From: a virus
Virus record (IMG/VR): IMGVR_UViG_3300042563_000557
Location: 1 to 31,876 of that record
Length of the DNA stretch: 31,876 nucleotides
Direction: 5' to 3' (one strand)
The notes beneath the pieces were generated by a model that did no database searches, was not told the origin of the DNA, and worked only from the letters and a program-made list of their open reading frames with translations. The position numbers and the translations under genes are program-made. Of the stretch, positions 1 through 31,876 are shown piece after piece (within the stretch, counting starts at the first letter, position 1; the number at the start of each line of letters is the position of its first letter).

Positions 1-247
1 CAATTTCAATAGGTAGAAATAGAACAAAATCAGGGTATTAAATGAGTAAATTTATATTTAAAATGTATTTGACATTCATTTTGATAGTCTTTAAAATAAA
101 AAATTTATGGCGTATTTAAACGGCACAGACTATTTATTGCAAATTCAGGACGTTAATTTGCAACAAATCATTAATTCAAACGTCGCAATCAGGGAAAATG
201 CAGACCTATTGGCCGAAGCCGAAGCGCGTTCGTACTTAATACAAAAG
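1..247. repeat. Terminal overlap of a circular map (copy at 31630-31876)
   Basis: Bases 1-247 are repeated at 31630-31876 with one difference: A at 127 and G at 31756. This closes the sequence into a circle of 31,629 bp. The difference falls in the third position of a threonine codon (ACA/ACG) of the gp36-like gene, so it is silent. The overlap lies across the end of the large terminase gene and the start of the next gene, with no sign of a packaging end. It is therefore more likely an assembly overlap of a circularly permuted or concatemeric genome than a true direct terminal repeat. Confidence 0.93.
42..119 (+). CDS. Tiny hydrophobic peptide ORF between large terminase and gp36-like gene
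   Basis: A 25-codon frame begins with ATG directly after the terminase stop (TAAATG) and overlaps the first codons of the gp36-like gene in another frame. The product begins MSKFIFKMYLTF and is almost wholly hydrophobic with a few lysines, like a single membrane segment. Its position suggests translational coupling from terminase to gp36, or a non-functional spacer frame. I know of no homologous family, and the length is too short to prove coding. A second copy lies in the terminal overlap at 31671-31748. Confidence 0.25.
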   Translation: MSKFIFKMYLTFILIVFKIKNLWRI

Positions 248-517
248 TATGATTTTGACGCGGAATTGGTAAAGACAGGGACAGCAAGAGACCCGCAATT
301 GTTGGCGTACATTATCGACATTGCTTTGTTTCATTTGCACAGCAGAATAGCACCGCGCAACGTTCCTGAATTAAGACAAACAAGATACGACAACGCAATT
401 TCGTGGCTTAAAATGTGCGCATTTGGAGACGTGACGCCAAAATTAACGCCGATTTCGCCCGCACAGGGTAACCGCATAAGATACGGCGGGAATACTAAAA
501 ACACAAACCAATACTAA
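107..517 (+). CDS. Head-tail joining protein, Mu gp36-like (DUF1320)
   Basis: This 136-residue protein matches the layout of the DUF1320/Mu gp36 family. It has a short N-terminal stretch (MAYLNGTDYLL), a helical middle with AEAEARSYLIQKYD (about residues 36-49), and the family-like LLAYIIDIALFHLHSRIAPRN block (about 65-85) followed by RYDNAISWLK. Family members act at the head-tail interface of Mu-like phages. It sits between large terminase and portal, which fits a head-completion role but is earlier than in Mu itself. The start context AAAAATTTATG is typical of this genome. The first 141 bases reappear at 31736-31876 with one silent change. Confidence 0.8.
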   Translation: MAYLNGTDYLLQIQDVNLQQIINSNVAIRENADLLAEAEARSYLIQKYDFDAELVKTGTARDPQLLAYIIDIALFHLHSRIAPRNVPELRQTRYDNAISWLKMCAFGDVTPKLTPISPAQGNRIRYGGNTKNTNQY

Positions 518-519
518 AA

Positions 520-1818
520 ATGGGAATATTTGACAAACAAATCAAAGGGGTTAAAAATCTTTTTAATTATACGCAAATTTTGGCACCGCAAGAAAGCAAC
601 CCGAAAAATTTAGGGTCGCGAGTTATGCCGTTACAGTTGCAACGTATCAAACAAGACACGTTAACGTGGCGCGAGGGTATCGAAGAAGCCGAACGCGCTT
701 ACGTTCCATTTCGTGTAAAAATGCAAGAAACATTCGTTGACACGATTTTAAACGGTCACGTTTCGGCTTGTATTGAGCGAAGAAAAGATTTGACATTATT
801 GCGTGATTGGCAAATAATAAACCCCGACGGTTCGGTAAACGAAGACGTCGAATTGCTATTGAATTCCGCTTGGTTTAATAAATTTATGTCGTTTTCGTTA
901 GATACAATCTTTTTTGGCTATACCCTTGTGAGTTTGGGAGACATTAAAGACGGAAAATTCGAAGACATTGAAATAATTAAACGTTGGAACATTTCGCCCG
1001 ACCGCAAGGTCGTTTCGTCGGTTCCATACGATACAAACGGCGTAAGTTTTGAAGCGGACGAGTTTAAAAATTGGCACGTTTACATAAAAACAGTTAACGA
1101 CATCGGTTCGTCAAAATGCGGGTTTGGGTTGCTTTATTCCGTTGCTTTGTACGAAATATTTTTGCGTAATTTATTGGGTTACAATGGCGACTTTGTAGAA
1201 TTATATTCGCAACCTTACAGAATAGGGAAAACAAACAAAACGCAAGGAGTTGAACGCGACACGTTCGAAGACGCCGTCGCCAATATGGGTTCGGCAGGTT
1301 ATGCGATTTTGGACGCAATGGACGACACAATCGAATTTTTGGACAGTTCATTGGGCGGGACAGGTTACAAAGGATATGCCGATTTGGAGCAACGTATCGA
1401 AAAGAAAATTTCGAAATTGATTTTAGGACACGCCGACGCATTAGACAGCACAGCGGGAAAAATCGGAGCAAGTCAGGGCGAAGAAAGTCCAACAGCGCAA
1501 GCGTTAAAAGACAAACAAACAAAAGACGGCGTTTTCGTTACGGACGTAATCAATTGCGAGTTATTGCCGAGACTTCGAAATTTAGGTTTTGCAATTCCCG
1601 ACGCCGTTAAATTCGAGTTTAAAAACGACAGCGAACAAAACGAAACAAATAATAATATTGTCGAAATGGCGGTCAAAATAAAAAACGCAGGCTTACAAAT
1701 GGACAAAGACTATTTTGAAGAACAAACGGGAATAAAATTATTTGATTTGCCCGCCGTCGCTTCAAGTCCAACACCAAGTCAAAGCGTAAAAAATAGACTA
1801 GAAAGTTTGTATAAATAA
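520..1818 (+). CDS. Portal protein, Mu gp29-like (DUF935)
   Basis: A 432-residue protein of the DUF935 family, the portal of Mu-like phages, which forms the DNA gate at one capsid vertex and the base for packaging. Visible hallmarks are FVDTILNGHVSACIERRK (about residues 70-87), a central stretch ending WHVYIKT, and a C-terminal part with ADALDSTAGKIGASQGEES followed by a helical TAQALKDKQTKDGVFV region. Its length is near the family norm of 430-520. It begins 2 bases after the gp36-like gene, and its stop overlaps the ATG of the MuF gene (TAATG), implying coupled translation of portal and MuF. Confidence 0.88.
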   Translation: MGIFDKQIKGVKNLFNYTQILAPQESNPKNLGSRVMPLQLQRIKQDTLTWREGIEEAERAYVPFRVKMQETFVDTILNGHVSACIERRKDLTLLRDWQIINPDGSVNEDVELLLNSAWFNKFMSFSLDTIFFGYTLVSLGDIKDGKFEDIEIIKRWNISPDRKVVSSVPYDTNGVSFEADEFKNWHVYIKTVNDIGSSKCGFGLLYSVALYEIFLRNLLGYNGDFVELYSQPYRIGKTNKTQGVERDTFEDAVANMGSAGYAILDAMDDTIEFLDSSLGGTGYKGYADLEQRIEKKISKLILGHADALDSTAGKIGASQGEESPTAQALKDKQTKDGVFVTDVINCELLPRLRNLGFAIPDAVKFEFKNDSEQNETNNNIVEMAVKIKNAGLQMDKDYFEEQTGIKLFDLPAVASSPTPSQSVKNRLESLYK

Positions 1819-3269
1819 TGAATTACACACAACAGCAAATCGACGCATTAATCGAGGGGGTTTATAACGGGTCAATTACGACCCGCGATTTGCCCGTTGG
1901 GTTATACAATGCAATTTCGACAAAGTTGTTGTCGGCATTGGGAAGCGTTGAGGGGTCGCCAAGTGTAAGCCTATTAAACCAATTAAAAGAAAATATTTAC
2001 ATGTTTTCAGGTGCAAAGGTTTACCAACAAATTCAAGAAATTAGCTTGTTAGCTAATAACGAAACTATAAAATCTTACGCAAATTTTAGAGACGAAGCGT
2101 TGGGAATTTATAAGCAATATAATAAAAATTGGCTAGAAACGGAATATAAAACAGCAATTGGACAGGCACAAAGCGCGACGCGTTGGGAACAAATCGAAGC
2201 GCAAAAATTTGAATTGCCTTATTTGCAATATAGCGCCGTAATCGACAAAAACACGTCCGACATTTGCAAACCATTAGACGGAATTTGTTTGCCTGTTGAA
2301 AACAAGTTTTGGAATGTAAACACACCGTTAAACCATTTCAATTGCCGTTGCACAGTTATACAATTTGACAAAACAGACGCAACACAAAAGGGAATAACAC
2401 CAAAAGAAGACGCCGACAAAGCAACCGAAGAAATTTCAAAGAATAGACACCCTTTGTTTGAGGGCAACAGCGGAAAAGATAGGCTAATTTTTAATGATAA
2501 ACACCCTTATTTTGAAGTTCCAAAAGTCGACAAAGAATTTGCAAAAACAAATTTTGGTTTGCCAATTCCACAACTTGAAAGCGTTTTCACACCCGCCAAA
2601 ACGGTATCGGAAGCGAGAACAAACATTTTAAACATATTTGAAGAAAATTTGGGAATTAAGGGAAAATCGGTTGGCGTATCAAAAGATTTAACATTGGCAG
2701 ACTTAAACGCAAGGAGCGAGCAATTATTTAATTTGACAAAAGAATATAATATTGGATTTAATAAAAATTCAGTTCCCGAAATAAAATTTCAATCGACGGG
2801 CGGGGCGTACGGACGTGTTAATTATTTTTACGACGGTAGATTGAAATCAATGAATTTCGGAAGTAGATTTGACGCGTCAAGGGCAATTGAAGACCGAATA
2901 AAAATAACACAAACAGGGTTTACAGGTTTTGCAAAATCAAAAGTAGACTTTGACAAATTAAATTTGTCGACATTAACGCATGAGTTCGGACACACTATTG
3001 CCGTTTCAGATATAAGAACGGATTTTGCAGGATTTAAGGATTTTTGGGACGAAATGAAAGCATTAAAAAAAGCATATAACACCGAAATAAACAAATTGGC
3101 TACAATTAAAGACACGGCAAAATTAAATGAATTATATTTGGGAGATTATGCACGAACAAGCGTTGACGAATTTTTGGCCGAGGGTTTCACAGAATATAAA
3201 TTAAAAACGAACCCGTCAAAATACGCAACAGAAATTGGAAAAACAATTGACAAATACTTTAAAAAATAA
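1818..3269 (+). CDS. MuF-type minor head protein fused to an HEFGH zinc metallopeptidase-like domain
   Basis: Residues about 1-190 are a MuF/SPP1 gp7-type head morphogenesis domain. The diagnostic part is the Cys/His block with YSAVIDKNTSDICKPLDG near 140-157, then LNHFNCRCTV near 172-181. The rest is not MuF: residues 388-392 read HEFGH inside THEFGHTIAVS, and EFLAEGFTEY lies near 451-460. The latter offers a glutamate (451 or 455) at the distance expected for a gluzincin third zinc ligand. MuF proteins are minor capsid components and several carry C-terminal effector domains; here I infer a peptidase that may mature the capsid or be ejected with the DNA. MuF part nearly certain; peptidase activity inferred from motif only. 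Starts by overlapping the portal stop. Confidence 0.85.
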   Translation: MNYTQQQIDALIEGVYNGSITTRDLPVGLYNAISTKLLSALGSVEGSPSVSLLNQLKENIYMFSGAKVYQQIQEISLLANNETIKSYANFRDEALGIYKQYNKNWLETEYKTAIGQAQSATRWEQIEAQKFELPYLQYSAVIDKNTSDICKPLDGICLPVENKFWNVNTPLNHFNCRCTVIQFDKTDATQKGITPKEDADKATEEISKNRHPLFEGNSGKDRLIFNDKHPYFEVPKVDKEFAKTNFGLPIPQLESVFTPAKTVSEARTNILNIFEENLGIKGKSVGVSKDLTLADLNARSEQLFNLTKEYNIGFNKNSVPEIKFQSTGGAYGRVNYFYDGRLKSMNFGSRFDASRAIEDRIKITQTGFTGFAKSKVDFDKLNLSTLTHEFGHTIAVSDIRTDFAGFKDFWDEMKALKKAYNTEINKLATIKDTAKLNELYLGDYARTSVDEFLAEGFTEYKLKTNPSKYATEIGKTIDKYFKK

Positions 3270-3276
3270 AAAAATT

Positions 3277-3459
3277 ATGGAAGCAATAAATTTGGTTTGT
3301 TTTAAATGCAAACATTTTCGAAGATTTACAGGCGACGGCGGTTGTGACGCGTTCCCAAAAGGTATTCCGAACGAAATAACTTCGGGAGACAACAAGCACA
3401 AAGAACCATTAAAAGGACAAGAAAACGACATCGTTTTTGAACCAATAAAAGAAACATAA
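3277..3459 (+). CDS. Small cysteine-containing protein of the head operon
   Basis: This 60-residue protein begins MEAINLVCFKCKHF and continues with GGCDAFPKGIPNEI. The CxxC pair and a third cysteine near residue 20, plus a histidine further on, suggest a small metal-bound or disulfide fold. Similar short Cys proteins often sit beside MuF genes in phages of Bacteroidetes, but no function is known to me. I chose the ATG at 3277 because it has the AAAAAAATTATG context seen at many starts here. An upstream TTG at 3235 would overlap MuF by 35 bases and lacks that context. Confidence 0.6.
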   Translation: MEAINLVCFKCKHFRRFTGDGGCDAFPKGIPNEITSGDNKHKEPLKGQENDIVFEPIKET

Positions 3460-3463
3460 AACA

Positions 3464-3910
3464 ATGGCGTCACAGTTTGATTTTAGACGGGTGCAAATAA
3501 GGTTAAAAGAAGCCGAAAAGGGTTTGTCTTTGTCGTTGGCAAATATTGCTAAAAATGAATTTTTAGACAATTTCAGGGAGCAAGGTTTTAACGGCCAAAA
3601 GTGGCGCGAAGTTCAAAGACGTATCGCAGGGACAAAAGCGTATGCAGGGAGCAAAGATAGGGGCAAAAGAACCCGCGCAATATTACAGGGCAAAGGTTCG
3701 GGACGTTTGCGAAAAGACGTCGCAAATTCAGTAAGCAACGGCCAAAAAAATAGTGAGTTAAGCTATACTTTAATAGTTAAAAACGAATACGCAAGTTATC
3801 ACAACGACGGAACGGCAAAAATACCGCAACGTCAATTCGTCGGAATGACTGAAAAATTAAATAAAAAGATTTTGAACAAAATAAACGAAAAATTTTCGCA
3901 AATATGGTAA
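3464..3910 (+). CDS. Virion morphogenesis / tail completion protein, Mu gpG-like
   Basis: A 148-residue basic protein resembling the phage virion morphogenesis (gpG/gpS) family. It has an N-terminal helical part with NEFLDNFREQGFNGQKW (about 27-43), a basic middle (RGKRTRAILQGKGSGRL), and the conserved C-terminal signature YASYHNDGTAKIPQRQFVG (about 109-127). Family members act when heads and tails are joined. The gene follows the small Cys protein by 4 bases and overlaps the next gene by 7 bases, in keeping with a head-completion operon. Confidence 0.82.
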   Translation: MASQFDFRRVQIRLKEAEKGLSLSLANIAKNEFLDNFREQGFNGQKWREVQRRIAGTKAYAGSKDRGKRTRAILQGKGSGRLRKDVANSVSNGQKNSELSYTLIVKNEYASYHNDGTAKIPQRQFVGMTEKLNKKILNKINEKFSQIW

Positions 3911-4371
3911 ACGTGATAAACGAAATTGTCGCGCAACTTCGCGCAATTCCTGAATTAAAATTAGTAACTATTTGGAATAATCAATTTAGCTACATGGACG
4001 ACGGCGAAATCTATTCTTTTCCTATGCCTTGCGCATTTGTTGAGGTCAACGCGGACAATTTCGAGCAGTTAGGAAACAACTTTCAAGCGTCGGACATTAA
4101 TATAAAAATACATATTGGACAGGATTTTTACAACGGTTCGAACATAGACGAAAATTTGACTATCTTTGTACTTCGTGACTTGGTAGTCAAAAAGTTATCA
4201 CGTTTCAAACCAACAACCGCAGGCGATTTGGTTAAAACGAGCGAAAAACAAGACTTTCAACACACAAACGTATATCATTACGAAATAGATTTTATAACGC
4301 ATTACGTCGACAATACGGCAGTAATTGCCGACATATTAACAACACCGCCGACAGGCTTACAAATACAATAA
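3904..4371 (+). CDS. Probable tail terminator / head-tail connector protein
   Basis: A 155-residue protein that I do not recognise from a firm signature. It starts MVNVINEIVAQLRAIPEL, has aromatic and acidic patches (WNNQFSYMDDGEIYSFPMP), and ends in beta-like stretches with HYEIDFITHYVDNT. Size, fold impression and the slot directly after a gpG-like gene match tail terminators or Mu gp37-like proteins, which cap the tail tube before it joins the head. The start overlaps the gpG-like stop by 7 bases. Function is inferred mainly from position. Confidence 0.55.
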   Translation: MVNVINEIVAQLRAIPELKLVTIWNNQFSYMDDGEIYSFPMPCAFVEVNADNFEQLGNNFQASDINIKIHIGQDFYNGSNIDENLTIFVLRDLVVKKLSRFKPTTAGDLVKTSEKQDFQHTNVYHYEIDFITHYVDNTAVIADILTTPPTGLQIQ

Positions 4372-4378
4372 AAAAGAA

Positions 4379-5221
4379 ATGGCAAGAACAATTGAACAAA
4401 TACAAGCGGGAATTATAGCAGACATACAGGCGACGCCTGAATTGGCCGAAGCAAACAGCACGAGCAGGCGCGCAATTTGGCGTTTATTCGCATTTGTGCA
4501 AGCGTCGGCGATTTTGTTATTAGAGCAAATAATCGACGTTTTTACGACTGAAAACGACATAAAAATAAGTAAGGCAATACCCGCGACGGCGAGTTGGTTA
4601 AACGCAAAAGTTTTAGAGTTTCAATATTCAGCAACAAACCCGCAAATCGTGCAATTGATTAATTTTGCGCCCGTTTACCCTGTAATTGACGCGTCATTGC
4701 GTTTGATTTCGCGTTGTTCGGTTGTGACTACAATATCAAATCAGGTAATTATAAAAGTAGCTAAAAATGACCCGCCCGTTGCATTAACGACGACGGAATT
4801 AAGTTCGTTGCAATCGTATATTAATAATATTGGAATTGTGGGCGTTTCTTACAATTGTCAAAGTTTGACGGCCGACAAAATACATATCGAAGCCGAAATC
4901 TATTTCGACGGTCAATATAGCACGGTAATTTCGGGAACTGTTGAAAATGCAATCGACAATTTTTTATCTAAATTATCATTTAACGGAAATTTAAAGGTTT
5001 CAGATATTGAGTTGGCAATTAGAAGCGTTACAGGAGTTAACGACGTGTTATTGAAAAATATAAAAATGAGAAGCGACGCAACGGCATTTGTCGACGGTAC
5101 TTTTTTAGTACAAAATAACACGGTTATTTCGAGAATATTCCCGACAATTTCGGGTTATGTAGTAGAAGAAACGACAGCAGGCCAAACTTTCGCCGATAAA
5201 TTAACTTACATAGCGAATTAA
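4379..5221 (+). CDS. Baseplate J-like protein
   Basis: This 280-residue protein looks like the baseplate assembly protein J family (P2 gpJ, Mu gp47). It has an N-terminal helical region with IIADIQATPELAEANSTS, a middle LNAKVLEFQYS, and a C-terminal part carrying the typical INNIGIVGVSYNCQSLTADKIH stretch split over residues 147-168, then LSFNGNLKVSDIELAIRSV and GVNDVLLKNI near 215-223. J-like proteins form the wedge ring around the hub of contractile tails. Oddly, it is separated from the other baseplate genes by more than 8 kb and lies inside the head block. It starts with AAAAAGAAATG after a 7-base gap. Confidence 0.75.
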   Translation: MARTIEQIQAGIIADIQATPELAEANSTSRRAIWRLFAFVQASAILLLEQIIDVFTTENDIKISKAIPATASWLNAKVLEFQYSATNPQIVQLINFAPVYPVIDASLRLISRCSVVTTISNQVIIKVAKNDPPVALTTTELSSLQSYINNIGIVGVSYNCQSLTADKIHIEAEIYFDGQYSTVISGTVENAIDNFLSKLSFNGNLKVSDIELAIRSVTGVNDVLLKNIKMRSDATAFVDGTFLVQNNTVISRIFPTISGYVVEETTAGQTFADKLTYIAN

Positions 5222-5223
5222 TT

Positions 5224-5892
5224 ATGTATAATATTGACTATAATACAACGGTCGAAAATCTTTTGGTACCCGACAAAAGGACAAAAAAAACAGTCGCATA
5301 TAATACGGCGTTGGTTGCCGACGTCGCAAACAATCATAATTTATTATTCAGCAAATATAAAGATTTTACAATTTTGCCAATTTGGACGGCGGGAACGTAT
5401 GCAAAAAATGAATTGATACGATACGGGAAAAGTATATTTCAAAGCATCGAAAACGGAAACACAACCCAACCGACATTCTCAAACACTTGGCGTTTGGTAT
5501 CGGACAACTTTTTGGGTTCCGATTTTAGGTTGGAAATCAGGGGCGAAAAATTAAACCTTGAATTTGCATTAAATACATGGTTCGGTACTTTGTTCAGACA
5601 ACCAAGCGTCGGTTTAAGCGACATTTATTTGGTTACAAATCCAATTGCACCAATTAGCGTTTTTAGGGTCGGAAATAGCGAGTTTGAAAGTTCAAAAGTC
5701 TTTTTAAACATTAGCGACGAATTTGTAATTAACTATTATAGCTTTTCGGCGCAATACAATTTAACAATTAACGTTCCGTCGGCTTTGTTTTTATCACTTG
5801 GAGCAACGGACGATATTAGAAATTCAATTATACGTAATTTCGCAGACAAATACATAAACGCAGGTTTAACCTACACTTTAAATACATATTAA
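5224..5892 (+). CDS. Putative baseplate/tail protein with a carbohydrate-binding-like segment
   Basis: A 222-residue protein following the J-like gene by 2 bases, the place where P2-like phages carry the I-type wedge or adaptor protein. Residues about 53-95 read WTAGTYAKNELIRYGKSIFQ, then ENGNTTQPTFSNTW and NFLG. This W-G-Y-x5-V/IxY-K-x2-Q/Y-x8-10-P-x4-W spacing resembles small chitin/cellulose-binding modules often used on phage tails. The C-terminal half has the motif LNLEFALNTWFGTLFRQP and ends in a helix. Link to the tail is inferred from position and this segment; exact role unknown. Confidence 0.6.
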   Translation: MYNIDYNTTVENLLVPDKRTKKTVAYNTALVADVANNHNLLFSKYKDFTILPIWTAGTYAKNELIRYGKSIFQSIENGNTTQPTFSNTWRLVSDNFLGSDFRLEIRGEKLNLEFALNTWFGTLFRQPSVGLSDIYLVTNPIAPISVFRVGNSEFESSKVFLNISDEFVINYYSFSAQYNLTINVPSALFLSLGATDDIRNSIIRNFADKYINAGLTYTLNTY

Positions 5893-5894
5893 AA

Positions 5895-6746
5895 ATGAAA
5901 ATTTTAAACATTTCAGACGTTAGCAGTTCAAACGCTTTGCCAATCAAAGCGGGGACGTTGCAATTTTTACAGGACGCACACAAAGAAGCAATCGCGGGAC
6001 TTGTTACAAACGTGATACCGTTGCCGTTGCCAAATACGGTTTATATTTTATCAGGGTGCAAAAATTTAACAACGGCGCCAATTTATACGCTAACGGCGGG
6101 GGTTTTATTTTACAATGGCGAAATTTTCAACTTTGACGGCGCGACATTTACTTTGACGGGTTTACAAAAAGCCTATGCAAGAATAGAAACGACGCAATAT
6201 TTGACAAACGCCGATCCCGTACAATTTACCGACGGAGTTAGTCGCAATGTTCACAACATTAGAAAAATTGTAATCGAAAACACCGTGACAAGTTCGGGTT
6301 TACCTGAATTTGTGGACTTTATTAATGTAGGGCAATGGAAAGACGCGACGGACGCGTTAAATTTGGCCGTTACAACAATGCAGGCGACGGATATTTCTTT
6401 GCAAAATCAAATCAATATATTAAGCGCATCTTTGCCGAAAAACATAGGTTATATTTCAGGGTTAAATTTACCCGTTTTAAGTGGGTCTTTGACTGTTGGC
6501 GGGAATATTACAAGCGCAACAGGAACGGCAAGCGACGGGATTTTAGTTACAATGCAAAACGCAATGCCAAATATTAACTATTATGTTCGTTGTATCGTTG
6601 AAAGTCAGGCAGGCTACACGTTAGACAGTCAGGTTGCGGGGTCGTCGTTTAAAAAAATAAGTACAACGCAATTTTATTACATCGTTGCGGAAACGGGAAG
6701 CGCGACGCAAAATTTAAAGGTGCATTTTGAAGCCGTAGCGTATTAA
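5895..6746 (+). CDS. Putative tail fibre / receptor-interaction protein (first fibre gene)
   Basis: A 283-residue protein, beta-rich by inspection. The N-terminal part has LPIKAGTLQFLQDAHKEAI (about 15-33), a phrase common at the start of Bacteroidetes phage fibre or baseplate-attached proteins. A middle helical stretch (DATDALNLAVTTMQATDISL) looks like a short coiled coil, and the C-terminal 90 residues are glycine/serine/threonine-rich strands. It forms a compact block with the two genes before it. It most likely attaches to the baseplate and contacts the host surface, but no receptor domain can be named. Confidence 0.55.
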   Translation: MKILNISDVSSSNALPIKAGTLQFLQDAHKEAIAGLVTNVIPLPLPNTVYILSGCKNLTTAPIYTLTAGVLFYNGEIFNFDGATFTLTGLQKAYARIETTQYLTNADPVQFTDGVSRNVHNIRKIVIENTVTSSGLPEFVDFINVGQWKDATDALNLAVTTMQATDISLQNQINILSASLPKNIGYISGLNLPVLSGSLTVGGNITSATGTASDGILVTMQNAMPNINYYVRCIVESQAGYTLDSQVAGSSFKKISTTQFYYIVAETGSATQNLKVHFEAVAY

Positions 6747-6749
6747 AAA

Positions 6750-6902
6750 ATGAGCGTATCAAAACAAAGACGAGTAACGGCGTACCCTAGCCCCTTAAAC
6801 TTTAAAAAGTTAAAGGAAACAACGGACGCCCGAAACGTAAGTAAAAGCAAAGTAATAAACGAAGCGTTAACCGTCTATTTTAAAGATATTAAAACAATTT
6901 AA
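6750..6902 (+). CDS. Small ribbon-helix-helix DNA-binding protein
   Basis: A 50-codon gene starting 3 bases after the fibre gene (TAAAAAATG context). The product begins MSVSKQRRVTAYPSP, a short strand, followed by helix LNFKKLKETTDARN, a turn, and helix VSKSKVINEALTVYFKDI. This is the Arc/CopG-type ribbon-helix-helix layout, in which a dimer places the paired strands in the major groove of an inverted repeat. A 7+7 base inverted repeat lies 40 bases downstream, before the protease/scaffold and capsid genes, and is the obvious target candidate. Fold assignment is from pattern only; whether it represses or activates is unknown. Confidence 0.65.
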   Translation: MSVSKQRRVTAYPSPLNFKKLKETTDARNVSKSKVINEALTVYFKDIKTI

Positions 6903-6941
6903 TTAATAATTTTATTGTTTTTATTAAAAAAAGTATTACAC

Positions 6942-6962
6942 AATTTAGAATAAACCTAAATT
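6942..6962. promoter_or_regulatory. Inverted-repeat operator candidate upstream of the protease/scaffold gene
   Basis: AATTTAG (6942-6948) and CTAAATT (6956-6962) are perfect inverted arms separated by 7 bases, centred at 6952. The site covers the region where a -33 box would be needed for the -7-like element at 6978-6985. It lies between the ribbon-helix-helix gene and the protease/scaffold gene. Binding by that protein is an inference. Confidence 0.5.
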
Positions 6963-6977
6963 AAAATAAAAATTTTA

Positions 6978-6985
6978 TACATTTG
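6978..6985 (+). promoter_or_regulatory. Possible -7 promoter element (TACATTTG) before protease/scaffold
   Basis: TACATTTG fits the Bacteroidetes -7 consensus TAnnTTTG. There is no TTG or TTTG at the usual 19-21 base spacing upstream; the inverted repeat occupies that space instead. The start ATG follows at 6990, so a transcript from here would be almost leaderless. It is either an activator-dependent late promoter or a chance match. Confidence 0.35.
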
Positions 6986-6989
6986 TATT

Positions 6990-8075
6990 ATGATTTATTG
7001 CATTGACGAAAATATCGACGAACCAATTATGCTAATTAACACCCACATCGGTTTTGACGAAGTGGACGGAATGGGTATTGACGGGGCGTTGTTTCAAAAA
7101 GAATTGTTATATTTGGACACGTTAGGAAAAAAACGTATTCAAATTTGGATAAATTCAATAGGCGGGGTTGTCATGGACGGATATTCGATAGCGTCGGCAA
7201 TCATTAAAACCAAAACACCCGTTGACACGTTTAACGTTGGTATTTGCGCAAGTATTGCGGGCGTGATTTTTATGTGTGGACGTAACCGCGTCGCAATGGA
7301 TTACAGTTTGTTAATGATACACAAACCAAGCGGGGGCAACGACGAAAAAGTTTTGGAGTTAATGAAAGAAAGTTTGGTAACAATGTTGACAGCAAAAAGC
7401 GGTTTAACAATGGAACAAGTTTCCGCATTAATGGACGCGACTAGTTGGATAAATGCAAGCGAATGTTTAAAAATGGGGTTCGCAACTGAAATCGAAAAAA
7501 CGGCAAAAGCCGAAACAATAACGGCAACGAATTACGCCGATATATTCACGCAAGCGAATAAGATTACAAATAAAATTTTAAAACCAATAATTAACAACAA
7601 AAAAATTATGTTAAAAGTAACAAACAAGTTAGGTTTAACCGAAGACGCAAACGAAGAAAGCATTTTGAACGCTATCGAAAAAATCGTCAACAGTTCAAAC
7701 GCGGAAGCCGAAACAATGAAAAAAACAATTTCGGACATGGAAACGGAATTGGCATCGTTAAAGGAAAAATACGACGCTATGATTATCGAAGTAGAAACAG
7801 AAAAAGAAATGTCCGAAGAAAAAGAAGCAACCGACATGGTTACTAATTTCGCAAAATTGGGACGTATCAAAAACGAAGACGAAAACGTAAAAATGTGGGT
7901 TAACCTTGCAAAAGCGGATTTTGACGGAACGAAAACAATAATCGAGAATTTGCCTTTAAATGTAATTGCAAATAAAATCGAAAACGAAGACAAAAAAGAC
8001 GAAACAGTTTTTAAAAACGGTTATGATTTTTTGAACTTTGAACAAAAACAAATTAACAACAAAAACAAAAAATAA
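6990..8075 (+). CDS. Prohead protease (ClpP-like, S14) fused to scaffold domain
   Basis: Residues 1-about 170 are a ClpP-type serine protease. WINSIGG is at 53-59, the nucleophile lies in GICASIAG (Ser88), and the histidine in LMIHKPSG (His111). An acidic candidate is Asp149, before SWINASECLKMGF. Residues about 207-361 are charged and helical (TMKKTISDMETELASLKEKY is a likely coiled coil), as expected for an internal scaffold. The protease trims the scaffold and prohead during capsid maturation, like Mu protein I. It is followed by the capsid gene after 6 bases. An internal ATG at 7608 probably makes the scaffold alone. Confidence 0.87.
   Translation: MIYCIDENIDEPIMLINTHIGFDEVDGMGIDGALFQKELLYLDTLGKKRIQIWINSIGGVVMDGYSIASAIIKTKTPVDTFNVGICASIAGVIFMCGRNRVAMDYSLLMIHKPSGGNDEKVLELMKESLVTMLTAKSGLTMEQVSALMDATSWINASECLKMGFATEIEKTAKAETITATNYADIFTQANKITNKILKPIINNKKIMLKVTNKLGLTEDANEESILNAIEKIVNSSNAEAETMKKTISDMETELASLKEKYDAMIIEVETEKEMSEEKEATDMVTNFAKLGRIKNEDENVKMWVNLAKADFDGTKTIIENLPLNVIANKIENEDKKDETVFKNGYDFLNFEQKQINNKNKK
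7608..8075 (+). CDS. Nested in-frame scaffold protein (internal start)
   Basis: ATG at 7608 is codon 207 of the protease-scaffold gene and is preceded by ACAAAAAAATTATG, the same context used by independent genes here (for example those starting at 3277, 11166 and 25284). Translation from it gives a 155-residue, helical, highly charged protein beginning MLKVTNKLGL, that is, the scaffold without the protease. Mu I/Z and lambda C/Nu3 use the same arrangement to make excess scaffold. The internal start is inferred from the initiation context. Confidence 0.55.
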   Translation: MLKVTNKLGLTEDANEESILNAIEKIVNSSNAEAETMKKTISDMETELASLKEKYDAMIIEVETEKEMSEEKEATDMVTNFAKLGRIKNEDENVKMWVNLAKADFDGTKTIIENLPLNVIANKIENEDKKDETVFKNGYDFLNFEQKQINNKNKK

Positions 8076-8081
8076 AAGAAT

Positions 8082-9071
8082 ATGTCAGTAAGTTTAACAA
8101 CAGCAAATTTTACCCAATTCGAAAAAGGGTTTTTTATCACGGAAGCCGTTATCGGTTTAGACACAATTAACAAAGGTTTGGCCTATGTTGCGCAAGGCGT
8201 ACATAATGACCAATACGCGTTCCCTGTATTAACGGCAAACGTAGTATTAAACCCAAGAACAGATTTACCTGTTGACAACGACACAACCGTTTTGTCAAAT
8301 AGAACGATTACGTTAGGAGCGTTTGAAGCGTTCGAAAAATTCGACCCGTCAATCTTTGAAAACCATTGGCACACAACAGAACTTGCAGACAAAATGTTGT
8401 CTCGTTCATTGCCTGCAACTTTCGTTAATTATTTAGGTTCATATTACACGGCAAAAACTTTTGCACCTGTTGAACGAATGATACATGAGGGGTCAATCTC
8501 TTACACAACTTCAGCTAGCACACCCGCATCGGCTAATTATTCAATCAAACATTTTGACGGTTTAATCAAACAAGCGTTAAACGCTACAACACCCGCTTTG
8601 CAAGTTGGAACGCCTATTGCTTTGACAAGTGCAAACATTATTGCAAAAATGGAATTGGCTAAAAACTTAATGCCGAAAGCATTATTAGCAAGCGCAGACC
8701 GTTACAAAAAACTAAAATTTATCATGTCAGTTGAAGACGCGCAAAAATATGAAGACGCGTTGGTAAATACAACCTACAAAAACAACGACACAACCGAAGC
8801 GGGTTTAAACCGTTACAAAGGTTATACAATTGAAGTAACAGCGGGTTTACCTGAAAACACTTTTTACTTTTGTGAAGCTACTTCACAGGTAACGTCAAAC
8901 ATTCAATTGGCTGTCGCTTCATTAGATAACCTTTCGTTTATCGTTGACCGTTACGTTTCATACGCGCAATTATGGTTTTACAAAGCAATTGCCAAAATGG
9001 GCGTTGGTATCGCAAAACCTAGCGAGTTTGTAATTTACACAACAAAAACACTTGCGAATTTCAACGCATAA
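8082..9071 (+). CDS. Major capsid protein
   Basis: A 329-residue protein directly after protease/scaffold, the usual place of the major head protein. It starts MSVSLTTANFTQFEKGFF, with no long delta domain because the scaffold is encoded separately. Length and the strand/helix mix (for example LGAFEAFEKFDPSIFENHW near 91-109, then LPATFVNYLGSYYTAKTF) suit the HK97-type fold of Mu-like capsids. Base usage is slightly less biased toward the CGAC/GCG-rich words of its neighbours, as often seen in highly expressed genes. It is followed by a strong hairpin terminator, consistent with high expression as the last gene of its unit. Confidence 0.85.
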   Translation: MSVSLTTANFTQFEKGFFITEAVIGLDTINKGLAYVAQGVHNDQYAFPVLTANVVLNPRTDLPVDNDTTVLSNRTITLGAFEAFEKFDPSIFENHWHTTELADKMLSRSLPATFVNYLGSYYTAKTFAPVERMIHEGSISYTTSASTPASANYSIKHFDGLIKQALNATTPALQVGTPIALTSANIIAKMELAKNLMPKALLASADRYKKLKFIMSVEDAQKYEDALVNTTYKNNDTTEAGLNRYKGYTIEVTAGLPENTFYFCEATSQVTSNIQLAVASLDNLSFIVDRYVSYAQLWFYKAIAKMGVGIAKPSEFVIYTTKTLANFNA

Positions 9072-9092
9072 TTTGAAAAAACTTTTTAAGAT

Positions 9093-9119
9093 AACCGCCT
9101 TTAAAATAGGCGGTTTTTC
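9093..9119 (+). terminator. Intrinsic terminator after the major capsid gene
   Basis: AACCGCCT (9093-9100) pairs perfectly with AGGCGGTT (9108-9115) across a 7-base loop, followed by a T run. No consensus promoter is visible between it and the sheath gene at 9154, so it may be a partial terminator that sets the capsid-to-tail transcript ratio. Confidence 0.85.
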
Positions 9120-9153
9120 TTAATTAATTTACAAACATAAACCAACAAAAAAA

Positions 9154-10680
9154 ATGGCTTTAAATAACATTAGTTTTGTAAAAGGAAAAGGCGGACTTGG
9201 GCGACCATTGGCGGGCAAGGACTACATTAGTGGACTTTTGTTTTATACAAATACGTTACCGAGTGGCTTTACCGCTACAAACAGAATAAAACAAATCTTT
9301 TCGGTTGCTGACGCCGTAGCGTTGGGAATTGGTAAAACATACGCAGACGAAACGCAAGCGTCGGGAGTTTATACCGTTACAGGAATGGGCGCAACGGGCG
9401 ACAGTATCGCGATTAACTTTTTAGAACCTGAAAGCAAAACAATTGTTTTAGGTACTTATGTTAAATTAGCGACAGACACAACCGTTTTACTAGTTGCAAC
9501 GGGAATTGTTAGCGCAATCAATGCAAATACTTACATTCACGGTTATAGCGCAACAGTTGGGGCGTTGGGAGCGTTTACAGTAAAAGCAAGAAAAGGACTT
9601 GGAATTTATGCAAATACCGTAGGACTTTTAACCGCTACAATCGCGGGAACAATTGCGGGAAGTTTAACGACGCCGTTTTCGGGTGGGGTTGCGTCTTTGC
9701 AAGCGACTTGGTATTATCATATTTCGGAATTTTTCAGAATTTCGCCAAAAGGTTTTCTTTGGTTAAATTTTCAAGCCGTACCCGCTTCGTACACTTATGC
9801 GGAAATACAATCGTTTCAAGAGTTCACAGGGGGCGCAATGCGTCAACTTGGTATCTTTGTAGATAGTAAAGCATTGGCGGTTTCAGATACAACAGCAATT
9901 CAAAGCATTTGTAATTTATTGGACGCGGAAAAAATGCCTTTATCGGTAATTTATGCGGGCGATATTAAATTGGTTACAACGATTTCAACTTTGACGGATT
10001 TGGCGACATTTTCAAACAATAAAGTTTCAATTGTTATAGGTCAGGACGGAGCAGGACAAGGGAACGCAATTTGGTACGCAACGGGCAAATCAGTTACAAC
10101 TTTAGGCGCAACGCTTGGGGCGGTTTCATTATCAGCAGTTAGCGAGAATATCGGTTGGGTTGCCAAATTTGACATGTCAAACGGTATCGAATTAGATACT
10201 ATTGCATTTGCAAACGGGGTTAAATTTTCGGACGCGTCAATTACGACGACATTATTAGACGCAATTGATTTAAAAAGATATGTTTTTTTAAGAACATTCC
10301 CAAACAAATCGGGTTCGTTTCACAATGACAGTCACACGGCAATTTCACAGTCTAGCGATTACGCGTATATTGAAAATAACCGAGTAATTGACAAAGCAAT
10401 TAGAGGAGTTGACGAAGCGTTGACACCTTCGTTAAATAGTCCTTTATTGTTAAACGCAAACGGAACTTTGGCAAATAGTACGGTTTCTTTTTTAACAGGA
10501 CAGGCGAGCGTAATAACTGACGAAATGTTGAGAAATGGCGAAGCGTCCGCAATTAGCGTGACAATTGACCCAAATCAAAACGTCGCAAGTACATCAAAAG
10601 TAATTGTCGCAATAGACATTGTTCCGATAGGAGTTGCGCGCAATATAGTTGTTAACATCGGATTTAAAACATCATTATAA
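9154..10680 (+). CDS. Contractile tail sheath protein (DUF2586-like)
   Basis: A 508-residue protein with the features of Bacteroidetes phage sheath proteins. N-terminal MALNNISFVKGKGGLGRP is followed by a long beta-rich variable region. Near the C-terminus stands YVFLRTFPNKSGSFHNDSH with NNRVIDKAIRG soon after (about 380-430), the conserved sheath core that forms contacts between subunits. The next gene is the tail tube, the normal order. This gene is the main evidence that the phage has a contractile tail. It starts in CAAAAAAAATGG about 35 bases after the capsid terminator. Confidence 0.85.
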   Translation: MALNNISFVKGKGGLGRPLAGKDYISGLLFYTNTLPSGFTATNRIKQIFSVADAVALGIGKTYADETQASGVYTVTGMGATGDSIAINFLEPESKTIVLGTYVKLATDTTVLLVATGIVSAINANTYIHGYSATVGALGAFTVKARKGLGIYANTVGLLTATIAGTIAGSLTTPFSGGVASLQATWYYHISEFFRISPKGFLWLNFQAVPASYTYAEIQSFQEFTGGAMRQLGIFVDSKALAVSDTTAIQSICNLLDAEKMPLSVIYAGDIKLVTTISTLTDLATFSNNKVSIVIGQDGAGQGNAIWYATGKSVTTLGATLGAVSLSAVSENIGWVAKFDMSNGIELDTIAFANGVKFSDASITTTLLDAIDLKRYVFLRTFPNKSGSFHNDSHTAISQSSDYAYIENNRVIDKAIRGVDEALTPSLNSPLLLNANGTLANSTVSFLTGQASVITDEMLRNGEASAISVTIDPNQNVASTSKVIVAIDIVPIGVARNIVVNIGFKTSL

Positions 10681-10682
10681 TC

Positions 10683-11102
10683 ATGGCAACACCATTAATT
10701 AACGGCATCAATTACAGTTGGGCGAACGTTAAAGTAATTTTGTTCGGGGTTCCTGTTGTGGGAATTACAAAAATCGAATACAAAATTAAACAGAAAAAAG
10801 AGAACCAATATGGCGCAGGGTACGAACCAATTTCGCGCGGTTATGGGAATAAAGAATATGAGGGAAGTATCGAAATTTATTCCGACGAATTAAAGCGAAT
10901 TATCGCAAGCGCCCCAAACAACGATTTAATGCAAATACCGCCGTTTAAAATTCACGTTCTTTTTGAAAGTGGCGCGGGGGTTTTAGTAACCGAAGACGTT
11001 TTGGCAATGTGCGAATTTACGGAAGAAGGTTTGAGCGCTTCGCAGGGAGACACAAAACTTTTAGTATCTTTGCCGTTAGTTATCGGACAAATCAGTCGAT
11101 AA
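10683..11102 (+). CDS. Tail tube protein
   Basis: This 139-residue, beta-rich protein follows the sheath gene by 2 bases. It contains the tube-family phrase YEPISRGYGNKEYEGSIEIY (about residues 43-62), then SDELKRI and a C-terminal strand LLVSLPLVIG. It would polymerise inside the sheath into the DNA conduit. A perfect 10-base-pair hairpin follows the stop at 11118-11143. Confidence 0.85.
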   Translation: MATPLINGINYSWANVKVILFGVPVVGITKIEYKIKQKKENQYGAGYEPISRGYGNKEYEGSIEIYSDELKRIIASAPNNDLMQIPPFKIHVLFESGAGVLVTEDVLAMCEFTEEGLSASQGDTKLLVSLPLVIGQISR

Positions 11103-11117
11103 ATTAAAAGAAACAAT

Positions 11118-11143
11118 AAAACCCGTCAAATTCGACGGGTTTT
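11118..11143 (+). terminator. Hairpin between tube and tail-chaperone genes
   Basis: AAAACCCGTC (11118-11127) and GACGGGTTTT (11134-11143) form a perfect 10-bp stem with a 6-base loop. The 3' arm supplies a short T run. The tail genes downstream show no promoter of their own, so this is probably an attenuator that lowers expression of the chaperone and tape measure relative to sheath and tube, rather than a full stop. Confidence 0.75.
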
Positions 11144-11165
11144 AATTCACTAAATTATTAAAATT

Positions 11166-11480
11166 ATGGAAGCACAAAAAAAAGCGGAAGCGTTAAGCAT
11201 CAAATTAAATTGTAAAGTATTGCCAATCGTATTTCACGACGAAGAAACAGGCGAAGACATTATCGGGTTTATAAAAGAACCGTCGCGAATGGTAAAACTT
11301 CGCGTAATGGATAAAGCAATGACCGCACCGATTACAGCGTCGGCCGAATTATTCGACAGTGTTTTCGTTGAAGACGAAAGCGACAAACGTTTTTTGTCAG
11401 ACGATAAATATTATTTAGGCGCTACAATGGAAGCATTTAAAACGGTTGAAATGGCGGTAAATACTTTTAAAAAAAAATAG
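11166..11480 (+). CDS. Tail assembly chaperone, short (zero-frame) product
   Basis: A 104-residue acidic protein located between tube and tape measure, the fixed position of tail assembly chaperones (lambda G/GT and P2 E/E' equivalents). It begins MEAQKKAEALSIKLNCKV and ends in TVEMAVNTFKKK. The final codons are three AAA lysines inside a run of nine A, then TAG. Such chaperones coat the tape measure before tube polymerisation. Sequence families here diverge quickly, so the call rests on position plus the frameshift site. Confidence 0.72.
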   Translation: MEAQKKAEALSIKLNCKVLPIVFHDEETGEDIIGFIKEPSRMVKLRVMDKAMTAPITASAELFDSVFVEDESDKRFLSDDKYYLGATMEAFKTVEMAVNTFKKK

Positions 11481-11650
11481 AAGACTACACCATTACTGAA
11501 CAAAGTAGCGAAGAAACGAGAATGATTGCGTTACTTCGCTACTTTTCGCATTTTACACTAGACGTTGAAAATATGACCGAAGACGAATTGGCTAAAAATT
11601 GGGGTCAATTACAATACGCATTAAAACAAACGGGACAATATAATAATTAA
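11166..11650 (+). CDS. Tail assembly chaperone, extended product by -1 frameshift at 11469-11477
   Basis: A -1 slip in the A9 run re-reads the last A and continues ATA GAA GAC TAC, giving 57 further codons to the TAA at 11648-11650 and a 161-residue fusion. The extension reads IEDYTITEQSSEE, then MIALLRYFSHFTLDVENM and KNWGQLQYALKQTG, a plausible folded helical domain that has no good start of its own. The tape measure begins 4 bases later. The coordinates span both frames. This is the usual way contractile and long-tailed phages make the G-T type protein in small amounts. Confidence 0.75.
11469..11477 (+). promoter_or_regulatory. Slippery A9 frameshift site
   Basis: Nine adenines (three in-frame AAA codons) directly before the zero-frame TAG offer A AAA AAA slippery heptamers for a -1 shift. 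The downstream -1 frame is open for 57 codons up to the tape measure gene. Confidence 0.75.
11502..11545 (+). promoter_or_regulatory. Downstream hairpin of the frameshift site
   Basis: AAAGTAGCGAAG (11502-11513) pairs perfectly with CTTCGCTACTTT (11534-11545) over a 20-base loop, giving a 12-bp stem. It begins 24 bases after the A run, longer than the usual 5-9 base spacer, so it may stimulate the shift indirectly or protect/attenuate the message. Confidence 0.65.
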
Positions 11651-11653
11651 ACA

Positions 11654-13267
11654 ATGGATAATCAAATAAGGTACACCGTAACGGCAAACGATATGTTATC
11701 GGGCAAGTTGCAAAGCATGAACCAAAACGCGGGTTTTCTTAATTCGACAATGGGAAATTTGGGCAACGTAATCACGGGCGCATTTTCAATTTATGCGGTT
11801 TCGGCATTTGCAAAATCAGTTGTAAGCGCAGGAACAACCGTCGAAAATGCGACGACGGGGTTAACTACACTTTTGGGAGACGCAAGCGAAGCAACGCGAG
11901 TTGTCCAAAATACAATGCAGGACGCAACAAAAACGCCGTTTGCGTTTGAGGGTTTGTTGAGTGCAAACAAAGCATTAATCGGCGCAGGAATTGGCGCAGA
12001 TAGGGCAAGGGCGGACGTTTTGAATTTAGCCAACGCAATTTCGGCAACAGGTGGCGGGGACGACGAATTGGGGCGAATGGTTGTAAATTTACAGCAAATC
12101 AGTAACACAGGAAAAGCAACGGCGCAGGATATTAAACAATTTGCGTTCGCAGGGGTTAATATTTACAAAGTATTATCAGACGCAACGGGCAAGCCTATTT
12201 CTAAAATTAAAGAAATGGGCGTTTCTTACGACATGCTTACAATGGCATTGGCAAAAGCGCATGAAAAGGGCGGTATTTATTACAATGGTTTGGAAAACAT
12301 GGCAGGAAATACAAGCGTACGAATTTCGAACGTTGGCGACGCCGTTTTTCAATTTATGAACGACGTATTTACACAGTCAAAACCATTTATTGACGCGGTT
12401 TTAAATTCTGTTTTGGGTTTAATTTCAGGCGTTCGGGATTTAGTAAGTTGGTTTAAACAACATCAGGAAATCACAAAAAGTTTAGGCGTTTTTTTAGGAA
12501 CCGTTGTTGGGGTTATTTTGGTTTATAATGCACAACAAAAATTGTCCGCAATGTATACGGCATTTACAACAGCATCGTTTATTGCAAATACTTTTGCAAC
12601 GGGAGCAATGACCGCAGGATTTGCGGGGGCGTCAACGGGCGGAATGGTACTTGCGGGAGTTATGGCGCTAATAAATGCGGTTAACCCTTTTACATGGATT
12701 GTAATTGCAATCGGGGCGGTTGTGACGGCGGTTTATTATTGTTACCAACAATTTGAAGTATTCAGGGGCGTAATCTTTGCAATTGGTAACGTAATAAAAA
12801 CATACGTCGGAATTTGGGGCGATATGTTTTCGGGTTTGGGTCAAATTTTAAAGGGCGTTTTTACATTAGATTTTGAAACGGTAAAAGCGGGTTTTAATAA
12901 AATAACCGACACAATAAGGGGGTCGGCTATGCGTTTAGGAAAATCGGCAAAGGACGGCTACACGGCAGGAATTGGCGATTTTGCAAAAGACCAAGAAGCG
13001 GGCAAAGAGGGCAAAACAAAAAACGCGCTTGCAAGGGTTAAACCTATGGCATTAAATACAGGCGAAACGGCAGGAAAAGAGAAAAAAGGAACGGCGGGCG
13101 TTTCAGGTAGCAAAGTCGTAACGGTAAACGTCACAATAGGCAATTTAATAAACGATTTTAGAATACAGACGACAAACATACAAGAAAGTACAACAGCGAT
13201 AAAAGACAAGGTTTTGCAAGCGTTAACGAGCGCGGTAAACGATAGCCAATTAGTCGCAGGAAATTAA
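11654..13267 (+). CDS. Tape measure protein (short)
   Basis: A 537-residue protein with a tape-measure N-terminal domain: FSIYAVSAFAKSVVSAG (about 44-60), FEGLLSANKALIGAGIG (97-113), and NLQQISNTGKATAQDIKQFA near 145-164. Hydrophobic alanine/glycine-rich segments in the middle (for example VVGVILVYNAQQ and GGMVLAGVMALINAVNPFTW) look like membrane-active helices used in DNA passage. The length, at about 1.5 angstrom per residue, predicts a tail of roughly 80 nm. It follows the chaperone extension by 3 bases, as expected. Confidence 0.88.
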   Translation: MDNQIRYTVTANDMLSGKLQSMNQNAGFLNSTMGNLGNVITGAFSIYAVSAFAKSVVSAGTTVENATTGLTTLLGDASEATRVVQNTMQDATKTPFAFEGLLSANKALIGAGIGADRARADVLNLANAISATGGGDDELGRMVVNLQQISNTGKATAQDIKQFAFAGVNIYKVLSDATGKPISKIKEMGVSYDMLTMALAKAHEKGGIYYNGLENMAGNTSVRISNVGDAVFQFMNDVFTQSKPFIDAVLNSVLGLISGVRDLVSWFKQHQEITKSLGVFLGTVVGVILVYNAQQKLSAMYTAFTTASFIANTFATGAMTAGFAGASTGGMVLAGVMALINAVNPFTWIVIAIGAVVTAVYYCYQQFEVFRGVIFAIGNVIKTYVGIWGDMFSGLGQILKGVFTLDFETVKAGFNKITDTIRGSAMRLGKSAKDGYTAGIGDFAKDQEAGKEGKTKNALARVKPMALNTGETAGKEKKGTAGVSGSKVVTVNVTIGNLINDFRIQTTNIQESTTAIKDKVLQALTSAVNDSQLVAGN

Positions 13268-13274
13268 AAATAAA

Positions 13275-13925
13275 ATGGAAAATTTTAGAGTACCCAAAAA
13301 ATTAGAAAATCCGTTGTTATTAAATACCGTCGTTAGTTCGGCGGTTTTTGGACTTGCAAACTTTGCGGGTTTGAATAATATTAAAATAATGGACGCGCAA
13401 AATTCGCCGTATATTAAAAGCGACGTTCAAAACGGATTTATTAAAGGAGACGTCCCAACGCAAAAATTTATTTCAAAACTTGGTACGGTTGTTTATTCAA
13501 ATATCATATTTAACGCGGGCGTAATATTGGACGAAAACGGCGTCGCCGATAGTTGGAACGATTTTCGAATTGACGACGTTTTATTGGCCGTTTCGCAAAG
13601 TAAAAAAATAATCACAACGGAAATTCAGGGACGCGACGGAACGGTTAAAGAATACATCGGTTTGGACGATTTCCAAATACAAATCACAGGCCGTTTAAAT
13701 GGAACCTATAACGTAAACCCGAAAGACTTAACGCGCCAATTAAAAATAATTTTGTCAGCAGGGCAACCGTTGGAAATAACGTCTTGGTATTTGCAAAATT
13801 TGGACATTACGGACATAGTTGTTAAGGATTTCAATTTCGGGCAAACAGAGGGCGAATATAGTACGCAATATTTTACGATTAACGCATTATCGGACAAACG
13901 ATTTGAAGCCAAAATAATATCATAA
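13275..13925 (+). CDS. DUF6046-like tail/baseplate protein
   Basis: A 216-residue protein between tape measure and hub. It contains GVADSWNDFRIDDVLLAVSQ (about 92-111), TTEIQGRDGTVKEYIGLDDF and QITGRLNGTYN, a pattern I associate with DUF6046 proteins of Bacteroidetes phages and tail-like islands. The position equals that of the LysM-type gpU/gp53 initiator proteins that link tube to baseplate hub. The stop overlaps the ATG of the next gene by one base. Family call moderately sure; role by position. Confidence 0.62.
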   Translation: MENFRVPKKLENPLLLNTVVSSAVFGLANFAGLNNIKIMDAQNSPYIKSDVQNGFIKGDVPTQKFISKLGTVVYSNIIFNAGVILDENGVADSWNDFRIDDVLLAVSQSKKIITTEIQGRDGTVKEYIGLDDFQIQITGRLNGTYNVNPKDLTRQLKIILSAGQPLEITSWYLQNLDITDIVVKDFNFGQTEGEYSTQYFTINALSDKRFEAKIIS

Positions 13926-15130
13926 TGTTAAAACCTGTCACAAATATAACAATCACGCAAAGAACGGATTTTACTAATTCCGAAAGCGTAATAACGAAAA
14001 GGTCAAAAGTTTTTTTCTTTGACTTTTGCAACAGTTGGGAAATAAACGACGGTTGGGAAAACATGACAACGGGCGGGAAAATAATTTTTCCGAAAAATAT
14101 GTCAGTTGTGGACGCGGAAACAAAAACTACAATGTCTTTTTTTGGTAAAAATAAAAATATTGCAGGGTTTAACGGTGCGCCTTTATTAATGCGTGGCGAC
14201 AAAGTAAAAGTCGAAGCGTTTTATATTTATTACGACGACAATTTAAGCGAAAAACAAACCGAAAAACGTTTGGTTTTTGACGGTTATATTACAAAAATAA
14301 ACGCAAAAACACCCGTCGAAATAGAAGTCGAAGACAATATGTATTTATTAAAACAATTACCCATGACCAACGGCGCCTATGGTTCGGGCGTAAGTTTGGA
14401 AACGATATTGACAAACGCGTTAATTGGCACGGGTTTAACGGTTAATCAATTAACGACAACGAAATTGACTTGGGACAATTCTTTGTTAATGATTGAAAAC
14501 ATGACAATTGCGCAATTTTTAGAAAAATTAAGAAAAGACGCGTTTTTGCATTGTTATTTTAGGGGTACTGAATTACGCGTCGGGTCAATTGTTTACATCG
14601 AAGCCGAAGCCAAAACGAAAACGTTTCAATTTCAGGAAAATATAATTTCGTCCGATTTGACATTTGTACGAAAAGACGACATAGTTTTGTCGGCGGTTGC
14701 ATCAAATCACATCGAAGAATTAACAGGGAAAACGACAAAAGACGGTCACGCAAAGACTAGAAATTCACGCATCGAAGTTTTAGTTTGGTTTGACCGTTCG
14801 GGCAAATTTCAAAGCAAAGAAGTGAAAAAAGGCGACAAACCCGACGCAAATGTCGACGGCGAACGCAAAACATTTCACTTTTTAGAAGCAAAAACGACGG
14901 CCGATTTAATTAGTTTAGCAAAAGCGAGTTTACAAAAATACTATTACACAGGATTTAAGGGAAGTTTTACAACTTTCGGAACGCCTAGCGTGGATTTTGG
15001 AGACAACGCAATCATAATTAACGACATTTTACCCGAGCAAAACGGAACGTATAAAATAAAAGCCGTTAATATTTCGGGCGGGGTTAATGGATTTCGTCAA
15101 AAAATAGAATTAGATTATAAAATCAAATAA
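13925..15130 (+). CDS. Baseplate hub protein (gpD/gp27-like)
   Basis: A 401-residue protein in the hub position, between the tube initiator candidate and the spike gene. It is beta-rich with a strand-laden first half (ENMTTGGKIIFPKNM, GDKVKVEAFYIYYDD), a middle segment LPMTNGAYGSGVSLETILTN typical of hub barrel domains, and LRKDAFLHCYFRGTELRVG near 201-219. P2 gpD/T4 gp27-type hubs form the trimer beneath the tail tube that holds the spike. Sequence identity to named families cannot be judged by eye, but the gene order makes the call fairly safe. Confidence 0.75.
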   Translation: MLKPVTNITITQRTDFTNSESVITKRSKVFFFDFCNSWEINDGWENMTTGGKIIFPKNMSVVDAETKTTMSFFGKNKNIAGFNGAPLLMRGDKVKVEAFYIYYDDNLSEKQTEKRLVFDGYITKINAKTPVEIEVEDNMYLLKQLPMTNGAYGSGVSLETILTNALIGTGLTVNQLTTTKLTWDNSLLMIENMTIAQFLEKLRKDAFLHCYFRGTELRVGSIVYIEAEAKTKTFQFQENIISSDLTFVRKDDIVLSAVASNHIEELTGKTTKDGHAKTRNSRIEVLVWFDRSGKFQSKEVKKGDKPDANVDGERKTFHFLEAKTTADLISLAKASLQKYYYTGFKGSFTTFGTPSVDFGDNAIIINDILPEQNGTYKIKAVNISGGVNGFRQKIELDYKIK

Positions 15131-15131
15131 A

Positions 15132-15650
15132 ATGGCAGATTTAACAAGAACAATTCAAGAACTTGCAGGGACACGGAACCAAGACGAAGTCAAATTGTAT
15201 CAATGCAACGTTAATTCAGTAGATTTAAGCAAAAGAACGGCAAACGTTACAACCATAACAGGAAACGCGAATTTAACTTTTGACGCATTATTGACGGCAG
15301 GAATTTCCGACGGCTTCGTTATTACGCCCGAAATTGAAAGCATGGTTTATGTTTTTATGTCAAAATACACGTTGCCTTTTATAGTTACATTTTCCGACAT
15401 AATGCAATTTGACATTATGGGCGGGGAATTTGGCGGGTTGGTTAAGGTTGTGGAACTTACGCAGAAATTAAACGATTTGGAAAACAAAATCAATGAAATA
15501 ATTACTACCTTTGGAACACACACGCACAACGTTACAGCGGTTGGAGCGCCAACGTCGCCGACATCGACGCCGATTTCGGGAAATTTAGCAATTTCGGTTC
15601 GGGCAGACATAGAAAACATAAACGTAAAACACGGAAAAAATGGCGATTAG
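15132..15650 (+). CDS. Baseplate spike protein (gpV-like) with HxH tip motif
   Basis: A 172-residue protein: an N-terminal OB-like part (residues about 20-95, with VYVFMSKYTLPFIVTFS), a helical linker (VELTQKLNDLENKINEIITT, 107-126), then GTHTHNVTAVG. His130-x-His132 is the pattern that binds a metal ion at the needle tip of gpV-type spikes. It overlaps the gp25-like gene by 11 bases. It would form the trimeric membrane-piercing spike at the end of the contractile tail. Confidence 0.75.
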   Translation: MADLTRTIQELAGTRNQDEVKLYQCNVNSVDLSKRTANVTTITGNANLTFDALLTAGISDGFVITPEIESMVYVFMSKYTLPFIVTFSDIMQFDIMGGEFGGLVKVVELTQKLNDLENKINEIITTFGTHTHNVTAVGAPTSPTSTPISGNLAISVRADIENINVKHGKNGD

Positions 15651-15948
15651 ATACGATTTTGGATTGGACGACGACGGCGATTTGTTATTTACAAACGGCG
15701 ACTTTGTCATTATTGAAAGCGACCAACAACACGTTATCGATACATGCAACGCCTTTGTCGGTTGGTGGAAAGAATTTCCATTGGACGGCGTGGGAATTGG
15801 TAATTTTATGAAGTCAGCAGGCGGGGCGCAACAGTTAGCGCGAAAAGTAAAAATAGAATTAGAAAAGGACGGATATAAAGTTGACAGCCCCGTCGTAGAA
15901 TTTGGAACAGACGGAAAACTTAATTTATACCCAAATGCAAGTATCTAA
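15640..15948 (+). CDS. Baseplate wedge protein, gpW/gp25-like
   Basis: This 102-residue acidic protein starts MAIRYDFGLDDDGDLLFTNG and contains FVGWWKEFPLDGVGIGNFM (about 39-57), similar to gp25/gpW wedge proteins, which nucleate sheath assembly on the baseplate. It begins inside the spike gene (11-base overlap) and its end overlaps the next gene by 14 bases, forming a translationally coupled trio. Confidence 0.72.
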   Translation: MAIRYDFGLDDDGDLLFTNGDFVIIESDQQHVIDTCNAFVGWWKEFPLDGVGIGNFMKSAGGAQQLARKVKIELEKDGYKVDSPVVEFGTDGKLNLYPNASI

Positions 15949-16258
15949 ACAATTTTCGCAAGGTTGCACACTTTTTGACGTTGTATTGGAATTGTATTTG
16001 ACACTTAATATGTTGCCAAAATTAATTTTTGACAATAATATTACAGATTTAAACGCAATCACTTTCACGGGTCAAATGTTTAAATACGATACCGATTTTA
16101 TTTTTAGCGAAACAATGGCGGACGAAATTATTAGAAAAGATTATAAATTTTCGACGGGCGAATTAAAGGTATTTAATCGGGCAATTTTAGGCGATTATTT
16201 GCTAATTGAAAGCGAAGAAATTTTAAAAGACGAAGCGAACAACCTTTTTACATATTAA
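15935..16258 (+). CDS. gpX/LysM-like tail protein
   Basis: A 107-residue protein beginning MQVSKQFSQGCTLFDVVLEL. The arrangement QGxTLFDVxLxLY, then LPKLIFDNNITDLNAI, then GQMFKYD (within residues 8-55) resembles LysM/tail-protein-X modules of baseplates, which here bind baseplate partners rather than peptidoglycan. I chose the ATG at 15935, inside the end of the previous gene, over a TTG at 15902 that would overlap it by 47 bases. Position between wedge and fibre supports a baseplate role. Confidence 0.58.
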   Translation: MQVSKQFSQGCTLFDVVLELYLTLNMLPKLIFDNNITDLNAITFTGQMFKYDTDFIFSETMADEIIRKDYKFSTGELKVFNRAILGDYLLIESEEILKDEANNLFTY

Positions 16259-16261
16259 AAA

Positions 16262-18232
16262 ATGAGCAAAAAAATTTCAGAATTACCCGAGTACATAGGA
16301 GTAAACAACCCTTTGGGGTTTGTCCCTATTTCTATAAATGGGGTCACATATAAAATCACGCCCGAATTAATTAACGAAGTACCGACGACGCCTTTATTAA
16401 CGACGGCGTCAAAATTAATCACGGAAGTAAAAGCGGGGCAAGCATTAACAAAAGGAAACGCCGTTTATGTCAGTTCGGCAACAGGCACAAATATAATTGT
16501 TTCAAAAGCGTCGTATTTAAGCGAAGCGACTTCGTCAAAAACTTTCGGTTTAATATCGCAAAATATGGCGATTAACGACATCGGCGAAGTAACGACCGAG
16601 GGGTTATTATCGGGAATTAATACAATTACGGCAATAATTGGCGACCCTGTTTTTTTAGGCGCTTCGGGTCAATTACTTTTTGGACTTGCAAATAAACCAA
16701 GCGCGCCAAATCATTTAGTTAGTATTGGATTTGTGACAAGAGTACACGCCGTAAATGGCGAAATTTTCGTAAAAATACAAAACGGGTTTGAGGTCGAAGA
16801 ATTACATAATGTCGCTATTTCTAGCGTTGCAAATAACGATTTAATCGCTTGGGACAATTTAACGTCGTTATGGAAAAATAAAAGCATATCGTCAATTTTA
16901 GGGTTTACGCCTTTTCAATTGCCAAGTTTAACAAATGGGTCGATTTTATTTTCAAATGGAACGACAATTGCACAAGATAACGCAAACTTTTTTATTGACA
17001 ATGTTAATAAAAGGGTGGGTTTTGGAACAAATGCGCCGACGGTTCCGTTTGATTTAAGAGGAAACCAATTAATTACATTTGCCGACGTATTAAATAGAGA
17101 TAGCGGGGCTTTTGCTTTTAACGTAACAAATGGCACGTTTTCAAGATTTAACTTAATTTATGACGCAACTGTTCTTCGTGTTAATATATTTGGTACATCA
17201 GCACAGGGATTGAGAATTGAGGGGGGTGCAAGTAATTCAATTACGTCTATTGGTGGCGGTGGAATGACGATTTCTAGTTTGGGAAATAATTTTAGTATTT
17301 CAGCGGGAACATTTATTTTAAATACGGGTGGAAACGAAAGGTTAAGGGTTTTTAGTTCAACAGGTAATTTTTGTCTTAACACCACAACCGACAACGGTGG
17401 TAAACTTCAAATCAAAGTCGGTGGCGCATTGACAACGGATATAGGTTTGAGGGTTCGAAATAGTACCGACACGGGGGATTTACTTTCTGTTAATGGAATA
17501 GGAACCCTAACGGTTAAAAGTAATACATTTACGGGGCAAATGTCATTTGAGCAAATAGGAAATGCCACTTCAAGAATTTTAGGCGGTCCGTCAACTGAAA
17601 ATATTACTTTTGGGCCGAATAATAGCGTTAATTTAAACGCCGCGGCAGTAAATTTAAACGGTTCCATTGGTATTTCAGCTAATAATATAGGCGCAAATAA
17701 TGCGACAGGTACTTTAATAAATAACACGGCTTTAATTCAAAGTAACACATTGCGAAACGGAATAATATTCCAAACGCAGGCTTGGCAAAATAACGGTGCG
17801 GGCGGTGCGTCTACTATAAACGCCGTTAGTATATCGCCAAACGTCAATATGACTTTGGGAAGTACAACAGGGACGGTTTTATTATTAAACCCAACGTTAA
17901 ATACAACAGGCGGAACAAACACTTTAAGGGGTATTTATTACAATCCAATTTTAACAAATTTAACAGGAACTACACACATAGCAATTCAAACCGTTTCGGG
18001 TAATGTATTATTCAATACTACAAGTGGAAGTACTTTAATTGGAACAGCAACGGACATTGCAAGTTCAAAAGTAACAATTGAAAGTACTAATCAGGGATTT
18101 TTACCGCCTAGAATGACAAACGCGCAAAGAACGGCAATTGCAACGCCCGCAGTTGGTTTAATAGTTTATTGCACAGATACGCTCGAGGGTTTTTATTTAA
18201 ACAAGTCGACGGGTTGGATTTATATTGGTTAA
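16262..18232 (+). CDS. Large tail fibre protein
   Basis: A 656-residue protein. N-terminal MSKKISELPEYIGV is a short attachment segment. Residues about 60-180 form a decoration-like beta domain (KGNAVYVSSATGT, IGDPVFLGASGQLLFGL). The long middle is Asn/Thr/Gly-rich strand repeats, as in beta-helical fibres. The C-terminus has GFLPPRMTNAQRTAIATP and GLIVYCTDTLEGFYLNKSTG, a tail-tip module very frequent in Flavobacteria and their phages. It is the likely main host-recognition fibre. Base composition is more AT- and GGT-rich than neighbours in the central region (about 17100-18000), suggesting exchange of the receptor part. Confidence 0.8.
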   Translation: MSKKISELPEYIGVNNPLGFVPISINGVTYKITPELINEVPTTPLLTTASKLITEVKAGQALTKGNAVYVSSATGTNIIVSKASYLSEATSSKTFGLISQNMAINDIGEVTTEGLLSGINTITAIIGDPVFLGASGQLLFGLANKPSAPNHLVSIGFVTRVHAVNGEIFVKIQNGFEVEELHNVAISSVANNDLIAWDNLTSLWKNKSISSILGFTPFQLPSLTNGSILFSNGTTIAQDNANFFIDNVNKRVGFGTNAPTVPFDLRGNQLITFADVLNRDSGAFAFNVTNGTFSRFNLIYDATVLRVNIFGTSAQGLRIEGGASNSITSIGGGGMTISSLGNNFSISAGTFILNTGGNERLRVFSSTGNFCLNTTTDNGGKLQIKVGGALTTDIGLRVRNSTDTGDLLSVNGIGTLTVKSNTFTGQMSFEQIGNATSRILGGPSTENITFGPNNSVNLNAAAVNLNGSIGISANNIGANNATGTLINNTALIQSNTLRNGIIFQTQAWQNNGAGGASTINAVSISPNVNMTLGSTTGTVLLLNPTLNTTGGTNTLRGIYYNPILTNLTGTTHIAIQTVSGNVLFNTTSGSTLIGTATDIASSKVTIESTNQGFLPPRMTNAQRTAIATPAVGLIVYCTDTLEGFYLNKSTGWIYIG

Positions 18233-18265
18233 AACAAACAAACAAATAAATAAAAAATAAAAAAA

Positions 18266-18574
18266 ATGGGTTTAATAGTAAATGCTACAAGTAGCAAAAA
18301 AATTTTGATTAAAGGGTCTGAAATTGAATTGCCAAACGTTTACGTCCGCGTTGAATTTGGCGCGCGTGGAAATGGTACAACGTTGGAAATTTCAGCGTCA
18401 ACGTATTTAAATAAAAAGTCATTTAATAACGACGGCATGACATTATTAACAGACGTCCCGCAATTAAATATTTGCGTAGAATTGCAAAAAGAAGAAAAGC
18501 AAGACATTGCAAGCGCAGAATTATACGCGAAAACTTCTTTTGAAGAACTTGGCTACATGGTTGAAATATTATAA
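18266..18574 (+). CDS. Small protein following the fibre gene (unknown)
   Basis: A 102-residue protein starting MGLIVNATSSKKILIKG, with strand-like stretches (YVRVEFGARGNGTTLEISAS) and an acidic C-terminus. Lying 33 bases after the main fibre and before the lysis promoter, it could be a fibre-associated or baseplate accessory protein. I recognise no family. The promoter for the lysis genes begins inside its last codons (18561). Confidence 0.6.
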   Translation: MGLIVNATSSKKILIKGSEIELPNVYVRVEFGARGNGTTLEISASTYLNKKSFNNDGMTLLTDVPQLNICVELQKEEKQDIASAELYAKTSFEELGYMVEIL

Positions 18575-18590
18575 TAAATTGATATATTTG
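18561..18590 (+). promoter_or_regulatory. Promoter of the lysis operon
   Basis: TTG (18561-18563), 19 bases, TATATTTG (18583-18590) matches the Bacteroidetes consensus TTTG-N19-TAnnTTTG. The predicted start lies near 18597, in front of the lysis genes, giving lysis its own transcription unit that ends at the terminator at 20191-20217. Confidence 0.65.
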
Positions 18591-18626
18591 TATTTGTAAA
18601 AATATTAATTTAAAAAAATAAAAAAA

Positions 18627-18815
18627 ATGGAAGAAAAGCAAGTAATCGGGATTTTAGTTCAAGTAGCCAAATTAGCACAATCAAAAGGGGTTTTGTCTTT
18701 AGACGACGCCGTTGTAGTTTTCAATTGCATTAAGTTTTTAGAAGAAAAGGAAAAGCAAGAACAAGAACAAGAACAACAATTGCAAGAAGACGCAAAGTTG
18801 AAAAAAGTCAAGTAA
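18627..18815 (+). CDS. Small charged protein at the head of the lysis operon
   Basis: A 62-residue protein: MEEKQVIGILVQVAKLAQSK, then a helix ending FNCIKFLEEKEKQEQEQEQQ, a glutamate/glutamine-rich coiled-coil tail. No membrane segment is visible. It directly abuts the holin ATG. Similar short proteins precede holins in Flavobacterium phages, but their role (perhaps holin antagonist or assembly factor) is not established. Confidence 0.6.
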   Translation: MEEKQVIGILVQVAKLAQSKGVLSLDDAVVVFNCIKFLEEKEKQEQEQEQQLQEDAKLKKVK

Positions 18816-19250
18816 ATGAAATATGTAAATTATCTACTAACTAGCCTTTTATTATTTTATACGCCAATTGTCGGACTTTTAATTGGCGTAGGGGTCGCAA
18901 TCATTTTTGATACATTCACGGGGGTTTTTAAGTCGATAAAATTAAACGGCGTTTCGTCAATAAAAAGCCGAATTTTAAGCAATATTATTTCAAAAATGGC
19001 ATTATACGAATTATGTATTTTGTCGCTTTTTGCAATTGATTATTATGTTTTAAACGAGTTTGTAATACGGTCATTTGGTATCAATTTCATGTTTACAAAG
19101 ATTTGCGCAATCATGTTAATTTTTATCGAATTGGTAAGCATCAAAGAAAACATCGAAGCGACTTTCAAAGTTGACCTTTGGAAATTATTAAAAAAATCTT
19201 TCAACAGGGCAAAAGAAATAAAAGACGACGTTAACGAAATTTCGAACTAA
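18816..19250 (+). CDS. Holin (phage holin family 4 type)
   Basis: A 144-residue membrane protein starting immediately after the previous stop. Predicted membrane helices include LTSLLLFYTPIVGLLIGVGV (about 8-27), MALYELCILSLFAIDYYVL and ICAIMLIFIELVSI. The phrases FDTFTGVFKSIKLNGVSSIKS and IELVSIKENIEA are typical of the toxin-secretion/phage-lysis holin family. The C-terminus is basic and cytoplasmic (KKSFNRAKEIKDD). It would open the inner membrane to let the endolysin out. Its stop overlaps the endolysin ATG. Confidence 0.82.
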   Translation: MKYVNYLLTSLLLFYTPIVGLLIGVGVAIIFDTFTGVFKSIKLNGVSSIKSRILSNIISKMALYELCILSLFAIDYYVLNEFVIRSFGINFMFTKICAIMLIFIELVSIKENIEATFKVDLWKLLKKSFNRAKEIKDDVNEISN

Positions 19251-19726
19251 TGGACAAAATCACAATCGAAAGAATTAAACAGGCGCACCCGAAATTAAGG
19301 GACGAATTATTGTCGTTATATTCACAATGTAATAAAATGTTACCCGCAGGGGTTCGGTTGCGTTTTGCTTATGTTTTTAGAAGTCCCGCAGAACAGCACG
19401 CCTTATTTATGCAACGCCCAAAAGTAACAAAGGCCGACAGTTGGCAAAGTATTCATAATTACGGACTAGCGTTTGACATTGTGTTGCTATACGACAAAAA
19501 CGGCGACGGAACCTTTGAGACGGCAAGTTGGGACAATAACGAATATTGGCAAACGGTCGTTAAATTTTTCAAATCAAAGGGTTATGAATGGGGCGGGGAT
19601 TGGAAAACGTTTAAGGACGCACCGCATTTTCAAAAAACATTTGGTTTTGATTGGAAAGTTTTAAAACAGCGTATCGAAAGGGGGATCACGATAATTGACA
19701 ACGGCATTATTTACGCAAAAATATAA
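19250..19726 (+). CDS. Endolysin, M15-family L,D-peptidase (VanY/endopeptidase-like)
   Basis: A 158-residue zinc peptidase. The M15 motif SxHxxGxAxD is present as SIHNYGLAFD (His69, Asp76), and the second motif is YEWGGDWKTFKDAPHFQ with Asp123 and the third zinc ligand His126. RFAYVFRSPAEQHALF (about 38-53) fits the substrate-side arm. It cuts peptide bonds of peptidoglycan stems. There is no signal peptide or membrane anchor, so it relies on the holin encoded just upstream (1-base overlap). Confidence 0.9.
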   Translation: MDKITIERIKQAHPKLRDELLSLYSQCNKMLPAGVRLRFAYVFRSPAEQHALFMQRPKVTKADSWQSIHNYGLAFDIVLLYDKNGDGTFETASWDNNEYWQTVVKFFKSKGYEWGGDWKTFKDAPHFQKTFGFDWKVLKQRIERGITIIDNGIIYAKI

Positions 19727-19729
19727 ATT

Positions 19730-20182
19730 ATGAAATCACTTTTAAAAATGATTTTTATTTGTTTTCTGTTAATCGGTTGCAGTACCCGAAAAGTTCAGAA
19801 ATCGACGGAAGTACAAAAAGAAGTAACAATCGAAGCGGTAAAAATTGACGAAGTAAAAACCGACAATACCAAAATAAGCATTGCGGAAACTTGCGACGAA
19901 ACAATTATCGAACCAATAGACACAATCGCGCCTATGATTGTTGACGGCAAAGTTTATAAAAATGCCCGTTTAAGACGCGTAAATAAAAAAGTTAATACAA
20001 ATATTATAAAAGATATAAAAGAAGTTAAAAGCACGGTAAAACAAGTCAAAAAAACAGCGTCTCACGAAATAATTAAAAAAGATATTCAAAGGACTTCGAT
20101 TTCGTGTTGGTGGTGGTTACTTTTAATAATTCCGATTTATTATTTATACAGGAAATACAAAGATTTGATTTGGTTTATTTAA
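19730..20182 (+). CDS. Unimolecular spanin (lipoprotein with C-terminal membrane anchor)
   Basis: A 150-residue protein with a lipoprotein signal (MKSLLKMIFICFLLIGC; lipobox LIGC, Cys17), a long charged periplasmic stretch with lysine/glutamate/valine-rich helix, and a C-terminal membrane segment CWWWLLLIIPIYYLYRKYKD (about 126-145). One protein tethered to the outer membrane by lipid and to the inner membrane by a helix is the definition of a u-spanin, which fuses the membranes in the last lysis step. Its place after the endolysin fits. The ATG follows the endolysin by 3 bases. Confidence 0.8.
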   Translation: MKSLLKMIFICFLLIGCSTRKVQKSTEVQKEVTIEAVKIDEVKTDNTKISIAETCDETIIEPIDTIAPMIVDGKVYKNARLRRVNKKVNTNIIKDIKEVKSTVKQVKKTASHEIIKKDIQRTSISCWWWLLLIIPIYYLYRKYKDLIWFI

Positions 20183-20190
20183 GATAAACG

Positions 20191-20217
20191 CCCGTTAAGA
20201 AATTAACGGGTTTTTTT
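20191..20217 (+). terminator. Terminator of the lysis operon
   Basis: CCCGTTAA (20191-20198) and TTAACGGG (20203-20210) form a perfect 8-bp stem closed by GAAA, a GNRA tetraloop, followed by seven T. This ends the late transcripts before the early region. Confidence 0.92.
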
Positions 20218-20389
20218 ATGCAAAAAAAACAGCCGACAAAATCAATTGCCGACCGTCCTTTCACTTAAAAAAATACGGAATTATGAGAACCGAATTACAA
20301 AGTTAATAATTTTAATTTATAAACAACCCAATAAAACGGCATTTCTTATTTAGAATTAATATAAATTAAACATTTTTTATTTAATTGTG
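20218..20389. other. AT-rich gap between late and early regions
   Basis: About 170 bases with no convincing gene. GCCGAC occurs twice near 20234 and 20249. A 7-codon ATG frame near 20283 has a start-like context but is too short to claim. The sequence becomes very AT-rich from about 20300 up to the early promoter. No hairpin other than the terminator was found. Confidence 0.4.
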
Positions 20390-20419
20390 TTGCGTAATTA
20401 AATTACATTTGTATCTTTG
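20390..20419 (+). promoter_or_regulatory. Early promoter P1
   Basis: TTG (20390-20392), 19 bases, TATCTTTG (20412-20419) matches the Bacteroidetes consensus. The 18-mer TATCTTTGACCCAACAAA (20412-20429) recurs at 26937-26954, and GTAATTAAA lies at the same offset 18 bases upstream in both, so the two are duplicated early promoters. It drives the early block from 20449. Confidence 0.82.
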
Positions 20420-20448
20420 ACCCAACAAACAAACAAAAAATTAAAATT

Positions 20449-20658
20449 ATGACAACAGAAATTAAAATCGGGCAAAAATTTAGTGTAAATGGGTTAAATT
20501 ATTTAATGACAATAACCAATATAACAGAAAAAGGAAAAATATATTATAGCTCAGGAAATAAATATTTAGCTACAAAAAACATAATGACTAAGTCCCAAAT
20601 TACAAAAAAAGAACTAGTAGAATATATTAAATTGGGACATTGGAATTTTATTAAATAA
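20449..20658 (+). CDS. First early protein, unknown
   Basis: A 69-residue basic protein starting MTTEIKIGQKFSVNGLNYL, with a beta-like N-terminal half and a helical C-terminus (KSQITKKELVEYIKLGHW). No family recognised. It is the first gene after early promoter P1 and is followed by an element with interleaved complementary arms at 20666-20690. Start context TTAAAATTATG is the genome's standard one. Confidence 0.65.
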   Translation: MTTEIKIGQKFSVNGLNYLMTITNITEKGKIYYSSGNKYLATKNIMTKSQITKKELVEYIKLGHWNFIK

Positions 20659-20665
20659 ACAAAAA

Positions 20666-20690
20666 ACAGGGGCGCGACTGTTAAACGCGC
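20666..20690 (+). ncRNA. Interleaved-stem (pseudoknot-like) element, copy 1
   Basis: ACAG (20666-20669) can pair with CTGT (2078 to 81 of this block: 20678-20681), and GCGCG (20672-20676) with CGCGC (20686-20690). The arms alternate in the order A-B-A'-B', the topology of an H-type pseudoknot. It is followed by ATTAACTTAAAA and the start of the membrane peptide gene at 20713. Copies 2 and 3 change ACAG/CTGT to ACGG/CCGT, keeping the pairing. Confidence 0.6.
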
Positions 20691-20712
20691 ATTAACTTAA
20701 AATTCAATTATT

Positions 20713-20817
20713 ATGAAAACATTTTTATTAAAACAAAGATTTCAGATTTATTTTATAGGCGCATGCGTTTTGTATTTTGTCGGTCGCGTAATTATTCAAC
20801 AACTTTTTAATATTTAA
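20713..20817 (+). CDS. Small single-span membrane peptide
   Basis: A 34-codon gene with start context TTCAATTATTATG. The product has a basic N-terminus (MKTFLLKQRFQ) and one membrane segment (IYFIGACVLYFVGRVIIQQL). It lies directly behind interleaved-stem element 1. A membrane peptide made early in infection could act in superinfection exclusion or host takeover, but this is only a guess from location. Confidence 0.5.
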   Translation: MKTFLLKQRFQIYFIGACVLYFVGRVIIQQLFNI

Positions 20818-20821
20818 TCAA

Positions 20822-21076
20822 ATGAAAATCAAAATCACAAAAAAAGTAGAAGTAATCGAAACGGTAGAAATTAAATTGCCCGCATATTACAAAGACACGG
20901 CGCACCAATACAAAATAATTTCCGAAGAATATTGTATTTGCGTAACGGTAAGCGGTGGACTTCAAAAATTACATGCGGAATTACCTTTTAACATCGGCGC
21001 AATTGAAAGCACCGAGCAGGAATTTAACGACGCATTTATGAGGGTAATGTCAGAACTTAAAAACTTAATTAAATAA
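20822..21076 (+). CDS. Early protein, unknown
   Basis: An 84-residue protein with a strand-rich N-terminus (MKIKITKKVEVIETVEIKLP) and a C-terminal helix (EFNDAFMRVMSELKNLI). It starts 4 bases after the membrane peptide, and its stop overlaps the next ATG by one base. No family recognised. The N-terminal pattern of alternating charged and hydrophobic residues suggests a small alpha/beta fold. Confidence 0.6.
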   Translation: MKIKITKKVEVIETVEIKLPAYYKDTAHQYKIISEEYCICVTVSGGLQKLHAELPFNIGAIESTEQEFNDAFMRVMSELKNLIK

Positions 21077-21228
21077 TGAAAACAGAAAGCAAACGCGGGC
21101 GCAAATCAATTGACCCGCAGGACGTCAAAAATTTGCGGTTTCAATTGGTATTTTCGCAAAATCAAATTAACGCCGTCGGCGGTCGAGAAAATGCCTATAA
21201 ACTTTTAAAAAACGCAATCAAATGTTAA
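21076..21228 (+). CDS. Small basic protein, possibly DNA-binding
   Basis: A 50-codon gene overlapping the previous stop (TAATG). The product begins MKTESKRGRKSIDPQD, followed by strand LRFQLVFSQNQ and a helix ENAYKLLKNAIK. A basic tail, one strand and a helix recall short RHH or HTH-type phage regulators of the form RGRKxxDPxD..., but the evidence is thin. It overlaps the following gene by 7 bases. Confidence 0.5.
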   Translation: MKTESKRGRKSIDPQDVKNLRFQLVFSQNQINAVGGRENAYKLLKNAIKC

Positions 21229-21350
21229 TATTAAAAAACGGTTATTGGACTTTGTACGGCCAAAAATATTGTGAATTAAGCGCAACGGGTAAATTGGTTT
21301 TTAATTTGTTATTTGAAGACAAAAAAAGATTTAATTGCGTTGCACAATAA
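21222..21350 (+). CDS. Small protein, unknown
   Basis: A 42-codon gene starting inside the last codons of the previous one (ATGTTAA). The product begins MLILKNGYWTLYGQKYCELS and looks like a small beta-sheet protein. No family recognised. Coding is supported by the overlap arrangement and by the tidy end before the next promoter candidate, whose -33 box sits in its last codons. Confidence 0.45.
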   Translation: MLILKNGYWTLYGQKYCELSATGKLVFNLLFEDKKRFNCVAQ

Positions 21351-21370
21351 AAATAAAACAATTACTTTTG
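21340..21370 (+). promoter_or_regulatory. Promoter candidate before the acidic-protein gene
   Basis: TTG (21340-21342), 20 bases, TACTTTTG (21363-21370) fits TTTG-N19/20-TAnnTTTG. The ATG of the acidic protein follows at 21393 behind CTAACTTAAAAAATCAAAATT. Confidence 0.55.
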
Positions 21371-21392
21371 CCTAACTTAAAAAATCAAAATT

Positions 21393-21521
21393 ATGAATTT
21401 AGACGATTACATCGAGGGAACATTTAACCCCGATAACCCCGCAAATTACGAAGACGAAGACAATGAAAACGACATCGACGAAATCGAAGTCGAAGACCCC
21501 GAAATTTTAGAAACAAATTAA
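21393..21521 (+). CDS. Very acidic 42-residue protein without basic residues
   Basis: The product begins MNLDDYIEGTFNPDN and continues with a run of Asp/Glu. I count 17 acidic residues of 42 and no lysine, arginine or histidine. Such composition occurs in DNA-mimic proteins that block DNA-binding host defences, and also in disordered tails, so function is open. It has its own promoter candidate and the standard start context TCAAAATTATG. It is early and small, like many host-takeover or anti-defence proteins. Confidence 0.6.
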   Translation: MNLDDYIEGTFNPDNPANYEDEDNENDIDEIEVEDPEILETN

Positions 21522-21545
21522 TCACTTTAAAAATTACAATTATGA
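21515..21545 (+). repeat. 31-base leader repeat, copy 1
   Basis: The 31 bases ending in the start codon of the gene at 21542 are identical to those at 21711-21741, which end in the start codon of the gene at 21738. They begin AAATTAATCACTTTAAAAAT and include the stop of the previous gene. A shortened variant (ACTTTAAAAATTAGAAATTATG) stands before the gene at 22207. Confidence 0.8.
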
Positions 21546-21712
21546 AGCAAAACACACCTTATGTTAAAAAAGTTGAAAACGGTATTTTAGTAAATCCAAT
21601 TACAAAAGAAAACCCTTATTTATTTTCCCCGCATAGTTATTTAAAGACGACATTTAGAATGTGGCAAACGGTAAGAAATAAATTTTTTACAGGTCAAACA
21701 ATTATTAAATAA
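21542..21712 (+). CDS. Small basic protein, unknown
   Basis: A 56-codon gene between the two identical leader repeats. The product begins MKQNTPYVKKVENGILVNPI and ends MWQTVRNKFFTGQTIIK. It is basic and has no visible membrane segment or motif. No family recognised. The perfect leader and tight spacing support coding. Confidence 0.6.
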   Translation: MKQNTPYVKKVENGILVNPITKENPYLFSPHSYLKTTFRMWQTVRNKFFTGQTIIK

Positions 21713-21741
21713 ATTAATCACTTTAAAAATTACAATTATGA
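21711..21741 (+). repeat. 31-base leader repeat, copy 2
   Basis: Identical to 21515-21545. Together the two copies flank the 56-codon gene, so recombination between them could delete it cleanly in frame of expression. They may also act as a shared translation-control site. Confidence 0.8.
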
Positions 21742-22181
21742 GCAAAGACCTTTATTTCGAATTTAAGGCGGAACAAATGGCGACAATGTACGCGCCAACG
21801 TTCACAAAAAAAGAAGCGTTATTAACAGGAAAAAGAATGGTCGACGACCTGTTAGAAAAGGGCGAAGTTGACCCGTTGCAAGTTTGGACAAACGTTTGCA
21901 GACTTAAAGAGGTTGCAAATTCAGCAGACGCAACATTTAGGGACAAAGTCGAAATTCTTGAAAAGACAGTTATAAACGGCGTCGAGTTCACACCAACAAA
22001 CGGCGGTAATACTGTTAACTATTCCGAAGACGAAATTTACAACCAATTAAAAGCCGATTTGGACGCCCGCGTCGAATTGCTTAAATTAGCACAAAAACAA
22101 ACAATTATTGACTCATACGGGAACGACGTTCCAAAAGTCGGGACGACCCCGCGCAAAAGTTCAACAGCAATCAAATTTTAA
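21738..22181 (+). CDS. Early protein preceding SSB-like gene, unknown
   Basis: A 147-residue, mainly helical, mildly acidic protein (MSKDLYFEFKAEQMATMY; then KEALLTGKRMVDDLLEKGEV; ADLDARVELLKLAQKQ). It precedes the SSB-like gene by 25 bases, suggesting a role in DNA metabolism or recombination, but I recognise no domain. The C-terminus is basic and flexible (GTTPRKSSTAIKF). Confidence 0.6.
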   Translation: MSKDLYFEFKAEQMATMYAPTFTKKEALLTGKRMVDDLLEKGEVDPLQVWTNVCRLKEVANSADATFRDKVEILEKTVINGVEFTPTNGGNTVNYSEDEIYNQLKADLDARVELLKLAQKQTIIDSYGNDVPKVGTTPRKSSTAIKF

Positions 22182-22206
22182 CAATAAACTTTAAAAATTA
22201 GAAATT

Positions 22207-22836
22207 ATGGCAATCACAGCAAAAAAAAGCGAAACATTTGAAAGAGAATTAATCGAAGCGGGAAATTATGTCGCCCGTTGTTATAGAATGGTAGAAATCG
22301 GGACATGTGACGAAGAATTTTTGGGAGTAAAAAAGCAAATGCACAAAGTCCGTATCGGTTGGGAACTACCAACAGAATTAAAAATATTTAACCCTGAAAA
22401 GGGAGAACAACCGTGCGTTATTGACAAAGAATATACTTTGAGTTTGGCCGACAAAGCAAATTTAAGAAAAGATTTACAAAGTTGGCGAGGTAAAGCGTTC
22501 ACGGACGAAGAAGCCGAAGCGTTCGACATTACAAAACTTTTAGGCGTTTCCTGCATGCTTAATATTATACACGTTCAGGGCAAAAAAGACCCGACAAAAA
22601 CCTATCAGGCAATCGGGAGCGTTTCGCCAATGCCAAAGGGGTTACTTTGCCCGCCACAGGTTAATGAAACATTTGTCTTTGACTTTGAAAACTTCGACGA
22701 AATTAAATTTAACACTTTGCCCGACTTTTTAAAAGAGCAAATCGCAAAAACGCCCGAGTATAAAGAAGCAATTTCACAAACCGTTGAAGCGTCGCCGTTT
22801 TTAGAAAATAACGAAGACGAGCAACATTTTATCTAA
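22207..22836 (+). CDS. Probable single-stranded DNA-binding protein (DUF669-like)
   Basis: A 209-residue protein with strand-rich core: IEAGNYVARCYRMVEIGT (about 16-33), HKVRIGWELP, and DITKLLGVSCMLNIIHVQG near 107-125. This resembles phage OB-fold proteins of the DUF669/gp2.5-like group that accompany recombination and replication genes. The C-terminal tail is acidic and ends in a hydrophobic residue (ENNEDEQHFI), the usual partner-binding tail of SSB proteins. Position just before the replication block agrees. Family assignment tentative; SSB role likely. Confidence 0.58.
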   Translation: MAITAKKSETFERELIEAGNYVARCYRMVEIGTCDEEFLGVKKQMHKVRIGWELPTELKIFNPEKGEQPCVIDKEYTLSLADKANLRKDLQSWRGKAFTDEEAEAFDITKLLGVSCMLNIIHVQGKKDPTKTYQAIGSVSPMPKGLLCPPQVNETFVFDFENFDEIKFNTLPDFLKEQIAKTPEYKEAISQTVEASPFLENNEDEQHFI

Positions 22837-22846
22837 AAAATAGTTT

Positions 22847-22854
22847 TATATTTG
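22847..22854 (+). promoter_or_regulatory. Possible -7 element (TATATTTG) of the structured leader
   Basis: TATATTTG lies 11 bases after the SSB-like stop and just upstream of the structured segment, so a transcript would begin near 22860. No good -33 box is present at the right spacing, so it is either activator-dependent or fortuitous, and the leader may instead be read from upstream. Confidence 0.4.
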
Positions 22855-22867
22855 CAATTGTAATTTA

Positions 22868-22952
22868 GTGAGATTTATTACAAACCGTAAAATATTATAA
22901 AAATCCGATGCAGGACGCCAAATCTCACAATAGGCGAAATGTATCGGATTTT
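22868..22952 (+). ncRNA. Structured leader RNA or small RNA with loop-to-upstream pairing
   Basis: AAAATCCGATGCA (22900-22912) pairs with 22940-22952 as a 13-bp stem with one G-U. Inside it, CGCC (22916-22919) pairs with GGCG (22933-22936). The 13-base apical loop holds AAATCTCAC (22920-22928), perfectly complementary to GTGAGATTT (22868-22876) upstream. This makes either a pseudoknot or two competing folds. T-rich sequence (TTTTACTTTTT) follows the stem, so it could also end transcription. No open frame covers it. It lies between the SSB-like gene and the replication genes. Confidence 0.68.
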
Positions 22953-22972
22953 ACTTTTTAATTAATAGTTTA

Positions 22973-22990
22973 ACGGTATCTTAAAACCGT
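22973..22990 (+). promoter_or_regulatory. Hairpin at the start of the gene at 22997, with alternative upstream partner
   Basis: ACGGT (22973-22977) pairs with ACCGT (22986-22990), 6 bases before the ATG. A second ACCGT at 22884-22888 could pair with the same ACGGT. The surrounding AAACCGT..ATATTAT occurs at both places (22882 and 22984), an imperfect direct repeat. The arrangement would allow a switch that exposes or hides the start. Confidence 0.45.
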
Positions 22991-22996
22991 GATATT

Positions 22997-23203
22997 ATGG
23001 CAAAATTTGAATTAAAATTTTTAGATTTTATTGACAGTAAAGAATTTATTAAGGTTTCGACAGACGTTAATAATTCATTAATTGAAATTTACACAGAAAG
23101 CCAAGAAAATTTTTGTTTTATTTATTTAGATAAATCAACGGCAATAAAATTAGCGAAAACACTTCGTACCGAAATAAATAAAATAACTGAAAATAATATT
23201 TAG
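22997..23203 (+). CDS. Small protein downstream of the structured leader, unknown
   Basis: A 68-residue protein starting MAKFELKFLDFIDSKEFIKV, with strand-rich centre (SLIEIYTESQENFCFIYLD) and a C-terminal helix (STAIKLAKTLRTEINKI). It has the look of a small alpha/beta regulatory or accessory protein; I know no function. It is preceded by the structured segment at 22868-22990 and followed after 2 bases by the replication initiator, so its leader could control the whole replication operon. Confidence 0.65.
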   Translation: MAKFELKFLDFIDSKEFIKVSTDVNNSLIEIYTESQENFCFIYLDKSTAIKLAKTLRTEINKITENNI

Positions 23204-23205
23204 TT

Positions 23206-23880
23206 ATGAACGGTTACGAACTTTCACGGAATTGGTTTGATTGGAGTTTTGAAAACCCCGAAAAAATTAGTCCAAATCACTCGGCACTATATTTTTTTGC
23301 AATTGAACATTGCAACCGTTTAGGTTGGCGCGAAAAATTTGGATTTCCAACAGAAATGGCAAAAGACGCAATAGGTATAAAATCATATAATACATACATC
23401 AAAACTTTAAATGATTTAGTTGAATGGGGTTTTATAAAAATGATTGAAAGAAGTAAAAATCAATATTCATCAAATATAATTGCATTGTCAAATTTTGACA
23501 AAGCACTTGACAAAGCACTTGACAAAGCAATAGTAAAAGCAAGTGAAAAGCAATTGAAAAGCATTGATAGTATAAATAAACCATTAACCAATAAACAGTC
23601 TATTAATTGGATTGGACTTTTAGAACAATTTAATTCTATAACAAATAAGAAATTAAAAGTTGTAGACGAAAAAACAAAAAGACAAGTCGTTGCAAGGTTA
23701 AAAGACGGCTATACAAAAGCGGATTTGGTTTTGGCTATTACGAATTGTTTTAACGACGAATATCACAAAGAAAATCCAAAATATTTAACTTTAGAGTTTA
23801 TAACAAGACCCGACAAAATGCAAAAATATTGTCAAGAAATTAACAATAAAAAGCAACCTAAAAAAATCGATAAATTATGA
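23206..23880 (+). CDS. Replication initiator / replisome organiser (lambda O-like layout)
   Basis: A 224-residue protein. Residues about 1-90 look like a winged-helix domain (NWFDWSFENPEKISPNHSAL, then IKSYNTYIKTLNDLVEWGFI). A linker with repeated DKALDKAL (98-107) leads to a C-terminal domain INWIGLLEQFNSITNKKLKV through LVLAITNCFNDEY and YLTLEFITRPDKMQKY (about 165-210), the conserved phage C-terminal (Phg_2220-type) domain of initiators. It would bind the origin and load the helicase. The DNA coding for the linker holds six phased AAAGCA repeats and may be the origin itself, as in lambda O. The stop overlaps the next ATG by 4 bases. Confidence 0.75.
   Translation: MNGYELSRNWFDWSFENPEKISPNHSALYFFAIEHCNRLGWREKFGFPTEMAKDAIGIKSYNTYIKTLNDLVEWGFIKMIERSKNQYSSNIIALSNFDKALDKALDKAIVKASEKQLKSIDSINKPLTNKQSINWIGLLEQFNSITNKKLKVVDEKTKRQVVARLKDGYTKADLVLAITNCFNDEYHKENPKYLTLEFITRPDKMQKYCQEINNKKQPKKIDKL
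23495..23563 (+). repeat. Iteron-like repeats inside the initiator gene (origin candidate)
   Basis: TTGACAAAGCAC occurs three times in tandem (23495-23506, 23507-23518, and 23519-23530 with last base A). The core AAAGCA continues at 23536, 23547 and 23558. The six cores are spaced 12, 12, 12, 11 and 11 bases, close to one helical turn. An AT-rich stretch follows (about 23564-23610). Initiator-internal iterons next to an AT-rich region are the lambda ori plan. Confidence 0.55.
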
Positions 23881-24380
23881 CAATTGAAAAAGCATTGCAA
23901 CGAATTATTTGGCGAGTTTCCAACGGAGCGCACACACCAAACCAAAACGACGTCGAAGCCGTTACGATAGTCGCGGAATGGATAAACAGACAAAAATCGC
24001 AGGAACTACAACAAAACAGATTGTTTGCTAAAATGTACGTTTACTGTTTTATTCATGAATTGGATTTTTATAAAGATTTGAAATTCGCACAACGAAAATT
24101 GCACGAAATTTTAAAAACGCCTTTAAAGCAATTATACAACGATTTCAAAGACAAATTAAATTTAATCGAATTAAATACTTTAAAAAAGTCGTTAGGTTTT
24201 AGTAATTTGCACCCGCTTTTAATAACGGACGAAGAAATCGTAAAAGAAGCCGATTTAATAAAGGAAAATTCAGAAACTATACAAAAGTACGTTTTCGGTA
24301 TTTGGACGCCTGAAAAGATAACGAACGGCCTTAATAGTCAAATTTCCGAAGCAATAAACCACTACAAAAACTTAAATTAA
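23877..24380 (+). CDS. Replication-operon protein, unknown (helicase-loader candidate)
   Basis: A 167-residue, mostly helical protein (MTIEKALQRIIWRVSNGAHT, then NQNDVEAVTIVAEWINRQK; FAKMYVYCFIHELDFYKDL). No Walker motif is visible. It sits between the initiator (4-base overlap) and the helicase-like ATPase, the position often taken by loaders or bridging proteins, but this is only positional. No family recognised. Confidence 0.6.
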   Translation: MTIEKALQRIIWRVSNGAHTPNQNDVEAVTIVAEWINRQKSQELQQNRLFAKMYVYCFIHELDFYKDLKFAQRKLHEILKTPLKQLYNDFKDKLNLIELNTLKKSLGFSNLHPLLITDEEIVKEADLIKENSETIQKYVFGIWTPEKITNGLNSQISEAINHYKNLN

Positions 24381-24387
24381 TAAAATT

Positions 24388-25272
24388 ATGATTGATTTGC
24401 CAAAAATCGAGTTGAAACAAGAACCGCAGGAGCAGGAATTTAATTTTAAACAAATTCACGATTTGCAATTTGTCGACATCGACGAAGTATTAAAACCGCA
24501 ACCCGTAGCAATTAGTATTGGTGCAAGTCAATACAAAGGCCAAAGTTACCCGATACCGTTCGGAAGTTACGGGGATTTTAGTTGTATTGTCGGAGCGTCA
24601 AAGTCAAAGAAAACATTTTTAAAATCTTTGATAACGGCCTGTTATATTGGCGGAAATTCCAACGTATATTCAACAGAAATAAAAGGCCACAACGTCGGCA
24701 AAAAATGGGTCATTGATATTGTCACGGAACAAAGCCAATATCACGCCCAACGCGTTTTTCGCAGGGTTGCCGAAATGGTCGGAGCAAACCCAACAAATTA
24801 CGTTCCGTTTTCTTTGCGTACATTGTCGGCAAATGAACGTTTTAAATTCATTGATTGGATTTTCAACGAAAGCAAATATAAGGGCAATATCGGTTTGTTA
24901 ATTATTGACGGGGTTGCCGATTTGGTTAACGACGTTAATAATTTGGAGCAATCCAACGAAGTTTCGCAAAAATTGCTAGAATGGAGCGGGAACGAAAATT
25001 GCCACATAATAACAGTTTTGCACCGAAATTTTGGAAGTAACAAGCCGACGGGACATTTAGGGTCAGCAGTTTTAAAAAAAGCCGAAACGACGGTGTTTGT
25101 AGAAAAAGAAGACGACGCCGTTTTGGTTACGTCGGAATATAGCAGAAACCAACCGTTTGAAAATTTCGCCTTTACAGTTGACGAAAATTGGTTGCCTTGC
25201 GTAATTAACGAAGCGGTTACAAAACAGGAAATTGAAAAAATATTTAACAATAAAAACAAACCAAACTTTTAA
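24388..25272 (+). CDS. RecA-fold ATPase, probable replicative helicase (RepA/AAA_25-like)
   Basis: A 294-residue ATPase. Walker A is GASKSKKT (69-76), with flanking GDFSCIV; Walker B is GLLIIDGVADLV (169-180). Further core features are HIITVLHRNFGS (about 206-217), which suits the sensor strand, and GHLGSAVLKKAETTVFV (222-238). These match single-domain hexameric RepA-like helicases or AAA_25 ATPases in phage replication operons. There is no DnaB N-terminal domain, so it probably unwinds with the help of the initiator at the origin just upstream. Confidence 0.75.
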   Translation: MIDLPKIELKQEPQEQEFNFKQIHDLQFVDIDEVLKPQPVAISIGASQYKGQSYPIPFGSYGDFSCIVGASKSKKTFLKSLITACYIGGNSNVYSTEIKGHNVGKKWVIDIVTEQSQYHAQRVFRRVAEMVGANPTNYVPFSLRTLSANERFKFIDWIFNESKYKGNIGLLIIDGVADLVNDVNNLEQSNEVSQKLLEWSGNENCHIITVLHRNFGSNKPTGHLGSAVLKKAETTVFVEKEDDAVLVTSEYSRNQPFENFAFTVDENWLPCVINEAVTKQEIEKIFNNKNKPNF

Positions 25273-25283
25273 AAATAAAAATT

Positions 25284-25658
25284 ATGAAATCAAACAAAAT
25301 CGACGCGTTAAATTATCAATTGACATCAGGAAAAGCAACAAACGACCGCGCAAAAATATTGTTGGAAATATCAAAAAGACCGCTAACAATTGAAAACCTT
25401 GTTTTAATGGGTTGGAAAATACAAACCGCGTCGGCGCGTTGTTCGGAATTAGAAGACTTGGGAATGATTAAAAAAATGTATAACCCGTCTAATTCGTTTT
25501 CGTGGTTTAAGTTTGTAAGCGACCCACAGGAGCGCGAAGACTTGCGAAAACAAATTGCCAATAATAAAAAAGCCAAATATTTTGCCAAAGGCTTGGAAAT
25601 GGGTTATTTTGAATTAAACGAAAACGGTTTAATTATAAATTATAAATTTACTTTGTAA
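25284..25658 (+). CDS. Winged-helix protein
   Basis: A 124-residue basic protein. LLEISKRPLTIENLVLMGWK (about 27-46) and TASARCSELEDLGMIKKM (48-65) form a winged-helix-like pattern in which the second helix and wing would contact DNA. The C-terminal part has basic helices (EREDLRKQIANNKKAKYFAK). It lies between helicase and NinB; the role may be in recombination or transcription control. The stop overlaps the NinB ATG by one base. Confidence 0.55.
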   Translation: MKSNKIDALNYQLTSGKATNDRAKILLEISKRPLTIENLVLMGWKIQTASARCSELEDLGMIKKMYNPSNSFSWFKFVSDPQEREDLRKQIANNKKAKYFAKGLEMGYFELNENGLIINYKFTL

Positions 25659-26098
25659 TGCAAAAAATTACAATCAGGTCAAACGTAAACGGCGGGAATT
25701 TAAAAAGAAACCGAAATTTAATAATAGACGCAATAAAAACTTTTGAGGGCAACGACGTTTTAATCACTTTTGAAAAGCCAAAAAAGAAACGTTCAAACCC
25801 GCAAAACGCGTTTTATTATGGCGTAGTTATTCCAATTGTACAAAATTGTTTGCGTGACGCGGGGCATGTAATGACAAACGAAAGCACGCACGATTTAATA
25901 AAATTGAAATTTTTAAAAGAAATAATTTTGGCAAACGAAGACACGGGCGAAGTTATCGAACGCGTAAAGTCAACGACGGAACTTTCAACGTCTCAATTTA
26001 TGGATTTTGTCGCAGAAATTCGACAATTTACAAACGATTATTTCGGCGTCGATATTCCCGAACCAAGCCAAGAAATAACATTGGATTTTGGGAATTAA
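25658..26098 (+). CDS. ninB: NinB-like recombination protein
   Basis: A 146-residue protein with the NinB (Orf family) pattern: KKKRSNPQNAFYYGVVIPIV (about 42-61), a middle LIKLKFLKEIILA, and STSQFMDFVAEIRQFTNDYF (109-128) followed by GVDIPEPSQ. Lambda Orf/NinB is a recombination mediator that helps recombinases act on SSB-coated DNA. Its neighbour NinG and the SSB-like gene upstream agree with a lambda-like recombination module. Confidence 0.82.
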   Translation: MQKITIRSNVNGGNLKRNRNLIIDAIKTFEGNDVLITFEKPKKKRSNPQNAFYYGVVIPIVQNCLRDAGHVMTNESTHDLIKLKFLKEIILANEDTGEVIERVKSTTELSTSQFMDFVAEIRQFTNDYFGVDIPEPSQEITLDFGN

Positions 26099-26119
26099 AA
26101 AAAAATAACTAAAAATAAA

Positions 26120-26665
26120 ATGGAAAATAAAATAAAACCCCGAAGGTGCAAAATTTGCCAAATCGTATTCACGCCCGCAAGACAATTGCAGGGCGTTTGC
26201 GGTTACGATTGCGCCAAAGCATACGCGAACAAATTAAAAGAAAACAAAGCACGTCAGGAAAAGAAAATCTTAAAAGAAAAGCTAAAAACTTTGTCCGAGT
26301 ATGAAGCCGAAGCGAAAAAATCATTTCAAAGATTTATTCGTTTTAGAGACAAAGAATTGCCGTGCATAAGTTGCGGAAATGTAAACCCAACAGATTGGGC
26401 GGGCGGTCATTTTTATAGCGCGGGAATGTATAGCGGTTTTATTTTTGACGAAAGAAATTGCCACAAACAATGCAATACGCATTGCAATAAACATTTAAGC
26501 GGTAATTTATTAGAATATCGAAAAGGATTGATTAAACGATACGGAAACGATTTTGTTAACGAATTGGACGCTATTTCAGATAGCAAAAGAGATTATAAAT
26601 ATACAAAAGCCGAATTAATCGCAAAAAAATTAAAATACGATATTTTAATAAAAGAAATGAAATGA
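26120..26665 (+). CDS. ninG: NinG/Rap-like recombination endonuclease
   Basis: A 181-residue protein with an N-terminal zinc site (CKIC at 10-13, Cys27, Cys31), a basic coiled helix (ENKARQEKKILKEKLKTL), and a nuclease-like part: CISCG (82-86), WAGGHFYSAGMYSGFIFDER (93-112) and CHKQCNTHCNKHLSGN (114-129). This is the NinG (Rap) pattern, a Holliday-junction and branched-DNA endonuclease in lambda. It may resolve replication intermediates before packaging. It overlaps the next ATG by 4 bases. Confidence 0.85.
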   Translation: MENKIKPRRCKICQIVFTPARQLQGVCGYDCAKAYANKLKENKARQEKKILKEKLKTLSEYEAEAKKSFQRFIRFRDKELPCISCGNVNPTDWAGGHFYSAGMYSGFIFDERNCHKQCNTHCNKHLSGNLLEYRKGLIKRYGNDFVNELDAISDSKRDYKYTKAELIAKKLKYDILIKEMK

Positions 26666-26892
26666 ACAATAAAAATAAATTGCGGGCGGGTTCGCGTTGG
26701 CACGGTACAAAACAAGTTCCCGAACACGTCCAAATAAAAAAAGACAAACACGGGCGCGAATGTTATTTGACGGGTACTTTTTTGCAAAATGGGGTTTGGT
26801 ATCACGAAATAAAATACATCGATAACGACGAAATATTTACGGGTCGTTACGACATTTTAAACCCGTTCTTTGAAATTAAATTTATAAAATAA
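26662..26892 (+). CDS. Small protein after NinG, unknown
   Basis: A 76-residue basic protein starting MNNKNKLRAGSRWHGTKQVP. It is strand-rich (YLTGTFLQNGVWYHEIKYID) and has several Trp/Tyr/His, resembling small SH3-like or zinc-free phage accessory folds. The 4-base overlap with NinG suggests co-translation. No family recognised. It is the last gene before promoter P2. Confidence 0.6.
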   Translation: MNNKNKLRAGSRWHGTKQVPEHVQIKKDKHGRECYLTGTFLQNGVWYHEIKYIDNDEIFTGRYDILNPFFEIKFIK

Positions 26893-26913
26893 ATAAAAAT
26901 ATTATTGTTTTTG

Positions 26914-26944
26914 TTTGTGTAATTAAAATGTATTTATATCTTTG
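26914..26944 (+). promoter_or_regulatory. Early promoter P2
   Basis: TTTG (26914-26917), 19 bases, TATCTTTG (26937-26944) is an exact match to the Bacteroidetes consensus. It shares an 18-mer with promoter P1 (26937-26954 and 20412-20429), with GTAATTAAA at the same offset. It starts the block of small genes from 26976. Confidence 0.87.
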
Positions 26945-26975
26945 ACCCAACAAATAACAAAAAAATACAAAAATT

Positions 26976-27425
26976 ATGAAAAATCACATCAAAGGAATAA
27001 TGGAAAATGCAAAAAGAATTTACGAATATGATAACCGTAATTTTCAAACAAAAGCGATAAATAGTTGTATTGATAACGGAATGGTTACAATCACAATTGC
27101 AGACAAAGACAGGTTAAGCACCAACGCAAAGATTTTAAACAAAGACGGGAGTTTATTTGGTTTTAATTTAAGAGTTGACGCGTTCGGATTTACAAGTCGC
27201 GTTCGGGTTCATCATTATATTGCGCCAAACGATATTTTGTTAACAATTGGCAATTTGTTAAATAAACAAAACATTAAAGAAAAAATAGGCGCAACTTATT
27301 TAGAGAATTGCGATTGTTCCCGTTGTCACGGTAAAGGAATTATTCCGCAATTTCACTATTATTGCTCGGGAATTTGTTTCGATTGTTACGGGTCAGGAAA
27401 AAAAGTTGTAAAAAAATCAATATAA
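26976..27425 (+). CDS. DnaJ-type zinc-motif protein
   Basis: A 149-residue protein. The first 105 residues are strand-rich and unfamiliar. The C-terminal part carries CDCSRCHGKG (112-121) and CFDCYGSGKKV (134-144), two CxxCxGxG-like halves as in the DnaJ/TRASH zinc centre. Such isolated modules bind zinc and often contact nucleic acid or unfolded protein. It is the first gene after P2 and is followed by the second interleaved-stem element. Confidence 0.62.
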   Translation: MKNHIKGIMENAKRIYEYDNRNFQTKAINSCIDNGMVTITIADKDRLSTNAKILNKDGSLFGFNLRVDAFGFTSRVRVHHYIAPNDILLTIGNLLNKQNIKEKIGATYLENCDCSRCHGKGIIPQFHYYCSGICFDCYGSGKKVVKKSI

Positions 27426-27430
27426 TAAAA

Positions 27431-27455
27431 ACGGGGGCGCGTCCGTTCAACGCGC
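27431..27455 (+). ncRNA. Interleaved-stem (pseudoknot-like) element, copy 2
   Basis: ACGG (27431-27434) with CCGT (27443-27446), and GCGCG (27437-27441) with CGCGC (27451-27455), alternate as in copy 1 with identical spacing. Relative to copy 1, A-T is replaced by G-C in the first stem, a compensatory change. Followed by ATTAACCTAAAA and the ATG at 27478. Confidence 0.62.
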
Positions 27456-27477
27456 ATTAACCTAAAAAATTAAAATT

Positions 27478-27684
27478 ATGAAAGTATCGGATTTAAAAAA
27501 AGGGTCAATTATTGAAATACGAATGAATTTATCGCCTGAAAAAATGGACGTACCCGTAAAAGTAGAAATAGAACGGGCAACCGATAAATTTTTGTGGTTT
27601 AAATATAATTGTTTACAAAGAATGGGTCGGAATACTTTTCAAAATTGTATCGACCATTTTAATTGCAAAATAATATCGATTTAA
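27478..27684 (+). CDS. Small early protein, unknown
   Basis: A 68-residue protein: MKVSDLKKGSIIEIRMNLSP, then strand FLWFKYNCLQRMG and a Cys/His-containing C-terminus (FQNCIDHFNCKI). The beta-rich N-terminus recalls small SH3-like folds. It is bracketed by interleaved-stem elements 2 and 3. No family recognised. Confidence 0.6.
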   Translation: MKVSDLKKGSIIEIRMNLSPEKMDVPVKVEIERATDKFLWFKYNCLQRMGRNTFQNCIDHFNCKIISI

Positions 27685-27690
27685 AAATAA

Positions 27691-27714
27691 ACGGAGCGCG
27701 TCCGTTCAAAGCGC
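27691..27714 (+). ncRNA. Interleaved-stem (pseudoknot-like) element, copy 3
   Basis: ACGGA (27691-27695) pairs with TCCGT (27701-27705), and GCGC (27696-27699) with GCGC (27711-27714). The order of arms is again A-B-A'-B'. One base is missing between the first arms and the second stem is 4 bp, so this copy is slightly diverged. It precedes the winged-helix gene at 27746. Confidence 0.55.
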
Positions 27715-27745
27715 ATTTATTAACTAACTTAAAAAAATCAAAAAA

Positions 27746-28099
27746 ATGAACAGTTTAAAAAAAATCGAAAAGTACGAAAAGGCGTTGGAAATTATTTTAT
27801 TTTGCGTAGAAGTTAACCCAAAGGTTAATTTGACCCAATTACGCAGGGAATTAAAAATAAATAAAAACTTCATTTCGGCATTATCAAAATTAAAGATTAT
27901 TGAAAACAACGGAAATCGTGGCGCGTCAAATTACACGTTATTAAGAAAACAAACGCCCGAAATGACAATGGAAGTTTTAAACTTTGCAAATAAATTGTCG
28001 TTAAACGTAAAAGAAACAATTATCGAAAAACATTTCGGAATTATTCAAATACAAAAAAAATCATTTTTACAAAAATTTGTCGACATTTTTAAATTTTAA
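27746..28099 (+). CDS. Winged-helix-type protein, possible regulator
   Basis: A 117-residue basic protein. NLTQLRRELKINKNFISALS and LKIIENNGNRGASNYTLL (about 28-66) look like helix-turn-helix plus wing. The C-terminal half is helical and basic. It lies in the P2 block and may regulate early or late transcription. The start lacks the standard TTATG context (AAAAAAATG instead). Confidence 0.5.
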   Translation: MNSLKKIEKYEKALEIILFCVEVNPKVNLTQLRRELKINKNFISALSKLKIIENNGNRGASNYTLLRKQTPEMTMEVLNFANKLSLNVKETIIEKHFGIIQIQKKSFLQKFVDIFKF

Positions 28100-28102
28100 T
28101 AA

Positions 28103-28321
28103 ATGGGGTTATTTAAAGAACTATTTTACAAGTCACGCAGGACGCAAAACGAACTTTCAAAGGTTTTGAATTATACACCCGCAAATTTGTCAATTCTGAA
28201 ACGAAAACAACCGCCCTACTTTGTTAAATTAGAAAAGGCAATGTTGACCCTCGGGATTGAAAATTTAGAAGCGCACGAGGGAAATTTAACAATCACAATA
28301 AAATTAAAATGCAAAGAATAA
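28103..28321 (+). CDS. Cro/C1-type helix-turn-helix-like protein
   Basis: A 72-residue protein with RRTQNELSKVLNYTPANLSI (about 12-31), a helix-turn-helix pattern, then LKRKQPPYFVKLEKAMLTLG. The sequence recalls small Cro-like or XRE proteins in which the recognition helix is followed by a non-specific contact helix. It overlaps the next gene by 13 bases. It is the best candidate for a transcription switch of this phage, though no operator was identified. Confidence 0.52.
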   Translation: MGLFKELFYKSRRTQNELSKVLNYTPANLSILKRKQPPYFVKLEKAMLTLGIENLEAHEGNLTITIKLKCKE

Positions 28322-28629
28322 AAAAGTTAATCGAAAACAAAATACCCTTTGCGGTAATGAACTATAAAAAGACGCCCGCAGGATTGCCCCGCAATGCGTT
28401 TGAATTAATTGTAATAAACCCACAGGACGGCGAATTAAATATTTTTGAACTTGACCCGCTAGACATCAAAATCTTAAAAGGTCGAAAACATCAAAAAGAA
28501 ATCATTATCAAAAACAAAACCGACGACGGGCAAGTTTACGAGTTCATGAATTTTAAACAGGTTTACGACGACGCAATGAAAGAATTTCAACAGTTATTGC
28601 AGGAACACAACAAAGCGCAACAAAATTAA
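28309..28629 (+). CDS. Early protein, unknown
   Basis: A 106-residue protein starting MQRIKKLIENKIPFAVMNYK, mixed alpha/beta in its first 70 residues (FELIVINPQDGELNIFELDP) and helical at the end (FKQVYDDAMKEFQQLLQEH). Begins within the HTH gene's last 13 bases. No family recognised. Confidence 0.62.
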   Translation: MQRIKKLIENKIPFAVMNYKKTPAGLPRNAFELIVINPQDGELNIFELDPLDIKILKGRKHQKEIIIKNKTDDGQVYEFMNFKQVYDDAMKEFQQLLQEHNKAQQN

Positions 28630-28633
28630 GATT

Positions 28634-28867
28634 ATGCAAACAACATTAATAAAATGGTTATTTGACACTTTGCGGGTAAATAATTACATGAACAAAAAAC
28701 AATTTGAAAACGCCAATACATGGCTAATTCAGGAAGCAAAAGAAGCCGAAAAGGAAATTTTAAAAAATGCATGGGAAACGTCAGAAAAAAACATGCGCGC
28801 AACGTTTAGCAATTCAACACATAAAGGCGTTACATTTGAACAATATTATAATCAATTAAAAAAATAA
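28634..28867 (+). CDS. Small helical protein, unknown
   Basis: A 77-residue protein with two helices (KQFENANTWLIQEAKEAEKE and a following stretch) and C-terminal THKGVTFEQYYNQLKK. Its end resembles that of the protein at 28990 (FKGTAKEFYDAC), so the two may be distant paralogues. No known function. Confidence 0.55.
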   Translation: MQTTLIKWLFDTLRVNNYMNKKQFENANTWLIQEAKEAEKEILKNAWETSEKNMRATFSNSTHKGVTFEQYYNQLKK

Positions 28868-28984
28868 ATGAAATCATTATCAAACTATTTATTTAAAAAA
28901 TATTTTGAATGTAATAAAACACAAAAACAATATTGGTTTGATTTATATTTAAAAGCATATTTCAAAGAACAAATACAAAAATAA
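28868..28984 (+). CDS. Very small basic protein, unknown
   Basis: A 38-codon gene starting right after the previous stop (TAAATG). The product MKSLSNYLFKKYFECNKTQK continues with aromatic residues (YWFDLYLKAYFK) and is basic and amphipathic. Coding support is the abutting start and the following gene 5 bases later; no family. Confidence 0.4.
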   Translation: MKSLSNYLFKKYFECNKTQKQYWFDLYLKAYFKEQIQK

Positions 28985-28989
28985 AACTT

Positions 28990-29220
28990 ATGAAAACATC
29001 GTTAGAAATGTTAATCGACGAATTAACAAAAAACATCGTACCAAGCGAGCAAGCGGACGAAACGGAATTGGCTAGAAACGGAGCGTTTCACGTTGCTATA
29101 AATTACGCCCGAACTTTTCAACAACGGGAAAAAGATTTGATTTTGTCGGCGTTCGATAGCAAGTTTAAAGGAACGGCAAAAGAATTTTACGACGCATGTT
29201 TCACAAAAAGCAATTTATAA
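28990..29220 (+). CDS. Small helical protein, unknown
   Basis: A 76-residue acidic protein: MKTSLEMLIDELTKNIVPSE, then a helix INYARTFQQREKDLILSAF, ending KFKGTAKEFYDACF. It resembles small helical proteins that recur in Bacteroidetes phage early regions, with no role known to me. The C-terminal part matches loosely the 28634 product. Confidence 0.6.
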   Translation: MKTSLEMLIDELTKNIVPSEQADETELARNGAFHVAINYARTFQQREKDLILSAFDSKFKGTAKEFYDACFTKSNL

Positions 29221-29221
29221 A

Positions 29222-29443
29222 ATGACACCAACAGAAAAAGCATTGGAAATAGCAAACGCAATGTATAACGGAAGCGTTTTCGATAAAACAAAAGAACAAC
29301 ATTTGTTAGAACTTGAAAACGCAAAGCGTTGCGCATTAATAGCAGTTAATGAGATATTAAATTGGGTAATAGTTGGAACTTATGACTATGAGTCATTAAA
29401 TGAATTTTGGCAAGAAGTTAAACAAGAAATAATCAACTTATAA
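29222..29443 (+). CDS. Small helical protein, unknown
   Basis: A 73-residue protein, MTPTEKALEIANAMYNGSVF, with helix LLELENAKRCALIAVNEILN and C-terminal NEFWQEVKQEIINL. The phrase FWQEVKQEI is common in small Bacteroidetes phage proteins of unknown role. It begins 1 base after the previous stop. Confidence 0.62.
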   Translation: MTPTEKALEIANAMYNGSVFDKTKEQHLLELENAKRCALIAVNEILNWVIVGTYDYESLNEFWQEVKQEIINL

Positions 29444-29452
29444 GTTTATTTT

Positions 29453-29638
29453 ATGACAAAGAAACAACAACCCGACCCAATTACCGAAACAATTTTCGAA
29501 ACTGAAAAAAGACTAAAAAGAAAAGCAAGCGTAGTTCTAGCAGAAGCGAAACAGATTGAAGCCGTCAAATTAAAAAGCGGTTTTCATTGGATTTTAATAG
29601 ATAACAAAACAATGGTTTTAAGAAAAATAAAAAAATAA
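29453..29638 (+). CDS. Small basic protein, unknown
   Basis: A 61-residue basic protein, MTKKQQPDPITETIFETEKR, with a helix followed by a strand pair (FHWILIDNKTMVLRKIKK). The stop overlaps the next ATG (TAATG). No family recognised. Confidence 0.55.
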   Translation: MTKKQQPDPITETIFETEKRLKRKASVVLAEAKQIEAVKLKSGFHWILIDNKTMVLRKIKK

Positions 29639-29820
29639 TGTCAAACAAAATAAATTCGTTAAGTCAAAAAATTTTAGTCGTTGAATACTATTTGACGCAT
29701 AAAACAAACGGTATAAAATTAATTGCAAAGGAATTGGAAATCATGCAAACTTCATTGTTAAAAATCGTTAACCAATACGAAAAGGACGGGTTTTTGATTT
29801 TACCGTCAAAAATGAATTAA
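29638..29820 (+). CDS. Small helix-turn-helix-like protein before terminase
   Basis: A 60-residue protein: LSQKILVVEYYLTHKTNGIK then LIAKELEIMQTSLLKIVNQY, a helix-turn-helix pattern (about 23-46), and a short wing-like end. It sits immediately before the terminase promoter candidate and its last codons contain that promoter's -33 box. It could regulate the late genes or be a small terminase-associated protein. Confidence 0.5.
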   Translation: MSNKINSLSQKILVVEYYLTHKTNGIKLIAKELEIMQTSLLKIVNQYEKDGFLILPSKMN

Positions 29821-29825
29821 CTTTG
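29793..29825 (+). promoter_or_regulatory. Promoter candidate of the packaging/late genes
   Basis: TTTG (29793-29796), 21 bases, TAACTTTG (29818-29825) fits the Bacteroidetes pattern with a slightly long spacer. It lies directly before the small terminase gene and may start the late transcript through terminase, head and tail genes. Confidence 0.55.
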
Positions 29826-29851
29826 TATTTTACAACGAACAAACAAAGAAA

Positions 29852-30214
29852 ATGGCAAACGAAGGCAATTTAATAAAATATCAAAAAGGACAATCGGGCA
29901 ACCCAAGCGGGCGCCCTGTTGGTGCGCTTGGTAGTAAAACTATTTTACAAAAATATTTAAACCTAGTAACTAGCGCAGAAAACCCAATAACAAAAGAGTT
30001 TGAAAATTTGACAATCGCCGAACAAATGCACCTTAAACAAGTTGCAAAAGCAATCGAGGGCGACTTATATTCTTACAAAGAAATAATCGACAGATTAGAG
30101 GGCAAAACAATTTCAGTTCAGGAAATCAAACAGGAAATAACACAAAAGACGTTGCGCGTTGGATATGGAGACAGCGACAACGAAGACGCGGACGAAAATT
30201 TCGACAATGGATAA
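29852..30214 (+). CDS. Small terminase subunit (TerS-like)
   Basis: A 120-residue protein with the N-terminal signature KYQKGQSGNPSGRPVGALGS (about 9-28), seen in DUF5681/TerS-like proteins next to large terminases. A helical centre (LTIAEQMHLKQVAKAIEGDL) and IDRLEGKTISVQEIKQEI (about 83-100) follow, then an acidic tail. It would recognise phage DNA and recruit the large subunit. Its end overlaps the large terminase start by 8 bases. Confidence 0.75.
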   Translation: MANEGNLIKYQKGQSGNPSGRPVGALGSKTILQKYLNLVTSAENPITKEFENLTIAEQMHLKQVAKAIEGDLYSYKEIIDRLEGKTISVQEIKQEITQKTLRVGYGDSDNEDADENFDNG

Positions 30215-31670
30215 AATAGACTTTAACCCCAAATTATTTAACAATCTTTATTGGCATTTACTAAATTATTTTAGTGATGCCAATTTCCGTTTTATATGGG
30301 TTTACGGCGGTTCGTCAAGTTCCAAAACCTTTTCGGTAGTACAACTTCAAATCGTACTTATGTTATCAGGCGAGGGCGAAAATAGTTTGATTTTAAGGAA
30401 ATACGCAAGCGACATTCGCGACAGTATCTTTGCCGACTTCAAAGGCATAATTTCTGAATGGGGTTTGAATGATTTATTTATCATACAACAAAATTATATT
30501 ATTTGCGTCCCGACGGGTTCGTTTGTTCGTTTTCGTGGTTTGGACGACAGCGAAAAGGTCAAAGGGATTTCCCAATTTAAGCGGGTAATAATGGAAGAAA
30601 TTTCACAGTTTGACGAATTGGATTTTAAGCAAATTAAAAAACGTTTGAGGGGTCGCGTCGGCCAACAGATAATCGGAATATTTAACCCAATAAGTGAGCA
30701 ACATTGGATAAAAGAAAATATTTTCGATAGGGAAACATTAACAGACATCGAAAGCAACATTTGCCAAACGCAAATAAACGCCACAGGAGACACGATAGTT
30801 TTGAAGACGAACTATTTAGATAATAAATATATTGTCGGCGAATGGGACGACGACGGGGCGCAAATCGGCGGTTTTGTCGATACGCATGTAATCAATGACT
30901 TTGAAAAGGATAAAATAAACGATTTTAATTATTATCAAATATACGGTTTGGGTAATTGGGGGAAACTTCGCACAGGTGGCGAGTTTTGGAAGGACTTTCA
31001 AACGGACAAACACGTCACGACAAAAAGTTGGGACGAAAGTTTGCCAATACATTTATCATTTGACGAAAACGTTAACCCACATATCACATGTCTAGTTTGG
31101 CAAATTAACGGCAAAATCGCGACACAGATTGACGAAATTTGTTTGCCCGACCCGCGAAATAGAGTTTTAGACGCTTGCAACGAATTTAAACAACGGTACC
31201 CCGTCGGCAGGGTCAAAGGTTTATTTTTATACGGCGACCGAACAAGTATAAAAGAGGACACGAAGTTGGCGAAAGGAGAGAATTTTTATACCAAAATAAA
31301 CCAACATTTAGCCGAATATTCACCACGTTTGCGCATGCAAAGTGTAAACCCAAGCGTCGCACAGTCAGGGGGTTTCATTAATGAAATTTATCGTAATTGT
31401 TTTGAAAATATAACTATCTTTGTAAATGATAAATGCAAAAAAAGCCTTTTCGATTATCAATATGCATTAGAAGACAGCGACGGAACCATTAAGAAATCAA
31501 AGAAAACAAACCCCGTAACAAAGGTAAGTTTTGAGGAGTTCGGACATTGTAGCGACGCGAAAAGGTACTTTTTAACGGTGGCGTTTGCTACTGAATATCA
31601 AAATTATTTAAGAGGTGGCCGAAAGTCCACAATTTCAATAGGTAGAAATAGAACAAAATCAGGGTATTAA
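30207..31670 (+). CDS. Large terminase subunit (TerL, ATPase and nuclease)
   Basis: A 487-residue packaging motor. Walker A is GGSSSSKT (34-41), following WVYG; Walker B is VIMEE (127-131), within FKRVIMEEISQFDE. FRGLDDSEKVKGI (109-121) matches the terminase adenine-side region, and GIFNPISEQHWI is the coupling motif. In the C-terminal nuclease, LSFDENVNP (Asp286) is the expected metal ligand, and GDRTS and DAKRYF lie further on. I chose ATG 30207; a TTG at 30159 would overlap the small terminase by 56 bases. The relative to PBSX/Terminase_3-type enzymes is likely; packaging mode cannot be told. Confidence 0.9.
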   Translation: MDKIDFNPKLFNNLYWHLLNYFSDANFRFIWVYGGSSSSKTFSVVQLQIVLMLSGEGENSLILRKYASDIRDSIFADFKGIISEWGLNDLFIIQQNYIICVPTGSFVRFRGLDDSEKVKGISQFKRVIMEEISQFDELDFKQIKKRLRGRVGQQIIGIFNPISEQHWIKENIFDRETLTDIESNICQTQINATGDTIVLKTNYLDNKYIVGEWDDDGAQIGGFVDTHVINDFEKDKINDFNYYQIYGLGNWGKLRTGGEFWKDFQTDKHVTTKSWDESLPIHLSFDENVNPHITCLVWQINGKIATQIDEICLPDPRNRVLDACNEFKQRYPVGRVKGLFLYGDRTSIKEDTKLAKGENFYTKINQHLAEYSPRLRMQSVNPSVAQSGGFINEIYRNCFENITIFVNDKCKKSLFDYQYALEDSDGTIKKSKKTNPVTKVSFEEFGHCSDAKRYFLTVAFATEYQNYLRGGRKSTISIGRNRTKSGY

Positions 31671-31735
31671 ATGAGTAAATTTATATTTAAAATGTATTTG
31701 ACATTCATTTTGATAGTCTTTAAAATAAAAAATTT

Positions 31736-31876
31736 ATGGCGTATTTAAACGGCACGGACTATTTATTGCAAATTCAGGACGTTAATTTGCAACAAATCAT
31801 TAATTCAAACGTCGCAATCAGGGAAAATGCAGACCTATTGGCCGAAGCCGAAGCGCGTTCGTACTTAATACAAAAG
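31736..31876 (+). CDS. Repeated start of the gp36-like gene (cut by window end)
   Basis: This is the second reading of the first 47 codons of the gene at 107-517, caused by the circular overlap. It differs only at 31756 (G for A), a silent change. It is not a second gene. Confidence 0.9.
   Translation, partial: MAYLNGTDYLLQIQDVNLQQIINSNVAIRENADLLAEAEARSYLIQK

Follow-up and report, generated by a model that had tools for sequence, protein, structure and literature searches.

Three copies of a compact RNA element were found in the window, the whole stretch of 31,876 nucleotides of viral DNA analysed here (IMG/VR record IMGVR_UViG_3300042563_000557), and comparison with its relatives leaves us in little doubt that it belongs to a large phage-carried family of H-type pseudoknots of about 22-25 nt, folding in the short ribosome-free gaps of polycistronic transcripts. 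The family is apparently undescribed: a covariance-model search of the window against Rfam 15 gave no match above the gathering threshold, the same search of 15 element loci matched tRNAs alone, relaxing the limit to E up to 10 gave nothing but weak opposite-strand matches, and no description of such an element was found in the open-licence literature. As to what the element does, our best guess, a tentative one, is a promoter-proximal RNA acting in cis on transcription in the manner of the put sites of phage HK022.

Three copies in the window

The first-pass annotation had described one plan of interleaved arms at three sites, and all three are there, on the plus strand, the third in imperfect form. 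Copy 1 (20666..20690) reads ACAG-GG-GCGCG-A-CTGT-TAAA-CGCGC, where stem 1 pairs ACAG (20666-20669) with CTGT (20678-20681), stem 2 pairs GCGCG (20672-20676) with CGCGC (20686-20690), and the loops are GG (L1), A (L2) and TAAA (L3). Copy 2 (27431..27455) reads ACGG-GG-GCGCG-T-CCGT-TCAA-CGCGC, with ACGG (27431-27434) and CCGT (27443-27446) in stem 1, GCGCG (27437-27441) and CGCGC (27451-27455) in stem 2, and loops GG, T and TCAA. Copy 3 (27691..27714), ACGG-A-GCGCG-T-CCGT-TCAA-AGCGC, is degenerate, its L1 being a single A and its stem 2 keeping four of five pairs with a terminal G.A; this imperfect copy is identical in the close relative L055. The exchange of ACAG/CTGT for ACGG/CCGT is, as had been said, an A-U to G-C compensation. 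A pattern search of the window with a 19-base core, allowing up to three mismatches, returned exactly three matches, all on the plus strand, against a mean of 0.41 and never three in dinucleotide shuffles of the window. A nested folding program recovers stem 2 alone from the window element, since such programs cannot form knots.

Both promoters named earlier, P1 and P2, were found by consensus match as predicted Bacteroidota-type sites on the plus strand, P1 (20390..20419) as TTG-N19-TATCTTTG and P2 (26915..26944) with the same type and leader start; their -7 boxes and leaders are identical (TATCTTTGACCCAACAAA, ending at 20419 and 26944). The window genes named below lie on the plus strand as well. 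The first gene after P1 (20449..20658; 69 aa, without convincing family) stops 7 nt before copy 1, which begins 246 nt from P1 and is followed after 22 nt by the ATG of a 34-aa gene with one hydrophobic segment (20713..20817). Tiny membrane proteins of this sort also stand 3' of the element in other phages. From P2 to copy 2 is 486 nt, and the first gene there (26976..27425; 149 aa) stops 5 nt before copy 2; the second (27478..27684; 68 aa), whose ATG lies 22 nt past copy 2, stops 6 nt before copy 3, and the third (27746..28099; 117 aa) starts 31 nt 3' of copy 3. The positions given originally are thereby confirmed, with each copy just 5' of a start codon, copy 1 behind the first gene from P1 and copies 2 and 3 behind the first and second genes from P2. 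A readthrough or frameshift site was rejected, as the window copies have no open frame past the stop: a second in-frame stop follows within 2 codons at copies 2 and 3 and within 14 at copy 1.

Consensus and covariation of both stems

An exact search of IMG/VR for the window motif gave at least 82 loci, a number that, like all match frequencies from these back-fixed-sequence scans, is not an estimate of abundance. The first arm was present in about 27 of them, nearly all intergenic; loci inside GC-rich coding sequence lacked it and are chance matches. The family consensus is NNRG-GG-GYGCG-N-CYNN-(NN)AA-CGCRC-A, in which the GG of L1 is nearly fixed, L3 ends in AA, and stem 1 has three to four pairs whose outer members vary freely while remaining paired. 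A shorter form with NAA or AA as loop 3 is also common, and Corynebacterium phage PSonyx carries a longer-loop variant, GGTG-GG-RAGCG-CA-CACC-N8-9-CGCTY. A 2-nt loop over five pairs and a 2-4-nt A-rich loop over four is the geometry of classical H-type knots.

With stem 2 set to GCGCG/CGCGC or GTGCG/CGCAC and stem 1 left free, all four stem-1 pairs were Watson-Crick in 46 of the 114 and 61 of the 122 distinct matches listed (47 and 68 with G-U allowed). When a C.A mismatch was placed in stem 2 as a control, the complete scan had stem 1 fully paired in only 4 of 103 distinct matches, and because stem-1 pairing is thus frequent beside an intact stem 2 and rare beside a broken one, we conclude that both stems covary. 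An A-U pair in stem 2 gave 3 of 107 with stem 1 paired, two of them genuine, and a search for other stem-2 variants likewise turned up a few A-U copies (L405, L749), so that the second pair of stem 2 is C-G, U-A or, rarely, A-U. Leaving positions 2-4 of stem 2 free produced GCGCG/CGCGC 65 times and GTGCG/CGCAC 52 times among the 130 distinct matches listed, with almost no other pairing type among them. In an unfiltered alignment of 80 matches every one of the four stem-1 pairs shows changes in both partners, and its covariation score, 0.379, exceeds both the shuffled value (0.145, sd 0.013) and that of every slid version. Matches of the type xGGGGGTGCGCATCC were set aside; they are explained as coding sequence, for GGVRI, and do not pair in stem 1.

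Two alternating helices, each with covariation, make the element an H-type pseudoknot, a term for a fold and not for a homologous family, and the topology first read from the alternating arms is borne out by the relatives. Neither is a single stem conserved on its own nor is the similarity confined to plain terminators. The shuffles, the stem-1 pairing counts and the covariation score together rule out a chance origin.

Who carries the element

Carriers are phages of Bacteroidota, including the crAss-like cr50_1, cr55_1 and cr1_1; of Actinobacteria, namely Corynebacterium phages BFK20 and PSonyx, Microbacterium phage Pumpernickel and hundreds of mycobacteriophage records, clusters B and P among them; and of Enterobacteria, through Escherichia Phapecoctavirus, of which a Pseudomonas relative also carries it. 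One Microviridae genome has it between VP1 and the following gene. One to three copies per phage contig is the usual number. In a search of 84,980 species genomes of bacteria and archaea a specific version of the element occurred four times, one of them genuine and in a crAss-like contig; 296 actinobacterial genomes gave two chance-like matches, and plasmids gave chance matches only. The element is phage-specific at the RNA level, as proposed at the outset, and it is not confined to phages of Bacteroidetes.

Placement in gene junctions

In the deduplicated set, 303 of 313 elements lie no more than 120 nt past the stop of an ORF on the same strand; the distance from stop to element has a sharp floor at 5 nt, with seven exceptions at 3-4 nt, and is most often 5-6 nt. 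From this floor it follows, we infer, that a ribosome terminating on the stop codon would just touch the knot and would not open it. On the other side an ATG usually lies 7-35 nt 3' of the element, the overall range running from 2 to more than 100 nt. A tRNA gene begins 3-5 nt 3' of the element in six loci (Pumpernickel, crAss-like or similar contigs, and L530), at L203 the element is flanked by two tRNA genes, at L310 it lies within a 5' UTR, and two copies (L236 and phAPEC8) have a terminator directly 3'. The copies at L203 and L310 do without a translated neighbour on one side or on both. PSonyx has several pseudoknots across neighbouring gaps, and the mycobacteriophage and crAss-like copies sit behind long genes, distant from any known promoter.

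Neither the upstream nor the downstream neighbours share a protein family. Those downstream include tiny membrane proteins, a recombinase of ERF-like type, HNH-like genes, lysozyme-like genes, a helicase and tRNAs, and the first genes upstream are as diverse, which excludes a shared regulator protein or a common target gene. A plain intrinsic terminator was also rejected: no U tract follows on the sense strand, where a stretch rich in A or C leads on to a start codon, and it is only the opposite strand that looks terminator-like, because the spacer is A-rich.

The idea of a shared translational operator, raised in the first-pass annotation, does not hold as a general role, since copies adjoin tRNAs and terminators with no start codon nearby, which refutes control of translation as a universal function. 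A processing element, also suggested there, may still apply. In the version considered here, the element would regulate the start of the next gene or separate termination from reinitiation; the usual 7-35 nt to a start codon and a position where mRNA enters a ribosome halted on the stop codon speak for it, and the pseudoknot operator of phage T4 gene 32 is a known precedent. That operator is likewise an H-type knot in phage mRNA, yet it lies in a 5' UTR and serves autoregulation by one protein in one phage group, whereas many genes, tRNAs and terminators follow the present element, with no common downstream protein and a start spacing from 2 to more than 100 nt. We regard translational control as unlikely.

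Mosaic joints were seen at the element (L008, L016, L040, L051), where homologous genes on the upstream side continue into different downstream genes or vice versa; it is a frequent recombination boundary, probably as a consequence. That the DNA itself is the functional site, either as such a boundary or as inverted repeats bound by a protein, would account for the swapped gene partners. But the element keeps one orientation relative to genes, a hard spacing from stop codons and asymmetric loops, and its outer stem-1 bases vary yet still pair where a DNA-binding protein would fix them, making this the least probable of the readings we weighed.

Position relative to promoters

In low-GC contigs, a promoter 120-420 nt upstream was found for 62% of element junctions as against 7% of 45-90-nt gaps without the element and 5% of small gaps without it, values that refer to a simple consensus (TTG-N18-23-TAnnTTTG), to contigs selected for carrying the element and to control junctions drawn from those contigs. 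A single ORF fills the stretch from promoter to element in 109 of 125 cases, and the window agrees, P1 and P2 each preceding a first gene and then the element. The early-operon position suggested by the window thus extends to its relatives; promoter-proximal placement in an early operon, as for put-type sites, was found in low-GC phages only. Intrinsic terminators within 200 nt downstream showed no excess, occurring at 3 of 300 element and 39 of 3152 control junctions.

Discussion

We rank a put-like action first because of the ribosome-free gap, the lack of need for a start codon or coding neighbour, the restriction to phages, the tie to early promoters and the parallels with putR and nutR. 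RNA polymerase would transcribe the element soon after the promoter, usually past one small gene, and the knot would fold on emerging from the enzyme; lying at least 5 nt past the stop, it would be left unopened by the ribosome terminating on the upstream gene, and the folded RNA could then influence the transcription machinery in cis and allow it to read through the operon, by antitermination or by suppression of polarity. Such read-through would resemble that at HK022 putR or lambda nutR without a shared phage protein.

Antitermination by put runs through the zinc-binding domain of the RNA polymerase beta' subunit. In HK022, putR is found about 270 nt downstream of the start site and needs no phage protein to act on RNA polymerase (PMC9378689). 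In common with putL and putR, then, the element would be a phage cis RNA near a promoter that needs no phage protein. But put measures about 70 nt, consists of two stem-loops with no pseudoknot topology described, and belongs to lambdoid phages, whereas what is conserved here is an interleaved-stem element of 22-25 nt in phages whose hosts span at least three phyla, with no put-type pair of stem-loops. The arrangement also recalls lambda, where the order is promoter, cro, an RNA site just past the stop and the rest of the early operon, with nutR between cro and cII, so that in both cases an RNA site stands just behind the first small gene. Unlike the element, lambda nut combines a linear boxA with a boxB hairpin and depends on N and the Nus factors, and no conserved N-like gene was seen at the element loci.

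Several findings weigh against this put-like reading. There is no downstream excess of intrinsic terminators, a series of knots as in PSonyx is not needed by one antiterminator, two copies stand immediately 5' of a terminator, and the mycobacteriophage and crAss-like copies are remote from known promoters. It also should be considered that the model asks much of a single RNA, which would have to work on polymerases from three phyla.

It is the missing terminator excess, the PSonyx series and the copies before terminators that bring an exonuclease barrier close behind, a possible though less favoured explanation in which the strong pseudoknot stops exoribonucleases and slows decay of the upstream or downstream mRNA. 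Placed tightly behind the stop, it would protect the whole reading frame, and 5' of a tRNA, cleavage by RNase P would leave a 3' end with few unpaired bases. The spacing of 5-6 nt behind stops and, in six loci, of 3-5 nt to the 5' end of a tRNA, the copies immediately 5' of terminators (L236, phAPEC8) and the occupation of consecutive PSonyx gaps all suit this role, and being purely mechanical it also suits the wide host range. REP/BIME elements and viral xrRNAs are comparable as structured RNAs in gaps near stops; REPs, by contrast, are chromosomal high-copy hairpins and xrRNAs are larger and found in eukaryotic viruses, while the element is phage-only, low in copy and promoter-proximal. Stability leaves the promoter proximity of 62% against 7% and the L203 copy between two tRNAs unexplained, and ordinary hairpins would suffice, yet the loop and stem-2 sequences are fixed. 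To our knowledge E. coli has no 5'-3' exonuclease, so that a block in that direction would be senseless there, yet Phapecoctavirus carries the element.

Small H-type pseudoknot RNAs are also known as type III antitoxins such as ToxI and CptI, of which phages can evolve mimics, for example a pseudo-ToxI against ToxN (PMC5086642). A decoy or anti-defence RNA titrating a host factor in this way would fit a phage-specific RNA, predicted to be expressed early, in single to few copies. ToxI and CptI, in contrast, are 34-45 nt long and form tandem repeats processed by the toxin, whereas the element occurs mostly as single copies beside diverse neighbours, without tandem repeats or a toxN-like gene, and no similar RNA was found in the host genomes searched. 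The strict tie to gene junctions and promoters counts against a decoy too, and we consider it very unlikely.

Taken at its widest, the element may be a new protein-independent phage RNA device of about 25 nt, acting on a bacteria-wide machine, be it RNA polymerase, Rho or the apparatus of decay, and controlling early-promoter transcripts in tailed phages of Bacteroidota, Actinobacteria and Proteobacteria that are not related to one another, as well as in at least one microvirus; we put this forward as a serious possibility that falls somewhat short of an even bet. The element is also of use in annotation, as a marker of early junctions that brings wrong start codons to light. That phages of several host phyla share one short structured RNA suggests a portable, common control of their transcripts. 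Should it prove to be an antiterminator, it would be far smaller than put and occur more widely; as a nuclease barrier, it would represent a bacterial-virus counterpart of xrRNA.

Positions 1-247 and 31630-31876, the two ends of the window, are identical over 247 bases except for one mismatch, which shows that the contig has terminal redundancy or is circular and that the phage genome, at about 31.6 kb, is complete. Within it, the intergenic stretch 22836-22975 (plus strand) folds far better than its shuffles (z -3.54), contains the promoter-like TATATTTG and carries a long terminal stem and a T-rich tail; Rfam returned no match for this stretch. It is likely a small RNA. The loop of the fold has AAATCTCAC, to which the 9-nt segment GTGAGATTT is complementary, and the candidate may possibly itself be knotted.

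Directly 3' of the pseudoknot element, tiny proteins of 24-50 aa with a single hydrophobic segment are often encoded in phages that look unrelated, as at 20713-20817 in the window and in the phage loci L291, L296, L311, L335, L358 and others. On the 5' side, a group of loci whose first stem (S1) reads CCAG (L184, L164, L159, L181, L194, L222 and L259) have a hairpin, GGGTGG..CCACCC, that separates the element from the preceding stop codon, at a spacing of 31-36 nt. In Mycobacterium phage Acadian (L140) the element at 353-377 contains the annotated start of gp91; the true ATG likely lies about 32 nt downstream of the element, and the deposited start is therefore probably wrong.

A second type of knot, GGTG-GG-RAGCG-CA-CACC-N8-9-CGCTY, with a loop 2 of two bases and a loop 3 of 8-9 bases, was found in neighbouring gaps of Corynebacterium phage PSonyx (L545, 26014 and 26347) and in gaps of locus L386. 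Separately, the record of the crAss-like phage cr50_1 (L546, 9375-9870) has an annotated tmRNA gene alongside tRNAs.

At loci L008, L016, L040, L043, L051 and L061, the genes upstream of the element are homologous, but those that follow it differ from locus to locus (helicase-like and others), which makes the element a recombination boundary in those phages.

Follow-up and report, generated by a model that had tools for sequence, protein, structure and literature searches.

What does the segment at positions 22847-22999 of the window (the whole 31,876-nucleotide stretch of viral DNA analysed) do in front of the genes that follow it? It was initially proposed from the sequence alone that a structured leader with loop-to-upstream pairing lies here ahead of a replication operon and behind a conspicuous box, and that a second hairpin next to the ATG could act as a start-site switch. 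All of the elements named in this sequence-only reading, including the box TATATTTG and the ATG at 22997, are present where they had been placed, as are the 13-bp hairpin (22900-22912/22940-22952) and the perfect complementarity of its loop to 22868-22876, and the leader does stand ahead of a replication operon, behind a promoter of the Bacteroidota type. Covariation supports the pairing, in a fold that is larger than had been described: the hairpins P2 and P3 had been recognised, while P1 and P2b had been overlooked. As P1 places GTGAGATTT in a hairpin loop, the pairing is a loop-loop interaction. The upstream gene had been called SSB-like, for which no confirmation was obtained, as phrog_862 is of unknown function and the protein had no Pfam match and no significant PDB match.

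We conclude that 22858-22959 is an RNA of about 100 nt, forming a 5' leader in phages of Flavobacterium-like bacteria. The features of the locus, with the evidence for each, are:

22207-22836: upstream 209-aa protein, matching only phrog_862/phrog_6599 of unknown function
22847-22854, plus strand: -7 promoter box TAnnTTTG of the Bacteroidota type, TATATTTG (box statistics over 93 leaders)
22858-22883, plus strand: P1 hairpin, stem TTGTAAT 22858-22864 / ATTACAA 22877-22883, its loop holding K (covariation)
22868-22876, plus strand: K, the kissing strand of the P1 loop, GTGAGATTT (pairing with K', covariation)
22884-22899, plus strand: AU-rich linker with the conserved motif AAANATTNTA (exact-match count against shuffles)
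22900-22952, plus strand: P2, a terminator-like hairpin of 13 bp, arms 22900-22912/22940-22952 (covariation)
22916-22936, plus strand: P2b, inner stem CGCC 22916-22919 / GGCG 22933-22936, closing the K' loop (covariation)
22920-22928, plus strand: K', the kissing strand of the P2 loop, AAATCTCAC (MAFFT alignment and covariation scan)
22949-22959, plus strand: U-tract at the 3' end of P2, TTTTACTTTTT (T profile)
22973-22990, plus strand: P3 hairpin, arms ACGGT 22973-22977 / ACCGT 22986-22990, before the ATG at 22997 (partial covariation)
22997-23203, plus strand: 68-aa ORF, phrog_33177 (conserved ends, variable middle)
23206-23880, plus strand: replication initiator (DnaD/O-like), second gene of the operon (phrog_428, phrog_18020)

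K and K' are perfect complements and form a 9-bp loop-loop (kissing) helix that ties P1 to P2. The P2 stem has one G-U among its 13 bp (-23.6 kcal/mol, z -7.7), and the minimum-energy fold of 22847-23010 contains P1, P2, P2b and P3 at -38.7 kcal/mol, compared with -24.3 (sd 3.6) for shuffles. It had been argued that two complements of this kind would hardly arise by chance. When the leader was dinucleotide-shuffled, 15% of the shuffles contained some 9-base complement, and the 9-mer on its own is therefore weak evidence, whereas the arrangement of P1, loop-loop helix and P2 scored above all 2000 shuffles, and a score of at least 54 was reached by 37 of the 40 leaders fetched solely via the downstream protein, versus 1 of 800 shuffles. 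The second complement, between ACCGT at 22884-22888 and 22973-22977, was at chance, with a pairing of at least 4 bp in 22 of 47 leaders against an expectation of 17.9 (maximum 25) when the P3 arms were shuffled among leaders.

The fold was further supported by an alignment of 23 leaders, made with MAFFT by sequence alone and with no structure input. In this set 94.2% of pair cells were kept, compared with 38-42% after sliding the partners, and two-sided compensation was found at 24 of 31 pairs; the aligned phages are mostly related, and counts of compensated cells are not counts of independent events. The kissing helix was paired in 98.9% of cells, with two-sided changes at 6 of 8 counted pairs, and P2 in 96.4%, with such changes at 9 of 12. 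For P1 they were found at 5 of 7 pairs and for P2b at all four counted pairs, the fourth being present in few sequences. A second covariation scan, of 50 distinct relatives aligned by a model built without the kissing helix, recovered this helix at 94-100% in five covarying pairs. Nothing beyond P1, P2, P2b and the kissing helix came out of it: no helix competed with these, and thus no conserved mutually exclusive (antiterminator) helix was seen among these relatives. The start-site switch is not borne out by these data, and a two-state riboswitch, also suggested earlier, is unlikely as no competing helix covaries. The linker motif AAANATTNTA was exact in 41 of 85 distinct linkers, where 1.4 would be expected after shuffling. 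At the level of sequence, the design recurs across dozens of related viruses, its base changes matched between the paired strands, which strongly indicates that the fold is maintained by selection, and the existence of an RNA family is near certain.

That no named family has this layout agreed with a search of Rfam 15 at permissive and gathering thresholds, which gave no match, to a known simple terminator or otherwise, in the window and 15 relative loci (covering part of the subtypes); the best sub-threshold match was mir-2813, with 21.8 bits against a threshold of 70. Two other candidates were rejected: a leader peptide (ATG 22908, stop near 22961 in the window) was absent by eye from aligned relatives, and for a replication origin there was no sign change of the GC skew near the leader.

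How widely is this leader distributed? By blastn it was found at 70-76% identity in Flavobacterium phages, and a search for protein homologues of the 68-aa ORF yielded 53 IMG/VR loci, most of whose upstream regions have the same design with the letters changed. A descriptor scan of all loci (promoter, P1, kissing word, P2 and T-rich tail) gave 145 matches, 100 of them distinct, and 17 matches in 2.1 Mb of reversed-sequence control, none with an ORF behind. The descriptor demands the kissing word and the T-rich tail, and claims of universality rest on the alignment and the protein-derived set. In flavobacterial phage DNA, 93 distinct copies were retained, each with an ORF at most 80 nt downstream, a set chosen by this ORF criterion after six false-looking loci-strand combinations had been removed by hand. 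The ATG lies 9-24 nt past P2 in 40 of the 43 leaders without a recognised P3 and at 48-53 nt in the remaining three, where the pattern overlooked a P3 or some other insert is present; with P3 it lies at 38-53 nt, and in one case at 69 nt. Two or three copies occur on several of the contigs, and in phage genomes of which all or nearly all was scanned there were no more than one or two.

The named phages with the leader are Flavobacterium phages lillamy, morran, mumin and snusmum, Olleya phage Harreka_1 and Cellulophaga phage phi19:1. The downstream genes include the 68-aa family with the DnaD/O-like initiator, DUF6291 proteins, prim-pol/DUF3987, DEAD/ResIII helicases, N6 and N4 methylases, and HNH and GIY-YIG homing endonucleases. 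The copies contain about 40 different kissing sequences; 46 strings were listed, but the lower figure is safer because several, such as AGGCTT, GAAGTG, AAGTGAGACG, GGTTTGGC and GTGAGATTTA, are shifted or truncated versions of others. Further subtypes were seen with GCTTCTCAC and GGTCAG, as well as before homing-endonuclease-like genes (HNH/NUMOD4, GIY-YIG), which have their own kissing leaders with differing kissing sequences (L056:1986-2077; L048:3500-3583; L068:5450-5522; L080 5338-5415, reverse complement; L112 11867-11947). One plasmid search gave no match, GTDB genomes gave none to the 68-aa protein or to one exact RNA pattern (a search reaching only close relatives), and no named phage was matched when a second leader subtype (L018) was the blastn query. 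In the literature, no paper was found on such a leader or on gene regulation of these phages, and the lillamy and mumin genome paper contains no word beginning with 'RNA' (PMC7077304).

With regard to transcription, TAnnTTTG was exact in 78 of the 93 leaders and had one mismatch in 14 more, and plus-strand boxes cluster at 75-125 nt before the end of P2. As P1 mostly follows the box by 3-7 nt, it is probably at the 5' end of the transcript, and P1 would lie at or adjoining a start site placed by the box. Minus-strand boxes were not enriched at the leaders, which gives no sign of an antisense promoter, and there was no enrichment of a further box between P2 and the ORF. Downstream of P2, T reaches 90-100% at positions 2-4 and 74-93% at positions 10-11, with A from position 13, and this profile hardly differs between leaders with the ATG at about 16 nt and those with it at about 50 nt; the U-tract is therefore a feature of P2 rather than of the start codon. 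A stable hairpin followed by a U-rich tract of about 12 nt, present also in a leader set chosen without a T filter, is the form of an intrinsic terminator or attenuator. With a terminator score whose weights are calibrated on E. coli, 28 of 93 P2 hairpins were above the threshold and 65 below, which was counted against strong termination; the window's own P2 fell below it, at -22, because its U-tract is broken by AC and the apical part is long.

The best reading is that these RNAs are a new family of cis-acting leaders at the heads of early phage operons, mainly for DNA replication and modification. From the promoter, P1 behind it, P2 with P2b and the U-tract, the kissing helix and the nearby ORF, all present in the sequence, we infer polymerase-directed control at P2, tentatively and with a probability of about 0.4. 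A U-tract that belongs to P2 points to RNA polymerase, and to pausing or termination at P2. As the nascent RNA exits the polymerase, P1 would form and its loop would capture the P2 loop, P2 with the U-tract would make the polymerase pause or terminate, and the fraction reading through would set operon expression, possibly tuned by a phage or host factor, perhaps one that reads the linker AAANATTNTA. As there is no conserved antiterminator helix, any such control would act via a trans factor or folding kinetics.

The same structure could instead protect the mRNA, with a locked 5' fold blocking nucleases and the U-rich strand after P2 loading the 30S subunit, for which Shine-Dalgarno pairing plays no part in Bacteroidota. 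This would fit P1 at the probable transcription start, a structure that looks static with no alternative helix, an ORF start close behind P2, and the frequent A at -3, since A at such positions favours initiation in F. johnsoniae (PMC6847099). However, P2 keeps its U-tract in leaders where the ATG stands behind P3 at a distance of about 50 nt, and one or two copies per whole or nearly whole genome do not suggest a general stabiliser, and we consider protection with ribosome standby somewhat unlikely. A folded nascent RNA could also bind RNA polymerase and carry it past later terminators of the operon, as in processive antitermination by HK022 put, whose RNAs have two stem-loops and of which putL lies just behind the early promoter PL (PMC9378689); in the phage leader, two stem-loops likewise come directly after the promoter of an operon. 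This seems doubtful, as a terminator-like U-tract closes the leader, homing-endonuclease genes, which have little evident need of antitermination, also have copies in front of them, and the part of that account used here describes no kissing helix (PMC9378689).

The promoter and the terminator-like end are also what a small-RNA gene would have, with P2 ending a trans-acting product and the following ORF expressed only by leak-through, and in Harreka_1 and L037 another ORF does separate the kissing RNA from the 68-aa gene. A small RNA alone, as had been suggested, is nevertheless disfavoured and improbable: each of the 93 confident copies, that intervening ORF included, has an ORF soon after P2 in a set selected for it, and both loops are engaged with each other. 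The position of the leader, its pseudoknot and a hairpin before the ATG might suggest a ligand-sensing riboswitch or a start-site switch, but with no mutually exclusive helix covarying, the proposed pairing at chance and downstream genes without a common metabolic theme, this is very improbable. There is a slender chance that, in addition to control in cis, the leader of about 100 nt freed at P2 is trans-acting, its K kissing K' of a sister nascent leader to give sequence-specific feedback on the replication operon. This would resemble RNA-based copy-number or incompatibility control, and if true, the diversity of K (about 40 sequences) would define specificity groups.

P3 does not belong to the kissing RNA. 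It is missing from Muminvirus leaders, and Olleya phage Harreka_1 and L037 have an ORF that separates the kissing RNA from P3 and the 68-aa gene, and P3 is therefore regarded, on comparative grounds, as a separate module, weaker than the kissing RNA. Among 32 distinct sequences (four rows shifted), 67% of P3 stem cells were paired, with two-sided changes at 2 of 5 pairs, and the flank and loop AGTTTA...CTTAAAA are conserved. The P3 loop places AAAA at -12 to -15, with A at -3 and -6 of the ATG, and A at -3 is common before leader-associated ATGs; in F. johnsoniae, A at -3, -6, -12 and -13 favours initiation (PMC6847099). P3 could thus be a translational element offering the A-rich initiation motif of the 68-aa gene to the ribosome. 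The 68-aa family, in the window and its relatives, is almost invariant at its ends, MAKFELKF...LDKSTAIKFAKTLRTEINKITE, and varies strongly in between. Its AlphaFold model is beta-beta-beta-alpha (pLDDT 80.5), with a Pur-alpha repeat as the best, not significant, PDB match (E 0.36), and from this weak likeness the modelled protein is possibly nucleic-acid binding. At L037 2545-3001, a P3-type hairpin precedes each of two consecutive ORFs, which suggests that P3 may be a reusable translation element.

Several known systems share parts of this design. Plasmid rep leaders of the pT181/pIP501 type rely on an antisense RNA from the opposite strand and on mutually exclusive helices. A terminator-like hairpin between promoter and replication gene is common to both, but the phage leader has neither an enriched antisense promoter nor a covarying alternative helix. 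In type III toxin-antitoxin systems (ToxI-like), a tandem-repeat RNA is followed by a ToxN-like toxin. Here too a pseudoknotted RNA, a terminator-like hairpin and a downstream ORF are found, but by inspection each leader is a single unit with no tandem repeats, and the downstream genes are for replication, methylases and endonucleases, with no shared toxin. The CI RNA of phage P4 and the C4 RNA of P1 and P7 are processed RNAs that act in trans in immunity. These also have complementary loops in a phage leader tied to early termination; in contrast, relatives of the present phages, lillamy and mumin, are described as virulent (PMC7077304), and the leader has no Rfam match, while c4 antisense RNA is RF01695 (PMC2864571).

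The put RNAs of HK022 are about 70 nt with two stem-loops, putL lying just downstream of the early promoter PL, and act in cis on nascent transcription (PMC9378689). The leader is likewise a promoter-proximal phage RNA with two stem-loops, a likeness known here from sequence, but put is shorter, belongs to an enterobacterial phage, has no U-tract followed by an ORF and, in the part of the account used here, no loop-loop helix (PMC9378689). By analogy, the leader would work most like such a promoter-proximal nascent-RNA element or like a replication-gene attenuator, and we file it as neither; it is not placed with antisense-controlled attenuators because an alternative helix and an antisense promoter were looked for and not found.

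To summarise, a strongly covarying RNA family, missing from Rfam 15, is present in dozens of Flavobacteriia phages, where it stands at the head of operons for replication and DNA modification. In morran, the 'hypothetical protein' gp042 (MN812219.1 14157-14300; L001 2501-2644) lies over the leader RNA and is unlikely to be a real gene, and in snusmum9-1 and snusmum6-1 an annotated ORF overlaps the start of the leader RNA. Recognition of the leader would aid phage genome annotation. As isolated phages carry it (lillamy, morran, mumin, phi19:1 and Harreka_1), its mechanism is directly testable.
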